NCBI GenBank assembly: GCA_017467845.1 | Contig: JAFUKH010000085.1 | Coordinates: forward strand, 47,192 to 111,191 | Direction of reading: 5' to 3' | DNA length: 64,000 nucleotides | From: Lachnospiraceae bacterium | GTDB lineage: Bacteria; Bacillota; Clostridia; Lachnospirales; Lachnospiraceae | Shown here: positions 1 to 64,000 of the stretch, piece by piece | How positions within the stretch are numbered: the stretch's first letter is position 1 | How the letters are laid out: every line of letters begins with the position of its first letter | Translations under genes and position numbers: made by a program | Notes under the pieces: generated by a model | What the model was told of the DNA's origin: nothing | Seen by the model: the letters and a program-made list of their open reading frames with translations, nothing else | Databases searched by the model: none

Positions 1-1
1 T

Positions 2-79
2 GGAAAAGCACAACAAATCAAGGAACGTGAAAGGCAGCTTTGTGAAATTCCAGCATTTTTGAACAGTCTGCAAACGTAG
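2..79 (+). CDS. C-terminal tail of an unidentified protein (partial)
   Basis: An open frame enters from the left edge and stops with TAG at 77-79. It reads 25 residues, polar at first (GKAQQIKERERQL) and ending EIPAFLNSLQT. Nothing in so short a tail identifies a family. The frame converges on azlD. Caution: bases 39-49 and 79-90 match, in the same order and spacing, two blocks of the 3.2-4.0 kb palindrome, so the frame may in part be a relic of that element and not a selected protein end. Confidence 0.3.
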   Translation, partial: GKAQQIKERERQLCEIPAFLNSLQT

Positions 80-147
80 GGGAGGTATTCCTCGCACAAC
101 ATTTCCCCAGCCCACTATACTTTGCAACTGCCCTTCATTTGCTTAAC

Positions 148-468
148 TTATATAAAAACCACCTGTATTAAAAACATGTAAAGGGCAGTTCCTCCGATAA
201 TACTGAGGAGCGTATTTTTCTTCCAGATGTGCAGAAGTGCCACTGCTGCCACTGCGATAAACTCCGGAAGTCCATGAGGATAGCTCGTAAGCTGCACGCC
301 TTTTAAGCAATATACTACCAGCATTCCCATAATAGAGTAGGGTAGATACTTTCCAAGAAACAGTATGTATGCCGGTGTTTTCCTTTTACCATTCCAGATA
401 AGGAAAGGAAGGAACCGCAAAAGCGCTGTCACCACAGCCATAGTTAAAATAAGTAGTCCGCTATGCAT
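148..468 (-). CDS. azlD: AzlD family branched-chain amino acid export subunit
   Basis: This is a 106-residue hydrophobic protein with about four membrane segments, the size and pattern of AzlD. AzlD is the small partner of AzlC in an exporter of branched-chain amino acids and analogues such as azaleucine. The charged stretch WNGKRKTPAYILFLGKYLP after the first segment is typical of the family. The start overlaps the azlC stop by 8 bases, so the two are translationally coupled. It is the last gene of the popT-azlC-azlD set. Family assignment is firm; substrate is inferred from the family. Confidence 0.85.
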   Translation of the reverse strand: MHSGLLILTMAVVTALLRFLPFLIWNGKRKTPAYILFLGKYLPYSIMGMLVVYCLKGVQLTSYPHGLPEFIAVAAVALLHIWKKNTLLSIIGGTALYMFLIQVVFI

Positions 469-1150
469 CTGCTACCTCCTTTTCCAGGAACTTACGTCCC
501 ACAGATAAGGTCAAGGTAATCACTATCATAGAGGGTATAAGGAAATTCTCCGAACCAAAAATCACCAGACAAAGTGCCGTTACCACAACTCCACATATAG
601 CCGGAAAATGCTGCTTATTATCCATCCACTGCTGCACAAATACAGTTACAAAAAGGGCTGTCATGGAGAAATCAATCCCTGTCGTATCAAAGGGTAGTAC
701 TGCGCCAAGGATACACCCGATGGCACTTCCCAAAACCCAATAACAATGGTCAAAAAGGGATACCAACAAATTATACTTGTGAGGCTCTACACCCTCCGGC
801 ACATCCCCGGTACATACCAGAGAATAGGTCTCATCTGTCAGTGCAAAAATCATGTAGGGCTTTCCCTTCCCTGCCTCTGCATACTTATCTACCATGGAAA
901 TTCCATAAAACAGATGCCTTGCATTTACCATTAATGTAGCAATGGCTGTCTGGATTATGGAGGCACCACCTGTCAGAAGACTAACACCCAGATACTGCAT
1001 GGAGCCCGCATAAATAAAAATACTCATAGCCAGAACCCATGGCAATCCATAACCGCTGTCTTCCATCAATATTCCAAATCCGATACCAAGTATCAAATAC
1101 CCGGTCATTACCGGAAATGTTCTTTTTAGTACTTTCTTAATCAACTGCAT
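461..1150 (-). CDS. azlC: AzlC family branched-chain amino acid exporter, large subunit
   Basis: This is the large membrane subunit of the AzlCD exporter, with six to seven hydrophobic segments. The family hallmarks are visible: an N-terminal FPVMTGYLILGIGFG segment, then YAGSMQYLGV and NARHLFYG (residues about 50-90) and the acidic loop FALTDETYSL. An ATG at 1148-1150 (MQLIKK) is used here; an in-frame TTG at 1171 would add seven residues, and neither has a strong ribosome binding site. The gene overlaps the end of the upstream DUF368 gene by about 14 bases, which suggests coupling. It would act in the cytoplasmic membrane. Confidence 0.87.
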   Translation of the reverse strand: MQLIKKVLKRTFPVMTGYLILGIGFGILMEDSGYGLPWVLAMSIFIYAGSMQYLGVSLLTGGASIIQTAIATLMVNARHLFYGISMVDKYAEAGKGKPYMIFALTDETYSLVCTGDVPEGVEPHKYNLLVSLFDHCYWVLGSAIGCILGAVLPFDTTGIDFSMTALFVTVFVQQWMDNKQHFPAICGVVVTALCLVIFGSENFLIPSMIVITLTLSVGRKFLEKEVADA

Positions 1151-1952
1151 ATTTCTGATTAAACCTGTCAAGTAAAAGTGCTGCTACAATACCTACTACA
1201 AGGCAAATAATATTCACGATACAGCTTCCAACAGATGCAGTAAAGCTGCTGAATGGAATAATCATAACGGTTGCTGCAATAACAATACCGATAATGGCAT
1301 GGAACGCTACGGAGTAATGCTTATCAAATAAGGTATCTACTGCCTTTGCAAATAAGATTACCGTTGCAAGACCGCCGATGCCACCCGGAATCAGGATGGA
1401 GAAATCCAAATTACCAATGCCGGCTACGAAGGGTTCATATAAACCTAAGGGCATCAATAATGTAGAAAAGCTCATGCCCGGAGCGATTATACTGAGAGCA
1501 AGACAACATCCACAGAATACATACCATAAGAAGTTAGGAGTAATCTGCACTGAGAAAAGCTGCAAGCTGATTAATAATGCAAATACTACAATCATGGCAA
1601 TCACCATAGATATGTAAGAGTTCTTGTTTCTTCCCTGCTCACCTGCTTCTCTGAAAAGAGATGGGAGCATACCGGTAATCAGACCGATAAACAGACATAC
1701 GGAAGGAGCCGGGTATCTATCCAACAAAATCTCTAAAAGCTTTGCCACACCGATAAATCCAATCACACCACCGATACCGATAGGAATCAGCTTAGGTACA
1801 TGGGTCTTAAACTTACGGAAAGGATCCGCTAAAAACTCCATGATGGTCTTATAGATACCGAACACAACACAAAGGACTCCGCCGGAGATTCCGGGTAATA
1901 CTGCTCCGAGTCCGATTAAAGCACCCTGTAAAATCTTTACAATATACTTCAT
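1137..1952 (-). CDS. DUF368 membrane protein, PopT-type polyprenyl-phosphate translocase
   Basis: A 271-residue polytopic membrane protein of the DUF368 family, recognised by the N-terminal GALIGLGAVLPGISGG motif (about 10-25) and the later SIIAPGMSFSTLL segment, which are internal repeats of the same fold. DUF368 proteins such as staphylococcal PopT return undecaprenyl phosphate across the membrane for reuse in wall synthesis; that role is taken from the family. It is the first gene of a set with azlC and azlD, behind a good promoter and a leader hairpin. Length is about normal for the family. Confidence 0.8.
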   Translation of the reverse strand: MKYIVKILQGALIGLGAVLPGISGGVLCVVFGIYKTIMEFLADPFRKFKTHVPKLIPIGIGGVIGFIGVAKLLEILLDRYPAPSVCLFIGLITGMLPSLFREAGEQGRNKNSYISMVIAMIVVFALLISLQLFSVQITPNFLWYVFCGCCLALSIIAPGMSFSTLLMPLGLYEPFVAGIGNLDFSILIPGGIGGLATVILFAKAVDTLFDKHYSVAFHAIIGIVIAATVMIIPFSSFTASVGSCIVNIICLVVGIVAALLLDRFNQKYAVD

Positions 1953-1974
1953 ATTTCACCTCATCAATTATTAT

Positions 1975-2005
1975 TAGGCGGCCTGCGTCACCCACAAGCC
2001 GCCTA
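1975..2005 (-). other. Leader hairpin upstream of the DUF368 gene
   Basis: Arms TAGGCGGC (1975-1982) and GCCGCCTA (1998-2005) are perfectly complementary with a 15-base loop. It lies just after the predicted start of transcription and about 20 bases before the DUF368 start codon. There is no T tract, so it is a leader structure more than a terminator. Confidence 0.5.
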
Positions 2006-2009
2006 GAAT

Positions 2010-2038
2010 ATAATATATGAAAAAGTTTCGTTTGTCAT
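2010..2038 (-). promoter_or_regulatory. Sigma-A promoter for popT-azlCD
   Basis: On the minus strand the -35 is ATGACA (2033-2038), the spacer is 17 bases and the -10 is TATTAT (2010-2015). Transcription would start near 2003 and read through the leader hairpin into the DUF368 gene. Confidence 0.6.
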
Positions 2039-2064
2039 GTAAAATTATGAATCTTATGAAATTC

Positions 2065-2763
2065 CTAAGATTTTTTACCCTTTACGGTCTGCACAATGCC
2101 CAATAGCATAAAACTTATAGCCAAAATAGTGATGATTATCCGCACCAATTCAAGCTCTGAATTCCCGGTCATCGTTAATGCACAGCTGTTAAAAAGTAAT
2201 CCAACCGGCAAAAACGCTGAAACATTCCTTCCATTGGAGCCTTGTACCGCTTCTCCCCGGCGTTCCTTCAGCTCAGCAATGATTCCGTTAAGCTTTACTA
2301 CCTGGTTCATAAACGCAAGCACTACTGCACCGATAAGGAATACAAATATCCATAAAACGGGAGAGCCCAGCATTGCACCGAACAGTTCCACAATAAGAAT
2401 AACAAGCTCCATCGCAGTAACAACCTTAAAGACATTTCGAATCTTGGTATAATGCTCAATCATGGACTCTACATCCGTATATAACTGAAACTCACCTTCA
2501 CTGCGTCTTTTTCTCAGATACACCCAGATTCCCCAATTCTGTACAATCTCAGCCCCGGTATCTTCCATAAATGCCTTATAATCCGCCGGAACCTGCCCGA
2601 ACTGCTCTATCATATCAATCTGGTAAGAATACTCACCGGGTTCACACTTTTCAAACGTATAAAATCCGGCAAAGAATCCGGTCATAGCATAGCCCTGATC
2701 TGCCATTTCATTGAGCCATTTTGTTTCTGTATCCTTGTCAAAACGTAAACTAAATTTAATCAT
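2065..2763 (-). CDS. DUF2812 domain membrane protein
   Basis: A 232-residue protein with an N-terminal soluble DUF2812 domain (about 1-110, starting KFSLRFDKDTETKWLNEMADQGYAM) and three or four membrane segments in the C-terminal half (about 115-155 and 185-228). DUF2812 genes commonly sit beside a PadR regulator, as here; their biochemical role is not established. The gene overlaps the end of padR by 8 bases and shares its promoter, so its amount should be set by the PadR protein. No catalytic motif is visible. Confidence 0.8.
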   Translation of the reverse strand: MIKFSLRFDKDTETKWLNEMADQGYAMTGFFAGFYTFEKCEPGEYSYQIDMIEQFGQVPADYKAFMEDTGAEIVQNWGIWVYLRKRRSEGEFQLYTDVESMIEHYTKIRNVFKVVTAMELVILIVELFGAMLGSPVLWIFVFLIGAVVLAFMNQVVKLNGIIAELKERRGEAVQGSNGRNVSAFLPVGLLFNSCALTMTGNSELELVRIIITILAISFMLLGIVQTVKGKKS

Positions 2764-3079
2764 TTTTATCTTCCCCCATTAATTTTGCATTTGTAAGTAA
2801 TTCAACCAAACGTGCCATCTCACTGTAGAAAACCTCCTTACCGGTCTCCGTAATGATGTACTCCTTTTTCTTACGGGACTCTGTGTCCACGCTATAAATA
2901 CGAATCCATCCTTTTTTCTCCAATGTCTGAATCGCACCATACAAGGTGCCAGCTCCCAGGACAACACGTCCCTCCGTCAAGTGCTCCACTTCCTGAATAA
3001 TCCCATATCCATGATTGGGATTTCGAAGTGCCAACAAAATATAAAATACAACTTCTGTAAGTGGAATATTCTTATCCAT
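2756..3079 (-). CDS. PadR family transcriptional regulator
   Basis: A 107-residue winged-helix regulator of the compact PadR-s2 class. The signature is LTEVVFYILLALRNPNHGYGIIQEVEHLTEGRVVL at about 6-40, then GTLYGAIQTLEKKGWI (recognition helix region) and a C-terminal dimer helix. A strong ribosome binding site, AAGGAGG, precedes the ATG. It heads a two-gene operon with the DUF2812 gene. The promoter carries three regularly spaced inverted repeats, so autorepression is very likely; PadR family members often respond to small hydrophobic compounds, but the inducer is unknown here. Confidence 0.92.
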   Translation of the reverse strand: MDKNIPLTEVVFYILLALRNPNHGYGIIQEVEHLTEGRVVLGAGTLYGAIQTLEKKGWIRIYSVDTESRKKKEYIITETGKEVFYSEMARLVELLTNAKLMGEDKND

Positions 3080-3092
3080 GAATCCCTCCTTG

Positions 3093-3169
3093 TTTCGTCC
3101 CTCGATATATTGTTTGTTGATGTATCGTCTCGCGATATATCATGTTTGTATTATATCGTCGCCCGATAT
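3093..3169. promoter_or_regulatory. Three PadR-type operators at 30-31 bp spacing
   Basis: Three inverted repeats of the form TATCG-N5-CGATA occur at 3093-3107 (TTTCG variant), 3123-3137 and 3153-3169 (extended to ATATCG/CGATAT). Their centres, at 3100, 3130 and 3161, are 30 and 31 bp apart, which places them on one face of the helix. The third lies inside the spacer of the padR promoter and the first just upstream of the padR ribosome binding site. Binding by PadR is inferred from position and symmetry. Confidence 0.7.
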
Positions 3170-3178
3170 ATTTGTCAA
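3150..3178 (-). promoter_or_regulatory. Consensus sigma-A promoter for padR-DUF2812
   Basis: TTGACA (3173-3178), 17-base spacer, TATAAT (3150-3155), both boxes perfect matches to consensus. A PadR-type operator fills the spacer, as expected for a strong promoter kept off by its own product. Confidence 0.85.
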
Positions 3179-3195
3179 CAGTATTTTTCCCGTAT

Positions 3196-4000
3196 TAAAA
3201 GGAGCTGTTGCAAAATACATATTAGGAGCAGAACAACGCTACAGGGGACGGGCTCCCCTACGGAAACATATGGTGCGTATCGCTTTGAGAGACTGGGCAG
3301 AATGAATACCTCCCCGGTAAAGGGCCTTGCGAGAACTGCGTAGAAATTTCCAAAATCAGCGTTTGCGTTCCATTCGTGTCTCGGCACGTGTTAGACGCAG
3401 TTAGGGTATCTGTCCTGCATAGGGCGGATTCAGCCCACCAGATATCAGCCGTCCTATCTTTATGGCAATGCCCCTATATCCGGAAGCTGGACGAAACTGC
3501 TTAAATTTCACAAAGCGCTGACTGCGTATTCTTATTAGTCCATGTCTGTCTAAGCTTTGAACAAAATAATAGAACTGTCCTTCTATCGTGATACATTACA
3601 AATGTCTCCCATAGAAGTGACAGTTCTATTATTTTGTCAAAGACGTATCCCGACATGGACTTAAAACGCAGTCAGCTACTTTGGAAATTTCTACGCACTT
3701 TCTTTAAGCTTCCGGATATAGGGGCATTGCCATAAAGATGACCGGCATTAATTCAAATCCAAAAATCCGCCTAATATGCGAACAGATACCCTAACTGCGT
3801 CTAACCTTGAAGAGACACGAAACAATCACAGAGCGCAAACGTGATTTTGTGAAATTTAAGCAGTTCACAGTAGGTCTTTACCGGGGAGGTATTCTTTCTG
3901 CTCCATCTCGCCAAGGCAGATACGTACCTTTTAACACCGTAGGGGAGCCCGTCCCCTGTAGCGTTTATTCACCTAGGCATCGTATTTTACAGCAACCTCA
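3196..4000. repeat. 0.8-kb imperfect palindrome with conserved paired blocks, no gene
   Basis: This stretch between the padR promoter and the SH3 gene holds no credible gene. It is a long inverted repeat centred near 3599. Exactly complementary blocks, left with right, are 3235-3263/3937-3965 (29 bp), 3304-3322/3876-3894 (19 bp), 3390-3413/3782-3805 (24 bp), 3456-3488/3707-3739 (33 bp), 3517-3526/3667-3676, 3538-3546/3652-3660 and 3561-3579/3619-3637 (19 bp). The segments between are diverged. Two more exact matches cross: 3337-3354 with 3680-3697 and 3495-3514 with 3846-3865. Outward short frames exist in both arms, but a one-base indel breaks frame agreement, so coding is unlikely. It could be a transposon-like relic or a large structured RNA. 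Confidence 0.85.
3561..3637. other. Central hairpin of the 0.8-kb palindrome
   Basis: A 19-bp perfect stem (ACAAAATAATAGAACTGTC at 3561-3579 with its complement at 3619-3637) continues through one unpaired base into a 7-bp stem (3580-3586 with 3611-3617), leaving a 24-base loop. It marks the centre of the palindrome and is the most AT-rich part. Confidence 0.8.
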
Positions 4001-4795
4001 CTCAACCACATATACATAACTACTGATACAATAGAGTACCTCTCCATTGTACTCTACTCTGGACCAGCCTACATCCGTATTGATGCCGGTACGATTTACC
4101 ACTTCTCCATACTTCAGCGTCACCACCACCGTTGCTTCCGGATTGGTAACACTAGGAAGCTTTCGAAGGTTCACCTCAATCTTGGGTGATACCTTTTCAT
4201 TGCATGCTGTAAACTCCGTTTTGATGCCGTCATCCTCCGGTACTACCACACGATAGTCCAAATCCGTTGTAAGTAAGCTGGACACTGCATAGTACTCTTC
4301 CCCATTGTATTCCAGCTTGGACCAGCCCATATCGCTGACTGCAATCCGCACTGCCACTTCTCCGTTTGGAAGTACTGCCAGCACATGACTCTCCGCCCCC
4401 TGACTTGGCATATCCCGCAGATTGGTAGCCTCTTTCGCCGTTACTTTTTCGTACACCTCCCGGAAATTCATGTCCGCAAAAGGATCGTCCGGCACCGGCT
4501 CCTGTGTAGGAGCCTCTGTAGGTGCTACAGTAGGTGTGGGACTTGGGGTAGGCGTTGGCGCTATTGTTGGCTCCGGGGTCACCTCCGGCGTAGGCGCCGC
4601 TGTCTCCTCTACAATCACCGCCGAGGATTCCTTGGCCATGGGCTCCTCATCTCCCTTAAGAAAACTAAAGAAAATGAATGTAGCTGCAAGTAATCCCAAG
4701 AAGGCAATGATACCGATTATAATACCATACTTGGCAATCTTACTCTCCTCATCATCCCAGTCAAACTCGTCTTCTTCCAATAAATTCTTACCCAT
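3998..4795 (-). CDS. Membrane-anchored protein with two bacterial SH3 domains
   Basis: A 265-residue protein with an acidic cytoplasmic N terminus (LEEDEFDWDDEESK), one membrane helix at about 24-46, a proline/threonine-rich linker (about 65-108) that should span the wall, and two bacterial SH3 repeats (about 118-185 and 200-263). Each repeat shows VNLR/TNLR then a GW-S-(K/R)-(L/V)-EYNGE motif. Such domains usually bind peptidoglycan or glycans; no enzymatic domain is attached. It lies downstream of a tandem-hairpin region and its stop codon touches the end of the 0.8-kb palindrome. A sensor or scaffolding role at the envelope is an inference. Confidence 0.75.
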   Translation of the reverse strand: MGKNLLEEDEFDWDDEESKIAKYGIIIGIIAFLGLLAATFIFFSFLKGDEEPMAKESSAVIVEETAAPTPEVTPEPTIAPTPTPSPTPTVAPTEAPTQEPVPDDPFADMNFREVYEKVTAKEATNLRDMPSQGAESHVLAVLPNGEVAVRIAVSDMGWSKLEYNGEEYYAVSSLLTTDLDYRVVVPEDDGIKTEFTACNEKVSPKIEVNLRKLPSVTNPEATVVVTLKYGEVVNRTGINTDVGWSRVEYNGEVLYCISSYVYVVE

Positions 4796-4827
4796 GATTC
4801 CCCTCTATTCGTTCCTTTTTATATCCG

Positions 4828-5059
4828 AAGTATCTATGGACTAAAATTACCTTCCACAGATACCTTTTTCTTCATAATTCTCCTCAGAACTATCGTCATA
4901 AGTATCTCCCGAGCAGAATTATCGTCCCTGATACCAACTTCCCCAGTTTTGGGTATCTATGTCAACAAAATCCCTGTGCAGATACTTTTTGGCCTCTTTT
5001 GCTCTCTAAATACTCCAAATAAGTATCTTGTCCTCAAAATACTTTCCCCAGATACCCTT
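4828..5059 (-). repeat. Array of four tandem hairpins with GTATCT/AGATAC stems
   Basis: The spacer between the methyltransferase and SH3 genes contains GTATC and GATAC words in strict alternation: near 4830, 4859, 4902, 4929, 4952, 4980, 5022 and 5051. They pair as four successive hairpins (4828-4866, 4901-4935, 4950-4986, 5021-5059) with loops of about 20-25 bases. Flanking text also repeats, for example CAGAANTATCGTC at 4885 and 4913 and CAGATACYTTT at 4857, 4979 and 5050. In minus-strand RNA the first hairpin becomes an 11-bp stem through a G-U pair, which favours minus-strand RNA as the functional form. Confidence 0.6.
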
Positions 5060-5852
5060 TGTGTCTATTCGAGCAGCAACAGACAAACATCCCTGCTTCT
5101 TTTGGTACTCTCAGAATACCCCCTACCATATTCTGCTGTAAGATTTCTTTTACCTTCCCCCGCTCCAATGTACATGCCTTTGGAAATGTTATACCGGAGA
5201 AAAGATATTCCATAAAATCATCCAGATTAGTAATTTCCAATGCATCAATATATTCTAACATCTCAACGGAAGAAAAATGTGTGGAAAGCTTTGCTGCGCC
5301 ATTCTGTAATGAAAAATTATACGTTGCACGATAGTCCACTCCATATGGTTTTAATAGCTCTGCAACATACTCCATGATACCATGTTCTCCGCCGGTAGCA
5401 CAGTAAAATCTACCATTATCTTTCAACACTCTTGCTACCTCCGACAAACCTTTCGCCAGATTCGGTACATGATACAACATCATATTCGCTATAACGATAT
5501 CAAAACACTTCTGCTCAAAGGGTATCTCCTGAATATCCACAACCTGATATGTAACATTGGACAACTCCCCAACATTCTCCTGTGCCACATTAAGCATCCC
5601 CTCCGACAGATCCGTCAACACAAGCTCTCCACATTTAGAAATGATATTGTCCTGATTTTTCCACATGCTCCCGGTTCCGCATCCCAGCTCCAACACGCGC
5701 ATCCCATCTTCTATTTCATAATTGCCCACAATCCAATTGCCAAAGCCTTGCTTATTCACAGAGTATTTATCATGAATTGAAATCCTGGCATTTAAGTTTG
5801 ATGCACTTTCATACTGCATACGCACTAAAGTCTTATCATTCATTGCATTCAT
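5034..5852 (-). CDS. Class I SAM-dependent methyltransferase
   Basis: A 272-residue methyltransferase of the UbiE/BioC-like type. SAM motif I is VLELGCGTGSMW (about 54-65), motif II the acidic LVLTDLSEGML (about 78-88), then VVDIQEIPFEQKCFDIVIANMMLYHV (about 107-130), which covers motifs post-II and IV. The substrate cannot be told. The C-terminal part is not shared with well known families that I can name. It follows the NUDIX gene by only 12 bases, so both are probably transcribed together. Ribosome binding site GGGGAGAG is placed correctly for this start. Confidence 0.85.
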   Translation of the reverse strand: MNAMNDKTLVRMQYESASNLNARISIHDKYSVNKQGFGNWIVGNYEIEDGMRVLELGCGTGSMWKNQDNIISKCGELVLTDLSEGMLNVAQENVGELSNVTYQVVDIQEIPFEQKCFDIVIANMMLYHVPNLAKGLSEVARVLKDNGRFYCATGGEHGIMEYVAELLKPYGVDYRATYNFSLQNGAAKLSTHFSSVEMLEYIDALEITNLDDFMEYLFSGITFPKACTLERGKVKEILQQNMVGGILRVPKEAGMFVCCCSNRHKGYLGKVF

Positions 5853-5864
5853 ACGTTCTCTCCC

Positions 5865-6362
5865 CTATATCGTTGTCTTTAGATTTAAAGCAAACTCCGG
5901 CTTGGTCACATAAGACATATAGGTAGGTCTGCCGTTGTATTCCAAAAATGCCTTATATCTCTCAATGATGGCCGGTGCCTTAATCAAAGACAAAGCTTCA
6001 TCCTTGGCCACATATTTGCTCTCTGAATTCTCGTCGGAAGATCTGGGCTCGCCACCCTTAGCCTTACAAATAAAATCCAGCATAATCTTGGTGGGTACTT
6101 CCTTGACGCCGTTGTATCCGGGATACTTGCAGGTATTAGACGCAATGCAGAACACTTCCCCCACCTCAATCTCCACACCGGCCTCTTCCATGATTTCCCG
6201 CTTCACAGCTTCGATTACATTTTCTCCCACTTCCACCTGCCCGCCGGGAAATACCCAGCCGGCGTTGTGGGTCTTCACCATCAACACCTCTTCCTTATCA
6301 TTCAATACCACACCTGCTGCCGCAATAATATGTGTGGGCATAACCCATTCTTTTACTTCCAT
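5865..6362 (-). CDS. NUDIX hydrolase
   Basis: A 165-residue NUDIX family pyrophosphohydrolase. The NUDIX box, G-X5-E-X7-REUXEEXGU, is complete as GGQVEVGENVIEAVKREIMEEAGV (about residues 41-64; catalytic glutamates in REIMEEAG). It would hydrolyse a nucleoside diphosphate derivative bound to Mg2+, but the substrate is not predictable. The start ATG has a good AAGGGG site seven bases away. It is preceded by a 20-codon open frame and followed by a methyltransferase gene. A house-cleaning role is possible but unproven. Confidence 0.85.
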   Translation of the reverse strand: MEVKEWVMPTHIIAAAGVVLNDKEEVLMVKTHNAGWVFPGGQVEVGENVIEAVKREIMEEAGVEIEVGEVFCIASNTCKYPGYNGVKEVPTKIMLDFICKAKGGEPRSSDENSESKYVAKDEALSLIKAPAIIERYKAFLEYNGRPTYMSYVTKPEFALNLKTTI

Positions 6363-6374
6363 AAGAATCCCCTT

Positions 6375-6437
6375 TTAATTACAACTATTCAGAGCCCCAT
6401 TCGTAAACCGCCTCTGCGATGCTTCCTTTTTGCTCAT
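6375..6437 (-). CDS. Candidate 20-codon leader peptide upstream of the NUDIX gene
   Basis: A short frame reads MSKKEASQRRFTNGALNSCN and stops 12 bases before the NUDIX start. Its ATG has a strong GGTGAGGAG site at proper distance, better than many full genes here. It has no run of a single regulated amino acid, so attenuation is not obvious. Translation of this frame could help open the NUDIX start by coupling. It lies between 14-bp inverted repeats. Confidence 0.35.
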   Translation of the reverse strand: MSKKEASQRRFTNGALNSCN

Positions 6438-6530
6438 GTGTGCTCCTCACCATATTAAATCATGAAAACATATCTCTGTAAGCAAGCTTACTCCGCCTCT
6501 TTTCATAATTTTACATGGCTCTGAATAGTT
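6383..6530. repeat. 14-bp perfect inverted repeats flanking a 120-bp segment
   Basis: AACTATTCAGAGCC at 6383-6396 and GGCTCTGAATAGTT at 6517-6530 are exact inverted repeats around the short frame upstream of the NUDIX gene. The layout (148 bp, terminal inverted repeats, no transposase) is like a miniature element, but no target-site duplication is evident. It might equally be a long-range RNA stem. Confidence 0.45.
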
Positions 6531-6573
6531 ATTCAATTTAAGTATTTATTAATGTACTTAAGATTTCCTTAAG

Positions 6574-7359
6574 CTAAAACAACCACTGATACAATATCCC
6601 ATATAGTTCCCGGATATAGTAGGTGGGAAGCAACCACCACGCCGTTTTCCCACTGACAGCTGTCGCAATGATTCCAAGCTCCTTTGCAATAAGTCTTGCC
6701 CGGTACTGATGATATTCACTGGTTGCAATTGCGATATCCGTAGGTACTCCCAGCTCATTTATCAGCTTCAGACTGAATTTCAAATTCTCTCTGGTTGAGG
6801 TAGATTCTTCTTCCTTATACAGACGCTGCGTTTTGATTCCTTTATCCACTAAATAACGATACATGCATTCTGCTTCGGTAATGTTTTCTCCGCTTCCCAT
6901 TCCACCGGACAGTACACACACCGCCTGGGGATTCTCCTGCAAGTACTCATATGCCGCTTCCAGACGCTCTACCATGGATAGACTTGCACGCTCCCCATAG
7001 ACACGGCATCCCAGCACAATTAACGTAGCGTTCTTAGGTGGTTTTCTGTTTGCCGCGGATATCATGCAGCCCGTCTCTACAATAACTAATACCGCCACGA
7101 TTCCCAGCAGTATCGCACCTCCCCGCACCAGAAGGCGCTTCCCCCTATGCTTTGTCCAGCGTCTCAAAAGGTGGTGTACTCTCGGCATCCTGATTGCATA
7201 TACTCCCAACAAGAGGCATACCGCAATTCCCGTAGCATTGCCCAGATTCAGGCTTACAGACAAGGAAAGAGGGACCAGAAACCATAGAAGTCCTACCAGT
7301 GCTATCATAAATAACACTATGCGAAATCCTATTCTGCTTCTTGTCCCTCTTTTTAACAT
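6574..7359 (-). CDS. YdcF/SanA-like DUF218 membrane protein
   Basis: A 261-residue protein with two or three N-terminal membrane helices (about 12-55 and 75-97) and a DUF218 domain (about 105-255). Family motifs are TLIVLGCRVYG, CVLSGGMGSGE, then KEEESTSTRENLKFS and IATSEYHQYRARLIA. DUF218 proteins (SanA, YdcF, ElyC) affect envelope integrity and in some cases lipid-carrier metabolism; the reaction is not defined. The start has a GGAGGGG site eight bases upstream. It stands alone between the inverted-repeat segment and a pseudogene. Confidence 0.83.
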   Translation of the reverse strand: MLKRGTRSRIGFRIVLFMIALVGLLWFLVPLSLSVSLNLGNATGIAVCLLLGVYAIRMPRVHHLLRRWTKHRGKRLLVRGGAILLGIVAVLVIVETGCMISAANRKPPKNATLIVLGCRVYGERASLSMVERLEAAYEYLQENPQAVCVLSGGMGSGENITEAECMYRYLVDKGIKTQRLYKEEESTSTRENLKFSLKLINELGVPTDIAIATSEYHQYRARLIAKELGIIATAVSGKTAWWLLPTYYIRELYGILYQWLF

Positions 7360-7416
7360 TTCACATTCCCCTCCGTCAAATAAGTTCCTACTTATAACAA
7401 TGCCAGAACTGAGAGT

Positions 7417-7994
7417 TCATTGCAATAATAATTTCTCCTTCTCTTGCAAGAATATCTCCAAAATATTTTTTAATCTTATTCTAATTCTGCTGAAGTATTT
7501 TTCTAAAAGTGTCTTGAATTCATCAAATCTCTTCTGATTCTCAGCAATCTGTGCTGTGACAAAATCTGTTTTCAGTCCCATATTTTCCAAAGCAAGTTTC
7601 CAGAAATCACCTTCTCTGCTGACCTCCGCACCATTACAGGAAAACATGCCACCCTCTGCAAGCGTATCAGCTCTCCTCTGAATCAAACGCTCCCTATCCT
7701 CCATAAAGCCCAGCAGATAATGAGCCACTACATAATCATACTTATCCGTAATCCGCTGCCAGGTTGCCTTCTCTTCCACGTCAGCCCAATGAATGGTGAT
7801 GTCCTTTCCATTAGAAAGCTCTCCACGGTGCTCCGCAATAATTCGACATATTTACCTTCATACATCACGAAAGGCGCAGGAAGATAAACCTTCTGCGCCC
7901 ACTGATTCCACACATAAATATGCCGCAATGACCCACTGCCACCACGATAAAAGAAGACACTTATTGCGTTATTTTCCTGTTGACTACTATACAT
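7417..7994 (-). pseudogene. Frameshifted, internally deleted methyltransferase remnant
   Basis: Two overlapping frames make one broken gene. The upstream frame (7994 to about 7842) encodes an N-terminal part ending LPAPFVMYEGKYVE; the downstream frame continues IIAEHRGELSNGKDITIHWADVEE and on through YDYVVAHYLLGFMEDRERL, a class I methyltransferase C-terminal half. Joining them needs a shift near 7845. The region that should carry the SAM glycine motif is absent, so an internal deletion is likely too. The tail beyond YFSRIRIRLKN looks eroded. A functional product is improbable. Confidence 0.6.
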
Positions 7995-8062
7995 TCAGTT
8001 TCAACATTAACGGAAAATAATCACAACTCTACCTTCTTTCAAAATTTCCTTCATTGTAACAC

Positions 8063-9070
8063 CTAACGTCTGCAGTTACAAGCGTTTTCCTTTGGCTTTT
8101 CGCAGTGATTGTCACAATGGTTTTTGCAATGATCTTCACAAGAACAGCTTGTTTCCATCATACATTCCTCTTCATTTTCCGCAGACTGCAACAAACGGAT
8201 ATAATGATTGGCCTCACGAAGTACATGGTCTGCCAGAAGAGGCATAATGATAGATGCAATTTTACACTCCAGGATTCCCTCTGTACCGGCCTCTTTAAAA
8301 CCACTAAATCTAAGAGTTGTGCCCAGAGATTCCTCTCTCATTTTACCTGCCTTACAATCCTGCTCTCTTGCAGCCTCCAAAAGTTCCCTATACTCTACCG
8401 CATAGCAGTCTGCGTTATCAATCAGCTCCACCTCTGATGGGTCTAATAAGCCTCTGATAAACAACGCATGTTCCATCATAATCTGGTTCCAGAAATTCTC
8501 GGTTTCCTGCAAATCCTTTTTGGATATGTCCTGATTGTCTATCAGCTCACAAACAAGCTGCCGATATAATTTTGCTTCTCTAATAATGTGCTTTATCAGC
8601 AAAGGATAATTTGCATTATAGACTCTCGCCTCTGACATCTCCTGCAAAAGATTTTCCTTAAATGAAATTAAACCATCCAGAAGCTGCAATGCCCTCTGAT
8701 TAATTCTGGTAACTACAGGCATCATATTTCTGTCCTCACAGTTATCTCCGCCGGCACTCAATGCCTGCTGCCGCATGGTAATCCTGCTGTCAATTTGTAC
8801 ACCACTCAGCTGCTGTGTACGTCTTTCAGCAGGTATAGTATGTTCCGTAATCAGTTCACAAGAGTCCAGAATCTCCTTGCCCACTCTTTTGTCACTAACC
8901 ATCACAACATCACGATGTAAGCTCTCAAACTGTTTGTAAAACATATCTGCACGGCGAATCCATGCCTTTTCCTTGCATTGAAAGCCGGCTGTCAGAAACA
9001 GCGCATGCTCCTTCATAATTCTTGCAAAGAATAAATGCGTCTCTAAAGATAGCCTTATATAATTGCCCAT
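8063..9070 (-). CDS. DUF2935 di-metal helical protein with Cys/His-rich tail
   Basis: About 335 residues forming two related four-helix domains of the DUF2935 family. Each domain carries the family's His/Glu helix: SLETHLFFARIMKEHALFL near the N terminus and FWNQIMMEHALFIRGLLDP near 195, expected to bind a metal pair. The ATG at 9070 is chosen since AAGGTG lies seven bases upstream; a GTG at 9079 is less likely. Unusual is the C-terminal tail, with Cys and His spaced as CSCEDHCKNHCDNHCEK and ending NACNCRR, which looks like an added metal-binding segment. Function of the family is not settled. Confidence 0.8.
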   Translation of the reverse strand: MGNYIRLSLETHLFFARIMKEHALFLTAGFQCKEKAWIRRADMFYKQFESLHRDVVMVSDKRVGKEILDSCELITEHTIPAERRTQQLSGVQIDSRITMRQQALSAGGDNCEDRNMMPVVTRINQRALQLLDGLISFKENLLQEMSEARVYNANYPLLIKHIIREAKLYRQLVCELIDNQDISKKDLQETENFWNQIMMEHALFIRGLLDPSEVELIDNADCYAVEYRELLEAAREQDCKAGKMREESLGTTLRFSGFKEAGTEGILECKIASIIMPLLADHVLREANHYIRLLQSAENEEECMMETSCSCEDHCKNHCDNHCEKPKENACNCRR

Positions 9071-9178
9071 TATATACACCTTACATTTTATTGTTCTTTA
9101 TAAGATATGTAAATCGGTGACCATACGGAACCAAAATAAAATGACTATTTTTTCCTTTATTAAAGTGAAGTCACGTTG

Positions 9179-9184
9179 TATAAT
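9179..9184 (+). promoter_or_regulatory. Candidate -10 box for the diguanylate cyclase gene
   Basis: TATAAT lies 56 bases upstream of the start codon. The matching -35 region is weak (TTTATT-like), so only the -10 is claimed. Confidence 0.4.
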
Positions 9185-9239
9185 AATCTAAAACAGTACT
9201 TTAGAACCACCTTGGTTTTATCACCCATGGGAGACTTAT

Positions 9240-10928
9240 ATGCAGACAATCAAAAAAAATATTGTACTAGTCATTTTCGCAATGTTGGCGATTGCTTCCA
9301 TTGTTTTTGCAATCCTATTTTCTAATACTCCGTACAACGAAACAAATTATTACAACCTTAATGATAAATGGCATATCGAAATCAACGGAGATTCCTATGA
9401 TGATGTTTCTCTAAAGGAATTTCTTTTTCCGGTTCTAAATAAGGGAGACATCTTCCGAATGTCCTGCCGGATTTCTACGGACTCTCTAATTGAGAATCCT
9501 ATTTTTTTGGCATATACTGTTCACTCCGATATTCAAATGTATTATAACGGCGAACTACTCTACGAATACGGACAGGATCTTTATGATTCTGCAAAGCTTC
9601 TTGGATATGGTTATCACTTCATTCATCTTCCTGATAACTATGCAGATGCAGAGATTGAACTATTCATGCGAGTTTCAGAGGATGATGCTTTTTCCAGTAT
9701 TCAGATTCCGCAGATTAGTAACAGCTCTACTGTCTTCCGTGATTTCATCATACGAAACAGAGTACCTCTCGCAGTAAACATGTTTCTTATTGTATTCGGT
9801 ATCTTACTGCTTTTTATAAGTATTATTTTCTGCTTTTATAACAAACGTTTTTTTCGCCTTGTCTGCATTGGTGCCTTTTCTTTAGGAATCGGTTGCTGGT
9901 CCGTGTGCAATTATGATTTAATATCATTCTTCTCCTACGACTTGCAAATGAAAGCATACATTGAATTTGCCGCCCTGTACATATCGCCACTGTTTGTATT
10001 CCTATATTTCTGGAACGACAGCTTTGTTACAAGAAGCAAAATTGTAAAAAACATTTATTTAATTTTACTTACAGCACAGGCTGTTTTTGTAGCTACTGCA
10101 TTTATATTACAGTTGACTAATACCGTTCATTTCCCGGCTGTCCTTAAGATTCAACACTTGCTACTACTTTTCCTGTGTCTTGGATTCATCTCTTTGACTT
10201 TGTTTGATATTATTAAGAGACAACTGCAAAACAAGACACTTGTACTTGGAATGGCATCCTTAATTGCTATTGGATTATTTGACATGATTCAATATTCTGT
10301 TATGAAGTATATGGTGGCTACCGGTGAAGCCAACTTCACCAGTAATCTTTGTGTCGGTGCACTTCTTTTTGTACTTGCCCAATTGGTTGATTTCTACACT
10401 GAAATCACGGATATTCTATTAAAAGGTGCAAAGGCACAAATGCTGGAACAAATTGCCTATGTAGACTCCTTGACGGGCATTGCCAACCGTCGGCAATGTG
10501 AAATCATTTGGGATGAACTTGATAAAAATCCGAAGAACTACGGCATCTTCTCTTTTGATTTAAACAATTTGAAAATTACCAATGATACAAACGGACATCC
10601 CGCAGGAGATTTTCTTTTAAGTACCTTTGCCAATATTTTATCCTCTGTATTTGGTAAATTCGGAACAGTAGGTCGCTTCGGTGGAGATGAATTTCTGGTT
10701 ATTCTTCCTAATTTGGATGGTCTGGACATCACAGAACTGACCAATCAATTGGAACAAGAAATTGATTTGGCCAACCGAAATAATCCGGAACTCAATTTAA
10801 GTACAGCCTACGGCTTCTGCAGCCACAATGAGTATCCCAGCTATGATGCAAGAATTATATACCGTCTTGCAGACGAATTAATGTATCAACATAAGGTTTC
10901 ATTGAAAGCAGAAGAAATAAACCAATAG
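9240..10928 (+). CDS. Membrane diguanylate cyclase with 7TM-type sensor
   Basis: A 562-residue protein with one N-terminal membrane helix (about 8-28), an extracytoplasmic beta-rich domain (about 30-178) like the ligand domain of 7TMR-DISM receptors, seven membrane helices (about 182-400) and a GGDEF domain (about 425-560). The active site FGGDEF is intact, preceded by DSLTGIANRR and SFDLNNLKITNDTNGH, so c-di-GMP synthesis is expected. The RxxD inhibitory site is not seen before the GGDEF. Start chosen for GGGAG six bases upstream. It is the only clear plus-strand gene in the window and faces a chemoreceptor gene. Confidence 0.88.
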   Translation: MQTIKKNIVLVIFAMLAIASIVFAILFSNTPYNETNYYNLNDKWHIEINGDSYDDVSLKEFLFPVLNKGDIFRMSCRISTDSLIENPIFLAYTVHSDIQMYYNGELLYEYGQDLYDSAKLLGYGYHFIHLPDNYADAEIELFMRVSEDDAFSSIQIPQISNSSTVFRDFIIRNRVPLAVNMFLIVFGILLLFISIIFCFYNKRFFRLVCIGAFSLGIGCWSVCNYDLISFFSYDLQMKAYIEFAALYISPLFVFLYFWNDSFVTRSKIVKNIYLILLTAQAVFVATAFILQLTNTVHFPAVLKIQHLLLLFLCLGFISLTLFDIIKRQLQNKTLVLGMASLIAIGLFDMIQYSVMKYMVATGEANFTSNLCVGALLFVLAQLVDFYTEITDILLKGAKAQMLEQIAYVDSLTGIANRRQCEIIWDELDKNPKNYGIFSFDLNNLKITNDTNGHPAGDFLLSTFANILSSVFGKFGTVGRFGGDEFLVILPNLDGLDITELTNQLEQEIDLANRNNPELNLSTAYGFCSHNEYPSYDARIIYRLADELMYQHKVSLKAEEINQ

Positions 10929-10949
10929 TTACGCAAAAATAAGTTACGA

Positions 10950-11002
10950 AAAAAATGCGCGCCCTAGGTAGAAATTCCCTTGAACGCGCATTCTTTTTTT
11001 TA
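10950..11002. terminator. Bidirectional intrinsic terminator
   Basis: AATGCGCG (10954-10961) pairs with CGCGCATT (10985-10992). A run of T follows on the plus strand and a run of A precedes, giving T on the minus strand, so it ends both the plus-strand cyclase gene and the minus-strand chemoreceptor gene. Confidence 0.85.
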
Positions 11003-11025
11003 CAACAGCCCTTTAAAAATTACTC

Positions 11026-12453
11026 CTACTTCAAATGCTGTGCCTGATTATAAATATTGGTAAGTAAAGCATTCACATTGCTCATATCCTCAGCTGCGAT
11101 TTCCATAAGGTCTGCCCCTTCACTGGAAGCTGCCGCAACCTCCTGACTGTTGGCAGATACACCGGTGATTCCATCTGCGATTACTGCCGTAGCATCTGCG
11201 ATGCCCTCAATTTCTTCTTTGAGACGATTGATTACCTCCATCAGCTCACTTACACTGGTATTCATCTCATCAAATTTTGTCTTGGTCTCTTCAATCAGAC
11301 GGTTCTGCTCTCCAACCTCACCCACAGAACGATTGATACTGGTGGTAACACTGTCTACATCATTACTCAGCTCACCTAAAATATCAGAAATATTGTCGGT
11401 TGCCTGCTGAGTCTTCTCCGCAAGTGCTCTAATTTCATCTGCAACTACCGCAAAGCCCCGACCTGCATCCCCGGCTCTGGCAGCCTCTACAGAAGCATTG
11501 AGTGCAAGAATATTGGTCTGGAAGGAAATATTGGAGATAGTACTTAAAATGCTGACTACCTGCTTTGTACGGTCGTTCAGGGCCTCTACATAGGCCACTG
11601 TTTCCATATTTTCCTTGGCAACAATCTGGGCATGGCTGTTCAGCTCTTCCATTGCCTTCGCACCATCCGTCACATTCTCTAAGGTACGGAAGGATGCCTC
11701 TACCATAACCCTTGTCTGCTCCTTAGCATTCATGGTACTACTCTCAATATCATGGCACATCTGGGACTGCTCCTCGATTGCCTGAGATGTATTTTCAATA
11801 CTATCCGCAATATTCTGCATAAAAACATTCCCGGAATCCACTGCATGACTCAGCTCCCTGATGGATTCATTTGCCTTATCAAAATTGGTAACAATGCTCT
11901 CGGAAACCTTTACCATTCTGTCATTACCGGTTTTCAGGCTAGCCATATTCTCCTGATTAAACTGAACCAGCAATCTGGTAATAAGCACAACAGACGCAAA
12001 CATAACTAAGCAGATGACTATTGCAGTTCCTCCTTCTGTAGAGGAAACAAGCCCTTGATTCATCAGCCAGACTGTTTTAATAGTAAATATAGGCATTGTT
12101 AAAAGTACGCCAATGATAATACGCCTGTTCTCCAAATACGCCATCTCGCAGATAAAAATCACTGCTGCCAACAAATAAAAGAGCAAAAAATCCACATTCA
12201 CTACCATCACATTGTACACTACACATGTAACGAACAACATACACACACCGCAGATTCTCTTTCCCCGGTATACAAAAAATAAAGCCGTATTAATCACAAT
12301 ACCAAGAATACTTACTACCAATGTAAGCGTCAGCTTAGAACTTCCCCCTTGGGTACTTACAAATCCAAGGACATTCAGCAGAATTCCCACCATAACAATC
12401 ATAAGTGCTGTAAATACCATGGAATCCGCTTTTCGATACTGTTTTTCTGTCAT
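11026..12453 (-). CDS. Methyl-accepting chemotaxis protein without periplasmic domain
   Basis: About 475 residues. The N-terminal third is six closely packed membrane helices with very short loops, and there is no obvious extracellular ligand domain, HAMP or PAS. The cytoplasmic signalling hairpin has the CheA/CheW-binding tip [34 protein letters not shown]. It would pass signals to the CheA kinase. The start at 12453 ([11 protein letters not shown]) has GAGAGGG upstream and directly precedes the membrane part; the frame stays open for 37 further codons, which are not needed. Confidence 0.85.
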
Positions 12454-12532
12454 AACATATAAGCCCTCTCTTATCTTAAGTGTTTTTACCTTCATCGGCC
12501 AGTTTTTTGGCACAATGCCCCATACATTATTA

Positions 12533-12561
12533 ATTTTACTATACTTTTTAAACAATATCAA
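12533..12561 (-). promoter_or_regulatory. Sigma-A promoter for the chemoreceptor gene
   Basis: TTGATA (12556-12561), 17-base spacer, TAAAAT (12533-12538), about 75 bases before the chosen start codon. This supports the shorter chemoreceptor start. Confidence 0.6.
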
Positions 12562-12588
12562 CAATAATGTCAGTGAATTTAGGGCTTT

Positions 12589-13231
12589 TTACCCAAATAA
12601 ATACTGGTACTTTCTCATCTGTGCGTAAAGAATGTTCTCTACACGTGCTCTTTCTTCCTCAGGATAGATAGTTGCAGCTTTAAGTAACTCTGTTACATCA
12701 TTCCTGGTAAAATAGAATTTCAAATTACACTTATATAAATCTTCTGAAATAGTAAGCTGTTCGTCGAAATCACCATCAATTGTCTTCGCTCTGACGCCTT
12801 CCATCAATTCATACACGTCACCACCCATAGGATAATCAAGTGTTGTATCTGATAAAAGTCCCGCACCATTATCAAAAATAGGACAATACGCAAACTCCCC
12901 TGTGCCATTCATTAATACAGCAATATTATGAGTATGCCGATCCTCATTTAAGAAAAAGGCATCGATGGTGAACAGCTTATCCATATATTTCCCAAAGCCG
13001 GTAAGTCCGGTAAGCCGTTCCACCTGCTTAACCAAAAACGGAAGTCTCTCCTCCACCTCCCTTATGGCAAAAATAGCTTTATACAGACTTTCCCCAAAGA
13101 ATGAGTGAAAGAGTCTTTCCAAGGTAATAATCTGCCTTATACCAGATACCATTATTATTCCACTTTAACTGATTTCCCTTAGAAGACTGTCGGTCATTGG
13201 TTCGAATGTCCTGCTCAAATACTTCTACCAT
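12589..13231 (-). pseudogene. Decayed HipA-like kinase
   Basis: The largest intact part, 187 residues to 12589, holds the C-terminal half of a HipA-like protein kinase: FLNEDRHTHNIAVL is the catalytic loop and CPIFDNGAGLL the metal-binding segment. An in-frame beginning for the gene is an ATG at 13229-13231, inside the end of the HTH gene, reading MVEVFEQDIRT... to NNNGIWYKADYYL, where frame is lost near 13125-13150. The stretch between, which should hold the ATP-binding lobe, is missing. So both a frameshift and an internal deletion are present and the kinase is probably dead. Confidence 0.6.
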
Positions 13232-13556
13232 CTGCAATCCTTTCTATCTTAATCCAGAAATGATCCTCTGCCATTCTTCCCTCTGTCTTTTCTATAATCA
13301 TAAAAGGGTCATAGAATGGCAAATTTAAATCCTTCAATATCAGCTTCATCTTGTCCCTGCTTCTCGGGAAACATCTGGACTCTAAAAATTCTGGTCCGGT
13401 AATCGTACCTTCTGAACGTTCCCATCTTTCTACAGATGCCTTGGAGGAACTAATCAGTTGGGCAAATTCTTTCTGTGTCAGTCCCAGCCTTTTTCTGATT
13501 GTCTTAATCTCATCTGCAGTTGTATATTCCGGTGTTATATATCTTGCTTCTCCCAT
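13215..13556 (-). CDS. XRE-type HTH protein, antitoxin-like partner of the HipA remnant
   Basis: A 113-residue protein with a helix-turn-helix of the XRE class at about 15-55 (IKTIRKRLGLTQKEFAQLISSSKASVERWE) and a C-terminal segment rich in aromatic and charged residues. Order and overlap with the HipA-like remnant match a HipB-HipA type pair, in which the HTH protein neutralises the kinase and represses the operon. AGGAGG lies just before the ATG. The perfect operator-like palindrome in its promoter fits autoregulation. With the kinase broken, it may persist as an orphan regulator. Confidence 0.75.
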   Translation of the reverse strand: MGEARYITPEYTTADEIKTIRKRLGLTQKEFAQLISSSKASVERWERSEGTITGPEFLESRCFPRSRDKMKLILKDLNLPFYDPFMIIEKTEGRMAEDHFWIKIERIADGRSI

Positions 13557-13577
13557 GGATATACCTCCTATACTTTG

Positions 13578-13606
13578 ATTAAACCATCAAAATGATGGTT
13601 TGTAAA
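13578..13606 (-). promoter_or_regulatory. Promoter with palindromic operator for the HTH gene
   Basis: TTTACA (13601-13606), 17-base spacer, TTTAAT (13578-13583). The spacer is almost entirely the inverted repeat AAACCATC-AAAAT-GATGGTTT at 13581-13601, a good binding site for the HTH product. Confidence 0.7.
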
Positions 13607-13685
13607 GCAAAGTACCGCCGGCATATTTCTGAATTTCTTTTAGAAGGGCAGGTGGCAGGACATCGGTTGCGTTTTGGTAGTTCAT
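13587..13685 (-). pseudogene. Truncated N-terminal stub of a CD3324-like small HTH protein
   Basis: A 32-codon frame with a strong AAGGAG site reads MNYQNATDVLPPALLKEIQK then YAGGTLLYKPSF and stops. This matches my recollection of the start of a small Clostridia DNA-binding protein family (MNYxNAxDVLPxxLLxExQKY). The rest of the gene, including the helix-turn-helix, is absent; the frame ends inside the operator of the adjacent HTH gene, which suggests that arrival of that module removed it. Confidence 0.5.
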
Positions 13686-13719
13686 GATAAGCTCCTTTTC
13701 AAGAATTACTGCAAAGCAA

Positions 13720-13754
13720 GAAAAGTTCGCAGACACTTCGTGTTATCTGCGAAC
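13720..13754 (-). terminator. Second terminator-like hairpin after rpsI
   Basis: GTTCGCAGA (13725-13733) and TCTGCGAAC (13746-13754) are exact complements; on the minus strand the hairpin is followed by TTTTCTT. It lies about 190 bases after rpsI. The stretch 13755-13870 between it and the first terminator holds nothing I can identify. Confidence 0.55.
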
Positions 13755-13870
13755 GCATGTCTGCCTCGAATTTGCTTCGTAATATCTCTATATTTGCGTA
13801 CACAAATTTGTGCTGTCTCGATTACGCTCACTTTGCTCGCTTCATCTCGACCATCATCAAATTTGTAAAT

Positions 13871-13927
13871 AATCGCATTAAAAAAGCTCCAAGAGAGTAA
13901 ACTCTCCGGAGCTTCTTGAATGCGATT
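13871..13927 (-). terminator. Intrinsic terminator of rplM-rpsI
   Basis: On the minus strand AAGCTCC-GGAGAGT pairs with ACTCTC-TTGGAGCT and is followed by TTTTTT. An outer stem, AATCGCATT (13871-13879) with AATGCGATT (13919-13927), encloses it. Confidence 0.85.
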
Positions 13928-13938
13928 GCACGCAAATA

Positions 13939-14334
13939 TTATCTCTTTGAGAACTGAGGTGCTCTTCTTGCTGCCTTGAGACCGTATTTCTTTCTTTCTT
14001 TCATACGAGGGTCTCTTGTTAAGTATCCAGCCTTCTTTAAAGTAGGTCTGAAATCAGCGTCTACCTGAAGAAGTGCTCTTGCGATACCGTGACGGATAGC
14101 ACCAGCCTGACCGGTAGTACCACCACCGCGTACAGTTACAAGTACATCATACTTGTCAGTAGTCTCGGTAGCTACTAAAGGCTGCTTAACGATAACCTTT
14201 AAAGTCTCTAATCCGAAATACTCGTCCATAGGTCTTTTATTAATAACGATATCACCCTTACCAGGTACTAAATATACTCTAGCGATGGATTTTTTTCTTC
14301 TACCAGTTCCGTAGTATTTTGTAGTCTTAGCCAT
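13939..14334 (-). CDS. rpsI: 30S ribosomal protein S9
   Basis: A 131-residue S9, normal length. It begins with [21 protein letters not shown] and ends with the conserved basic tail RRAPQFSKR, which reaches the P site of the small subunit. The central [19 protein letters not shown] motif is intact. It follows rplM by 23 bases, the universal L13-S9 pair, and is closed by a strong terminator. Confidence 0.97.
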
Positions 14335-14357
14335 GATAATTTCTCCTCCTTAAACCC

Positions 14358-14786
14358 TTAGAATGTGATTACTTCAGGCTTCTGAGCTGCATGAGCGTGC
14401 TCAGCACCTGCGTATACATGTAATTTCTTGTACATCTGTCTTCCTAAAGGTCCTTTTGGAAGCATACCCTTAACAGCAAGCTCGATAACCTTCTCAGGCT
14501 TCTTTGCCATCATTTCCTTTAAGGTAGTTTCCTTCATACCACCAACGTAGTCTGAGTGATGATAATAAATCTTCTGATCCATCTTCTTACCGGTAACCTT
14601 GATCTTAGAAGCGTTGATAACGATTACGTTGTCACCGCAATCAATGTGAGGAGTGAAGATAGCCTTATTCTTTCCTCTTAAAATCTTAGCAACCTCTGAA
14701 GCTAAACGTCCTAAAGTCATATCTGTAGCGTCTACTACATACCATTTTCTATCGATTGTAGCTGGACTAGCCATAAATGTTTTCAT
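14358..14786 (-). CDS. rplM: 50S ribosomal protein L13
   Basis: A 142-residue L13 starting [20 protein letters not shown]. The frame is open 26 codons further upstream, but GGAGGG seven bases before this ATG and the family's usual N terminus settle the start; the upstream part is the leader. Motifs [18 protein letters not shown] and [20 protein letters not shown] are typical. L13 assembles early on 23S rRNA and is co-transcribed with rpsI. Confidence 0.96.
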
Positions 14787-14955
14787 TTGAGTTCCCTCCG
14801 TGTAAATTGGTCTTTCGACTTGTTTCTCGTCTCCTTTAAGTCTAAGCGACAGATGTCCGGCCATCCCTTAAGCCCTCCGGAAACATTCCGTTACATGATG
14901 CGAGGTACCTTGCTTCGTCGGGGCTATGACTAACACAAACCACACATCCACACAG
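14787..14955 (-). promoter_or_regulatory. Candidate L13 leader RNA
   Basis: About 165 transcribed bases precede rplM. Firmicutes often have an autoregulatory leader here, the L13 leader family, in which surplus L13 is thought to act. Complementary words such as CCGGAGGG/CCGGCCATCC-type segments suggest structure, but I have not folded it. The position and length match; sequence agreement with the family is not checked. Confidence 0.45.
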
Positions 14956-14961
14956 TGATAT

Positions 14962-14990
14962 ATTATAAAATAGCCCGTTTCTATTGTCAA
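14962..14990 (-). promoter_or_regulatory. Consensus sigma-A promoter for rplM-rpsI
   Basis: TTGACA (14985-14990), 17-base spacer, TATAAT (14962-14967): a perfect consensus promoter, placing the L13-S9 pair under separate control from the truA/ecf genes upstream. Confidence 0.88.
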
Positions 14991-15008
14991 CGTTTTTTTT
15001 CTAAAAAA

Positions 15009-15749
15009 TTACAGATACTGGTACTTTACCAGCATAAGACCTTGTGGCGGTGCCGTAGGACCCGCTGCTTGACGATTCTTAGCCTCTATTATCTTCGGGA
15101 CATCCTCAGGATTTCTCTTGCCCTGCCCTACTTCCATCAGGGTACCTGCAATAATACGCACCATATTATATAGAAAGCCGTTACCTGTAACACGGATTAC
15201 CAGCTCCTGGCCCTGCTCCTCCACAGAAAGCTCATAGATGGTACGAACCGTGGACTCCACTTGGGCACCAACCTGACAGAAGCTCTTAAAATCGTGTTCT
15301 CCCACGAAATACTCTGCTGCCTCCTGCATTGCCTTCACATCCAGCTTATGATAGGTAAAAAGGCTATATAAGCGCTTTACAGGCATGGGAAACTCTCCCC
15401 TGTAAATCCTGTATTCATAAGTCTTACGACTATTTTGATGGCGAGGATGCCAGTCTAATGGTACCTCCTCCGACTTCTGGATACGAATGTCCTCCGGAAG
15501 TCTTTGATTCAGTGCATAGGATACTTTATCTCCGGGCATACGTGCTGTCGTGTCAAATACTGCAATATTTCCCATGGCATGCACGCCGGAATCTGTTCTG
15601 CTTGCACCGATTACCTGTATGTCCTCCTGTAGCAAATCGGAAAGGCAACGGTTTAATTCGCTTTCGATGGTCACTACCCCCGGCTGCACCTGCCAGCCAC
15701 AGTAAGCTGTTCCATCGTAAGCGACAGTTAATCTAATTCTCTTTTTCAT
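15009..15749 (-). CDS. truA: tRNA pseudouridine synthase A
   Basis: A 246-residue TruA, which isomerises uridines 38-40 in the tRNA anticodon arm. The catalytic aspartate is in GASRTDSGVHAMGN (about 48-61). Other family segments are AYDGTAYCGWQVQPG at the N terminus and GNGFLYNMVRIIAGTL near 190. Its start shares one base with the ecfT stop (TAATG), so it is coupled to ecfT. This ecf-truA-rplM order is standard in Firmicutes. Confidence 0.96.
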   Translation of the reverse strand: MKKRIRLTVAYDGTAYCGWQVQPGVVTIESELNRCLSDLLQEDIQVIGASRTDSGVHAMGNIAVFDTTARMPGDKVSYALNQRLPEDIRIQKSEEVPLDWHPRHQNSRKTYEYRIYRGEFPMPVKRLYSLFTYHKLDVKAMQEAAEYFVGEHDFKSFCQVGAQVESTVRTIYELSVEEQGQELVIRVTGNGFLYNMVRIIAGTLMEVGQGKRNPEDVPKIIEAKNRQAAGPTAPPQGLMLVKYQYL

Positions 15750-16549
15750 TATAAGATGATTCCTATTACAATCTTAATCACAAGATATCCTGCGATTACA
15801 AGGTATGCGAGACGGTCTTCCTTCTTATAAACAAGGGGCTTCATCTTGGTACGACCTTCGCCGCCTCGATAGCATCTTGCCTCCATAGCCATGGCAAGGT
15901 CATTGGCCCTGCGGAAAGCAGAGATAAATAATGGTACTAATAGCGGCACCAATGCTTTGGCTCTTTTTAACAGATTCCCGGACTCGAAATCAGCACCTCT
16001 GGCAATCTGTGCCTTCATAATTTTATCGGTCTCTTCCAGCAAAATCGGGATAAATCTGAGAGCAATAGACATCATCATAGCCACCTCATGTACAGGAACT
16101 TTAAATACCTTTAAAGGGCTGAGCATCTTCTCCATTCCGTCCGTCAGATTATTTGGCGTAGTAGTCAATGTCATCACCGAAGAACCGATAATCAGCATAC
16201 TTAAGCGAATTGCCATAAATATAGCAATTCGAAGGCCTTCCTTGGTAATCTTCAGCTTCCAAAAGGAAATGAGTACCTCACCCGGCGTCAAAAACAGATT
16301 AAAAACAACGGTAATTAGAAGAAGGAACACTATTGCCTTCATTCCACGCACCATAAATCGGAACGGTACCTTAGAGAGCTTAATCACAATTGCAAGAAAA
16401 AGACCCGCCAGCAAATATCCCCAAATATTCTCAAAAATAAAAAGGGAAATAATATAGAGCAATGTGCCCCCCAGCTTTACTCTGGGATCCAGCTTATGAA
16501 TCACAGACTCTGTCTGATAATATTGTCCTAATGTAATATCTCTTAACAT
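15749..16549 (-). CDS. ecfT: ECF transporter transmembrane subunit EcfT
   Basis: A 266-residue polytopic protein of the EcfT family, the membrane coupling subunit of energy-coupling-factor vitamin importers. The two cytoplasmic coupling motifs are present as AQIARGADFESG (about 180-191) and AMEARCYRGGEGR (about 222-234); they plug into the ATPases. No substrate-binding S component is in the window, as expected for a group II module that serves several S proteins encoded elsewhere. It is packed three bases after ecfA2. Confidence 0.93.
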   Translation of the reverse strand: MLRDITLGQYYQTESVIHKLDPRVKLGGTLLYIISLFIFENIWGYLLAGLFLAIVIKLSKVPFRFMVRGMKAIVFLLLITVVFNLFLTPGEVLISFWKLKITKEGLRIAIFMAIRLSMLIIGSSVMTLTTTPNNLTDGMEKMLSPLKVFKVPVHEVAMMMSIALRFIPILLEETDKIMKAQIARGADFESGNLLKRAKALVPLLVPLFISAFRRANDLAMAMEARCYRGGEGRTKMKPLVYKKEDRLAYLVIAGYLVIKIVIGIIL

Positions 16550-16552
16550 AGC

Positions 16553-17398
16553 TTAACCCAACTTTTTCCAAATCTCCTCTGCGGCCTCCTCGATGGTAGT
16601 CGCAGTAGTGTTAACATTTAGCCCCTTTTCCTTCAAGGCATGCATAATATAAGTAACCTGAGGTGCAGACAGACCTACCTCCTCCAGCTCCTTATAGTTC
16701 TTAAACACTTCCTTTGGGGTGTCATCATACATAACACGTCCCTTATTCATTACAATGATGCGGTCCACATACTCTGCCACATCATCCATACTATGACTTA
16801 CCAAAATAACGGTAAGACCGGTCTCCTTCTGGAGCCTTTTAATCATATCCAGAATCTCTTCTCTTCCCTTAGGGTCCAGACCTGCCGTAGGCTCATCCAA
16901 GATCAGCACCTTCGGCTTCATCGCCATAACGCCTGCAATAGCCACACGGCGCTTCTGTCCTCCGGAAAGCTCAAAGGGTGACTGATAAAAGTACTCATCT
17001 GGAAGTCCCACCTGTTTCAGTGCCTGATAGGCTCTAAGCTCCACTTCCTTTTTATCAAGACCCAGATTCTTGGGACCGAAGCATACATCCGTAAAAACAT
17101 CGATTTCAAAAAGCTGATGCTCCGGATACTGAAATACCAGTCCCACATTGCTACGCAGCTTTTTCATATCATAATCTTTATCATAAATGTCCTCACCGTT
17201 GTAGTATACATGTCCCTCACTGGCTTCCATAAGTCCATTCAAATGCTGCACCAACGTAGATTTACCGGAGCCTGTATGACCGATAATACCGATAAACTGG
17301 CCGTCCGGAATCGTAAGGCATACGTCATCCAAAGCACGATGCTCCATTGGAGTATCCTTTTCATATATATAACTGATATGGTCTAAAATAATTGCCAC
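16553..17398 (-). CDS. ecfA2: ECF transporter ATPase EcfA2
   Basis: An ABC ATPase of about 281 residues for the ECF module. Walker A is GHTGSGKST, the Q loop FQYPEHQLF, the signature LSGGQKRR, Walker B KVLILDEPTAGLD and the switch SHSMDD. A GTG start at 17396-17398 is chosen: GGAAAGGG lies upstream and the protein then begins at the family's AIILDHISYIY. An open extension to 17449 falls within a hairpin and is unlikely. It pairs with EcfA1 as a heterodimer. Confidence 0.94.
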   Translation of the reverse strand: MAIILDHISYIYEKDTPMEHRALDDVCLTIPDGQFIGIIGHTGSGKSTLVQHLNGLMEASEGHVYYNGEDIYDKDYDMKKLRSNVGLVFQYPEHQLFEIDVFTDVCFGPKNLGLDKKEVELRAYQALKQVGLPDEYFYQSPFELSGGQKRRVAIAGVMAMKPKVLILDEPTAGLDPKGREEILDMIKRLQKETGLTVILVSHSMDDVAEYVDRIIVMNKGRVMYDDTPKEVFKNYKELEEVGLSAPQVTYIMHALKEKGLNVNTTATTIEEAAEEIWKKLG

Positions 17399-17433
17399 TT
17401 GTTTTCCCTTTCCTGCATTACTTCTATGGTCGA

Positions 17434-17506
17434 AACCAAGTATAATCATCCAAATAAGGGCGACTAGCCACTGCTTCGGAGTTCATTTTGGATGATTATG
17501 GTTGGT
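17434..17506 (-). other. Large hairpin between ecfA1 and ecfA2
   Basis: ACCAAGTATAATCATCCAAAT (17435-17455) is nearly complementary to ATTTTGGATGATTAT...GGTTGGT (17485-17506), about 18 paired bases around a 29-base loop. It lies inside the operon with no T tract after it, so RNA stability or differential expression of the two ATPases are the likely roles. Confidence 0.6.
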
Positions 17507-17516
17507 CTAAAACCAT

Positions 17517-18362
17517 TTAAATGCGTAGCGCATCAATCAATTCCTTCGTGGTTAGAATTCCATCCGGGAGATTCATCCCCTTTTTCTTCAGTTCATAAGC
17601 CAGCATGGTGACCTGGGGTACATCCAAACGTAGCTCCTTTAACTTCTCTACCTGGGAAAAGATTTCCCTAGGAGTTCCCTCCATAGCGATAGCGCCCTTA
17701 TCCATTACAAACACCTTATCTGCATAGATAATCTCTTCCATATAATGTGTTATTAAAATCACTGTAATTCCTTCTACATCATTTAAGCCTCGAATGGCAC
17801 GGATTACTTCCTTTCGACCATTGGGATCCAACATTGCGGTAGGCTCATCCAGCACAATACACTGGGGATGCATAGCAAGAACACCTGCAATGGATACACG
17901 TTGCTTCTGTCCACCGGAAAGCTTATTGGGAGAATGCTTTCTAAACTCATACATTCCCACTGCACGAAGACTCTCCTCTACACGCTCCCAGATTTCCTTA
18001 GATGGGATACCCATATTCTCAGGACCAAATCCTACATCCTCTTCCACTACCTGACCAATGATCTGGTTATCCGGATTCTGAAATACCATACCGGCGCGTT
18101 GTCTGATTTCCCACACATGCTCTTCTTCTTTGGTATCCATGCCATCTACCCAAAGCGTTCCCTCTGTAGGATATAAAATCGCATTCATGTGCTTTGCCAG
18201 AGTGGATTTCCCGGATCCGTTATGTCCCAAAATGGCAATAAACTGCCCCTTTTTAATGTCAAGACTCACATGGTCCACTGCTGTAGTAATTCCCTCCACA
18301 TTGCCTTCTTCATCACGTCTGATATATTCAAATGTTACGTCATCTGCTTTGATTATTCCCAT
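17517..18362 (-). CDS. ecfA1: ECF transporter ATPase EcfA1
   Basis: A 281-residue ABC ATPase, first gene of the ecfA1-ecfA2-ecfT-truA set. Walker A is GHNGSGKST, the Q loop FQNPDNQII, the signature LSGGQKQRV, Walker [13 protein letters not shown] and the switch THYMEE. An insertion [14 protein letters not shown] after the first strand is usual for EcfA1. ATP binding by the EcfA1/EcfA2 pair drives release of vitamins from S components through EcfT. Confidence 0.94.
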
Positions 18363-18407
18363 CGGGTAAATACTCCTTTTAACAGCTCGTTTTCACCATT
18401 ACACTTC

Positions 18408-18436
18408 ATTTTACTAAATTAACGCACTAATTACAA
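18408..18436 (-). promoter_or_regulatory. Promoter for ecfA1-ecfA2-ecfT-truA
   Basis: TTGTAA (18431-18436), 17-base spacer, TAAAAT (18408-18413). It lies between the rplQ terminator and ecfA1 and gives the ecf genes transcription independent of the ribosomal operon. Confidence 0.6.
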
Positions 18437-18454
18437 CTAAAAGAAATAAAAAGT

Positions 18455-18538
18455 GTGTCAGAATCCTTGGGCCTGGCAGGGCAGCAGGGATTCTACCATA
18501 AAAAAAAGAGCTCTGCACTGAAACAGTGCAAAGCTCTT
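18455..18538 (-). terminator. Terminator of the ribosomal superoperon
   Basis: On the minus strand AAGAGCTTTGCACTG pairs with CAGTGCAGAGCTCTT and is followed by seven T (18501-18538). A second weaker hairpin, AGAATCC/GGGATTCT at 18462-18496, follows before a TTTTT stretch. Together they separate rplQ from the ecf genes. Confidence 0.88.
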
Positions 18539-18547
18539 ATAAAGTCA

Positions 18548-19084
18548 TTATACTAACTCAAGTACAACTTCCATAGCTGCGTCACCCTTACGCTGACCAA
18601 TCTTGATGATTCTGGTGTAACCACCCTTACGATCTGCATACTTAGGTGCGATTTCCTCAAATAACTTGGTAGGGATATCGATAGTCTTGGTGTTTCTCTT
18701 CTTGCCAGCTGCTTCTGTAGGAACTACAGTTACAGTGTTAACAGCCTTGATCATCTGTCTTCTAGCATGAAGTCTTGAAGGAAGATCCTTCTTGATTTCC
18801 TTCTCAACGGTTTCGAACTGAGTTACCTTCTTGCCGTCTACTACTTCCTTAACTCTCTTACCGTCTTTGTCCTTTACAGGAACCTTTGCGGTAACCTTAA
18901 CCATCTCATAGTTGTCTTTCTCTTTAACAGCTAATGCGATAAGTCCCTCAGCGATCTTGCAAACTTCCTTAGCCTTAGCTTCGGTAGTAACGATCTTTCC
19001 ATAAGTTAATAACTGAGTTACCTGATTCTTTAATAATGCTTTTCTCTGTGCAGAAGTTCTGCTAAGCTTTCTGTACTTTGCCAT
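18548..19084 (-). CDS. rplQ: 50S ribosomal protein L17, long form
   Basis: A 178-residue L17, much longer than the usual 115-130. The N-terminal half is canonical ([37 protein letters not shown]), and the C terminus ends [27 protein letters not shown]. The extra length is a charged insert between (about 75-145) with [22 protein letters not shown] have seen similar extensions as a Lachnospiraceae trait. The ATG at 19084 has AAAGG; a 50-codon upstream extension is only spacer. It lines the peptide exit region of 23S rRNA. Confidence 0.93.
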
Positions 19085-19220
19085 GATAATTTCCTTTCTC
19101 CATTCATGGTACACCCGGCCACGCTCATCGGACTTACTTACCCGGTGCATTAATAGTTTCCATTTTGGGTTCCCCACATTTAACTCTTCGGATTTATAAA
19201 TATGAGGATTGCGAATTGGA

Positions 19221-20180
19221 CTAAGCTTCGTCACTAGGATTTAACTGAAGTCCTAATTCTTTTAACTTTGCTAATACTTCTTCCAAAGATTTACGTCCTA
19301 AGTTACGAACTTTCATCATATCTTCTGAAGTCTTATTAGTTAACTCTTCTACAGTATTGATACCTGCTCTCTTCAAGCAGTTGTAGGAACGAACGGATAA
19401 CTCTAATTCGTCGATACTCATTTCTAATACTTTTTCTTTCTCATCGTCTTCTTTCTCAATCATAACGTCAACATTCTTTGCGTTTTCAGAAAGATTGATG
19501 AAAAGACCTAAGTGCTCGCTAAGTACTTTTGCTGCTAAACTAACAGCTTCGTCAGGAACCAATGTTCCATTGGTGTGAACATCAAGTGTTAATTTATCGT
19601 AATCAGTAATCTGACCTACACGGGTATTCTGTACAGTTACGTTAACTCTTTCTACAGGAGTATAGATTGAATCAATTGCGATTACTCCGATTGGTAAATC
19701 TTCGCGTTTGTTCTTATCTGCACTTACATAGCCTCTTCCCTTAGTAATGGTGAGCTCCATGTAAAGTTTAGTGTCCTTGCCGCTTAAAGTAGCAATTACT
19801 AAATCCGGATTAAGAATTTCAATATCCTGATCGCACTGAATATCAGATGCTCTAACAATACCTTCGCCTTCATACTCAATGTATGCAGTCTTAGCTTCGT
19901 TAGTCTCGCTGCTATTCTTGATTGCTAAGCTCTTGATGTTCATGATAATTTCAGTAACATCTTCCTTAACACCAGGAATTGAACTAAATTCATGTAAAAC
20001 GCCTTCAATTTTTACCTGGCTTACTGCTGCGCCCGGTAAAGAAGAAAGCATGATTCTTCTGAGAGAGTTACCAAGTGTGATACCATAACCTCTTTCCAAA
20101 GGCTCTACTACGAATTTACCGTATTTCTTATCTTCCGAGATTTCTGCAACCTCAATATTTGGTCTTTCAAAATCGAACAC
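19221..20180 (-). CDS. rpoA: RNA polymerase alpha subunit
   Basis: A 319-residue alpha subunit. The N-terminal domain (about 1-230) has [24 protein letters not shown], which dimerises and holds beta and beta-prime. A short acidic linker ([14 protein letters not shown]) leads to the C-terminal domain (about 250-312) with [15 protein letters not shown] and [20 protein letters not shown], which binds UP elements and activators. It stands between rpsD and rplQ as in nearly all bacteria. Confidence 0.97.
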
Positions 20181-20214
20181 TACAAATACCCTCCTTTACG
20201 AACCTAAACAGTTA

Positions 20215-20808
20215 TTATTTAGAATATAACTCGACGATAAGCATCTCGTTAACAGGAACATCGATCATCTCTCTGGTAGGAAGATTCTTAATGGTTCCCT
20301 TGAAGTTCTCAACATCTACGTCCATCCATTCAGGGAAAAGTCTACCACCGGTAACTTCGATGATATCTTTGTATCTCTGCATAGACTTAGCAGTTTCCTT
20401 AATTTCGATAACATCTCCAGCCTTGATTAAGTATGAAGGAATGTTGATGCACTTTCCGTTTACTAATACATGCTTGTGATCTACAATCTGTCTAGCTTCT
20501 CTTCTGGTTCTTGCGAATCCCATTCTGAAAACTACGTTATCAAGTCTTGACTCAAGGATAGTCATAAGGTTTTCACCGGTCATACCCTTCATTCTGTCTG
20601 CTCTCTCATAGTAGTTTCTGAAAGGCTTCTCTAATACGCCATAGATAAATTTAGCTTTCTGCTTCTCTCTTAACTGAAGACCATACTCGCTAACCTTCTT
20701 ACCTGCTCTTGCGCTGGTTCTGTTAGACTTCTTGTCATAACCTAATACAGAAGGCTCTAAGCCTAATGCTCTACATCTCTTAAGTACTGGTACTCTATTT
20801 ACTGCCAT
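20215..20808 (-). CDS. rpsD: 30S ribosomal protein S4
   Basis: A 197-residue S4 starting [19 protein letters not shown]. It has the S4 RNA-binding domain [31 protein letters not shown] (about 87-117). There are no zinc cysteines at the N terminus, so it is the C-minus form. The start at 20808 has AAGGAG upstream; 20 further open codons lie in a spacer hairpin and are rejected. S4 starts 16S assembly and often regulates this operon. Confidence 0.95.
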
Positions 20809-20838
20809 TTTAATTTCTCCTTTAAAATATCGTTTACA

Positions 20839-20858
20839 GTGTGGCCCGCAGGCCACAC
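20839..20858 (-). other. Spacer palindrome between rpsK and rpsD
   Basis: GTGTGGCC-CGCA-GGCCACAC, an 8-bp perfect stem with a 4-base loop, 30 bases before the rpsD start. A possible S4-responsive element or processing site; no T tract follows. Confidence 0.6.
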
Positions 20859-20902
20859 CTTCTTCCAACGTTTATAAGTTTCAAGTCTAAGAAGACAAAG
20901 CA

Positions 20903-21298
20903 CTAAACTCTTCTCTTCTTAGGAGGACGACAACCGTTGTGAGGTACTGGGGTTACGTCACGGATAGATAATACTTCAAGACCACATGCAGCTAATGCTC
21001 TGATTGCAGCCTCACGTCCTGAACCAGGACCCTTTACAAAAACGTCAACGGTCTTTAATCCATGTACTAAAGCAGCCTTAGTAGCTGTTTCTGCTGCCAT
21101 CTGTGCAGCGTATGGAGTAGATTTCCTTGAACCTCTAAAACCAAGACCACCAGCACTTGCCCAGCTAAGAGCATTTCCTTCAGCATCAGTTAAGGTAACA
21201 ATAGTGTTGTTAAAAGATGCCTGAATATGTGCCTGTCCACGTTCAACGTTTTTCTTGACACGTTTCTTTGTTACTTTCTTTGCAACTTTCTTTGCCAT
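20903..21298 (-). CDS. rpsK: 30S ribosomal protein S11
   Basis: A 131-residue S11 with a lysine-rich N terminus ([17 protein letters not shown]) and the family core [39 protein letters not shown] and the tail [19 protein letters not shown]. It is part of the platform of the 30S subunit near the mRNA exit. It lies between rpsM and rpsD as usual. Confidence 0.97.
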
Positions 21299-21336
21299 TT
21301 TAAACTAACCTACTTTCTCATTTTAATCACTGACTC

Positions 21337-21416
21337 GAGAATTCAAATGCTTCGCATTTGGCGCTACGCGCTCATTAATTCTCTCGTGAAAACATCAGGT
21401 GAAAACAGATGTTTTC
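21337..21416 (-). other. Two spacer hairpins between rpsM and rpsK
   Basis: GAGAATT (21337-21343) pairs with AATTCTC (21377-21383) and encloses AAATGC-TTC-GCATTT (21345-21359) and GCGC-TAC-GCGC (21361-21371). A second hairpin, GAAAACATC (21388-21396) with GATGTTTTC (21408-21416), reaches into the rpsM stop region. The spacer is 117 bases, long for these neighbours. Confidence 0.7.
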
Positions 21417-21787
21417 TATTTCTTCTTATTAGCAACGGTACGCTTAGGACCCTTACGAGTTCTAGCATTTGTCTTAGTCTTCTGTCCACGAACAGGAAGA
21501 CCCTTACGATGACGGATACCACGATAGCAACCGATTTCCTGAAGTCTCTTAATGTTAAGAGCGATTTCTCTTCTTAAATCACCTTCTACCTGGATTCCTA
21601 AAGCATCAATAGCTTCTGTGATTTTCTTTACTTCGTCGTCAGTGATATCTCTGACACGAGTATCAGGATTTACACCTGCTTCTGCTAAAATCTTAGTTGC
21701 ACTTGGTCTACCGATTCCGTAGACATAAGTCAAACCGATTTCAATACGTTTTTCTCTAGGTAAGTCAACACCTGCGATACGAGCCAT
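21416..21787 (-). CDS. rpsM: 30S ribosomal protein S13
   Basis: A 123-residue S13. The start [21 protein letters not shown], the helix-hairpin segment [17 protein letters not shown] and the basic tail [30 protein letters not shown] are all typical. S13 contacts P-site tRNA and the L5 bridge of the large subunit. First of the alpha-operon ribosomal genes rpsM-rpsK-rpsD. Confidence 0.97.
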
Positions 21788-22213
21788 TTACGTTTCCTCC
21801 AATTTTTAGTTCCCGCTTATAGCGGAACCATGATTTTGTAGTGTTCCGGGGTCTCATGCCCACCTTTGATTGGTCTGTTTTCTTGAACACTAAAGTTACT
21901 AATTGATTGGGGCTTTCACCCAATCGGACGTTAAGTTCAAATCCGATCTGTCCACGACAATCACTCTGCCTTGTCATGTGGAGAACGCCTGCGTTCTCCC
22001 CTGGCAAAACATAGTATTTCTTAGATGCGGTTCTTTCGCATCTTAGAAATTCTTTTTGCCATGGTATCAAGAAGTAATCACGTAAGCTCCATCTGTCTTA
22101 TGTTAAACAAATCTTCATATATATAAAGAGATGAATCAGCCGCACATAATAACTAGACAAGAACTCACTACATTTGTCCGGAAGTACTTCTTACTTCCGA
22201 TGCAAACTAATGA
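21788..22213 (-). other. 426-bp spacer rich in palindromes between rpmJ and rpsM
   Basis: No gene is supported here. Four clean inverted repeats are present: GATTGGG/CCCAATC (21905-21925), GGAGAACGC-CT-GCGTTCTCC (21980-21999), a 13-bp stem with one mismatch at 22017-22049, and CGGAAGTA/TACTTCCG (22179-22199). An open frame of 101 codons crosses it but has no ribosome binding site and is made mostly of these repeats. In most bacteria rpmJ and rpsM are nearly adjacent. Confidence 0.7.
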
Positions 22214-22327
22214 TTATCCCTGTCTCTGTTTGTGTTTTGGATTCTCACAGATAACTCTGATACGTCCTTTTCTTTTGATGATTTTGCATTTTTCGCAAAT
22301 TGGTTTTACTGATGATCTAACCTTCAT
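22214..22327 (-). CDS. rpmJ: 50S ribosomal protein L36
   Basis: A 37-residue L36: [20 protein letters not shown] then [17 protein letters not shown]. The zinc ligands Cys11, Cys14, Cys27 and His32 are present, so this is the zinc-binding (C-plus) form. GGAGGG lies before the ATG. It sits between infA and rpsM, its usual place. Confidence 0.96.
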
Positions 22328-22444
22328 GTTAAACCCTCCTTTCAAAAAAGACCGTTTTACATTATAGCACTACTCTTTGGCAATTGCAAGACCTAAATTA
22401 GAATTAGTCGAAATTATTCAGTACCTTCATAATCACGATTATCC

Positions 22445-22663
22445 CTATTTATCTCTCCAGATAATACGTCCCTTTGATAAATCATAAGGTGATAATTCTA
22501 AGGTTACCTTGTCGCCCGGTAAAATACGGATAAAGTTCTGACGAAGCTTTCCACTGATGTGTGCAAGAACACGATGTCCATTTTCCAGTTCTACCTGAAA
22601 CATGGTATTGGGAAGCTTTTCCACAACTGTTCCTTCAATTTCAATTACATCACTCTTTGACAT
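22445..22663 (-). CDS. infA: Translation initiation factor IF-1
   Basis: A 72-residue OB-fold protein, exactly the usual length. It reads [20 protein letters not shown], then [20 protein letters not shown] with the conserved ending [12 protein letters not shown]-1 blocks the ribosomal A site during initiation. It lies 19 bases after the KOW protein gene and 117 before rpmJ. Confidence 0.97.
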
Positions 22664-22682
22664 ACATTCTCCTTTCTAAAAC

Positions 22683-22952
22683 CTACCGATTGGTTATATA
22701 TTTTTTTATGGCATATTTAATCTCATGATCAAATATTTTCTCATTATTCAATAGCTTTGAAAGCATGGGAGCTTCTGTCACTGTATTTACTACCTGTGCA
22801 TGCTTTAAGCTCTTTTTCTTGGGATTTGTCAGAGTCTTATACTCACCATCACACAATAATAAGTATTGCTCCTCCTGTCCCACAATAAGATAGACAGTTC
22901 CCTCATCGTGTCCCGCCTTGGAAACTGCAAATCTACCGATTAGATTCTCCAT
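22683..22952 (-). CDS. KOW domain RNA-binding protein (L14e-like)
   Basis: An 89-residue protein with a KOW-like N terminus: NLIGRFAVSKAGHDEGTVYLIV at about 3-24, then a basic patch NPKKKSLKHAQVV. Clostridia carry this small protein between map and infA; it is annotated as an RNA-binding or L14e/L6e/L27e-like protein with no proven function. It starts 12 bases after map. Location in the translation operon suggests a ribosome or RNA role. Confidence 0.8.
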   Translation of the reverse strand: MENLIGRFAVSKAGHDEGTVYLIVGQEEQYLLLCDGEYKTLTNPKKKSLKHAQVVNTVTEAPMLSKLLNNEKIFDHEIKYAIKKYITNR

Positions 22953-22964
22953 TCTAACCTCACC

Positions 22965-23726
22965 TTAATACAAAGTTAAAATCTCCGGCTCACCTTCTGT
23001 AATGAGTACTGTGTTCTCATAGTGAGCGGAAAGCTTACCATCTCTGGTCACCACAGTCCAATCATCATCCAGCCAGTCTACCTCACCGGTTCCCATATTA
23101 ATCATAGGTTCAATGGCAAGTGTCATGCCGGGGCGAAGCTTAATGCCACGCTTCTTCATGGTATAATTAGGAATCTCCGGATCCTCATGAAGATGAGTTC
23201 CGATTCCATGACCGCAAAGTGCAGACACGATTCCATAACCATAAGAAGTCACATAATTATCTATTGCACTACAGATATCATTTAAATGATTACCTGCTTT
23301 TGCATACTTAATACCTTCAAAAAAGCTCTGTCTGGTAACATCTATAAGCTGTCTTGCTTCCGGACTAATCTGACCTACGGCGTGAGTTCTGGCTGCGTCA
23401 GAGTGATAGCCCTTATAGATAAGACCCGCATCTAAGCTGACAATATCCCCCTCCTGAAGAATTCTCTTCTTATTAGGAATACCGTGAACTACTTCATCGT
23501 TAACCGATACGCAGATAGAAGCAGGATATCCGTTGTAATTCTTGAAATTAGGAATACATCCCAGCTTACGGATTACACTTTCCCCTAAAATATCAATCTC
23601 TAAGGTGGACATTCCGGGTCGAATCGCTTCCTCCATTTCCTTATGTACAATGGTAAGGAGCCTGCAAGACTCTCTCATTAACTCAATTTCTTTTTCTGAT
23701 TTAATAGATACTGATGTACCGAACAT
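22965..23726 (-). CDS. map: Methionine aminopeptidase, type I
   Basis: A 253-residue metalloprotease that removes the initiator methionine. Metal ligands of the pita-bread fold are visible: VSLDAGLIYKGYHSDAARTH (two Asp), GHGIGTHLHEDPEIPNY (His), AIEPMINMG (Glu) and SAHYENTVLITEGEPE (Glu). The N-terminal SEKEIELMRESCRLL segment is typical. It lies between adk and the KOW protein gene. Confidence 0.96.
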   Translation of the reverse strand: MFGTSVSIKSEKEIELMRESCRLLTIVHKEMEEAIRPGMSTLEIDILGESVIRKLGCIPNFKNYNGYPASICVSVNDEVVHGIPNKKRILQEGDIVSLDAGLIYKGYHSDAARTHAVGQISPEARQLIDVTRQSFFEGIKYAKAGNHLNDICSAIDNYVTSYGYGIVSALCGHGIGTHLHEDPEIPNYTMKKRGIKLRPGMTLAIEPMINMGTGEVDWLDDDWTVVTRDGKLSAHYENTVLITEGEPEILTLY

Positions 23727-23739
23727 AACTCTTCCTTTA

Positions 23740-24381
23740 CTAGCCTAAAATAGCCACGATTGCCGCAAATACATCCTTCATATCTACGGTTCCGTCTACA
23801 GTCTTTAACACACCCTTCTCTGTATAAAAATCAATCAGAGGCTGGGTCTGCTTATGATATACATTTAAACGATTTAAAACAGTCTCCGGCTTATCATCAT
23901 CACGAAGAACAAGCTCCTGTCCACAAGTATCGCAGATGCCTTCCTTCTTAGGTGGAATATGTTCGATATGATAAGTAGCTCCACATCCAAGACATGCTCT
24001 TCTGCCGGACATTCTTCTTACAATGTTCTCATCCGGAACATCTACGTTAATTGCATAATCGATGCTTTCGCCAAGCTCAGAAAGAGCCTTATCCAAAACC
24101 TCTGCCTGAGGAATTGTTCTTGGGAAACCGTCTAAAACATAGCCATTCGCACAATCCGGCTGCGCAACTCTATCTAACAAAATCTTAACGGTAAGCTCAT
24201 CCGGAACAAGCTGTCCCTGATCCATATACTTCTTAGCTTCCATGCCAAGCTCAGTACCATTCTTGATGTTTGCTCTGAAAATGTCACCGGTGGAAACATG
24301 AGGAACCTGATATTTCTCTGCAATCATCTTTGCCTGTGTACCTTTTCCTGCTCCCGGAGCGCCTAACATAATTATCTTCAT
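23740..24381 (-). CDS. adk: Adenylate kinase, zinc-binding lid
   Basis: A 213-residue adenylate kinase (ATP + AMP to 2 ADP). The P-loop is GAPGAGKGT at the N terminus; the AMP site [11 protein letters not shown] and LDGFPRT follow. The lid has four cysteines, CLGCGATYH and CDTCG (about 132-155), the zinc form common in Gram-positives. It is the first gene after the secY terminator and has its own promoter. Confidence 0.97.
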
Positions 24382-24428
24382 ACCCTACCTCCATTCGTAA
24401 AACATCCCACAATTGGGCATTATGTATC

Positions 24429-24457
24429 ATTGTAACCGCAAATGGTAACTTTTTCAA
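24429..24457 (-). promoter_or_regulatory. Promoter for adk and the genes down to rplQ
   Basis: TTGAAA (24452-24457), 17-base spacer, TACAAT (24429-24434), just downstream of the secY terminator. It can uncouple adk-map-infA-rpsM-rpoA expression from the S10-secY part. Confidence 0.75.
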
Positions 24458-24465
24458 TAGATAAA

Positions 24466-24504
24466 ATAAAAAAAAGACGAGCAGACTTCAAAAGTCTACT
24501 CGTC
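24466..24504 (-). terminator. Intrinsic terminator between secY and adk
   Basis: GACGAGTAGACTT pairs with AAGTCTGCTCGTC on the minus strand (13 bp with one wobble, 3-base loop) and is followed by TTTTTTTT. This splits the superoperon; some readthrough is likely. Confidence 0.9.
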
Positions 24505-24523
24505 AAATATACTTAAGTATCAA

Positions 24524-25837
24524 TTAATCATTTAAGAATCCCTTGTAATTACGAACAAGCATCATAGATTCCACCTGCTTCATAGTTTCAAGGATTACAC
24601 TTACGATAATGATAAGTGAGGTACCTGCGAAAGAAACACTGGCATTAAATACGCCCTGGAATACGAATGGTAATACAGAAATGATCAATAATCCTACTGC
24701 ACCAACAAATACAATTCGATTCAAAACATTATTTAAGTACTCACTGGTTGGCTTACCAGGTCTGATGCCCGGAATGAAACCACCCTGCTTTTTCAAATTA
24801 TCAGCAACCATCATTGGATTGAAAGTAATGGATGTATAGAAGTAAGCAAAGAATACTACTAATAAAACATATACCACCAAACCAATGGAATAAATTGGCT
24901 GACTTGGACTGCACCAGTTTCCTGAGTTAAGATACTTAAGAACCTCAGCCCATGCTCCGGTACCCGAATAGCCAAACAAACTCGAGATAATAATCGGAGT
25001 CTGCATAATTGAAGAAGCAAAAATTACAGGAATAACACCTGATGTGTTAACCTTTAAAGGAATGCTGGAGGTCTGTCCTCCAACCATCTTTCTGCCCTGA
25101 ACCTTCTTTGCATACTGAACAGGAATCTTGCGAACACCTGCATTTAAGATAATTACAAGTACAACCATTAAAATAATGATTGCAAAAATAACCACTGTTG
25201 CAAGAATCGCAGTTGCATATGGCTTTCCAATTACAAACTGCTGGAAAAGCTGTGCCAAATCCTGAGGCAGTCTGGAAATAATATTAATAACAAGTACGAT
25301 AGAAGTACCATTTCCGACTCCGTTTTCAGTAATACGCTCACCAATCCACATCAAGAATGAACTACCGGCGGTAAGTGCTACTATACAGGTAATAACATTC
25401 AATGCGTTATAATCAACGAGAAGTCCCTGATTACCAAAGCCGATTGCCATAGCAGCAGCCTGAATCAGAGCAAGAAGAACTGTTACATATCTGGTGATAG
25501 AAGCAATCTTCTTTCTTCCGTCTTCACCGTCTCTCTGCATTTCTTCCAAATAAGGAATTGCAATTGTTAATAACTGCATAATAATGGAAGATGTAATGTA
25601 AGGACTGATATTTAATGCAAGGATGGACATATTTAAGAATGATCCACCGGTAATTGCATCAAAGAAACTAAATGCACCACCCGTCTGAGCAGCGAACCAC
25701 TGTGCAAAGTATGTTCTATCTACTCCAGGCACTGGAAGCTGTGATCCTAAACGAATCACAACTAACATTGCCAAGGTAAATAAGAGTTTCTGTCTAATCT
25801 CTTTTACTTTAAATGCATTTTTGAGGCTTGTAAGCAT
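24524..25837 (-). CDS. secY: Protein translocase subunit SecY
   Basis: A 437-residue channel protein with ten membrane helices. Recognised by RLGSQLPVPGVD at the first helix, the plug-side GGSFLNMSILALNISPYITSSIIMQLL and the C-terminal ETMKQVESMMLVRNYKGFL. It is the core of the Sec channel for secreted and membrane proteins. Its start shares one base with the rplO stop, and a terminator follows, making it the last gene of the S10-spc transcript. Confidence 0.97.
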   Translation of the reverse strand: MLTSLKNAFKVKEIRQKLLFTLAMLVVIRLGSQLPVPGVDRTYFAQWFAAQTGGAFSFFDAITGGSFLNMSILALNISPYITSSIIMQLLTIAIPYLEEMQRDGEDGRKKIASITRYVTVLLALIQAAAMAIGFGNQGLLVDYNALNVITCIVALTAGSSFLMWIGERITENGVGNGTSIVLVINIISRLPQDLAQLFQQFVIGKPYATAILATVVIFAIIILMVVLVIILNAGVRKIPVQYAKKVQGRKMVGGQTSSIPLKVNTSGVIPVIFASSIMQTPIIISSLFGYSGTGAWAEVLKYLNSGNWCSPSQPIYSIGLVVYVLLVVFFAYFYTSITFNPMMVADNLKKQGGFIPGIRPGKPTSEYLNNVLNRIVFVGAVGLLIISVLPFVFQGVFNASVSFAGTSLIIIVSVILETMKQVESMMLVRNYKGFLND

Positions 25838-26277
25838 TAGATCACCTCTGCAGTTCCACCAAGTGCTTCAATCTTTTCCTTTGCAGATGCGCTGAAAGCG
25901 TCTACCTTAACATTGAGCTTTTTGGTAAGTTCTCCATTTCCAAGAATCTTAACGCCGTCTCTTGGATTTTTAACGATTCCCTGTTCCATTAATGTATCAA
26001 CATTAACTGTGCTTCCGTTTTCAAATACTTCCAAAGCGCTGATATTAATTGAAACGATTTCCTTAGTGTTTCTATTCTTGAAACCTCTCTTAGGAAGACG
26101 TCTGTATAAAGGCATCTGACCACCTTCGAAACCTGGTCTTGGTGCTCCAGAACGAGCCTTCTGACCCTTATGTCCCTTACCAGCAGTTTTGCCGTTTCCT
26201 GAACCGTGTCCACGACCTCTTCTAAAATTATCGCTCTGTCTTGAACCTTCAGCAGGTCTTAAATTGGATAATTCCAT
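25837..26277 (-). CDS. rplO: 50S ribosomal protein L15
   Basis: A 146-residue L15: [21 protein letters not shown], then the glycine- and arginine-rich [19 protein letters not shown] that threads into 23S rRNA, and the L18e-like C-terminal domain with [19 protein letters not shown]. It precedes secY with a one-base overlap, a nearly universal pairing. Confidence 0.97.
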
Positions 26278-26297
26278 TGTGACACCTCCTTATCTAA

Positions 26298-26483
26298 TTA
26301 AACTTCTTCAACTTTTACTAAGTGTGCAACCTGACGAATCTGTCCTCTGGTTGCTGCATTGTCAGGAAGTACTACAGAACTGTTTAACTTTCTAAGTCCC
26401 ATAGACTCAACTGTTGCTCTATTCTTTGGTACAGCACCGATGGTGGACTTTACCAAAGTAATTTTCAACTTCTTATCTGCCAT
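26298..26483 (-). CDS. rpmD: 50S ribosomal protein L30
   Basis: A 61-residue L30 starting [20 protein letters not shown], with the short ferredoxin-like fold and the loop [20 protein letters not shown]. Four more codons are open upstream to 26495, but the family starts here. Ribosome binding sites for both are poor. It lies between rpsE and rplO as usual. Confidence 0.93.
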
Positions 26484-26514
26484 AATAATAACCATACCTT
26501 TCTTGATCTTGCAA

Positions 26515-27024
26515 TTAAGCGAAGATCTCGTCTACAGCTTTACCACGCATTCTAGCTACATCTTCCGGATTCTTAAGCTGGCTTAAACCGGTGATGGTAG
26601 CAAGAACTACGTTCTGCTTATTGTTAGAACCTAAAGATTTTGTACGGATATTCTTGATACCTGCAAGCTCACAAACCACACGGGCAGGACCACCTGCGAT
26701 GATACCGGTACCTTCAGGAGCCTTCTTTAAAAGAACGCTAGCTGAACCGTATTTTCCGATAAAATCATGGGTAATGGATTTATTCTCGTCCATTGCGATA
26801 GTTACAAGATGCTTAACCGCATCTTCTTTACCCTTACGAATTGCTTCAGGGATTTCAACAGCCTTACCAAGACCAGCGCCTACGTGACCATTGCCATCAC
26901 CTACTACAACCAAAGCGGTGAATCTCATGTTACGACCACCCTTAACGGTCTTAGTTACACGCTTGATGGTAACAACTTTGTCACTTAATTCTAACTGGCT
27001 TGCATCTATGATTTCACGTCTCAT
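26515..27024 (-). CDS. rpsE: 30S ribosomal protein S5
   Basis: A 169-residue S5. The double-stranded RNA-binding-like N-terminal domain has [20 protein letters not shown] and [21 protein letters not shown]; the C-terminal part has [21 protein letters not shown]5 supports decoding fidelity and is a site of spectinomycin resistance. Normal length. Confidence 0.97.
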
Positions 27025-27041
27025 GCTAAATACTTCCTTTC

Positions 27042-27410
27042 CTAGAATTCTAAGCCAGCTTCACGAGCTGCCTCAGCTAATGCTGCAACCTTACCCTGGT
27101 AAATGAAGCCGCCTCTATCGAAAACTACTTCCTTGATACCCTTCTCGATTGCTCTCTTAGCAATTACAGTTCCTAAATATGCTGCTGCATCAACATTGTT
27201 GGTTTTCTCAAGCTCAGCCTTAATCTCTTTCTCAAGAGTAGAAGCTGCTGCTAAAGTGTGACCAGCTACATCGTCGATAATTTGAGCATACATATGATTG
27301 TTGCTTCTGAACACTGCAAGACGAGGTCTTTCAGCAGTGCCACTGAAACGGTTACGAATTCTCATGTGCTTTTTAACACGAATTTCCTGTCTAGATTCTT
27401 TTCTAACCAT
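27042..27410 (-). CDS. rplR: 50S ribosomal protein L18
   Basis: A 122-residue L18. The basic start [20 protein letters not shown] is followed by [22 protein letters not shown] and the ending [23 protein letters not shown]18 binds 5S rRNA with L5. It is placed between rplF and rpsE. Confidence 0.97.
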
Positions 27411-27431
27411 TTTTTACACTCTCCTTATCTA

Positions 27432-27974
27432 TTACTTCTTACCAGTCTTACCAACTTTACGTCTGATAACTTCATCAGCATACTTGATACCCTTGCCCTT
27501 GTAAGGTTCAGGTCTTCTCTTATCTCTGATCTCAGCTGCAAACTGGCCAACTTTTTCTTTATCGATACCTTTAACGATGATGATGTTCTGACCTTCAAGT
27601 ACAGTTTCAATACCTTCTGGATCTTCCATCTCAACCGGATGAGAGTAACCTAAAGATAAGGTTAACTTCTTTCCAGCCTTAGCTGCTCTGTAACCAACAC
27701 CGTTAACTTCAAGCTTCTTCTCGTAGCCTGCGGTAACACCTACAACCATGTTGTTGATGAGAGTTCTGGTTAAACCATGAAGAGACTTCATCTTCTTTAA
27801 ATCGTTAGGTCTGGTAACAACTACTTCTGCACCTTCAACCTTAATTTCCATCTCAGCTGGTAATACTCTTTCAAGAGTTCCCTTAGGACCTTTAACGGTC
27901 ACTTTGTTATTTTCTGCAACTTCTACAGTAACACCTGCAGGAATCGCGATTGGCATTCTTCCAATACGTGACAT
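27432..27974 (-). CDS. rplF: 50S ribosomal protein L6
   Basis: A 180-residue L6 beginning [20 protein letters not shown] and ending with the signature [20 protein letters not shown], which binds 23S rRNA near the factor-binding centre. Its two repeated domains are both complete. It is preceded by an unusually long spacer containing three palindromes. Confidence 0.97.
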
Positions 27975-28048
27975 GCCCGTACCTCCTATAAATTTGAATT
28001 ATAAGTTTATAGTTATATATATTACGACAACCATTCAGCTCAAAAACT

Positions 28049-28146
28049 GTGTGCTTACGCACACGCGCAGCTTACACTGCGCAGTGTTTTTTCGCTGTTT
28101 GGTCGCATAAAAACAAATACATCGCTTCGCTCGTGCTTGTTTTTAT
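28049..28146 (-). other. Three spacer hairpins between rpsH and rplF
   Basis: GTGTGC-TTAC-GCACAC (28049-28064), GCGCAG-CTTACA-CTGCGC (28065-28082) and ATAAAAACAA/TTGTTTTTAT (28107-28116 with 28137-28146). They fill a 177-bp spacer where neighbouring spc genes are usually 10-25 bases apart. Confidence 0.7.
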
Positions 28147-28151
28147 TGCTC

Positions 28152-28553
28152 TTACCAAACAAAAGCCAAAACTTCTCCACCAACACCAAGCTCACGAGCC
28201 TTCTTATCGGTCATAACACCCTGATTGGTAGAAACAATAGCAATACCAAGACCGCCAAGTACCTTAGGCATATCTTCCTTGCCAGCGTATACACGAAGAC
28301 CAGGCTTAGAGATTCTCTTGATACCAGAGATAATCTTCTCGTTCTTGTCTGCGCCATACTTTAAAGTGATGTGCATAGTCTTGAACACGCCATCTTCGAT
28401 TACTTCATACTTCTTAATAAAACCTTCCTCTAAAAGAATCTCAGCGATAGCTAACTTCATCTTAGAAGCAGGAACATCTACTGTATCATGTTTAGCAGAG
28501 TTTGCATTACGGATTCTTGTAAGCATATCTGCAATAGGATCGCTCATTGTCAT
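28152..28553 (-). CDS. rpsH: 30S ribosomal protein S8
   Basis: A 133-residue S8: [20 protein letters not shown] at the N terminus and the ending [23 protein letters not shown]8 binds the central domain of 16S rRNA and in some bacteria controls the spc operon by binding its mRNA. It follows rpsN by 15 bases. Confidence 0.97.
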
Positions 28554-28568
28554 GATTTTGTCTCCTCC

Positions 28569-28754
28569 TTACCAACTTGCTTTCTTAACGCCTGGGATCT
28601 GTCCTTTGTAAGCTAATTCACGGAAGCAAACTCTGCAGATTCCGTATTTTCTCAAAACTGAGTGAGGACGACCACAAATATTACAACGAGTATAAGCCTG
28701 AGTAGAGAATTTAGGCTTGCGCTGCTGTTTTAATTTCATTGACATCTTAGCCAT
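28569..28754 (-). CDS. rpsN: 30S ribosomal protein S14, zinc type
   Basis: A 61-residue S14 of the short type Z. The four zinc cysteines are in RCNICGRPH and ICRVCFREL (CxxC...CxxC). The longer zinc-free paralogue used in zinc starvation is not in the window. It reads [18 protein letters not shown] at the start and ends [11 protein letters not shown], as expected. Confidence 0.97.
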
Positions 28755-28771
28755 GAGAATTTACCTCCTTA

Positions 28772-29311
28772 TTATTTAGCAAAAGGCATGTTGAATAATC
28801 TTAATAATTCACGTGCTTCTTCGTCAGTGTTTGCTGTAGTTACGAAAATGATATCCATACCTCTTACCTTATCGATCTTATCGTACTCGATTTCAGGGAA
28901 GATGTACTGCTCTTTAAGACCAAGAGCGTAGTTACCTCTACCATCGAACGCGTTAGGGTTTACACCTCTAAAGTCACGTACACGAGGTAATGCAAGGTTT
29001 ACTAAACGATCAAGGAACTCATACATTTTCTCACCACGTAAGGTTGTTTTACAACCGATAGCCATACCCTCACGAATCTTAAAGTTTGCTACGGAGTTTT
29101 TAGCCTTGGTAAGAACTGCCTTCTGACCAGTGATGGTTTCCATATCCTTAACAGCGTTCTCTAACACCTTAGCGTTGTCTTTTGCTTCTCCAACACCCAT
29201 GTTGATAACGATCTTGTCAAGCTTCGGAACTTCCATTACGTTTTTATATCCAAACTTTTTAGTTAAAGCTTCAACGATTTCATCATTATATAAATCTTTA
29301 AGTCTGCTCAC
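28772..29311 (-). CDS. rplE: 50S ribosomal protein L5
   Basis: A 179-residue L5, which anchors 5S rRNA and contacts P-site tRNA. Family motifs are [39 protein letters not shown] and [16 protein letters not shown]. It lies between rplX and rpsN. Confidence 0.97.
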
Positions 29312-29333
29312 TTATATATCCTCCTTCCCCGAA

Positions 29334-29645
29334 TTAATCGATAACTTTGCCGGTAGCCTTAGCTACACGAACCTTCTTGCCATCCTTGATTTCAAAACCA
29401 ACTCTGGTTGCCTTACCGTCAACTACGAGCATAACATTTGAAATATCGATAGCTGCTTCTTTCTGAACAATTCCGCCGTTAGGATTAGCCTGTGAAGGTT
29501 TTGCATGCTTAGTAATCATGTTAACGCCCTCAACTACAACCTTACCACCTTTAACATCAACGGAAACTACTTTTCCTTCTTTACCGGAATCTTTACCAGC
29601 GATAACCTTAACGGTATCACCTTTCTTAATCTTTAATGCTGACAT
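29334..29645 (-). CDS. rplX: 50S ribosomal protein L24
   Basis: A 103-residue L24 with the KOW motif KKGDTVKVIAGKDSGKEGKVV (about 7-27) and NMITKHAKPSQANPNGGIVQ. L24 starts 50S assembly. Spaced 11 bases after rplN. Confidence 0.97.
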   Translation of the reverse strand: MSALKIKKGDTVKVIAGKDSGKEGKVVSVDVKGGKVVVEGVNMITKHAKPSQANPNGGIVQKEAAIDISNVMLVVDGKATRVGFEIKDGKKVRVAKATGKVID

Positions 29646-29656
29646 GTAGGTACCTC

Positions 29657-30025
29657 CTATAATACTTCAGGAGCTAATGAAACAATTTTCATAAACTGTT
29701 TGTCACGAAGCTCTCTTGCTACTGGTCCAAAGATACGAGTTCCTCTTGGAGTCTTGTCATCTTTGATAATTACTGCAGCATTCTCATCGAATTTAATGTA
29801 AGAACCGTCTTTACGACGAGCACCTTTAACAGTACGAACAACTACGGCCTTAACAACATCACCTTTCTTTACAACGCCACCTGGTGTTGCATCTTTAACT
29901 GAAGCAACGATGATGTCACCGATCTGTGCATATCTTCTTGTAGAGCCACCCATAACGCGGATGCAAAGTAATTCCTTAGCACCGGTGTTATCAGCAACTT
30001 TAAGTCTACTTTCCTGCTGAACCAT
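29657..30025 (-). CDS. rplN: 50S ribosomal protein L14
   Basis: A 122-residue L14: [20 protein letters not shown], then the basic strand [19 protein letters not shown] and the ending [12 protein letters not shown]. It forms an intersubunit bridge and contacts L19. Exactly the standard length. Confidence 0.98.
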
Positions 30026-30054
30026 GTTATTTCTCCTTCCAAATTATCCGTAGA

Positions 30055-30309
30055 TTATTTAACCTTTTCTACGATCTCAACAAGTCTCCATCTCTTATCC
30101 TTAGATAAAGGTCTTGTTTCCATAACTTTTACAGTATCGCCAATATTGCATTCGTTATTTTCATCATGCGCTTTTAACTTGTAGGTCTTCTTAACAACCT
30201 TACCATAAAGAGGATGTTTAACGCGCTCTGCGATAGCAACAACGATAGTTTTATCCATCTTATTACTGATAACCTTACCAGTACGTGTCTTTCTTAAATT
30301 TCTTTCCAC
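30055..30309 (-). CDS. rpsQ: 30S ribosomal protein S17
   Basis: An 84-residue S17 with a GTG start, then [23 protein letters not shown] at 30307-30309 is chosen: AAAGGAG lies nine bases upstream and the length matches the family. An open extension of seven codons would place the ribosome binding site inside the gene. The ending [23 protein letters not shown] is typical OB-fold S17. Confidence 0.94.
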
Positions 30310-30345
30310 GATTTTGATCTCCTTTCCCAATTAGCTACGAAACGA

Positions 30346-30549
30346 TTAAGCATTAGCCTTCGCATTGATAACAGTCTGAATACGAGCAATGTTTCTTCTA
30401 ACTTCCTTGATTCTTGCTGTATTGTCTAACTGATTGGTAGCGTTCTGGAATCTCAAATTGAAAAGTTCTTTCTTAGCAGCAACTAATTCCTGTGCTAATT
30501 CTGCTTCGGATTTGTTCTTTAAATCTTCTACATACTTGTTTGTCTTCAT
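30346..30549 (-). CDS. rpmC: 50S ribosomal protein L29
   Basis: A 67-residue L29, a two-helix protein near the polypeptide exit that helps bind SRP and trigger factor. It reads [20 protein letters not shown] with the motif [32 protein letters not shown]. Its ATG shares a base with the rplP stop. Confidence 0.97.
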
Positions 30550-30977
30550 TATTGAACACCGCCTTCCAAATCTGCCTTAGAAACGATTTTACACTTACAT
30601 GGGAGCTTGTGCATAGCAAGACGTAATGCTTCTCTAGCCTGTTCCTCAGGAACACCCTTAATCTCGAATAACACACGACCTGGCTTAACTACTGCTACCC
30701 AATATTCTAAAGTACCCTTACCAGAACCCATACGAGTTTCTGCAGGTTTTGCTGTTACAGGTTTATCTGGGAAAATCTTAATCCATACCTTACCGGTTCT
30801 CTTAGTGTAACGGGTAAGTGCGATACGAGCTGCCTCGATCTGATTTGACTTAATCCAGCAAGGTTCAGCAGCTACTAAACCGAATTCACCGTAAGCAAGA
30901 GTGTTTCCTCTTAATGCTTTTCCGGTCATAGTACCACGGAACTGTTTACGACGTTTAACTCTTTTAGGCATTAACAT
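30549..30977 (-). CDS. rplP: 50S ribosomal protein L16
   Basis: A 142-residue L16, which lines the tRNA corridor of the large subunit. The N terminus [20 protein letters not shown] and the segments [19 protein letters not shown] and [15 protein letters not shown] are family features. The first ATG overlaps the rpsC stop (TAATG); the second ATG, two codons on, is an alternative. Confidence 0.97.
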
Positions 30978-31633
30978 TATTGTTCGCTCCCTTCTGCTTT
31001 GTTCTTAGTAGGAAGAACTTCGCCCTTGTAAATCCAAACTTTAACTCCAACTTTACCATAGGTAGTATTTGCCTCAGCGAAACCATAATCGATATCTGCT
31101 CTTAAGGTCTGAAGAGGAATAGTACCTTCGCTGTAGAACTCGGTACGAGCCATATCAGCACCACCAAGACGTCCTGAACATGCAGTCTTGATACCAAGTG
31201 CACCAGACTTCATGGTTCTGCTCATGCAAGACTTCATTGCACGTCTGAAGGTTACACGGTTCTCTAACTGAAGAGCAATGTTCTCAGCAACAAGCTGTGC
31301 ATCCTTATCAGGTCTCTTGATTTCCTTGATGTCTACTAAAACCTTCTTGTCAGTTAACTTAGAAAGTTCTTTCTTAGTAACTTCGATTTCTGCGCCACCC
31401 TTACCGATAACAACACCAGGCTTAGCAGTGTAGATGATAACTTTTACTCTGTCAGATGCTCTTTCGATTTCAATCTTAGAAACACCGGCACTGTATAATT
31501 TCTTCTTAAGGAATTTTCTGATGTTATAGTCTTCTGCTAAATACTCAGAGAACTCAGCATCAGCATACCATTTAGAATCCCAATCTTTAATAACGCCAAC
31601 TCTAAGGCCATGAGGATTAACTTTCTGTCCCAT
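30977..31633 (-). CDS. rpsC: 30S ribosomal protein S3
   Basis: A 218-residue S3. The KH domain [21 protein letters not shown] (about 64-84) carries GxxG as GKGG, and the C-terminal domain has [24 protein letters not shown]3 forms part of the mRNA entry channel and its helicase site. Ends with an acidic KAEGSEQ tail. Confidence 0.97.
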
Positions 31634-31644
31634 TTTTCTTCCTC

Positions 31645-32031
31645 CTATTTCTCATCAAGCACGATGGTGATGTGGCTCATTCTCTTCTCGATTCTATAAG
31701 CTCTACCCTGTGCTCTAGGTCTAACTCTCTTCATTGTAGGACCTTTGTTAGCATAGCACTCAGCTACTACAAGGTTCTCAACGTTCATACCGTTATTGTT
31801 CTCAGCGTTTGCAATAGCAGACTCTAATAACTTCTTAATGATGCTTGAAGCATATCTAGGATTGTACTCAAGAAGTGCAAGTGCAGACTGTACATCCTTA
31901 CCTCTGATAGCATCTAATACGAAACATGCTTTCTGAACAGATACTCTAGCATAAGATAACTTTGCTGAAGGTCTGGTATCTTTCTGAGCATTTCTTTCTC
32001 TCTTAATTTGACTTCTATGTCCTTTTGCCAT
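31645..32031 (-). CDS. rplV: 50S ribosomal protein L22
   Basis: A 128-residue L22. The core [25 protein letters not shown] and the beta-hairpin tip [28 protein letters not shown], which reaches into the exit tunnel and is a macrolide resistance locus, are intact. A short basic N-terminal extension [18 protein letters not shown] is present, often seen in Clostridia. Confidence 0.97.
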
Positions 32032-32055
32032 AGGTCAAGTCCTCCTTTCAAAACT

Positions 32056-32142
32056 AACGTATCTGCTATAGCGCCTAAGCGCTACAGACAGACACAGGGC
32101 AATTCGCCCATTGGGGCTCCCCTCACCGGGAAGCCGTACGTT
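32056..32142 (-). other. Spacer hairpins between rpsS and rplV
   Basis: TAGCGC-CTAA-GCGCTA (32069-32084) lies inside an outer AACGTA/TACGTT pair (32056-32061 with about 32137-32142) in a 131-bp spacer. Same style of palindrome as in other spacers of this operon. Confidence 0.5.
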
Positions 32143-32162
32143 ATTAATGTTTCAATTTATAC

Positions 32163-32444
32163 CTATCTAACCTTAGACTTCTTCTCATCTTTTCCGTGTC
32201 CACGATAGGTTCTGGTAGCAACAAACTCACCAAGCTTGTGTCCAACCATATCTTCGGTCACATATACAGGTACATGCTTTCTTCCGTCATGAACAGCAAT
32301 GGTGTGTCCCACGAAAGAAGGGAAAATAGTAGAACGACGAGACCAGGTCTTGATAACTGCCTTCTGTCCAGCTGCGTTCTGTGCATCTACTTTCTTAAGT
32401 AAACTCGCATCAGCGAATGGTCCTTTTTTAAGTGATCTAGCCAT
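32163..32444 (-). CDS. rpsS: 30S ribosomal protein S19
   Basis: A 93-residue S19: [20 protein letters not shown], then [21 protein letters not shown] and [27 protein letters not shown]19 sits in the head of the 30S subunit and bridges to the 50S with S13. Follows rplB by 16 bases. Confidence 0.98.
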
Positions 32445-32460
32445 TGTTTTTCCTCCTCAA

Positions 32461-33306
32461 TTATTTGATTGCTCTACCGTCGCGGCGTCTTACGATTAAC
32501 TTGTTAGAAGCTTTTTTCTTCTTACGAGTCTTAAGACCAAGAGCAGGCTTGCCCCAAGGTGTAGATGGGCCAGGTCTACCGATACCGGTCTTACCTTCAC
32601 CACCACCGTGTGGATGGTCGTTAGGGTTCATAACAGAACCACGTACTGTAGGGCGGATACCCATGTGACGCTTACGACCAGCTTTACCGATCTTAACAAG
32701 GCTGTGATCAACGTTACCAACGATACCAACAGTTGCACGGCATACGATAGGAACCATTCTCATTTCGCCTGAAGGAAGACGAAGAGTTGCGTACTTACCT
32801 TCTTTAGCCATTAACTGTGCACCGTTACCTGCAGAACGAACTAACTGTCCGCCCTTACCAGGATATAATTCAATGTTGTGTACCATGGTACCAACAGGAA
32901 TCTCAGATAATGGTAAGCAGTTACCTACTCTAACTTCTGCTTCTGCACCACTCATAACCTTCATTCCATCAGTTAAACCTTCCGGAGCGATGATGTATGA
33001 CTTAGTACCATCTGCGTAGCAGATTAAAGCGATGTTAGCGGTTCTGTTTGGATCGTACTCGATACCAATTACAGTTGCTGGAATACCATCTTTGCTATTT
33101 CTCTTGAAATCAATAATTCTGTATTTTCTTCTAGAACCGCCACCGCGATGTCTAACAGTAATTTTACCCTGATTGTTACGACCTGAGTTCTTATTTAAAG
33201 ATACGCAAAGGCTCTTCTCAGGAGTGCTCTTTGTGATCTCAGAGAAATCAGAACCAGTCATATTACGTCTGGAAGGGGTATATGGGTTATATGTTTTAAT
33301 TCCCAT
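32461..33306 (-). CDS. rplB: 50S ribosomal protein L2
   Basis: A 281-residue L2, needed for subunit joining and peptidyl transfer. The N terminus has [22 protein letters not shown]; the RNA-binding domain has [20 protein letters not shown]; the C-terminal loop with the functional histidine is [21 protein letters not shown] long palindrome-rich spacer separates it from rplW. Confidence 0.98.
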
Positions 33307-33368
33307 TGTTATTTCTCCTTTATTCTAATGATTTTTTATCGCGACATCTAATCTACGCCGCATAGTAT

Positions 33369-33510
33369 GCAACTTTCAAGGAAAGTTGCAACGGAGAATT
33401 GCAAGCAATTCTCTGCATGATATTACTCTGCTTCTGAAGAACCACTTGTGGTTCTTCCCATCCGTGACTTAGAAGTTCTTAGGCGACGTTTCTATCGAAC
33501 TTGTTCGATA
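33369..33510 (-). other. Four tandem perfect palindromes between rplW and rplB
   Basis: The 232-bp spacer holds GCAACTTTC-AAG-GAAAGTTGC (33369-33389), GAGAATTGC-AA-GCAATTCTC (33394-33413), GAAGAACCAC-TT-GTGGTTCTTC (33436-33457) and TATCGAAC-TT-GTTCGATA (33493-33510). Each has 8-10 perfect base pairs and a 2-3 base centre; sequences differ. No T tracts follow, so they are not simple terminators. Confidence 0.85.
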
Positions 33511-33538
33511 CGAGCCTTTAGTACTTCTTCACGGGTTT

Positions 33539-33838
33539 TTATAAACCAGCGAAGATTTCGATATCCTTGCTGTCAGCAGTTAAAGTAACGATTGCTTTCT
33601 TGGTCTTAGCAGTCTTACCAACTACCATACCACGTCTCTTATTCTTTCCATCCATGTTCATGGTGTTTACGGATTTAACCTTGGTACCTTCGAACATTTT
33701 CTCAACAGCTTCCTTGATCTGAGACTTGTTAGCTTCGGTGTGAACTAAGAAAGTATATTTCTTCTCACCCATAGCTGCCATACTCTTCTCAGTGATAACT
33801 GGCTTGAGGATTACGTCATAGTATTTAATATCAGCCAT
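33539..33838 (-). CDS. rplW: 50S ribosomal protein L23
   Basis: A 99-residue L23, docking site for trigger factor and SRP at the tunnel exit. Motifs are [28 protein letters not shown] and [24 protein letters not shown]. Its ATG overlaps the rplD stop by one base. Confidence 0.97.
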
Positions 33839-34458
33839 TATGCGTACACCTCCTCGATTTTTGCAACTGCGTCCTTAGTAAGAACCAGTGTGTTTGCCTT
33901 CATAACGTCATATACGTTGATTGCATTTACTAAAGTGGTATCAACATCAGCCATGTTTCTAGCAGATAAAACAACGCTTGCATCGTTCTCAGCTAAAACA
34001 ACAAGACCCTTGTTAACCTTTAAGTTATTCATTACAGTAGCGAAGTTCTTAGTCTTGATTTCATCAAACTTAAGCTCGTCAACTACAACGATCTTAGCTG
34101 CCTGAACCTTGCTGGTTAATGCAGACTTAAGAGCTGCTCTCTTCTCTTTCTTGTTCATCTTGAAAGAGTAATCTCTTGGAACTGGAGCGAATACAACACC
34201 GCCGCCGGTCCACTGTGGAGATCTGGTTGAACCCTGTCTTGCATGACCGGTTCCCTTCTGTCTCCAAGGTTTTCTTCCGCCACCGGATACTTCAGAACGA
34301 GTCTTTGCCTTCTGAGTTCCCTGACGATTATTTGCAAGCTGCTGTACAACTGCCATGTGTACTAAGTGCTCGTTTACCTCTACACCGAATACTGCATCGT
34401 TAAGCTCGATTGTACCAACTTCTTTGCCTTCCATATTAAAAACAGATACGTTTGCCAT
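33838..34458 (-). CDS. rplD: 50S ribosomal protein L4
   Basis: A 206-residue L4. The tunnel loop with [26 protein letters not shown] (about 55-80) is intact, followed by the globular part with [15 protein letters not shown]. In E. coli L4 represses the S10 operon through the leader; whether that holds here is unknown, though the rpsJ leader is structured. Confidence 0.97.
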
Positions 34459-34482
34459 TTAGTTGTCCTCCTTTCGCCCTAA

Positions 34483-35166
34483 CTATGCTTCAACCTTAAC
34501 GGTTTCTTTGATGGTAACTAAAGCCTTCTTAGGTCCTGGAACAGCACCCTTTACTAAAAGAAGATTCTTCTCAGCATCTACCTTTACAACTTCAAGGTTC
34601 TGAACGGTTACTCTTACGCAACCCATATGACCAGGCATTCCCTTACCCTTGAATACACGGCTAGGTGAAGAACATGCACCATTGGAACCCTGATGACGAT
34701 GGAACTTAGAACCGTGCTTCATAGGTCCTCTATGCTGTCCTAATCTCTTGATTGCACCCTGGAAGCCTTTTCCCTTAGAAATTGCAGAAGCATCAATCTT
34801 ATCGCCTGCTGCGAAGATGTCAGCCTTAATCTCTGCGCCTAAGGTATACTCCTCAGCGTTTTCAAACTTGAACTCTTTTACATATCTCTTAGAAGCTGTG
34901 CCAGCCTTCTTGAAGTGGCCCTGCTCAGCCTTGTTAACACCATGTCTGTGGATAACTTCCTTCTTACCACTTGCATCCTTGTTAACGATCTTGTCTTTCT
35001 TGTCAACGAAACCAACCTGTACTGCGCTGTAACCATCGTTCTCTTTCGTTTTAACCTGGGTTACTACACAAGGGCCAGCCTGAAGAACGGTTACAGGAAC
35101 TAATACGCCGTCTTCATTGAAGATTTGAGTCATTCCGACTTTGGTAGCTAAAATAGCTTTCTTCAT
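34483..35166 (-). CDS. rplC: 50S ribosomal protein L3
   Basis: A 227-residue L3, starting [26 protein letters not shown]. The finger that approaches the peptidyl-transferase centre is [30 protein letters not shown], with the downstream [15 protein letters not shown]. There is a 110-bp spacer after rpsJ in which I see no clear structure. Confidence 0.97.
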
Positions 35167-35276
35167 TCTTTCTTTTCCTCCTAATTACTCTACAGCGGGG
35201 CACCTTTCGGGGTCCATACTAGTAGGGGATAAATAATAGTTACTATCAATAAGAAGTACAAATTTTAACACAGGAA

Positions 35277-35594
35277 TTATTTGTTCTTCATTTTGATGTC
35301 GATGTAAACACCAGCAGGCATTTCAAGACGCTGAAGAGCATCTACAGTCTTCTGGGTTGGGGTGATGATGTCGATGAGTCTCTTATGAGTTCTCTGCTCG
35401 AACTGCTCTCTAGAGTCTTTGTACTTGTGTACTGCTCTTAAGATTGTTACAACTTCCTTCTTAGTAGGAAGAGGTACCGGTCCGCTCACCTGTGAACCGT
35501 TCTTCTTTACTGTTTCGATGATTTTCTTAGCAGATGCATCAACTAACTGATGATCATATGCCTTGAGTGTAATTCTCATTACTTGACTTGCCAT
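35277..35594 (-). CDS. rpsJ: 30S ribosomal protein S10
   Basis: A 105-residue S10 (NusE), which joins the 30S head and also works in transcription antitermination with NusB. It begins [20 protein letters not shown] and has [46 protein letters not shown] precedes the start. It is the first gene of the ribosomal superoperon. Confidence 0.98.
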
Positions 35595-35858
35595 AAAAAA
35601 AGTCGCCTCCTTTTCGCACTTTCTAATTACTTAAGTACGACAAGCGGTGACTGTACACTCTCCCGTGTGTGTCCTAAACCTTTGCACATTCCTGCATCGC
35701 TTTACTTCACTTACACGCTTCTCTATCCTGTGATAGACTTGATTGTTTGTACAGTGACTTGTCGTCAGTTTCCTAACTTGACATTCGCTCCACGGAAAAC
35801 CTGCTGTAACTTACGTCTCAGCAGCAACCTCACGCTTCACAGCTATCATGCCACAGCA
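35595..35858 (-). promoter_or_regulatory. Structured leader of the S10 operon
   Basis: About 260 transcribed bases precede rpsJ. A long-range pair brings 35637-35657 (with ACGACAAG and TGTACA words) together with 35748-35765, enclosing about 90 bases. Inside is the hairpin CTATC-CTGT-GATAG (35723-35736). This layout suits autoregulation by a ribosomal protein, L4 being the precedent, but no known leader family was matched. Confidence 0.55.
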
Positions 35859-35864
35859 AGGATT

Positions 35865-35893
35865 AGTATACATGTCCTGTACAAACTTTGCAA
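35865..35893 (-). promoter_or_regulatory. Promoter of the S10-spc-alpha operon
   Basis: TTGCAA (35888-35893), 17-base spacer, TATACT (35865-35870), with an A/T-rich stretch upstream (35894-35915) that may act as an UP element. It lies about 270 bases before rpsJ. Confidence 0.75.
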
Positions 35894-35934
35894 GTATTAA
35901 TTTTTATATTTTTTGTACTTTTTCAAGTACAATC

Positions 35935-36074
35935 CAGAGCCAAGCGTTTTGGAGAAATCTGTGCACGTCAAGCTCGCTTGTACGAGCATGGATTTCTTCA
36001 AAAACATTTGGCGAAGGCCAAATGATGAGCAAAAGGAAAGCTGCGCAGCAGCGATTTTGCGAATGCTGGCTCTG
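35935..36074 (-). repeat. Structured intergenic repeat, copy A
   Basis: A 140-bp palindromic element just after the EamA gene. The outer stem is CAGAGCCA (35935-35942) with TGGCTCTG (36067-36074). Inside are GAAATC/GATTTC around a CAAGC-GA-GCTTG hairpin (35966-35986 region), a CATTTGG/CCAAATG hairpin near 36005-36025 and a GCTGCGCAGC core. On the minus strand its segment CATTCGCAAA..GCTGCT.CGCAGCT..TTTGCTCAT matches copy B at 42741-42798. Short frames crossing it are made of the repeats and are not genes. Confidence 0.7.
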
Positions 36075-36081
36075 CCCCACA

Positions 36082-36951
36082 TCATTCCTTCACCATTAAT
36101 ATAGAAGAAACAAGTACCATTCCGATTCCCAGCACGGCTGCCATGGTGAAATCCTCTTCAAATAGCACAAAGCCCACCATCGATGCCATCACCGGTTCTA
36201 CCGTAGCAAGTACGGAAGCCTTTCCCGATTCCATACCGGCCAGCCCCTTTGTATATAGAAGATACGCCGCCACCGTGGTAAGGAAGGTAAGCAGGATTGC
36301 AAATGCTAACAACCACGGGTCCGCTTTAAAGCATTCCCCAATGTGCTGCACCCCTGTAAGCGGCAGGCACCCTGCTGCCGCAAATAAAAAGGTGTAGGTT
36401 GTTATTGTAAAGGAAGAATACCCTCTTTGTAAAGCATATCTCCCAAAGATACTGTACAACGCATATCCGAAGCCTGCACCAAGTCCGGTGAGAAGCCCCA
36501 TTACTCCGATGCTTCCTCCTCCGAATCCACCGGACACCAGCACACAGCCCACAAAGGAACAAATCAGTGCAAGCACTTTCTTCGTGGTAAAGCGTTCTTT
36601 AAATAGGAAGAAACTCATCACCATTACGAAAGCCGGCGCCGTATAAAGAAGAATTGCCGCCACGGACAAAGAGCAGTAATTCATGCATGAAAAATAGCAG
36701 ATATTAAAAAACACCACACTAAAAATTCCGGTCCCCACAAAACACCAGATATCCTTCAGACGGATTAGCAATTCCTTCCTATTAAAGATAAGCATTCCGA
36801 TTACCATTATAATAGAAGTAATCCCTGCGCGGACCGTCACTACCTCTGCGGAGGAAAAACCACCACCGTTCATGGTACGCACCAGAATGCCCATGCAGCC
36901 CCAGAGAAGGGCTGCAACGATTACATATATATAAGAAAGCTTACTTTTCAT
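36082..36951 (-). CDS. EamA/DMT family transporter
   Basis: A 289-residue membrane protein with ten helices in two EamA repeats. The second repeat ends LLYTKGLAGMESGKASVLATVEPVMASMVGFVLF, the family signature, and the first has AAILLYTAPAFVMVMSFFLFKERF. It belongs to the drug/metabolite transporter superfamily; the substrate is not predictable. Its ATG shares one base with the hydrogenase stop, so it is the third gene of that operon. A repeat element follows its stop. Confidence 0.88.
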   Translation of the reverse strand: MKSKLSYIYVIVAALLWGCMGILVRTMNGGGFSSAEVVTVRAGITSIIMVIGMLIFNRKELLIRLKDIWCFVGTGIFSVVFFNICYFSCMNYCSLSVAAILLYTAPAFVMVMSFFLFKERFTTKKVLALICSFVGCVLVSGGFGGGSIGVMGLLTGLGAGFGYALYSIFGRYALQRGYSSFTITTYTFLFAAAGCLPLTGVQHIGECFKADPWLLAFAILLTFLTTVAAYLLYTKGLAGMESGKASVLATVEPVMASMVGFVLFEEDFTMAAVLGIGMVLVSSILMVKE

Positions 36952-38699
36952 TACCTGTCTTTACTCCTTGGCATCTCCCACGCCTGATGGTTGGTATGTA
37001 AAAGCATGTGGGCTTTGTGAGATAATGGTTTTTCCAAGAATTCTTCATAGAGCTTAATCACAGACTCATTTTCATGAGAAAATCTGAGTGCTGCATTCTT
37101 ATCAAGACTTCTCAGTTTCTCACTTCTTGTAGTTGCCAGCTCGCAGCCGTCCTTGATGGGCTGTCCGCCACCGCCGACACATCCGCCGGGGCAAGCCATG
37201 ACTTCTACAAAATCATAATGTACCTCACCCTTTTCCAGCGCCTCAATCAATTCCCTTGTATTGCCCAGACCGTTCACAACCGCCGTCTTGATAGTGATTC
37301 CCGAGATGGTTACATCCACCTCTTTCCACTGCTTCTGCTCTCTGCTGCTGCGGACTTCCTCGAACGCATCCGCGTCCGGATTGGAACCGGTCATGAGATA
37401 ATATGCAGAACGAAGCGCTGCCTCCATAACACCGCCGGTGGTTCCGAAGATTACACCCGCGCCGGTGCCGTCCGACATTGGATTATCACAAGGTACATCC
37501 TGCAGGGTATGAGGATCGATATGCGCCATACGAATCATGCGGTTCAGTTCTCTGGTAGTCAGTACGATGTCTACATCATGACCTGCATATTCTTCGTAGA
37601 AAAGCTCCATATTGCTCTCGCCCTTTTTCGCCACGCAAGGCATCACGGATATGGTCACCATATCCTCCGGTGACACACCGATTTTCTTCGCAAAATAGGT
37701 CTTCATCACCGCGCCAAACATCTGCTGGGGTGATTTTGCCGTGGAAAGTCTGGATACCAGATGCGGATGCTGAGACTTCACAAAGCGGAGCCATCCCGGA
37801 CAACAGGAGGTAAACATAGGCATCTGTTTGGTATCACCCTTTTTAAAGCGTTCGATAAATTCATTTCCCTCTTCCATAATGGTAAGGTCCGCGGTAAATA
37901 CGGTATCAAAGACGTAATCAAATCCCATCTTCTTCAATGCGTCCGTAATCTTACCCATGGTAGCTTCTTCCCTGTTTAAACCGAAGGTCTCGCCCCACGC
38001 CGCACGAACTGCAGGTGCCACCTGCACTACGGTGACTTTCTTTTTATTTTCAATGGCCCACCAGGCCTTCTCGGTATCATCGCGCTCACGCAATGCGCCT
38101 ACCGGGCAGTGGGTAATGCACTGACCACACAAAGCACAGTCAGACTCTTCGATGGTTCTGTTCCCGGATACATACACATTCGCTCTGGAACCGGTTCCCT
38201 CCAGTTCCCAAACCTTCACACCCTGCACCTTATCGCAGATTTGGATACAACGCATACACTTAATACATTTATCCGCATCACGAATCAGCGGGAAATTCTT
38301 ATTCCAAGGCAACGGATGAACATCCTTCTCGTAGGGTACCTCTAAAATATTCAGATCTCTGGTAATGGTCTGCAGAGAACAGTTTCTGTTTCTTGCACAG
38401 GTTACGCAGTTTGCATTGTGCTGGGACAGAATCATCTCCACCGTCTTCTTGCGGTTTCTGCGAACCTTGGGGCTGTTGGTATATACCACCATTCCCTCCT
38501 CTACCTGATTGTTGCAGGAGGTCACCAGCTTTTCCTTGCCCTCTATCTCTACCACACACACACGGCACGCGCCGATTTCATTGATATCCTTCAAAAAACA
38601 CAGCTTCGGAATGGGGATTCCCGCAATGGTGGCAGCATCCATAATGGTGCTTCCCTCGGGAACTTCTACAAGCTGATTGTCAATCGTAAGCTTTACCAT
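36951..38699 (-). CDS. hydA: [FeFe] hydrogenase catalytic subunit
   Basis: A 582-residue multi-cluster [FeFe] hydrogenase. In order: a 2Fe-2S domain (Cys34, 45, 48, 62), the His-Cys3 4Fe-4S cluster (His94, Cys98, 101, 107), two 4Fe-4S clusters (Cys145-155 and 188-198), then the H-cluster domain with TSCCPGW (297-303), MPCVAKK (353-359) and ACPGGCVGGGGQP (502-514), and a complete small-subunit-like C terminus. All catalytic cysteines are present. It evolves or takes up H2. The partner encoded just upstream (7-bp overlap) should pass electrons from NAD(P)H. Confidence 0.95.
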   Translation of the reverse strand: MVKLTIDNQLVEVPEGSTIMDAATIAGIPIPKLCFLKDINEIGACRVCVVEIEGKEKLVTSCNNQVEEGMVVYTNSPKVRRNRKKTVEMILSQHNANCVTCARNRNCSLQTITRDLNILEVPYEKDVHPLPWNKNFPLIRDADKCIKCMRCIQICDKVQGVKVWELEGTGSRANVYVSGNRTIEESDCALCGQCITHCPVGALRERDDTEKAWWAIENKKKVTVVQVAPAVRAAWGETFGLNREEATMGKITDALKKMGFDYVFDTVFTADLTIMEEGNEFIERFKKGDTKQMPMFTSCCPGWLRFVKSQHPHLVSRLSTAKSPQQMFGAVMKTYFAKKIGVSPEDMVTISVMPCVAKKGESNMELFYEEYAGHDVDIVLTTRELNRMIRMAHIDPHTLQDVPCDNPMSDGTGAGVIFGTTGGVMEAALRSAYYLMTGSNPDADAFEEVRSSREQKQWKEVDVTISGITIKTAVVNGLGNTRELIEALEKGEVHYDFVEVMACPGGCVGGGGQPIKDGCELATTRSEKLRSLDKNAALRFSHENESVIKLYEEFLEKPLSHKAHMLLHTNHQAWEMPRSKDR

Positions 38700-40525
38700 A
38701 TTGTCTCGCGGCCTCCTTTCAGTATTCCATAGCCAAAGTGGTCACAGCGCAGACATCTGGATGCCTCCTGCTTGCACTCGGCCTCTGTCATCGGTAATTC
38801 CACGCCATCGAAATCACAGATTCTTTCGCAAGCCTCACGCTCTACCATATTCACGCGGCCGCAGGGATTTCTATCCTCCAGATTGGGCTGTGGAACCTCC
38901 ACTTCACTGGAAATCACATGATGATATCCCAGGTACTCGTCAATATTGGCTGCAATAACCTTTGCCGCACCGATAGCCTTGATAACGGTGGCCGGTCCGG
39001 TAGCACAGTCGCCACCCGCAAATACTCCCGGAAGCAAATCAAATCCACCATGTCTTCCGGTCTGAATCACACCGCGGTTCACCGGTACACCCGCATCTGC
39101 AAAATGCTGGTATTCAATATCCTGACCGATAGCTACGATAATGGTCTGACAAGGAAGCATAAAATTCTCTTCCCCGGTGGCCTTCACTGATGCACGACCA
39201 TTCTTAATACTGCTAATCATCTGTGGCTGTACCCATAGACCTTTTACTTTTTTGTTTTCATCCACTTCTATACTTACCGGAGCCTTCAGAGTCTGCACTT
39301 CCACACCCTCTGCAATGGCTCCTTCAATTTCGTCCTTCAGTGCAGTCATATCCGCAACTCTACGGCGATATACAATACTTACCTTTTTTGCGCCCAATCT
39401 TACCGCCGTACGCACCGCATCCATGGATACGTTACCGCCGCCGATGACACAGACATCCTGGTCCTTAAGGTCGATGGCATTATTCTTTCCTACATCACGC
39501 AGGAACTGTACTGCAGAGATAACGCCTTCCGCATCCTCGCCCTCGATACCGAGCTTTTTGTCCGTACTTGCACCGATAGTAATCAGCACCGCATCGTACT
39601 GCTCTCTGAGCTCGTTGATGGTGATATCAATACCGATACGAAGACCGTGCTTTACTTGTACACCGGTCTCTAAGATATTGTTGATATCATCATCCAGTCT
39701 GTCCTTAGGCAGTCGGTAATTCGGGATACCGTAACGGAGCATACCTCCCAGCTCCGGAAGCATCTCATATACCACAACCTGATGTCCCATCAGCTGCAGA
39801 TAGTAAGCTGTACTTAAACCACCCGGGCCTCCGCCCACGATTGCCACCTTCTTACCGGTAGACGGCTGACATTTCGGTGGTTCCACCTTGCCTGCCAGGT
39901 CTGCTGCCATACGCTTTAAGCCTCGGATATTTACTGCATCATCTACCATATTTCTACGGCATCTCGCCTCACAAGGATGCTCGCAGATAAAACCACACGT
40001 GGTAGGAAAAGGATTGTCTTTTCGAATAAGGCGGATGGCATCCTGATATCTGCCTTCCCGTACCAGAGCTATGTAACCCGGAATATCCACACCCGCCGGA
40101 CACAAGGATACGCAAGGCACCGGCTGCTGATAGTTGCAGTTACATCTTCCCAGCTCAATATGAGCCACATACTCATCATGAAAACCAATCAGTCCCTTGT
40201 AAATCATATTCGCTGCCTCGTAGCCGATGGCACAATCTGCGGACTCCATAATACTGAGGGCCGTCGCCCTCATCTCGTCCAAGGTTTCCAGCGTTGCCTT
40301 GCCGTTTAGTACATCAGAAATCATCTTTCGCATCTGCTTCAGACCCACGCGGCATGGTACACATTTTCCGCAGGTCTGCGCATGGCATAATTCCAGAAAC
40401 GCCTTGGACATATCTATAGGGCAAAGTCCCGACGGACTTGCCTCAATTCTTCTCTCCAAATCCCGATAAAGCTGCTCCACTACAACCTGAGCTTTATTCG
40501 GCATGGGAATCTCAAGTCTGCTCAT
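38693..40525 (-). CDS. NuoF-tail/GltD-like flavoprotein, hydrogenase partner
   Basis: A 610-residue composite protein. The N terminus (about 1-120) is the C-terminal iron-sulfur domain of NuoF, with AQTCGKCVPCRVGLKQM and ESADCAIG. Next is a GltD-type iron-sulfur region (CVSLCPAGVDIPGY; CGFICEHPCEARCRR), an FAD-binding fold VAIVGGGPGGLSTAYYL (about 227-243) and an NAD(P) fold VCVIGGGNVSMDAVRTA. The C terminus has CLRCDHFGYG. The FMN/NADH domain of NuoF is missing. It overlaps hydA, so it probably moves electrons between NAD(P)H and the hydrogenase; a bifurcating role is possible but unproven. Confidence 0.82.
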   Translation of the reverse strand: MSRLEIPMPNKAQVVVEQLYRDLERRIEASPSGLCPIDMSKAFLELCHAQTCGKCVPCRVGLKQMRKMISDVLNGKATLETLDEMRATALSIMESADCAIGYEAANMIYKGLIGFHDEYVAHIELGRCNCNYQQPVPCVSLCPAGVDIPGYIALVREGRYQDAIRLIRKDNPFPTTCGFICEHPCEARCRRNMVDDAVNIRGLKRMAADLAGKVEPPKCQPSTGKKVAIVGGGPGGLSTAYYLQLMGHQVVVYEMLPELGGMLRYGIPNYRLPKDRLDDDINNILETGVQVKHGLRIGIDITINELREQYDAVLITIGASTDKKLGIEGEDAEGVISAVQFLRDVGKNNAIDLKDQDVCVIGGGNVSMDAVRTAVRLGAKKVSIVYRRRVADMTALKDEIEGAIAEGVEVQTLKAPVSIEVDENKKVKGLWVQPQMISSIKNGRASVKATGEENFMLPCQTIIVAIGQDIEYQHFADAGVPVNRGVIQTGRHGGFDLLPGVFAGGDCATGPATVIKAIGAAKVIAANIDEYLGYHHVISSEVEVPQPNLEDRNPCGRVNMVEREACERICDFDGVELPMTEAECKQEASRCLRCDHFGYGILKGGRETIW

Positions 40526-40546
40526 TGGTAACCTCCTAAAATTTTT

Positions 40547-40592
40547 TGTAAGTGCTTACATAAACTTTACCACGGTTTTCCAGTGGATTCAA
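40547..40592 (-). promoter_or_regulatory. Promoter and operator of the hydrogenase operon
   Basis: TTGAAT (40587-40592), 17-base spacer, TAAAGT (40564-40569). The perfect 14-bp palindrome TGTAAGTGCTTACA (40547-40560) covers the expected start of transcription, where a repressor would block. It resembles, but does not match, Rex redox-repressor sites. Confidence 0.7.
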
Positions 40593-40628
40593 TAATCGTT
40601 AATTTTTAGTCGAACAAACACAATAAGA

Positions 40629-40660
40629 AAGGCAATACAAGAGGTTCCTTGCATTGCCTT
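40629..40660 (-). terminator. Terminator after the rRNA-type methyltransferase gene
   Basis: On the minus strand GGCAATGCAAG pairs with CTTGTATTGCC (one wobble) and is followed by TTTCTT. It separates this gene from the hydrogenase promoter. Confidence 0.7.
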
Positions 40661-40668
40661 CAAACAAT

Positions 40669-41532
40669 CTATTCCTTTGTCCAACGTCCGGAAGCTCCAC
40701 AAGGAAGTACCAAACCGGAATCCTTCACGGGAAGTCCGATTTCCTGGGCTTCCACATGACCGCCGAAGCGTTTTACGATCGCAGTATTCATCATATAAGA
40801 AAGAACCGCCGGCTGAAGTCCGGTAGTGTAAGAGTTAATCAAGAAGAACAATGCATCCTCTGATAAAATCTGGGTAGTCAGCTCGATGAATGGCCAAATG
40901 CTCTCTTCGATTTTCCAGATTTCTCCCTTAGGACCGCGTCCATAGGATGGAGGGTCCATGATGATACCGTCGTATTTATTGCCGCGTCTGATCTCGCGCT
41001 CTACAAATTTTACACAGTCATCCACCAGCCAGCGGATGGGGGCATCGCCAAGACCGGAGCTTACCGCATTCTCTTTCGCCCAGCCTACCATACCCTTGGA
41101 GGCATCTACGTGGGTTACCGCCGCACCTGCCTTTGCTGCTGAGAGAGTAGCTCCACCGGTATAAGCAAAGAGATTCAATACCTTCACCGGACGGTTCGCT
41201 TTCTGAATGATATCAGAGAACCAATCCCAGTTGGTCGCCTGCTCCGGGAAAAGTCCGGTGTGCTTAAAGCTGAACGGCTTTAAATTAAACGTCAGCTCCT
41301 CATAATTAATGGACCATTCGTTGGGAAGGTTGAAGAATTCCCACTCACCGCCGCCCTTTGCACTGCGGTGATAATGTCCGTTTTTCTTTTTCCAGCCCGG
41401 GTTGTTGTGAGGAGTGTTCCAGATGACCTGCGGATCCGGACGAACCAAAATATAATCGCCCCACTTCTCCAACTTCTCGCCATTCGATGTATCTAAAACC
41501 TGGTAATCCTTCCAATTATCAGCTATCCACAT
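40669..41532 (-). CDS. RlmI/RlmK-like SAM-dependent methyltransferase
   Basis: A 287-residue class I methyltransferase of the rRNA (cytosine-C5) type found as a stand-alone catalytic part. SAM motif I region is VLNLFAYTGGATLSAAKAGA (about 125-144), followed by VTHVDASKGMVGWAKENA, and the catalytic DPPSYGRGPKGEIW (about 200-213). The N-terminal PUA domain of RlmI is replaced by a short region with LVRPDPQVIWNTP. The likely target is rRNA, by family. It is a single-gene unit closed by a terminator. Confidence 0.83.
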   Translation of the reverse strand: MWIADNWKDYQVLDTSNGEKLEKWGDYILVRPDPQVIWNTPHNNPGWKKKNGHYHRSAKGGGEWEFFNLPNEWSINYEELTFNLKPFSFKHTGLFPEQATNWDWFSDIIQKANRPVKVLNLFAYTGGATLSAAKAGAAVTHVDASKGMVGWAKENAVSSGLGDAPIRWLVDDCVKFVEREIRRGNKYDGIIMDPPSYGRGPKGEIWKIEESIWPFIELTTQILSEDALFFLINSYTTGLQPAVLSYMMNTAIVKRFGGHVEAQEIGLPVKDSGLVLPCGASGRWTKE

Positions 41533-41610
41533 GTTCGTAATTCCTTTCTGTTATAAACCTGTTTCTTCTATATATACTATCATGAAATCAGAATTTTTCA
41601 AGAAAAAGGT

Positions 41611-41820
41611 CTATCGCTCAGCAAAGGCATATCTTAACTGCAAAATCCTACTTTCTATCTCTCTAATTACATTCTTAAATTCTTCATCCGATTTTCCGGT
41701 AGGATCTTCTAAGCCCCAATTATCATCAAAAACTCTGCCAATGAAAGGGCAACCTATATTGCATCCCATAGAAATAGCCACATCAGGATTTTGACTTTTG
41801 TTAAAACTTAATTGTAACAT
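41611..41820 (-). pseudogene. C-terminal fragment of a thioredoxin-type arsenate reductase
   Basis: Sixty-nine residues match the C-terminal half of ArsC/low-molecular-weight phosphatase proteins: NPDVAISMGCNIGCPFI, then WGLEDPTGKSDEEFKNVIREIE. The N-terminal phosphate-binding loop CX5R is absent, so no enzyme can be made. The fragment overlaps the end of the neighbouring dehydrogenase frame by 20 bases. It is a leftover of a deleted arsenic locus or a recombination scar. Confidence 0.7.
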
Positions 41821-42676
41821 TCAATGCTTGTGTCGGATCCGATGCGGTACGTATTGCCTCTGCAATCTGTTCCAGCGAAAATTCATGTGTAATGATAGAT
41901 TCTAAGTTCCATTTACCGGATGCCATGAGCTTCATCACATCTTCTACATCTTCTGGCATATATCCACCAGAGCCTATGATACTTTTCTGTGAATAGGTGA
42001 CATGCAATAAATCCAATTGACGAAGTGCTTTATTCACCGCAACAGAGACAAATCGACTTTCGATTTTTCCATGCTCCATAAATAACTCCAGGATACTTTC
42101 CGCTCCAGCGGCGTCGATGAAGCAATCAATATTTGCGGTCTCTCCTTTGTGAGAAAGTGCTGAACCGAAATATTTCATTGCTTTTTCTTTGAAATCATTT
42201 TTCGTCATATTGTAGACGGCAAAACCTAATCCCTTCGCTATTTCTAAACGAAAATCCGACAGGTCACAGATCATTATTTTCTCCACACCAAAATACTGAA
42301 GTGCAACTGCTGCGGCAATTCCAATCGTTCCACAGCCAAATACTACGGCATGTTCTCCTTTCTTGGGCTGTCCGCGTCTTGCAGCCCTACAGCCAACTGT
42401 AAAAGGCTCGATAAGGCAAGCCAATCTGTCTGAAATCCTTGCATCAACCGGATATAAGGAATGATATTTCCTTGCTTCCGGCACCAGAATATACTCAGAA
42501 AAACCACCAATAGTACATATCAACATAACTTTGTCCTCTGATTGCGTTCCAAAGTCCCCAAAAATCAGCCCCACAACTTCAAATTTTACTCCGATGATTT
42601 GGACGTGGTGACCTACTAAAAAACACATATGTCCAAACATATAAAATAAAAACACCACCATGTAAAGATAATCCAT
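41801..42676 (-). pseudogene. N-terminally truncated zinc-type alcohol dehydrogenase
   Basis: A medium-chain dehydrogenase remnant. From about residue 55 it is well preserved: GGFSEYILVPEARKYHSLYPV, LIEPFTVGCRAARRG, the NAD fold AVVFGCGTIGIAAAVALQYFG and a complete C terminus. The first part (MDYLYMVVFLFYMFGHMCF...) does not resemble the catalytic GroES-like domain, and the zinc-binding Cys/His set is not found, so about 100 residues are lost or scrambled by frameshift. Probably nonfunctional, though the frame is long. Confidence 0.6.
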
Positions 42677-42725
42677 TAAATCGAATATCTGCGCTTATTC
42701 ACAGTCCAGCCCACGACGCTTCACT

Positions 42726-42883
42726 CAGTTCTGCCCGCGCCATTCGCAAAGCGCACCTTCGGTGCTTTACCGCTGCTTTCGCAGCTAACTTTGCTCATAG
42801 AATGGCGCTCAGCTTATAGCATACCTCATGCGCTCATTCATGCAAGCATGATTCGCGCCATGATATATGCTATGGCAGAACTG
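42726..42883 (+). repeat. Structured intergenic repeat, copy B
   Basis: A 158-bp palindromic element after the mannosidase gene. The outer stem is CAGTTCTGCC (42726-42735) with GGCAGAACTG (42874-42883). Inside are GCACC-TTC-GGTGC, GCTGC/GCAGC, an ATAGCATA/TATGCTAT stem (42816-42823 with 42866-42873) and the hairpin CATGC-AA-GCATG near 42839-42850. Its core 42741-42798 matches copy A (35935-36074, other strand). Between the copies the inner hairpin changes from CAAGC/GCTTG to CATGC/GCATG, a compensatory pair change. Confidence 0.7.
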
Positions 42884-45379
42884 TTACGCTATGTCGTATA
42901 CCGACCTTACTCTAAACTTCTTCGCGCTTCCTTCCACAATCTCTACCGTCCTACTTCCCGGATTCATATCAAAGAAGTTATCCGACAGTCTCACATCACC
43001 ATCGATGCCCTCAATTTCCACCATTCCGGCATAAGCCTTGGCAGTAACGGTGATGTGATTTTCTTCCACAAAAACCTCGAGCTGTGGGTCTTCATAAGCA
43101 AAGTGCTTCGGTGCGGTAAACAGGCAAGTTCCCTCAGAAACCACTTCTCCATTCACTTCGTAAGCATAACTGAAATACACGCTAAGTTCATCATACTCAG
43201 AGAAATCCAGCTTCTCCATCCACTCCGAGGAAAGCGGGGCCACTGTCAAAGCCTGCTGCCCGGAGAGAATGACTTCCCCGGACGGATTGCGTAGCGACCA
43301 TTTCACCTGTCCATGTACCATTTCCATGGTCTCGTTGCATACGCAAAGTCTTGCAGACTTCTCGATTTCCTTGGGTTCTGCAATGGGATGGGGTCTTTCC
43401 GACAGCTCACCCACCTCCTCGCAGGAAATCATCACCGGCGAGAAAGCTCGCTTCTCTGCATAGTGAAGTGCCTTCCAGCGTCCGAAGTAATCAATACTTG
43501 CCCAGGATGCCACCGGCCAGATATCATTCAGCTGCCATACCACAGCCCCCATACACTGCCCCCTGTGGCGTCTGAAATGCTCCACACCATACGAAATAGC
43601 CTGCGCCTGCAAAAGCTGGGAAGCATATAATAAATGGTCGAAGTCCTTAGGATAAAGGAAAGTAGCAGAGATATAATTCAAAATCTTGCCGTTCGCCGCT
43701 GTATTTCTCTGGTGCATCTCCATCACACGGGAGAAGATATTGCGATCCTTCGGTTCCGTAAAACTCTTCACCGTCTTTAAAGACGGAAAGGACTGAAAAC
43801 CGAACTCAGACAAATAACGGAATCGATATTTCCGAAAGTCCGTAAAAGGCTTATTACCGTGCCATACATCCCAATAATGGGCGTCTCCCCGGTTCTCATC
43901 CCAGGGATTATCGAAGTTTCCGCCGGAAGACGGTGAAGAAGGCCAGTAAAAGGTATTCGGATCCTCCTGCTTCATAATCTTCGGAATAATATATTCAAAA
44001 ATTTTTATATAATCATAGAACTGCTTCTGAGAAGGTTTCCAGCATTTATCCAAGACCTGGGTTTCCATCTCATTATTACCGCTCCAAAGTGCCAGACAGG
44101 CATGATGACGGATTCTACGTACATTCTCTGTAATCTCAGCAGTAATATTCTCCTCGAACTCCTCATTTAGTTCATAACTGGAGCAGGCAAACATGCAGTC
44201 CTGCCACACCAAAAGTCCAAGCTCATCACAGGCATCAAAGAAGAAATCATCCGGATAATAACCGCCACCCCACACGCGGATGGAGTTATAGTTAGCCGCT
44301 GCTGCATCCTCTAAAAGCTTTCTGGTACCCGACCGTGTCACTCTGGACAAAATATTATCCTCGGGAATATAGTCCGCACCCATGGCAAAGACAAGTACCC
44401 CATTTACCTTGTGGGCAAAGCGGTTGCCCCATTCATCAGCACCGGTATCCATCTCCATCACACGGAGACCAATTCTGCGCTTCCATGCATCCAGCACATT
44501 GCCCTCACTGTCCATGCACAGTACTTCCACCGTATACAAATGCTGCTCCCCATAACCTCTGGGCCACCAAAGCAAGGGCTTTTCAATGGTAATCAGCCCC
44601 TCCTCGTCCTGAGTATATTTTTGTCCGGTGGGGCTCTCTACCGTAATGGACACAGATACCTCCTCGTCCTCTCGGAGGATTTCCAAATCTACATCAAAAT
44701 CAAGAGTCACACGCTCTCCCTGCACCAAAAGCCTCTCCGGATTCTCCACCAGTGGCGTAAGCATCACATGCTCCTGGGTAATATACACACCATCAATCAG
44801 CGCAATATCCGCCACCTTCAGATACACATCTCTGAAAAATCCACAATCCGGTAATCTTGGCCCCCAATCCCAGCCAAACATACAATGAGCCTTACGAAGA
44901 TGAGGATACCCCTCCATGGCATCTCCTACCCCACCGGCATAGACCTTTGCATTTTCCTCTTTTATATACTTAACCGGGGAATGGAACAGTACGGACAAGG
45001 TATTCACTCCGGCCCATGCCAGTTCACGGATATCCATTTCCCATACGCGGTGCATATTGTAGGTCTGATTAATCAGCTCCCCATTAAGAAAGATGTCTGC
45101 CAACGTATCGATTCCGTCAAAGCACAGAAGCAGGCTATCTGCATTTAACATCTCCCGGGTAACCTCAAACTCCTTTTCAAAGACAAAATCATTGTCCATC
45201 AGCTTTAATGCCTTCAGCTCATTATCCCGATAAAACGGATCAGGCATCAGTCCATGCTCAAGGAGTGTACTGTATACACTCCCCGGCACATGGGTTTCTA
45301 CAAACTCCTCAGGGATGCCAAACACATTCTCCCCAAGGACCTTCATCTTCCAATTATCATTCAATAAAATTTTTTCCAT
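42884..45379 (-). CDS. Beta-mannosidase, glycoside hydrolase family 2
   Basis: An 831-residue GH2 enzyme that releases terminal beta-mannose. It has the sugar-binding jelly roll (HVPGSVYSTLLEHGLMPDPFYRDNE at about 30-54; FDGIDTLADIFLNGELI), Ig-like domain, and TIM barrel with the acid/base glutamate in LWSGNNEMETQ (about 413-423) and the nucleophile in YLSEFGFQSFPS (about 520). No signal peptide, so it acts in the cytoplasm on imported sugars. With nagA in the same gene set, the disaccharide Man-beta-1,4-GlcNAc of N-glycan cores is a reasonable substrate; this is inference. Confidence 0.9.
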   Translation of the reverse strand: MEKILLNDNWKMKVLGENVFGIPEEFVETHVPGSVYSTLLEHGLMPDPFYRDNELKALKLMDNDFVFEKEFEVTREMLNADSLLLCFDGIDTLADIFLNGELINQTYNMHRVWEMDIRELAWAGVNTLSVLFHSPVKYIKEENAKVYAGGVGDAMEGYPHLRKAHCMFGWDWGPRLPDCGFFRDVYLKVADIALIDGVYITQEHVMLTPLVENPERLLVQGERVTLDFDVDLEILREDEEVSVSITVESPTGQKYTQDEEGLITIEKPLLWWPRGYGEQHLYTVEVLCMDSEGNVLDAWKRRIGLRVMEMDTGADEWGNRFAHKVNGVLVFAMGADYIPEDNILSRVTRSGTRKLLEDAAAANYNSIRVWGGGYYPDDFFFDACDELGLLVWQDCMFACSSYELNEEFEENITAEITENVRRIRHHACLALWSGNNEMETQVLDKCWKPSQKQFYDYIKIFEYIIPKIMKQEDPNTFYWPSSPSSGGNFDNPWDENRGDAHYWDVWHGNKPFTDFRKYRFRYLSEFGFQSFPSLKTVKSFTEPKDRNIFSRVMEMHQRNTAANGKILNYISATFLYPKDFDHLLYASQLLQAQAISYGVEHFRRHRGQCMGAVVWQLNDIWPVASWASIDYFGRWKALHYAEKRAFSPVMISCEEVGELSERPHPIAEPKEIEKSARLCVCNETMEMVHGQVKWSLRNPSGEVILSGQQALTVAPLSSEWMEKLDFSEYDELSVYFSYAYEVNGEVVSEGTCLFTAPKHFAYEDPQLEVFVEENHITVTAKAYAGMVEIEGIDGDVRLSDNFFDMNPGSRTVEIVEGSAKKFRVRSVYDIA

Positions 45380-45395
45380 ACCTACTCTCCATCCA

Positions 45396-45429
45396 CAGAG
45401 GCGAGATACACTTCGCGAATCTCGCTCTG
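45396..45429 (-). other. Hairpin in the spacer before the mannosidase gene
   Basis: CAGAGGCGAGAT (45396-45407) pairs with ATCTCGCTCTG (45419-45429), 11 pairs with one bulge. It lies between the ABC ATPase stop and the mannosidase ribosome binding site with no T tract; it may stabilise or partition the operon mRNA. Confidence 0.55.
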
Positions 45430-45444
45430 ATTAGCGCTCGTCAA

Positions 45445-46122
45445 CTATCCCCGGCTAAGCTCACCCTGTTCCATCTCAAAGACATAGTCACCGGCATCCA
45501 TAAGGCTGATATCGTGAGTGGTCATAATAATGGTAACCCCTTCTTTTGCCACCATCTCCTTAAAAAGGTTCACTACCGATACCGCAGTGGCGGAGTCCAG
45601 CTCGCCGGTAGGTTCATCCGCAAAGATTATCTGTGGTCTGTGAGCCATGGCTCTTGCAATGGCAACCCTCTGCTGCTCACCACCGGACATTTCCTGAGGC
45701 ATATGGTGCATACGACTGCCAAGTCCCACCATTTTCAAACACTCCGTGGCACGTTCCTTACGCCCTTTCTTCACTCCGGCAAGTCTTAAGGAAAACTCTA
45801 CATTCTCCAGCGCCGTCATCATCGGTATCAACGATACTGACTGGAAAATAAAACCAATCTTCTCCCGGCGCAGCTTTTCCCTCTTGCCTTCAGACATGGC
45901 CGTAATCTCTTTATCACCGATCCACACCTTTCCACCGGTAGGCATATCCAATGCACTGAGGATATTGAGGAGCGTGGTCTTACCGGAGCCGGAACGCCCC
46001 TTTAAGACAGTCAGACTCTTCTCCGGGATTTCAAAGGACACACCCTTCAGCGCCATAAATCCCTCTTTGCCGCCACCCGGAACGGGGAAGCTTCTTACAA
46101 CATTTTCTGCTTTAATCATCAT
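45445..46122 (-). CDS. ABC transporter ATPase, MacB/LolD type
   Basis: A 225-residue ATPase of the type 7 (mechanotransmission) ABC family. Walker A is GRSGSGKTT (about 41-49), the Q loop FQSVSLIP, the signature MSGGEQQRVAIARA, Walker B IIFADEPTGELD and the switch THDIS. It is two bases after the FtsX-type permease gene, its membrane partner. Such systems move no substrate through the bilayer but work envelope lipids, peptides or lipoproteins. Confidence 0.92.
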   Translation of the reverse strand: MMIKAENVVRSFPVPGGGKEGFMALKGVSFEIPEKSLTVLKGRSGSGKTTLLNILSALDMPTGGKVWIGDKEITAMSEGKREKLRREKIGFIFQSVSLIPMMTALENVEFSLRLAGVKKGRKERATECLKMVGLGSRMHHMPQEMSGGEQQRVAIARAMAHRPQIIFADEPTGELDSATAVSVVNLFKEMVAKEGVTIIMTTHDISLMDAGDYVFEMEQGELSRG

Positions 46123-46124
46123 AA

Positions 46125-48893
46125 TTAATCCTCCCCTAACTTCAACGCCTTGGTAATATTCATCTTAGAAACAATACGAGCAATAACAATAAGACAAATC
46201 ACCATTACAATACCGATTGCCACAAACAGCTGCACCAAATCACTCTGATTGGTAATCAGTTCCAACGGAAGCACCTGATTCTCTGCTGCATAAGCATTCT
46301 GAATCATGGGCACGAACAGTCTCGAGCCCACAAAGCCCACCAGCGCACCTGCCAAAATCGCATATAAACCACAGAAAATCTGCTCCAGAATCAGCATTCT
46401 GGTAATCTCTGTCTTCTTCATACCCATGGCTCTAAGTACACCGAAAAGAAGCTCTCTGGAACGAATGGACAAAATGAAGTAAATCAAATATCCCACACCG
46501 CAAAGTACAAGAACAATCATAAAGCTCATGGTAAGGATGCCATTGGTTCCCTGGAACAAGGTATCACTTCTAAGATCCTCATATATCACATCCAAATCCT
46601 GGAACTTCATGAATTTCAGCTTCGGATTATCCTCAATAAACTGATATACGCCATCCGTGGATTCCCCAATGTCCATCCATATCTCGTACGGTCTGCTGGC
46701 AATTCGTGACTGCAACATTGCAAAGTTGGCAACCACCATGTAGCTTTCATTCTCCACTACCGTACCATCCTCATTCAGGGAGTAAACCGTCGGTTCATAA
46801 GAGGGCCAATAATTAAAGAACCCCTTGATGGTACAGCGAATCTTGGAATCTGCTGTAGGAATTTCATAAATATCCCCAACCTTCAGCCCCAGCTTGGTCA
46901 TAAAATTCTCAGATAAAAGAACTGCATACTCATCACTGGCAAGCACATTCAGATAATCATAAAAGTGGTATGGCAGAAGATCCTCCGGCATATTGGCAAT
47001 CTGCGCAAACTCGCCGGTATTGATACCTAAAATAGTCATTTTCTTGTTGTGGCGCACCATCTCTGCCTCATACCTAAGCACCTTTGTCACGTTCTCCACT
47101 TGGTCGATTACGGTATATCTGCCGAATTCAGGCTCTATATATACTGCGTCCTCACCCATACCCATTCGCCATACTTCCTTCAGTACCAAATCAGCACCAT
47201 TTACATAGGAAGCGTTGTGCTCCGCATTAGCTACAATGGTTCGTGCCACAGTGGTGCTGTGAATACCAAGAGCTACCGTAAGTACCATGAACAACATAAT
47301 AAATTCGGTCTTCTTGCCACCACGGATAGCATCTGTAAAGGACACATAGCTGCTTGGAGACATGCGCTTTCCTCGAATCAGAAAAATCAATTTCAAAATC
47401 CAAGGCTGGATTCGTACTGCCAAGAGTCCGCATCCCAGCAGGAATAAAGAAGAGCTTAAATAAAGTAGCGGATCAAGAGGTTCTCCCATGAGTACCTGCT
47501 GCATCATATTATCCTGATTCTGGGAAAAGCTATAATATCCGTAAAGAGAAATACCAATACAGATAAAGTCTAAAAACAGTTTTTTCCAAAGTGACTTTTT
47601 CCTCTGCGCCTTGGCCTGCTTCAAATGTACAATAGATACCCTGCTGTAACCGATTACGGGAAGAATGGTCAATAAAATCGTCAGAAGGATTGCTCCCCCT
47701 GCATAAACCACTACATCCTGGGAGAATTTGGGCTCCAGCACCTGGGTTCCCGCAAATACCATAAAGTCCGTAGATGTACCAATCAGACTACAAAGTACCT
47801 TTCCCAGTGGAATACCTACAGCTGCTCCCACGCCGCTTAAGATAATACTCTGAATGAGGTACATCCCCAATATCTGTCCCCGACCTGCACCACGGCTCTT
47901 CATAACAGAAATCTCATTCTGCTCCATGGTAAGCATCTGGGAGGAAATCATATAGATAAAGGCAACAAGCAGTGCCAATACGGGAATCTGTAAGATCAAA
48001 AGCGAAGTCTCTACCTTCTTGGCCTTTGCACTATAATTCTCAATAATACCCTCATAGGCATTCTCCAGAATCAAATCTCCGCCGCTTCCGTTTAACAGTT
48101 GCTGGGTTGCGTATACCAGTGATTTTACACCACTAGGTTCAATTTTTTCATAATCCATCTGGGCATAGATGGTTTTCTTCATACCAAGAGCCTTCTCATT
48201 CTCTTCACCGATACACAGCTCATGGAAGGTCTCTGTATCCATGAACACATCTCTGTCCATATCCTCCAAGCTACTTGCCCAGAAGGGATCCGCTGCATTC
48301 AGCTCCTTGAATATACCAACCACCTTAATCCTAATTGGGTCACCACTTTCCCAGGTCAGCTTGGTATATTCATACATCTCGTCCAACAGAATATCCATTT
48401 TGTCTGCAATGATATCCGAAGTAATGACCTCCACATACTCGCCATCAATTACTCCCGCTTCCGGTAAACGACCTGCAAAAACATCAATATAATCCGCCAA
48501 ATCCGTCACACTGGTGAGGCGCACCTTTCGGGAAACCTTCTCATCTCTGGGCGTTACCGGTGTAATCTCCGAAATAGTTGTACTAAGTATCTCAATCTCT
48601 CTATAAATCGGCACATTCAATTTTGCAAGAGATTGATCCGCATAGGTACGCAGCTGTTCATAGCTGGTACCGTCTTTTCCTTTTGTTCTGGTATGAGACA
48701 CCGCAAATGTAGCCGGCCAATCACCGGTCTGCTCACGGTACGCCTCAAACTCATCGCAGAGCATCCTCTGAAAGGACGCCCCTCTGTACATGGGATAGCT
48801 CACTGCTACCGCAATCAGCAAGATATTGCCAATCAGCAGACACAGTGCCATCCATTTTTTATGCATAATTTTCTGCCAAATCAAAGTAAGCAT
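46125..48893 (-). CDS. FtsX-type ABC permease, large
   Basis: A 922-residue permease with one helix at the N terminus (about 15-37), a large extracytoplasmic domain (about 40-275), then groups of helices around 285-440, 510-545 and 770-915 with a second extracytoplasmic domain between. The FtsX/MacB core is seen twice: EISVMKSRGAGRGQILGMYLIQ and LFGVLRAMGMKKTEITRMLILEQ. The duplicated core means one chain may serve as both halves of the permease. It is encoded with three adaptor lipoproteins and an ATPase. Confidence 0.88.
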   Translation of the reverse strand: MLTLIWQKIMHKKWMALCLLIGNILLIAVAVSYPMYRGASFQRMLCDEFEAYREQTGDWPATFAVSHTRTKGKDGTSYEQLRTYADQSLAKLNVPIYREIEILSTTISEITPVTPRDEKVSRKVRLTSVTDLADYIDVFAGRLPEAGVIDGEYVEVITSDIIADKMDILLDEMYEYTKLTWESGDPIRIKVVGIFKELNAADPFWASSLEDMDRDVFMDTETFHELCIGEENEKALGMKKTIYAQMDYEKIEPSGVKSLVYATQQLLNGSGGDLILENAYEGIIENYSAKAKKVETSLLILQIPVLALLVAFIYMISSQMLTMEQNEISVMKSRGAGRGQILGMYLIQSIILSGVGAAVGIPLGKVLCSLIGTSTDFMVFAGTQVLEPKFSQDVVVYAGGAILLTILLTILPVIGYSRVSIVHLKQAKAQRKKSLWKKLFLDFICIGISLYGYYSFSQNQDNMMQQVLMGEPLDPLLYLSSSLFLLGCGLLAVRIQPWILKLIFLIRGKRMSPSSYVSFTDAIRGGKKTEFIMLFMVLTVALGIHSTTVARTIVANAEHNASYVNGADLVLKEVWRMGMGEDAVYIEPEFGRYTVIDQVENVTKVLRYEAEMVRHNKKMTILGINTGEFAQIANMPEDLLPYHFYDYLNVLASDEYAVLLSENFMTKLGLKVGDIYEIPTADSKIRCTIKGFFNYWPSYEPTVYSLNEDGTVVENESYMVVANFAMLQSRIASRPYEIWMDIGESTDGVYQFIEDNPKLKFMKFQDLDVIYEDLRSDTLFQGTNGILTMSFMIVLVLCGVGYLIYFILSIRSRELLFGVLRAMGMKKTEITRMLILEQIFCGLYAILAGALVGFVGSRLFVPMIQNAYAAENQVLPLELITNQSDLVQLFVAIGIVMVICLIVIARIVSKMNITKALKLGED

Positions 48894-48909
48894 TTTATCG
48901 GCCCCCGCG

Positions 48910-50097
48910 TTAGTTGTTATAAATCAAAATGGATGTCCCTTCCTTCAGGCCATCATATACCCAGTAATACTCTGTGTTGTTTCCACCGGACAAAAATTGG
49001 GTTTTCTCCAGCGATCCATCCTCATGCAGAACAGTCACAAAATGTTTGCCATTGTCATTGGTTACCGCATCAAAAGGAACCAAAAGTACATCTTTCATTA
49101 CATTAGTGATTGCCGTAACGTAAAACGGACCTGAGGAAAGTACTTCATAAGGTTCTATACTGGTCTCAATATAGGTAATCTCTTTGTTCCAGCCGCTCCC
49201 CAGTGCTTTACCGTTAGTTGATACTACCTTTGCCCCAAACTCCTGTGCTTTGATATTTCTTCCGACAAGAAAGGTCACTTCGTTGCCGTAAGCATAGTGG
49301 GAAAGAGCATCCCCGAAGCCCATATATATCTGATCCGTAGGAATAATCTTGGCCACCATATCACCGTTTTCCAGCTTTGTTCCGCCAAGTTCTCTGTTCA
49401 CCTCAATCACAATACCATCCGTAGGTGCCACAATCTGAGTCATATTCATCAGCTCTTTCAGCTCTTCAATCTGCTCTTCATAGCTTTCAATCTGCTTCAG
49501 ATAGTTCTGCTCCTGTCTTGCAAAATCCAGCTCCGCCTGGTAGAACTCTATGCGGTCAATTTTGCCCGGAAGCTCATATACGCTGATTTCCTGTCTGGCT
49601 TCTTCATGAGATGTTTCAAACTCCGTCTTATACTCGTTGTAGCGTTCCTTCACCCTGGTAAGCTTAAGCTCCAACTCTTCCAGATCCAGCTCATTGGTTT
49701 CCATGGAAACTGTAGCAAGAACGTCTCCCTTTTCCACAAAGGCATACCTCTCTGCCACCATCTGCACCAGTCGCATGGTTCCGCTGCTGTACTCCGCACG
49801 AACCACCGTAGTCTCCATGACGTTCACATCTGCAGAAAAGGCTGCAGATTCCGTCTGAAAGTCACCATACACTAATGTATATACTTCGTATCCGTTGAAG
49901 GTCTGTTTATCCGAGCCATCGTCCTCTAACGCCTTTATGTCCAGATAGTCCTCTTTCTGTGCCTGAATCACCACATCCGTACCTGCATCGGTAAAGAACG
50001 AATTTCCGCCGCTGCAACCGGTAAGTCCCAGCATCAGGGCAAACATGAGAGGAAGTGTTTTTTTCAAGTAAAGTTTTCTAGTCAAGATATACCTCAT
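48910..50097 (-). CDS. HlyD/MacA-like adaptor lipoprotein 3
   Basis: A 395-residue membrane-fusion-type adaptor. A lipoprotein signal ends at the lipobox LGLTGC (Cys near 28). Then come a beta region, a coiled coil (about 135-225, rich in Glu/Leu) and a barrel with APTDGIVIEVNRELGGTKLENGDMVAKI, the lipoyl-like half. It is the third in a row of such genes and overlaps the preceding one by 20 bases. The three share layout but little sequence, so they are not recent duplicates. Confidence 0.82.
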   Translation of the reverse strand: MRYILTRKLYLKKTLPLMFALMLGLTGCSGGNSFFTDAGTDVVIQAQKEDYLDIKALEDDGSDKQTFNGYEVYTLVYGDFQTESAAFSADVNVMETTVVRAEYSSGTMRLVQMVAERYAFVEKGDVLATVSMETNELDLEELELKLTRVKERYNEYKTEFETSHEEARQEISVYELPGKIDRIEFYQAELDFARQEQNYLKQIESYEEQIEELKELMNMTQIVAPTDGIVIEVNRELGGTKLENGDMVAKIIPTDQIYMGFGDALSHYAYGNEVTFLVGRNIKAQEFGAKVVSTNGKALGSGWNKEITYIETSIEPYEVLSSGPFYVTAITNVMKDVLLVPFDAVTNDNGKHFVTVLHEDGSLEKTQFLSGGNNTEYYWVYDGLKEGTSILIYNN

Positions 50098-51268
50098 CTC
50101 CTTCCTTCAGGCCGCCTGTGACCTCATAATGCATGGTGTCATACAGTCCCACCTGAATGAACACCTTTTCTTTATCATCACCATTCTTTATGTAACAATA
50201 CTTCCTGCTTCCGTCCTGATGTACTGCAATTCCCGGCACCTTCAGCACATTTTCCTTCTTCTCCTCAGTAAGTACAATCAGTGCAAACATTCCATGACTT
50301 ATCTCATCTACCGGTTCAATCTCATAGGTAGAGTAGGGCGTTTCTCCCTTTTTCAAAATGGCATAATACACTTCCTCGTCCATAGGAACATAGGTAAGAG
50401 GATACTCCTTACCATTGATAAATGCAGTAACGCCCAATGCATCATCCATATCCTTTTGGCTCACATATTCTCCCACCACCTGATACTTAGTGGTATCTGA
50501 GATTGCAATATACGCCTTCTGTCCGGTCACTCTGTCTCCGCAGGCAAGAGGTTGCATGGAAGTAATCACACCATCAAAAGGCGCCATAATCCGATTACTG
50601 GTCAGCTTCGCCTTATATTCCTTCAGTTTCTCCTGCAAATAAGGGAGTGCAATTTCATAGTCCTCTGTCAAATGCTTCATCTCAAGATCCAGCCTACGAA
50701 TCTGTTTATCCCACTGCCCTGCCTGTATACAAAGCTGTGTGTATCGATCCGTCATATAAGGTTCCACTTCCAGCTGGTCATAAACCATCTGCAGTTCCGT
50801 TTCCGCAATATCCTGACTGTTAACCTTGGTCTGCATATTATAATTGTAGGTAGCCGTCAGTTCATCAATCTGATTCTGATAATTCTCTACCTGTTCCTTG
50901 GCATCTCCTACATCTGTAGTTGCCAGTAGCTGCCCCTCTTCAACACGTTCCCCCAGTGTCACCTTATAATCCAAAAAAATACCGTCCTCCGGGAACACCA
51001 GCTCCTCTACGTAGGGTGTAATCACTCCATCGAACAGACTTCTGCGAATTACGTCGCCATACTCTACCTTGGAGGTCTGTTCTTCCGTCAAAGGGTTCAT
51101 CTCCACATTCTTTACCGTCACTTCTGCTGATGCCTCCCGACTATCTTCGCAGGCACACAACGAAATACAGCACAAAAGCCCTGCGACAATTACTGTCCCA
51201 AGGCGTTTTCTTCTATACATATGTAACCTCATTTTATCCATTTTCCCCATTCCAGTTTGTCTCTCCAT
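50078..51268 (-). CDS. HlyD/MacA-like adaptor lipoprotein 2
   Basis: A 396-residue adaptor with a lipobox SLCAC. The ATG 16 codons in (MYRRKRLGTVIVAGLLC) has GAGG at ideal spacing and gives a compact lipoprotein signal, so the true start may be at 51220. Features are the lipoyl-like half LVFPEDGIFLDYKVTLGERVEEGQLLA, a coiled coil (about 120-195) and APFDGVITSMQPLACGDRVTG. It lies six bases after adaptor 1. Confidence 0.82.
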   Translation of the reverse strand: MERQTGMGKMDKMRLHMYRRKRLGTVIVAGLLCCISLCACEDSREASAEVTVKNVEMNPLTEEQTSKVEYGDVIRRSLFDGVITPYVEELVFPEDGIFLDYKVTLGERVEEGQLLATTDVGDAKEQVENYQNQIDELTATYNYNMQTKVNSQDIAETELQMVYDQLEVEPYMTDRYTQLCIQAGQWDKQIRRLDLEMKHLTEDYEIALPYLQEKLKEYKAKLTSNRIMAPFDGVITSMQPLACGDRVTGQKAYIAISDTTKYQVVGEYVSQKDMDDALGVTAFINGKEYPLTYVPMDEEVYYAILKKGETPYSTYEIEPVDEISHGMFALIVLTEEKKENVLKVPGIAVHQDGSRKYCYIKNGDDKEKVFIQVGLYDTMHYEVTGGLKEGDEVYLD

Positions 51269-51274
51269 GCTGTC

Positions 51275-52369
51275 TTATACTATAACGTAATCGCCTTCCT
51301 CCAGACCGGAAATCACTTCTACCACATCAGATCCCCAAAGCCCCAATTCAACGAACTGCATACGGCGAATCCCCTCCTCATCCAGAATATAAACATAATA
51401 ATTCTCACCGGAGGAGTGAATAGCATCCTTATCTACCGTTAAGACATTCTGCTTTTCTTCTGTACATATTTCAATGGTACCGGTGGTAATATTGTAAGGG
51501 TCATAGTCCTGATCCAAAAGCTTAAAATAAATTTTGTCCTTCCAATCCTCAAAAAGCACAGGCTCTACCGAATACTCTCTCATAGCCTTTCCCAGACCAC
51601 ATACAATAGTGTATGTCTGGGACTTATCCAGATAAGGAATCACCTCTATATCATCGGAGCAAAAATAACAGCTGTTTTCATCATAGATGGTAACCACCTT
51701 TTCTCCCTTATTGGTTGGCGTGTTCTCCAAATCTGACTTTAGGAAGTTAACTATACCGTCTATAGGCGCATAAAGAGTTCCCTTCTCCACATAATCCTTT
51801 GCCTCCTCCAGACGCTTCTCCTGAAGGTAAATATTATCTTCTGCATCAATTATTGCATTTTTATAATTTTCTTCGATATTTTGCAAGTTTTCCTTCATGT
51901 TTTTTTCGTCGTCTTCCTTCATATGTGTGTAGGAAAAATCAATTTTTGCCTGCTCAACATCAAACTCTTTTGTCTCCAGAAGCTGCTGATAATTTAGCTT
52001 GGTAACTGCCAGCTGATACTCCAATTCATCCACCTTATTCTTAGCGGTTTCCACATCCACACTAACCAGCTTATCTCCCTTCTTTACCACATCACCCTTT
52101 TCCACATACACATCGGTGATAACTTCCTTATCAATAGCGAAGGACAGCTCAATCTCCTCCGTCTGGGAATAGATACATTTAATCTCCAGTACCTGAGCCA
52201 CGTCCCCCTTTACTACCGGCGACATCTCATAAGTAATCTGACTTTCCTCTTCGGCCTCCAGAACGATTTCCTTATTTACCTGTTCTTCCTGACCGCAGCC
52301 GCTAAGGGTTACACTAAAAAGAAGAGGTATGATGCATGCCAATGTTCTCTTTACATCCCGTCTTTTCAA
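51275..52369 (-). CDS. HlyD/MacA-like adaptor lipoprotein 1
   Basis: A 364-residue adaptor: signal peptide and lipobox TLSGC (Cys near 25), lipoyl-like half TDVYVEKGDVVKKGDKLVSVD, coiled coil of Glu/Asn-rich heptads (about 115-195), then YAPIDGIVNFLKSDLENTPTNKGEKVV. Its ATG overlaps the ptsI stop in an ATGA, so the transport genes are translationally coupled to a sugar phosphotransferase gene, an unusual join. Confidence 0.82.
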   Translation of the reverse strand: MKRRDVKRTLACIIPLLFSVTLSGCGQEEQVNKEIVLEAEEESQITYEMSPVVKGDVAQVLEIKCIYSQTEEIELSFAIDKEVITDVYVEKGDVVKKGDKLVSVDVETAKNKVDELEYQLAVTKLNYQQLLETKEFDVEQAKIDFSYTHMKEDDEKNMKENLQNIEENYKNAIIDAEDNIYLQEKRLEEAKDYVEKGTLYAPIDGIVNFLKSDLENTPTNKGEKVVTIYDENSCYFCSDDIEVIPYLDKSQTYTIVCGLGKAMREYSVEPVLFEDWKDKIYFKLLDQDYDPYNITTGTIEICTEEKQNVLTVDKDAIHSSGENYYVYILDEEGIRRMQFVELGLWGSDVVEVISGLEEGDYVIV

Positions 52370-53997
52370 CCTTCTTCCTCCTCATTTATATCTCTGATTT
52401 TTGCACGTAGTCTAAGTACATTTCCGGGAGACACGGAAAGCTCATCCACCCCCATCTGTATGAACCTTCCGGTAAGTGCCATATCACTGCCCAACTCTCC
52501 ACAGATGCCTACCGGAATTCCGGCATTGTGACCACTTTTCACTACCATCTCTATCATCTTAAGAACAGCGGGATGATGTGCATCATAGAACGCATCCAGT
52601 CTTTCATTCTGGCGGTCCAGTGCCAATGTATACTGTGTCAAATCATTGGTTCCGATGCTGAAAAAGTCCACCAGCTGTGCCAGCTGATCACTAATCATTA
52701 CTGCCGCCGGAGTCTCTATCATAATTCCCTGAATTGGAAGCTTATAGCTAACGCCCTCTGACTCCAGCTCTCCTCTGACTTCTTCCACAATTTCTTTGAT
52801 CTGCGTCACTTCCTTCACAGACGTTATCATTGGGTACAAAACGGCAAGATTGCCATACATCCCTGCGCGTAGTAATGCCCTGAGCTGGGTTTTAAAAATA
52901 TCCTTTCTGGTAAGACAGATTCGGATAGCACGAAAGCCTAGTGCCGGATTGTCTTCCTTGCCCAGTTCCAGATATTCTACCTGCTTATCCGCTCCGATAT
53001 CCAGAGTACGGATGGTCACCAGCTTGTCACCCATTTTCTGAAGCACCTTCTTGTAAACGTGGAGCTGCTCCTCCTCCGTAGGAAGACAATCCTTCTGTAG
53101 ATACAAAAATTCACTTCTAAAAAGTCCGATTCCTTCCGCATCATTCTCCAATGCATAGGAAATATCCTGCACGCCACCAATATTGGCCAATAACTTTACT
53201 ACTCTGCCGCCCTTGGTGACCGTTTCCTTTCCCTTCATCCGTTGCAGCATCATCTGCTCTTCTTCTTGCACGCGGATTTTCTCTTTGGCAGCTGCCAGCT
53301 CTTCCTCAGTAGCATCAATGACCAGACTTCCCTCATAACCATCTACAATTCCAATGCTGCCACTTGGAAGCCCATCCAAATTAAACTCTACACCAACAAT
53401 TGCCGGAATATTCATCATAGCTGCCAGGATTGCTGTATGAGAATTGGCAGATCCACGCAAAGTAACAAGTGCCAGCATCTTTTTACTATCCATCTGCATT
53501 ACTTCGCCCGGCGTTAGGTCATCTGCCAGGATAATAGATGGCTCCATCTCAGAAAAGTCCAGCTCTTCCTGTCCCTGCAATGCACGAATTACCCTGCCTG
53601 TCACATCCAACACATCTCTGCTACGCTCCTGCATGTATTCGTCATCCATCTCCGCAAACATATCCGCAAAGTGCGTACCTGTAGTAGCTACCGCGTACTC
53701 TGCGTTTACCTTCTCCGCCTGGATAATACTATGAACAGAATCCAGATATCCCTCATCCTCAAGCAGCATAATATGAGCATTAAAGATGGCAGCCCCCTCC
53801 GACCCCACTTCTGCTACTGCCTTATCATATAACCGCCTCAGGTGATTCTTTACCTTATAAAGACTTTGCTCCAGCCTTATCATCTCCGAAGAAGTATTAT
53901 AAATCTTATATCGCTTTACCTGTGCTTCTCTGGGCTTTATTACCACCACAGGTCCCACTGCGATTCCATAATGAACCGCCTTACCAATCATCCGCAT
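52366..53997 (-). CDS. ptsI: PEP-protein phosphotransferase (PTS enzyme I)
   Basis: A 543-residue enzyme I, which takes phosphate from phosphoenolpyruvate to HPr. The active histidine is in TLRGSANSHTAILA (about 183-196). The PEP-binding signature is DFFSIGTNDLTQYTLALDRQN (about 440-460) and the C-terminal cysteine in GICGELGSDM. Length is a little below the usual 570. HPr is not adjacent. It is set between nagA, which it overlaps by about 10 bases, and the adaptor genes. It may be the general enzyme I or a second copy. Confidence 0.93.
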   Translation of the reverse strand: MRMIGKAVHYGIAVGPVVVIKPREAQVKRYKIYNTSSEMIRLEQSLYKVKNHLRRLYDKAVAEVGSEGAAIFNAHIMLLEDEGYLDSVHSIIQAEKVNAEYAVATTGTHFADMFAEMDDEYMQERSRDVLDVTGRVIRALQGQEELDFSEMEPSIILADDLTPGEVMQMDSKKMLALVTLRGSANSHTAILAAMMNIPAIVGVEFNLDGLPSGSIGIVDGYEGSLVIDATEEELAAAKEKIRVQEEEQMMLQRMKGKETVTKGGRVVKLLANIGGVQDISYALENDAEGIGLFRSEFLYLQKDCLPTEEEQLHVYKKVLQKMGDKLVTIRTLDIGADKQVEYLELGKEDNPALGFRAIRICLTRKDIFKTQLRALLRAGMYGNLAVLYPMITSVKEVTQIKEIVEEVRGELESEGVSYKLPIQGIMIETPAAVMISDQLAQLVDFFSIGTNDLTQYTLALDRQNERLDAFYDAHHPAVLKMIEMVVKSGHNAGIPVGICGELGSDMALTGRFIQMGVDELSVSPGNVLRLRAKIRDINEEEEG

Positions 53998-55124
53998 GAA
54001 ATGACTCTCCCTTCTTGTATGATATAGCGAATGTTCAAATCCTTATCCAGAAGTACCGCATCAGCGATTCTGCCGCTTCTCAGACTTCCTCTTGTACCAT
54101 AAATCCCTATTGCCTTGGCCGGATTTACAGTTGCACACTTAACAGCATCTCCCAAAGGAATCCCCATCTTTACTGCATTTCTCACCATGTCCATCAAATT
54201 ACAAACCGAACCTGCCAGCGTTCCATCCGAAAGAGTGGCTCTGGGTCCGCTTACAGTCACTGCCTGACCTCCCAGGGTATAGACTCCGTCCGAAAGACCA
54301 CAGGCTCTCATACTATCACTGATAAGAATAATACGGTCTGCACCAAACATCTGAAAGGTAGCCCTTATTACCGCCGGATGAATATGCTGCCCGTCTGCGA
54401 TCAGCTCTACCATCACATCCTTTGTATCATATGCCGCACCGATTAATCCCGGTTCCCTGTGTCTGAAAGGTTCCATGGCATTATAGAAATGTGTTACATG
54501 TCTTGCTCCCGCTGCAAACGCCTTCATAGCGGTATCGTAATCCGTAGCGGTATGTCCAAGAGATATTCTTACCTTTTCCCCCACAGCTTGCACAAACTCC
54601 ATTGCCCCCGGCATTTCCGGTGCAATGGTAAGGAGCTTAATCATACCACCAGCATGTCTTTGCAGACGTCCAAAAATCTCCTTATCCGGCAGACGCAAAT
54701 ATTCTTTTTTCTGTGCTCCGGCCTTTTCCGGGGAAAGAAAAGGACCTTCCAGATTCACACCAACAAATGTCGCACCTTCCGATTTCCCATGGTAGGATGC
54801 ACACTTAAGTGCCCTTTCCAGCTCCTCTATAGGAAGGGACATGGTAGCCGGACATATTGCCGTAATCCCATTCTTAAGCTGGTAGCCGGACATAGCCTTC
54901 AGTCCCTCTGTGGTTCCATCAGAAAAATCATGTCCCATGCATCCATGAAAATGAATATCAATCAGCCCCGGTATTACATACAACCCTTCGGCATCCAGTT
55001 CTTCTCCGGCACAGAACTCTGCAAACTGACCATTTTTTATAAATAAACTATCGTATTCAAAATGTCCCCCATCCCGAAAGACAAGACCATTCTTAATTCT
55101 CATCCTATTCTCATTCCGCATCAT
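53988..55124 (-). CDS. nagA: N-acetylglucosamine-6-phosphate deacetylase
   Basis: A 378-residue amidohydrolase converting GlcNAc-6-phosphate to GlcN-6-phosphate and acetate. Metal and active-site elements are DIHFHGCMGHDF (about 55-66), NLEGPFLSPEKAGAQKK (metal Glu), ISLGHTATDYDTA (His), HVTHFYNAMEPFRHREPG (His) and LISDSMRACG (catalytic Asp). The start could also be MRIKNG seven codons on. nagB is not nearby. It heads the long gene set that runs to the mannosidase. Confidence 0.93.
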   Translation of the reverse strand: MMRNENRMRIKNGLVFRDGGHFEYDSLFIKNGQFAEFCAGEELDAEGLYVIPGLIDIHFHGCMGHDFSDGTTEGLKAMSGYQLKNGITAICPATMSLPIEELERALKCASYHGKSEGATFVGVNLEGPFLSPEKAGAQKKEYLRLPDKEIFGRLQRHAGGMIKLLTIAPEMPGAMEFVQAVGEKVRISLGHTATDYDTAMKAFAAGARHVTHFYNAMEPFRHREPGLIGAAYDTKDVMVELIADGQHIHPAVIRATFQMFGADRIILISDSMRACGLSDGVYTLGGQAVTVSGPRATLSDGTLAGSVCNLMDMVRNAVKMGIPLGDAVKCATVNPAKAIGIYGTRGSLRSGRIADAVLLDKDLNIRYIIQEGRVISCG

Positions 55125-55159
55125 TCTTTATTTTAAAGTATATTACCCCTAAGAATACC

Positions 55160-55199
55160 ATACTTATATAAGTATAAATCTTACCGCATGGAAATGCAA
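55160..55199 (-). promoter_or_regulatory. Promoter and palindromic operator of the nagA gene set
   Basis: TTGCAT (55194-55199), 17-base spacer, TATACT (55171-55176). The perfect 16-bp palindrome ATACTTATATAAGTAT (55160-55175) overlaps the -10 and start point, where a repressor would act. No regulator gene is adjacent. Confidence 0.7.
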
Positions 55200-55309
55200 T
55201 TTTTTTCACAGGATAGTCACAAACAATGCTCTCTTTGGTACTTGTTTCTTCACCTACTGCCACCGCAGCCCCCACTAAGGCTCCAACTCCTGTTCCACCA
55301 TAACACTAG

Positions 55310-55339
55310 AAAAAGCTGCTACACATTTTGTGTAACAGC
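55310..55339 (-). terminator. Terminator after the EAL-domain gene
   Basis: On the minus strand GCTGTTACACA pairs with TGTGTAGCAGC and is followed by TTTTT. It separates this gene from the nagA promoter. Confidence 0.82.
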
Positions 55340-55346
55340 CTTTTCT

Positions 55347-57812
55347 TTATTCCTTATCTTCATTTACCACAAGTGCTGCAGAGCCATATGCCTTTACGGG
55401 CCGTCCGTTCTCATCAAATTCTGTGGTGTATTTCACGCGGAAAGGCACTCTTCCTACAGTCAGAGGTATTACTGCCTCCAGCTCCTTCACACCATTGGCA
55501 ATTTGCTTGTGCCAATCACGGTACATCTCATGTACCTCCGGTGGGAATACTCCCATCTCAAAAGCACTTTCCGGGTAATTGTTGAGCACCGCCGGTAGTC
55601 CCAAATCACGCATACATCGAAAGCATGGACGCATCTCCTTTGTGGCAACAGTATACTCCCAGAAATAAATATTTACCTGCTCGCTGGCCATCTTGAAACG
55701 TCTCTCTGTATCCTGCATCTCCTGAATGCGTAGCTTCTCTCCGGTTACATTACGAATCATGGCATAGAACAAATAAGTATCATCACTCTTACCGATAACT
55801 CTCACAGTGGCACGGATGCACATTCTATCCTCTCCGCAACAGGAGGAGGACAGATTTCTCCAGGTCTCACACTCCTGCTCCTCACCGCTTTCAATAGCTC
55901 GTTCCAGCATCCGAATATAAGTCTTTTGATTGTCCTCATCCATGAAGGATAAGAAGTCAGACTCCAGCATCTCCTTTTCGGAAAGATTCATTCCAATCTC
56001 CTGCAGGTACTTTGTATTCACACGAGAAAGCTCCATCTGACCATTCTGATAATCAAAGATAGCAGCTCCGCCTACATAATTACTGAATATAAGTGTCTCC
56101 AAAGATTCCGGATCCCAGAAATCATATGCATGAATCGTGTCCAGAAGACGCATCTGTGTAGCAGTATTACCAATCGTACTATCCGTAATCAACTTCTCAT
56201 AATCTGCCTCCGGAAGAGGTCGGGAATACAGATAACCCTGAATATAATCACAACCGATACTCTTTAAGAAATCTGCCTGCTTTACCGTCTCCACTCCTTC
56301 CGCAATTACCGGGATTCCAAGCCATTTGGCCATTCGAATCACCGCACTGACAATGGTTCCGCCACGGTTGGTCTCTGCTTCATTGGACAGGAACAGCATA
56401 TCCAATTTAATAATATCCAGCTCAATATCTTTCAGTACATTCAAGGATGAATAACCACTTCCAAAGTCGTCCATCTCCACAATATATCCAAAGCTATGCA
56501 GCTTATGAATAATATCATTGGTATGCTGGCTACCACCTACAATGGCTGACTCTGTAATCTCTACACGGAGATACTTAACCGGTACATCATAACGATTTCT
56601 GATTTCCTCCAGCTTCTCCACAAAGTTAGGCTGGAAAATATCATATCTTGAAAAGTTTGTGGAAATCGGAACCAGAGGCTCCCCTTCATCTATACATTTA
56701 CGGATGAACGCACATACTTCCTCAAATACATATAAATCTAATCGGGTGATAAATCCATTTTTTTCGAAGATTGGAATAAACACCCCCGGTGAAATCAATC
56801 CCTTTTCCGGATGTTTCCAACGAACCAGTGCCTCTGCACCAACCAGCATTCCTGTAGAATGATTGTACTGAGGCTGATAATAAATTAGAAAATGCTTTTC
56901 CGCAAGTGCATTGGAAATCATACCTACGATTTCCTGCTCTGTCAGCATCTCCTCACGCAGCTGCTCCGTAAAATAGCTGTAACGTATGGTATAGCTGCCC
57001 TTGATAGTGGATTTCGCAAGCACTGCTCTGTCAATCATTGCCTCCACAGCCAGCTCAGCATCCCCAGTCACATAAATACCCACATTACAGGTAACTTCAT
57101 AGGTCTGCCCATATAAGGAAATATCCGTCAGAATCTGCTCCACCATAAGCTCCAGCTCCTGTCCAGACGTGTGGGTAAAAAGCAGGAAATGATCGGCATT
57201 AGAGCGACATACAATATCTTCCTCTTTGGCAGATTTATCAATAGCTCCTGCAATGTGCTTCAGAAGCTTATCGCCCTCTCCCATTCCATAAAAATCATTA
57301 ATCGCTTTAAAACGAATCACATCAAAGCAGGCCAACGCATATTCCCCGGATTCTATCGCTGTCCTATTTTCCAGCACAATCTGCTCCACCTTATCACAAA
57401 ACGTCCGACGAGTCCACAATCCGGTCAGCTCATCCAGTTCACTTTCTGTCTTCTCTTTGCCTCCGGCACATTTTTCTTTGCTTATGTCAGAAAAAGTAAC
57501 CACGATACGATCCATAGGCGGAGTACAGATAAAACCTACACGATACGCATTCCACGCCCCTGCTTTATTGCGAAGAGAAACTTCCATAAAATACACCTGT
57601 GGCTTCCTACCCGTGCAGATATCCCTCGTCACTTCACGCAAGGTATCCACAGCGCTTTCATCTGCCAGACAGCAGGAGTATAGAAAATCCCACACATCTC
57701 CTCTAGGGAAATCCACCCCTAATTCTTTTAGAAAGCAATCGGAATACTGACACAAACCATTGGTGCAATCTATAATTACATATGAATGTTTTTCATAATT
57801 TTCTTTTCTCAT
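55347..57812 (-). CDS. Degenerate GGDEF / EAL protein with PAS domains
   Basis: An 821-residue soluble c-di-GMP protein. An N-terminal PAS-like region (about 1-115) leads to a GGDEF domain (about 125-285) in which the signature is replaced by NADHF, so cyclase activity is unlikely. The EAL domain (about 290-545) keeps AEALVRWKHP, EITESAIV, DDFGSGYSSL, IIKLDM and AEGVET, so phosphodiesterase activity is expected. The C-terminal 270 residues hold one or two more PAS-like domains. The degenerate GGDEF may bind GTP to control the EAL part. A TATAAT box is at 57854-57859. Confidence 0.88.
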   Translation of the reverse strand: MRKENYEKHSYVIIDCTNGLCQYSDCFLKELGVDFPRGDVWDFLYSCCLADESAVDTLREVTRDICTGRKPQVYFMEVSLRNKAGAWNAYRVGFICTPPMDRIVVTFSDISKEKCAGGKEKTESELDELTGLWTRRTFCDKVEQIVLENRTAIESGEYALACFDVIRFKAINDFYGMGEGDKLLKHIAGAIDKSAKEEDIVCRSNADHFLLFTHTSGQELELMVEQILTDISLYGQTYEVTCNVGIYVTGDAELAVEAMIDRAVLAKSTIKGSYTIRYSYFTEQLREEMLTEQEIVGMISNALAEKHFLIYYQPQYNHSTGMLVGAEALVRWKHPEKGLISPGVFIPIFEKNGFITRLDLYVFEEVCAFIRKCIDEGEPLVPISTNFSRYDIFQPNFVEKLEEIRNRYDVPVKYLRVEITESAIVGGSQHTNDIIHKLHSFGYIVEMDDFGSGYSSLNVLKDIELDIIKLDMLFLSNEAETNRGGTIVSAVIRMAKWLGIPVIAEGVETVKQADFLKSIGCDYIQGYLYSRPLPEADYEKLITDSTIGNTATQMRLLDTIHAYDFWDPESLETLIFSNYVGGAAIFDYQNGQMELSRVNTKYLQEIGMNLSEKEMLESDFLSFMDEDNQKTYIRMLERAIESGEEQECETWRNLSSSCCGEDRMCIRATVRVIGKSDDTYLFYAMIRNVTGEKLRIQEMQDTERRFKMASEQVNIYFWEYTVATKEMRPCFRCMRDLGLPAVLNNYPESAFEMGVFPPEVHEMYRDWHKQIANGVKELEAVIPLTVGRVPFRVKYTTEFDENGRPVKAYGSAALVVNEDKE

Positions 57813-57909
57813 AATGTGCCTCTCAAAAATACAAAGTCATACACACGTTCATTATAACACATTTTTAAAGAATTTTATTACTTTTTTCCTATTTTCCAAC
57901 ATTCTTTAC

Positions 57910-57944
57910 CAAAAAAAGAACCTTCTCCATCGGGAGAAGGTTCT
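57910..57944 (-). terminator. Terminator of the second chemoreceptor gene
   Basis: AGAACCTTCTCC (57917-57928) and GGAGAAGGTTCT (57933-57944) are perfect complements with a 4-base loop; on the minus strand a run of seven T follows. Confidence 0.92.
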
Positions 57945-57960
57945 CACACACCAGCATATC

Positions 57961-59697
57961 TTATACTTCTAATTTCTTAAATTTACTTACTTCCTGATTT
58001 AAGTCGCTAGCCACATTCTTATTATCCTCTGCTTCTGCAGCAATATTTTCCATGCTTCCCAACATATCACTAGTACTTTCCGTTGCAGAAACAACGGCTC
58101 TGGTACTCTCTGTGACTGCAGTATTGATCTCTGAAATACCTGCCGAAATAGCCTGTGCTATATTCTCCAAATCATCAGCCTTTTCTTCAAATACAGCAAA
58201 TACCTCTTTCATCTTAGTGGCGTCTGCCATGTAGCCTTCTGCGGAGCCCACGAAGCTATCGTAATCCTTTAAAATAGTATCAGAAATATAGTTCATAATG
58301 TCACTTGCATTCTGTACCAAATCCGCCACAGCACTGGTAACTGTTCCATTGATCTCCTGAATACTGTTCGCAGTATTTCTACTACTATCTGCAAGCTGTC
58401 TGATTTCCTCTGCAACCACGGCAAATCCCTTACCGGCTTCTCCTGCTCTTGCAGCCTCAATAGAAGCATTTAAGGCCAAGAGATTGGTCTGGCTGGAGAT
58501 TCCCAAGATATCCGAAGTAAGCTGGTTAATACGCTCTACAGACTTACTTTCTTCAATAGCAACATTCATGCGCTCCTGAATATCGGAAACCATACGCTTG
58601 GTCTCTTCCTGATTCTGAATACTGCTCTGGCTGATTTGATCCGCCCTGCTTGCCAATCCATCCACCAATTGTACGGTTGCATTTACTTCGTTGCCGATAT
58701 CCTTTGCAGACGCCAGAACTCTACCGGAGCCCTCATCGATATTCTGCATGGTTGCACTAACCTCTTCCATACTTGCAGAAAGTTCTTCCATGATAGCTGA
58801 TACACTATCCGTCTCATCTTTACAATTTAATACTTTGCTATTAATCTCATCCGCTGAGATATACATCTTACCGGCACCATCACGAAGAGAAATCATAACT
58901 CTTTGCAGTGCATCCAAGAAACCGTTTACACTGGTAAACAGCTGACCGATCTCATCCCTTTGCTTCACAGGAACTCGGATAGTCAGGTCACCTTCTTCCT
59001 TCATAATACCGTCTACCACACTAAGAAGAATCGCATTACCATTCTTAATAGGTTTGGCAATGGTCGAATAAATATATACGCCGCCAAGAAGAACGCCAAT
59101 TACAAAAATAAGCGCCATAAGCCCGATAACTACCTGCAAGTCATGAATTGCTTTAGCCGTTGCCTCAGAATTCTCCTGTTGCACTTCAATCATGATAGCT
59201 TCAAAAGCATTATATGCCTCGTCCATGGCCATGGTAGCACCATACATACCGCCCTGTGCTTCTACCGCACTGTCTCGGTCTCCTGCATTATAAGATTTCA
59301 CTACAGATTCTGCAATAGAAATCAGAGCATTTATTTTCTCATGATATACCTTATAAGCATCCAGGACATCAGCATCTGCTATTTTTCCGCATACCTCTTC
59401 AATATAAGCAATTCTCTGGTTCAACAGTTCAATCTCACCTGGCATATTGCCGGCCATACGGTTCGCAGAATCAATAGAATTAGATGTTGCAATCATATTA
59501 CAATACATCTTAACGGTTTCAATGCTGCTTACCAAATCCTTCTGTGTAGTTCGAATTTCCATGTACACACTTTCCAACTCTTCTACATTGGAGTCAATCT
59601 TCCGCGCATTCAGTGTGTTTACGAACGAACCCGACATGTAAACAACCAGCAACAGCACAAAAATCGACATAATCTTGGCAACAATACTTTTCCTCAC
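57961..59697 (-). CDS. Methyl-accepting chemotaxis protein
   Basis: About 578 residues. Membrane helices at about 8-28 and 190-212 enclose an all-helical extracytoplasmic domain of the four-helix-bundle type. HAMP follows (about 213-268), then the signalling domain with [33 protein letters not shown]. The C-terminal end has no NWETF-like CheR tether. GTG at 59695-59697 is chosen because GGAGG lies six bases before it; an ATG five codons earlier has no ribosome binding site. Confidence 0.9.
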
Positions 59698-59855
59698 AAT
59701 ACACCTCCGCATATACCACTAAATATTCTTGTGTATTTATGCAATACCTCCTTGTTTATTTTAAAACTTTTTAGTATTGTTGTCTAGTATTTTCAGTCAA
59801 TTCTCCAGAAAATAAGGTAGATAAATTTTATTTTGCTGTGTTCTTTTTACAATCG

Positions 59856-60650
59856 TTACGAACCACAGGATTTGTAATTCCTGACCCCCAGGCACCATAC
59901 CCCATAACAAATTACCAGAAACACTACAATCCCCAGCGGATAGAAAGCCAGAAGCACATTGCTCTGTTTTCCCAGCAGATACTGCAGAGGATAATACTGA
60001 ATCAGCGTATAAGGAATGATGTAAGTACAGAAACTCATAATTCCTTTTCCATAAATATCAAGGGGATATTTCCCATGGGATTTGGCTCCATAGGTAAGCA
60101 CGTTAATAATGGATGTATCCTCAATGGTGAAGAAGCATAAGCTGGCCCCAATCATAAACAGCCCAATGAACAAAAACGTTCCTCCCAATATCATAAAAAC
60201 TAACGTTAACACTCTTGCCACATTCCAGTCTATCTGACTATTCCTAACACCAATGAACAGTGTAATAATTGCCGTAATCAGGGGGCCTGTTCTTCCGATT
60301 TCGAATCTTGTTCCGATTACCTGCAATATAGGACTGCATGGCCTGAGGAGCATTCTGTCAAATTCTCCTCTTTTTACCATAAAGGAAAATGATTTAAAAC
60401 CATTACCAAACAGCTCAGCAAATGCAAATGACATTTGTATGATAGAGAAGCAAAGTAATACATCGGCATAAGAATATCCTTTAATCTCTTCCAGCCCGCT
60501 AAACAAAAACTTGATTGCAAGAAATTCTGTGAAGGCTATCAGAAATCTCCCAAGAATCATTAGAACAAAAGACATTTTGTACTGCATTGCGCTTCTGATA
60601 CATATAGATGCATACCGTAAATACAAGGTTACATTCTTTTTTATCTTCAT
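59856..60650 (-). CDS. ABC-2 type permease subunit
   Basis: A 264-residue membrane protein with six helices of the ABC-2 (DUF990-like) family, recognised by FAELFGNGFKSFSFMVKRGEFDRMLLRPCSPILQ in the first cytoplasmic loop. It is the second of two related permease genes downstream of an ATPase gene, and they would form a heterodimeric channel. Members export viologens, bacteriocins or lipids; the substrate here is unknown. Four bases separate it from the upstream gene. Confidence 0.85.
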   Translation of the reverse strand: MKIKKNVTLYLRYASICIRSAMQYKMSFVLMILGRFLIAFTEFLAIKFLFSGLEEIKGYSYADVLLCFSIIQMSFAFAELFGNGFKSFSFMVKRGEFDRMLLRPCSPILQVIGTRFEIGRTGPLITAIITLFIGVRNSQIDWNVARVLTLVFMILGGTFLFIGLFMIGASLCFFTIEDTSIINVLTYGAKSHGKYPLDIYGKGIMSFCTYIIPYTLIQYYPLQYLLGKQSNVLLAFYPLGIVVFLVICYGVWCLGVRNYKSCGS

Positions 60651-60654
60651 CCCA

Positions 60655-61458
60655 TCATCCCCCTTGTACTACGATTTTCTTCTCAACTTTTTTCCAAAGG
60701 AATACTCCTCCAAGAACGAGCAGACATAACCACATAATTTGCTTCAAAACCGCAGGAAAGATATCTGCTCCGGCCAGGTCCCCGCAATATATACGAAAGG
60801 GGATGTTCTGCATATATGCAAAGGGCAGTAATTCCGCTATATTGAGATATTCCTGCGGAAAAAAGGGTAGCGGAATAATATTACCTGACAGAAAATCTAC
60901 CGCACCTGTAAATACCATTCTCCAGCCCTGGGGAGAAATGGTAAAAAAACATAGCATATATACCAGCATGCAAAATGCCACCGTAACCCCCAAACCTAAC
61001 ACTGTGGTAAGAATGAATAATGAAAACGCCTCCATACTAACCGGCAAGCCCATCCGATAGGGCTCCGGCATCAAAAAGGCGCAAAGCAACACCGGCACAC
61101 ACCTAAGCACCGCTTCCGAAACTCTTCCCCCCACGGTTCTGGCAAACCACATGGAATATACGGAAACGGGCCGGCACAATTCATAGGCAATGTCTCCATT
61201 TTGAATCATTCCAAAAACATCATTATCCGCAGCCCATGTATTAAACAGTACTAAGAATGCTTCCTTTAGCCATATATAGGACACGATAGAAGAATAATTC
61301 ATGGGTAAATTACCTCCTGAGGCTTCTGCAATTGTTTTATATGCCAAGCATTCCATCAATCCCCATATCAGCTGTGTAGTCAGCGCAGTAACGGTTGCCA
61401 TGCGGTATTGAATGCCTGCAGCAAAACGAAGCTTGAAAAATAGTAAATATTTTCTCAT
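60655..61458 (-). CDS. ABC-2 type permease subunit
   Basis: A 267-residue membrane protein with six helices, related to its downstream neighbour. The loop motif is VFGMIQNGDIAYELCRPVSVYSMWFARTVGGRV, the counterpart of the motif in the other subunit. Ends with a short basic tail KKVEKKIVVQGG. It lies nine bases after the ATPase gene. Confidence 0.85.
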   Translation of the reverse strand: MRKYLLFFKLRFAAGIQYRMATVTALTTQLIWGLMECLAYKTIAEASGGNLPMNYSSIVSYIWLKEAFLVLFNTWAADNDVFGMIQNGDIAYELCRPVSVYSMWFARTVGGRVSEAVLRCVPVLLCAFLMPEPYRMGLPVSMEAFSLFILTTVLGLGVTVAFCMLVYMLCFFTISPQGWRMVFTGAVDFLSGNIIPLPFFPQEYLNIAELLPFAYMQNIPFRIYCGDLAGADIFPAVLKQIMWLCLLVLGGVFLWKKVEKKIVVQGG

Positions 61459-61467
61459 AACGTCCCC

Positions 61468-62292
61468 CTACATAATGTTCAATTTCCGATACAAGTCAGC
61501 TACTACCTGATCCAGGTTAACCATTTCCTCCCCAGAGGCAGTCTCTGCATTCATTGCCGCCCGGCGCAAGTCTGCTAAGCTACCATCTAAAAGTATCTGC
61601 CCCTTACCAATCAGGATAACCCGCTCTGCAATGGCCTCAATGTCCTGCATATCATGAGTTGTTAAGATAACGGTTGTCTTATGTTCCTGATTCAGCTTCC
61701 TGATAAAATCACGAACCGCAAGCTTTGAAACTGCATCCAAGCCAATGGTAGGCTCGTCTAAAAACAGCAGCTTGGGCTCATGAAGCAGAGACGCCGCCAC
61801 TTCGCATCGCATGCGCTGGCCCAGAGACAATTGTCTGGTAGGCGTTTTCAGAATCTCCTTCAGCTGCAACAGCTCCGATAACTCTTCTAATTTATTGTTG
61901 TACTTTGGGGTAGAAATAGAATAGATTTCCTTTAAGAGCTCAAAGGAATCAATCACAGGAATATCCCACCATAGCTGGGAACGTTGTCCAAAGACAACAC
62001 CTATCTGGCGAACATGTTCGGTTCTGTTTTTCCAAGGAACTCGACCATCCACCACACAGTTTCCGCTATCCGGTGTCAATATTCCACTTAGAATTTTGAT
62101 TGTAGAGCTTTTCCCTGCTCCATTGGGGCCGATGTAGCCCACCATCTCGCCATCTTCAATGGTAAAGCTGACATCATTCAGTGCATGAATCACCTCATGC
62201 TCTCGTTGAAATAGTGCTTTGCAGGCTTCACCAAATCCTGCATTTCGTTTTGCAACCTTGTACGACTTACATACATTCTCCATCGTAATCAT
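61468..62292 (-). CDS. ABC transporter ATPase of the ABC-2 exporter
   Basis: A 274-residue ATPase. Walker A is GPNGAGKSST (about 55-64), the signature LSLGQRMR, Walker B LLFLDEPTIGLD and the switch THDMQD. The Q-loop region VVFGQRSQLWWDIPVIDSF is the form used with DUF990-type permeases. An N-terminal insertion RNAGFGEACKALFQREHEV is also usual for this group. It heads the three-gene operon behind a clear promoter. Confidence 0.9.
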   Translation of the reverse strand: MITMENVCKSYKVAKRNAGFGEACKALFQREHEVIHALNDVSFTIEDGEMVGYIGPNGAGKSSTIKILSGILTPDSGNCVVDGRVPWKNRTEHVRQIGVVFGQRSQLWWDIPVIDSFELLKEIYSISTPKYNNKLEELSELLQLKEILKTPTRQLSLGQRMRCEVAASLLHEPKLLFLDEPTIGLDAVSKLAVRDFIRKLNQEHKTTVILTTHDMQDIEAIAERVILIGKGQILLDGSLADLRRAAMNAETASGEEMVNLDQVVADLYRKLNIM

Positions 62293-62421
62293 TGTTACTT
62301 CCTCCTGGTAGTTATACTTTGCAACGCATTTAAAGCATCATATCTTGCCAAGCCGGTCTGGTTTCGCTGGATTTTGCCAGCAAATACCGTGTAAAATACA
62401 TGTTTATGCAATTGGAGGTTT

Positions 62422-62450
62422 ATTGTAGCAGAAGTCCCGTAGTAAGTCAA
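62422..62450 (-). promoter_or_regulatory. Promoter of the ABC-2 exporter operon
   Basis: TTGACT (62445-62450), 17-base spacer, TACAAT (62422-62427). The leader to the ATPase start is about 120 bases; in it I see no defined regulatory structure. Confidence 0.75.
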
Positions 62451-62454
62451 CAAA

Positions 62455-62483
62455 TAAAGGGCTTGACATTCTCAAGCCCTTTT
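62455..62483. terminator. Terminator between the integrated element and the ABC operon
   Basis: GGGCTTGA (62459-62466) pairs with TCAAGCCC (62472-62479), with A on one side and TTTT on the other, so it can work in both directions. Confidence 0.75.
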
Positions 62484-62532
62484 ATCATCCATCATTTTTC
62501 TTCAATCCAGAATTTTTCGATATAACTTCTTC

Positions 62533-62712
62533 CTAATTATTCAGATATGATCCTGCCTTATTATACGCTGTTGCATAACGAATTCTATTTTTTTCAATCT
62601 GTTTATTAGCTTCTTTTACCAATTCTTTATGGGCAGCAGTCCGCTGAATTTCTGTAACAACTACATTCTCAATTCCTTTGTAGCAAGATTCCTTTAATTT
62701 GAGTTTTGCCAT
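62533..62712 (-). CDS. Small basic hypothetical protein, 59 residues
   Basis: A short frame reads MAKLKLKESCYKGIENVVVT and ends NKAGSYLNN, with a likely helix between (EIQRTAAHKELVKEANKQIEK). The ATG has AAGGAA upstream. It is followed by a terminator. I do not recognise a family. Its size, charge and place between a chromosomal operon and an integrase gene suggest it belongs to the integrated element. Confidence 0.5.
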   Translation of the reverse strand: MAKLKLKESCYKGIENVVVTEIQRTAAHKELVKEANKQIEKNRIRYATAYNKAGSYLNN

Positions 62713-62762
62713 GGCAGTTCCTTCCCGTCTATTACACTACACATATAGGTTATAATATCACA

Positions 62763-62784
62763 AACTCTTTGTCTCGTAAAGAGT
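62763..62784 (-). other. Hairpin after the 195-residue hypothetical gene
   Basis: ACTCTTT (62764-62770) and AAAGAGT (62778-62784) pair over a 7-base loop just downstream of the gene's stop. The T run after it is short, so termination would be weak. Confidence 0.5.
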
Positions 62785-62790
62785 TTTCTT

Positions 62791-63378
62791 CTATTTCCCT
62801 GCAATTTCCATATTGTCATAACTATAGAAAGAACTGCTGATAGTTTCAATGACACTATATTTACCATCGTCAACCTTAATGCACTTCAATTCCTCAAGAT
62901 TATCTAACGCACTCTGTACACTTTTGTCATCTACTTGCAAATCACTATCTTGCGGCAAAATTTTTTTTGCATACTCTTTAATCTCGCTTTTTTGTGCACA
63001 CCGTAATCTAAATGTTGCCAATAAGATTAATGCAGACATTTCATCTACTTTTTCAACGGCACTCGTAAACATATCAACAATTAAATGAATTATTGCTAAT
63101 ACTAGCCAAACATCCTTCTGAGAAAAAATCGTTTTCAACCTAAATGCATTTGCTAATGCGAATGATAACTTTACTTTAATATTAGCAGGCTTTACCGTAT
63201 ACACTTCCCCATTTTTACTTTTCCACACTTTGGATGCCGGCAAAATCGGCTGCTCCTCCTTTTCGATACATCCCCTCACAATACTAGAGAGCATTACCTC
63301 ATCCAATTCATATTTCTCTATAATCGGCGACAGCGACATAATCGCTAATGAATATTCTTCTGGAATATAATCATTCAT
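62791..63378 (-). CDS. Hypothetical protein, 195 residues
   Basis: No family recognised. The N-terminal 90 residues are mixed, including VYTVKPANIKVKLSFALANAF; the middle (about 90-130) is hydrophobic and helical (KDVWLVLAIIHLIVDMF; ALILLATFRLRC) but with charges that argue against full membrane helices; the last 60 residues (DDKSVQSALDNLEELKCIKVDDGKYSVIE) look like a winged-helix end. An AAGGTT sequence precedes the start. It lies between the integrase and the 59-residue gene and is probably cargo of the element. Confidence 0.6.
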   Translation of the reverse strand: MNDYIPEEYSLAIMSLSPIIEKYELDEVMLSSIVRGCIEKEEQPILPASKVWKSKNGEVYTVKPANIKVKLSFALANAFRLKTIFSQKDVWLVLAIIHLIVDMFTSAVEKVDEMSALILLATFRLRCAQKSEIKEYAKKILPQDSDLQVDDKSVQSALDNLEELKCIKVDDGKYSVIETISSSFYSYDNMEIAGK

Positions 63379-63616
63379 TCTATTAACCTTCTCTTTCTAC
63401 ACTACATTTCAACAAATTATGTTGATACATTTTATATGGAGCAATATTTGCCTCCTTTGATGCGTATCTTCTTGATGTAGATAGTTTCTCATCAATATCT
63501 ATATTTCTTCCATAAAGTCCTCCGTTTCCTAAAATCTCGTTGTCACACGGAAGAACCTCTGTTATACTTATGCTGTGATTACATAGATGACAGAGGTTTT
63601 CCTGTTATCACAAGTC
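63379..63616. other. Gene-free spacer downstream of the integrase gene
   Basis: An inverted repeat AACCTCTGT (63554-63562) with ACAGAGGTT (63590-63598) just after the integrase stop could serve as its terminator. No tRNA gene and no clear attachment-site repeat can be identified here; the other end of the element lies outside the window. Confidence 0.45.
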
Positions 63617-64000
63617 CTAGCAGTTGCCGCTGTTAGGGCTTTTTTCTTTTTCAAAATCCAGCATATCCGCTACTTTTCTCTGTTGATTCGGATATAAGTG
63701 TCCGTAAGTATTTAATGTGATACGGATATCCTTGTGTCCTACCCTCTCCTTTATCAGAATAGGCTCAATTCCTTTATTGATTAAGTACGCCACATGAGAA
63801 TGTCTCAAATCGTGAACTCGGATTTTCTTTACCCCTGCTTTCTCCATTTGGTGCTTCATCTTGTGCTGTACCGCTTCCTGCACAATGGGGAAAAGTCTTT
63901 CATTCTCCGGCATCCCATAATGACCATCTATAAAATCCTTAATCTCCTGTTTAAGAAACTCCGGTATTTCTATCAGTCTTACAGATTGCTTCGTCTTAGG
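63617..64000 (-). CDS. Tyrosine recombinase / integrase, C-terminal part (runs off the window)
   Basis: The catalytic domain of a phage or ICE type tyrosine integrase. Reading in from the right edge: PKTKQSVRLIEIPEFL, then RVHDLRHSHVAYLINKGIEP (Arg and His of the RHxxR box), KERVGHKDIRITLNTYGHLYP (second His/Lys and the nucleophile Tyr). The N-terminal DNA-binding part lies beyond base 64000. It would excise or integrate the element whose edge genes fill 62.5-63.6 kb. All visible catalytic residues are present. Confidence 0.93.
   Translation of the reverse strand, partial: PKTKQSVRLIEIPEFLKQEIKDFIDGHYGMPENERLFPIVQEAVQHKMKHQMEKAGVKKIRVHDLRHSHVAYLINKGIEPILIKERVGHKDIRITLNTYGHLYPNQQRKVADMLDFEKEKSPNSGNC

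What the first reader, a model, noticed from the sequence alone, without database searches (positions are those of the whole stretch)
3196..4000. 0.8-kb imperfect palindrome whose exact blocks pair partly in crossed order
The whole gene-free stretch folds on itself through seven nested exactly complementary blocks of 9-33 bp, separated by diverged sequence, so the blocks look selected. Two further exact matches break the nesting: 3337-3354 pairs with 3680-3697 and 3495-3514 pairs with 3846-3865. In RNA this would be a pseudoknot-like crossing; in DNA it could record inversion of the middle part between arms that had diverged. I know no described element with this layout.
Basis: partly seen in the sequence, partly recalled or inferred. 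Interest (0 to 1): 0.75.

Follow-up and report, generated by a model that had tools for sequence, protein, structure and literature searches.

The report
Dispersed nested hairpin element behind genes
The palindrome is one copy of a family of long, protein-free hairpin elements that sit right behind genes in a few gut bacteria; the odd crossed matches arise because each full element is one hairpin unit sitting inside another in opposite orientation, and copying between its two arms seems to make it absorb the ends of neighbouring genes.

Summary
The palindrome is real, with the blocks and coordinates reported. It is not a unique scar: the same genome holds related sequence at 36 or more places (12 at contig ends), the double copies being 639-826 bp imperfect palindromes. 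Diverged copies occur in two other species of the genus, and single matches in two further Lachnospiraceae genera. Each full element is one hairpin unit nested inside a second in flipped orientation. That explains the crossed blocks; no pseudoknot is needed. Crossing held in 16 of 16 copies of one clade, but 2 of 10 scorable copies in another species carry the inner unit the other way. Internal loops are conserved, while stems change on both arms together without G-U excess. That fits DNA-level arm-to-arm copying better than selection on one RNA. Copies mostly abut stop codons (28 of 37 within 20 bp). At a few loci both arms contain the same gene tail. Two orthologous sites without the element carry a terminator-like hairpin. 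I read it as a non-autonomous hairpin element of gene 3' ends, moved in trans by an unknown enzyme. Mover, transcription and function are untested.

The parts
3196..4000 (.). whole imperfect palindrome (window copy; G000:C78:50387-51191)
   Evidence: fold
3201..3217 (+). outermost left arm, GGAGCTGTTGCAAAATA and its edge, terminator-like stem strand; pairs with about 3983-3999
   Evidence: sequence; pairing shown
3983..3999 (-). outermost right arm; overlaps the stop codon of the - strand gene 3998-4795
3235..3263 (+). left arm of an intermediate layer (29 bp exact with 3937-3965); a similar layer without the core exists at G000:C2:60637-60778 (L036)
3937..3965 (-). right arm of the intermediate layer
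3334..3400 (+). outer unit, left strand (X form: GCGTAG-AAATTTC-CAAA loop a, loops b and c)
3782..3866 (-). outer unit, right strand (Y form)
3494..3701 (+). inner unit, nested and flipped (Y form on the left arm, X form on the right arm)
   Evidence: covariance model hit 195 bits (this copy is among those the model was built from); flip test
3337..3354 (+). crossed block 1, loop-a motif in X form; identical to the reverse complement of 3680-3697
3680..3697 (-). crossed block 1 partner, loop-a motif in X form of the inner unit
3495..3514 (+). crossed block 2, loop-a motif in Y form of the inner unit; identical to the reverse complement of 3846-3865
3846..3865 (-). crossed block 2 partner, loop-a motif in Y form of the outer unit
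3456..3488 (+). stem between the two units (33 bp exact with 3707-3739)
3707..3739 (-). stem between the two units, right arm
1..140 (.). right end of a second copy whose body lies left of the window (palindrome at G000:C78:46594-47331, L022)

Best explanation
It is one copy of a dispersed, protein-free long-hairpin element family of Lachnospiraceae that lives at gene 3' ends. SHOWN: (1) many copies in one genome and diverged copies elsewhere. (2) Each full copy is two versions of one hairpin unit, the inner nested in the apical part of the outer in flipped orientation; this makes the crossed matches. (3) Unit loops (a: GCGTAG opposite GCTT around AAATTTC; b: an ATGATTA-like bulge; c: CACGTG opposite TTCAAG) are conserved while stems change on both arms together. 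(4) Most copies abut stop codons, and two orthologous sites without the element carry a terminator-like hairpin. INFERRED: (5) the element moves in trans as a non-autonomous element, with folded DNA and its loops as recognition signal; (6) arms are kept alike by template switching at the quasi-palindrome, which also copies flanking terminators and gene tails into the opposite arm until selection on the coding ends stops growth; (7) the composite hairpin serves as or replaces the bidirectional terminator. With the two units in opposite orientation, each DNA strand folds into one hairpin of each form, so the element is strand-symmetric.
For: Copies: 70 matches in the own genome, which I grouped into 35 places with core sequence, 12 of them at contig ends, where two ends may belong to one copy; one more place at C11 (L111). 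Self-complementarity is 73-79% in the 15 double copies with both arms in view, even where copies differ by 30%. Nesting and flip: 16 of 16 tested double copies score higher flipped than unflipped; strand pattern. Conserved loops, variable stems. Pair counts on 20 chosen units: 96.4% of cells paired, 171 cells changed on both sides against 45.7 in shuffles (0 of 500 as high), slid controls 33-44% paired. No wobble excess: G-T 40, A-C 53, other mismatches 63, Watson-Crick 1780 in 18 copies. Over the 91 pairs of 14 copies, single-arm differences stay at 0.06-0.11 per pair site while both-arm differences rise from 0.014 (at least 92% identity; only 2 copy pairs, 3 changes) through 0.028 and 0.109 to 0.146 (under 80%); transitions and transversions are about equal, 238:216 in the last class. 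Stop codons: 28 of 37 places have one within 20 bp of a palindrome end; of 25 with both sides in view 15 lie between convergent genes, 10 between codirectional and 0 between divergent genes (mechanical ORFs). Sites without the element: G000:C2:2088-2127 and G292:C44:57890-57938 carry a terminator-like hairpin. Captured flanks: in L006 both convergent genes end CAAATAAATACAT, and the right gene has that tail in the relative too; in L146 of G008 both genes end KPQE-stop inside the arms (no ortholog checked). Template switching at quasi-palindromes in E. coli: PMC7202029 (abstract and start of introduction); as a source of paired stem changes: PMC8794818 (abstract and start of introduction).
Against: No mobilising enzyme was identified, and no target-site duplication or constant end was found for this family. 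There are only two orthologous site pairs; in one the terminator stem itself differs between species, in the other the copy is truncated, so the insertion boundary is not defined. L033, a copy with the outer unit only, looks like a deletion product and not an unfilled precursor (sequences), so nesting by insertion is inferred. Template switching would also erase loops; one copy (L140 in G008) does show both outer arms in the same form, but why loops persist elsewhere must be blamed on selection, which was not tested. A slow correction and selection on a hairpin used from both strands are not separated by these data. Of 13 convergent pairs read, a shared coding tail is clear only in L146 and L006, short in L004, no more than the stop codon in L035. 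For L019 the ancestral state rests on one relative that also carries an extra gene. In one other-genus match (L177) no gene 3' end was seen. Copies are related, so pair counts are not independent. The genomes known by name to hold the family are fragmented metagenome assemblies.
Confidence: 0.6

Rival explanations
1. A large structured non-coding RNA: the hairpin is transcribed from the flanking genes or its own promoter, the fold is under selection as RNA, and the conserved internal loops are RNA motifs that bind a protein or ion.
For: Strong covariation on 20 units; conserved internal loops within variable stems; very stable folds; unit loops recognisable by eye in two other genera. Selection on both strands would also give no wobble excess.
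Against: No excess of G-T over A-C mismatches on either strand reading (40 against 53), and paired changes are about as often transversions as transitions, unlike evolution through G-U. In L006, L019, L035 and L037 a terminator-like hairpin stands between each gene end and the core (sequences read). No Rfam family matches at gathering threshold; a relaxed search of 5 loci gave 7 matches, all microRNA models far below their gathering scores, best E 2.3e-05.
Confidence: 0.2
2. An ordinary MITE or foldback relic: a defective transposon with long inverted repeats, moved by a common DDE transposase, whose palindrome is only a leftover.
For: Dispersed, protein-free, intergenic, with recent near-identical parts (L009 and L020, 95.5% over 357 columns). 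An unrelated hairpin family in the same genome (family B) shows a 9-bp direct repeat TCACAAAAT around an insertion of about 188 bp at G000:C2:443-627. Several copies (L009, L010, L013, L014, L022, L033) share AAAGGGGCTGTTGCAAAATA-like ends.
Against: The ends are not constant: L003-L007, L017, L019, L034, L035 and L037 have quite different, locus-specific but self-complementary ends. No target duplication was evident for this family. A relic would not keep internal loops nearly invariant while stems change in step.
Confidence: 0.22
3. A one-off scar: a diverged inverted duplication whose middle part inverted, without further meaning.
For: The crossed blocks could come from an inversion, and alternate orientation of the inner unit exists in 2 of 10 scorable G008 copies.
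Against: 36 or more places in the own genome, copies in two other species of the genus, crossing in 16 of 16 copies.
Confidence: 0.02
4. An RNA pseudoknot in which the crossed blocks really pair.
For: The blocks are exactly complementary.
Against: Both minimum-energy folds are nested (the program cannot draw pseudoknots), and the nested partners also pair in the copies shown (its output was cut in the middle, so parts of L013 and L014 were not seen there). The crossed identity follows from unit duplication.
Confidence: 0.02

Closest known systems
REPINs / BIMEs (paired inverted REP sequences with RAYT transposases)
   Same: Dispersed, protein-free, extragenic, hairpin-forming inverted pairs; 8 of 15 double copies hold CCCCTAC and GTAGGGG, 3 more hold one of them, beside a GGGGA..TCCCC mini-hairpin. 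That a REP bears such a GTAG is recalled, from no call.
   Different: Several times longer; no invariant terminal 16-mer (the GTAGGGG part is absent in L006, L017, L019, L037 and not seen in the G008 copies read); two nested flipped units with conserved internal loops; RAYT not looked for. REPIN features from passages of PMC3116915.
ERIC/IRU and Yersinia palindromic (YPAL) sequences
   Same: Intergenic non-autonomous repeats of enterobacteria with foldable structure (passages of PMC2229807).
   Different: Those are 127 and about 168 bp; here 639-826 bp double units, and arms that take in neighbouring gene ends.
MITEs
   Same: Non-autonomous, dispersed, inverted repeats, no ORF.
   Different: No constant terminal repeat and no target duplication found; locus-specific outer arms.
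Intrinsic terminators / inverted repeats behind stop codons
   Same: Same genomic niche; base stem with T-run in several copies (L060, L013). PMC6060812 (passages) reports inverted repeats enriched just behind E. coli stop codons, mostly parts of terminators.
   Different: Short and not repeated families; here 639-826 bp hairpins of a shared family.
Stem-loop sequence families of bacterial genomes (Cozzuto et al. 2008)
   Same: Repeated families sharing a predicted fold, two thirds of them intergenic: 92 families from a set of 40 genomes (abstract of PMC2267715).
   Different: Not compared by sequence here.
Quasi-palindrome template-switch mutation
   Same: Arms made more alike; paired changes arise in one event (PMC7202029, and PMC8794818; abstract and start of introduction of each).
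   Different: A mutational process, not an element; here it would also explain capture of flanks and gene tails.

Membership tests
REPIN | two inverted copies of a highly conserved short REP at the ends | tested here: not met
   ends differ between copies; GTAGGGG/CCCCTAC absent in L006, L017, L019, L037
REPIN | RAYT (REP-associated tyrosine transposase) gene in the genome | not tested
MITE | no coding capacity, many dispersed copies | tested here: met
MITE | constant terminal inverted repeats | tested here: not met
   outer arms locus-specific in at least L003-L007, L017, L019, L034, L035, L037
MITE | target-site duplication | tested here: inconclusive
   two site pairs show a terminator-like hairpin in the relative and no direct repeat evident on reading
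Known structured RNA (Rfam 15) | match at gathering score | tested here: not met
   for the window; relaxed search of 5 loci gave only microRNA models far below gathering
Structured non-coding RNA | paired changes with G-U intermediates on one strand | tested here: not met
   paired changes themselves are strong
Intrinsic terminator | GC-rich stem followed by T-run at a gene 3' end | tested here: inconclusive
   seen at the base of L060 and L013 and within arms of L006, L019, L035, L037; activity not testable
ERIC / YPAL | sequence homology to the enterobacterial repeats | not tested
   no reference sequence was compared

The most novel reading that the evidence does not exclude
A mobile element whose information is a folded single strand: nested flipped hairpin units recognised through conserved internal loops, entering the loops of terminator hairpins, and growing outward by template switching so that it overwrites the terminator, stop codon and last codons of one neighbouring gene with those of the other. 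Several unrelated families (this one and family B) in the same genus would share the strategy.
Probability: 0.25. Interest if true: 0.85.

Novelty: new variant of a known kind. Interest (0 to 1): 0.62.

Why it matters
Bacterial genomes carry many palindromic intergenic repeats whose maintenance is poorly understood. This family separates two things usually confounded: loops conserved in sequence and stems conserved only in pairing, with a signature that fits DNA copying better than selection on one RNA. Covariation is commonly taken as strong evidence of a functional RNA, and this is a case where it may come from template switching. If arm capture is right, it is also a route by which one gene's tail is copied onto its convergent neighbour.

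Tried and rejected
Pseudoknot RNA: not needed, because the crossed identity is explained by the flipped inner unit. Unique scar: rejected by the copies. Known RNA family: none. Phage origin: 0 exact matches to the 19-base motif in viral contigs (a single exact motif, so a weak negative). DNA search with one copy found nothing in 60 sampled genus-mates nor in 199 other genomes of the family, but at most 9 and 2 candidates per genome were scored; G008 was among the 60 and was missed, and the covariance model then found it and two other genera. Of 19 stretches found by the GTDB motif scan, 7 are real copies (6 in RGIG4230, 1 in RGIG4182); of the other 12, six share only about 20-23 bases with known copies and six gave no match. 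RGIG4182 contigs are 99.5-100% identical to own-genome contigs and probably misbinned, so I do not count it as a separate species. L033 as an unfilled precursor: rejected after reading. A REPIN reading was considered and not kept because the GTAGGGG part is missing in several copies. No relative searched shows both flanks of the window copy together (G022 has the genes on its left at 70-73% identity), so I have no empty site for the window copy itself. Eight paper searches listed no paper that by title or abstract describes this family; the library is open-access only and the lists were capped.

Rows left out of counts: A2 holds 20 units chosen (L022 and L062 with an insert, L033, L011 and L111 of deviating length, and repeats of the same places were left out). 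One search analysed 14 chosen pairs, all 91 pairs of 14 copies, and both count only positions paired in both copies; both-sided changes that leave a mismatch are not in the double class. One search used 18 copies. In one search two of 12 G008 copies were unscorable: L153 (no outer motif) and L140 (both outer arms of one form). The 37 places include L036 (outer layer only) and L060 (the relative); ends of contig-edge copies were set by hand.

Full report
CHECK. The reported blocks of 11 bp or more and both crossed pairs are at the stated coordinates. The region is 76% identical to its own reverse complement and folds far better than shuffles on either strand. No Rfam family matches there.

COPIES. 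The window lies at G000:C78:47192-111191 in an unnamed 3.0-Mb, 105-contig assembly. Searching it with 3180-4010 gave 70 matches, which I grouped into 35 places with core sequence (L001, L003-L035, L037), 12 of them running off contig ends; the latter may pair up as halves of one copy. A further diverged place is at C11 (L111). L036 shares only the outer layer. The 15 double copies with both arms in view are palindromes of 639-826 bp (extents), 73-79% self-complementary, while copies differ from each other by about 4-34%. Others are shorter or truncated: L033 401 bp, L035 499 bp, L021, L023, L028 and L029 336-501 bp by hand-set ends.

UNIT AND FLIP. Alignment of 13 copies and arm-to-arm alignments (output cut in the middle) show one repeated motif set. 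One strand form, X, reads GCGTAG-AAATTTC-CAAA ... TTCGTGTCTCGGCACGTG. The other, Y, reads GCTT-AAATTTCACAAA ... CTATGATTATTCGTGTCTCTTCAAGG. The outer unit has X on the left arm and Y on the right; the inner unit has Y on the left and X on the right. So X matches X and Y matches Y across the nesting, which is the reported crossing. A score test preferred the flipped arrangement in 16 of 16 double copies: 15 of G000, and L062 from a contig of RGIG4230 that may belong to the G000 species. A single-unit copy exists in the relative: L060, 329 bp. L033 and L035 lack the inner unit; L033 looks like a deletion product.

CONSERVED LOOPS, CHANGING STEMS. In 20 chosen inner units, 70 pairs are predicted, 34 of them with changes on both sides. 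Counting gives 96.4% paired cells and 171 both-side changes, against 45.7 in shuffles and 16-33 in slid controls. The unpaired positions of loop a and the neighbouring AAATTTC stem hardly vary. Stem mismatches show no G-T preference (40 G-T, 53 A-C, 63 others, 1780 Watson-Crick in 18 copies). Over 91 pairs of copies the single-arm differences do not grow with divergence, while both-arm differences grow about tenfold, with about equal transitions and transversions; the lowest class rests on two copy pairs and three changes. Among close pairs single-arm differences outnumber double ones (7:1 and 7:2 in the two closest), so correction is not instantaneous. I infer arm-to-arm copying. That template switching does this at quasi-palindromes is known from E. 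coli (PMC7202029, abstract and start of introduction seen) and has been proposed as a source of paired stem changes (PMC8794818, same parts seen). Selection on the loops is an inference from their conservation. Constraint on a hairpin used from both strands would also fit the lack of wobble.

LOCATION AND CAPTURED FLANKS. Of 37 places examined with mechanical ORFs (recounted), 36 face at least one gene 3' end and 28 have a stop codon within 20 bp of a palindrome end. Of 25 with both sides in view, 15 are convergent (in 10 of these both stops lie within 15 bp), 10 codirectional and none divergent. In G008 5 of 7 copies have an end within 20 bp of a stop codon, a sixth at 22, a seventh at 50 and 67; L176 has one at 17 bp; in L177 no gene 3' end was seen. 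Synteny with the relative G259/G292 (RGIG4230, roe deer colon Lachnospiraceae; named) gave two site pairs. At C2:2088-2127 of G000 a short terminator-like hairpin stands where the relative has an element inside a terminator-like stem. At C44:57890-57938 of the relative a terminator-like hairpin stands where G000 has the truncated copy L021. In L006 the right gene's tail CTCGGCAAATAAATACATA is shared with the relative, and the left gene also ends CAAATAAATACAT inside the opposite arm. In L146 of G008 the convergent genes both end KPQE-stop within the arms; its ancestral state was not checked. In L004 both end ACGATTAA; in L035 only the stop and the sequence behind it are shared. Of the 13 convergent pairs printed the rest share no clear coding tail, so capture into coding sequence is not general. 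In L019 the right terminator of G000 resembles the left terminator of the relative more than the relative's right one by my reading; that is one locus and weaker.

SPREAD. A covariance model of the unit, run over the 138 held genomes of the genus with strict filters and at most 17 scored candidates per genome, hit G000 (17 matches), G292 (10), G293 (2, near-identical to G000 contigs) and G008 (12); counts are therefore lower bounds and misses weak. G292 is the same assembly as G259, and G293 the same as G260 (inferred from identical contig coordinates). Over 397 genomes drawn from the family, with 6 scored candidates each, it hit G000 and one place each in genomes of two other genera; both are palindromes (404 and 365 bp) in which I recognise the b bulge and c loop by eye. 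G008 palindromes measure 345-646 bp by self-alignment, 75-86% self-complementary, with the same loops and different stems. By loop motifs, 8 of 10 scorable G008 copies have the common arrangement and two (L148, L150) the other; L140 has both outer arms in one form, as if one arm had been copied onto the other. So the inner unit can invert, and copying that erases a loop seems to occur.

MECHANISM. Because X:Y is outer and Y:X inner, each strand of the element folds into one hairpin of each form; the element is the same whichever strand is exposed or transcribed. I think the likeliest history is a non-autonomous element whose folded DNA is recognised through its loops, entering terminator hairpins or their neighbourhood, then homogenised and extended by template switching until the coding ends set a limit. 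The mobilising enzyme is not identified; a terminator role is plausible, not tested.

LIMITS. The named genomes with the family are fragmented metagenome assemblies; the own assembly has 105 contigs. Copies are related, so counts are not independent trials. ORFs were called mechanically. The model searches can miss diverged copies. Open-access literature only; the eight paper searches are listed under Tried and rejected.

Noticed in passing
G000:C2:443-627, C2:6760-6939, C2:56676-56901: A second, unrelated hairpin family (family B, motif TTAGCGAGGTATTTTCGAGCTTAG) with conserved centre and locus-specific self-complementary stems; an empty site in the relative shows a 9-bp direct repeat TCACAAAAT around about 188 bp. 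The motif (up to 3 mismatches) occurs in 55 of 138 genus genomes, up to 57 places, control 0 in every row shown.
   Followed up: partly
G008:C109 near 34900-35100 (L179): A family B copy with another hairpin (AAAGGCCACCGG...) nested in its apical loop, again a hairpin inside a hairpin.
   Followed up: no
G292:C44:56509-56791 (L128): A third, different long palindrome at the place where the own genome has a family B copy.
   Followed up: no
window 1-140: Right end of a second copy of the element that lies mostly left of the window.
   Followed up: partly
L070 (G292:C27): A 3.3-kb contig with an element whose left flank matches one own-genome locus (L014, 96%) and right flank another (L029, 99.5%); recombination between copies or misassembly.
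   Followed up: no
window 3090-3178: Three 22-bp repeats spaced 30-31 bp and a 12-of-12 consensus promoter (3178-3150, - strand) in front of a PadR-like gene (name recalled, not searched), just outside the left arm.
   Followed up: no
window 35759-35848: S10-Clostridia ribosomal protein leader, Rfam RF03136.
   Followed up: no
window 13871-13927: A separate 57-bp palindrome, 83% self-complementary.
   Followed up: no
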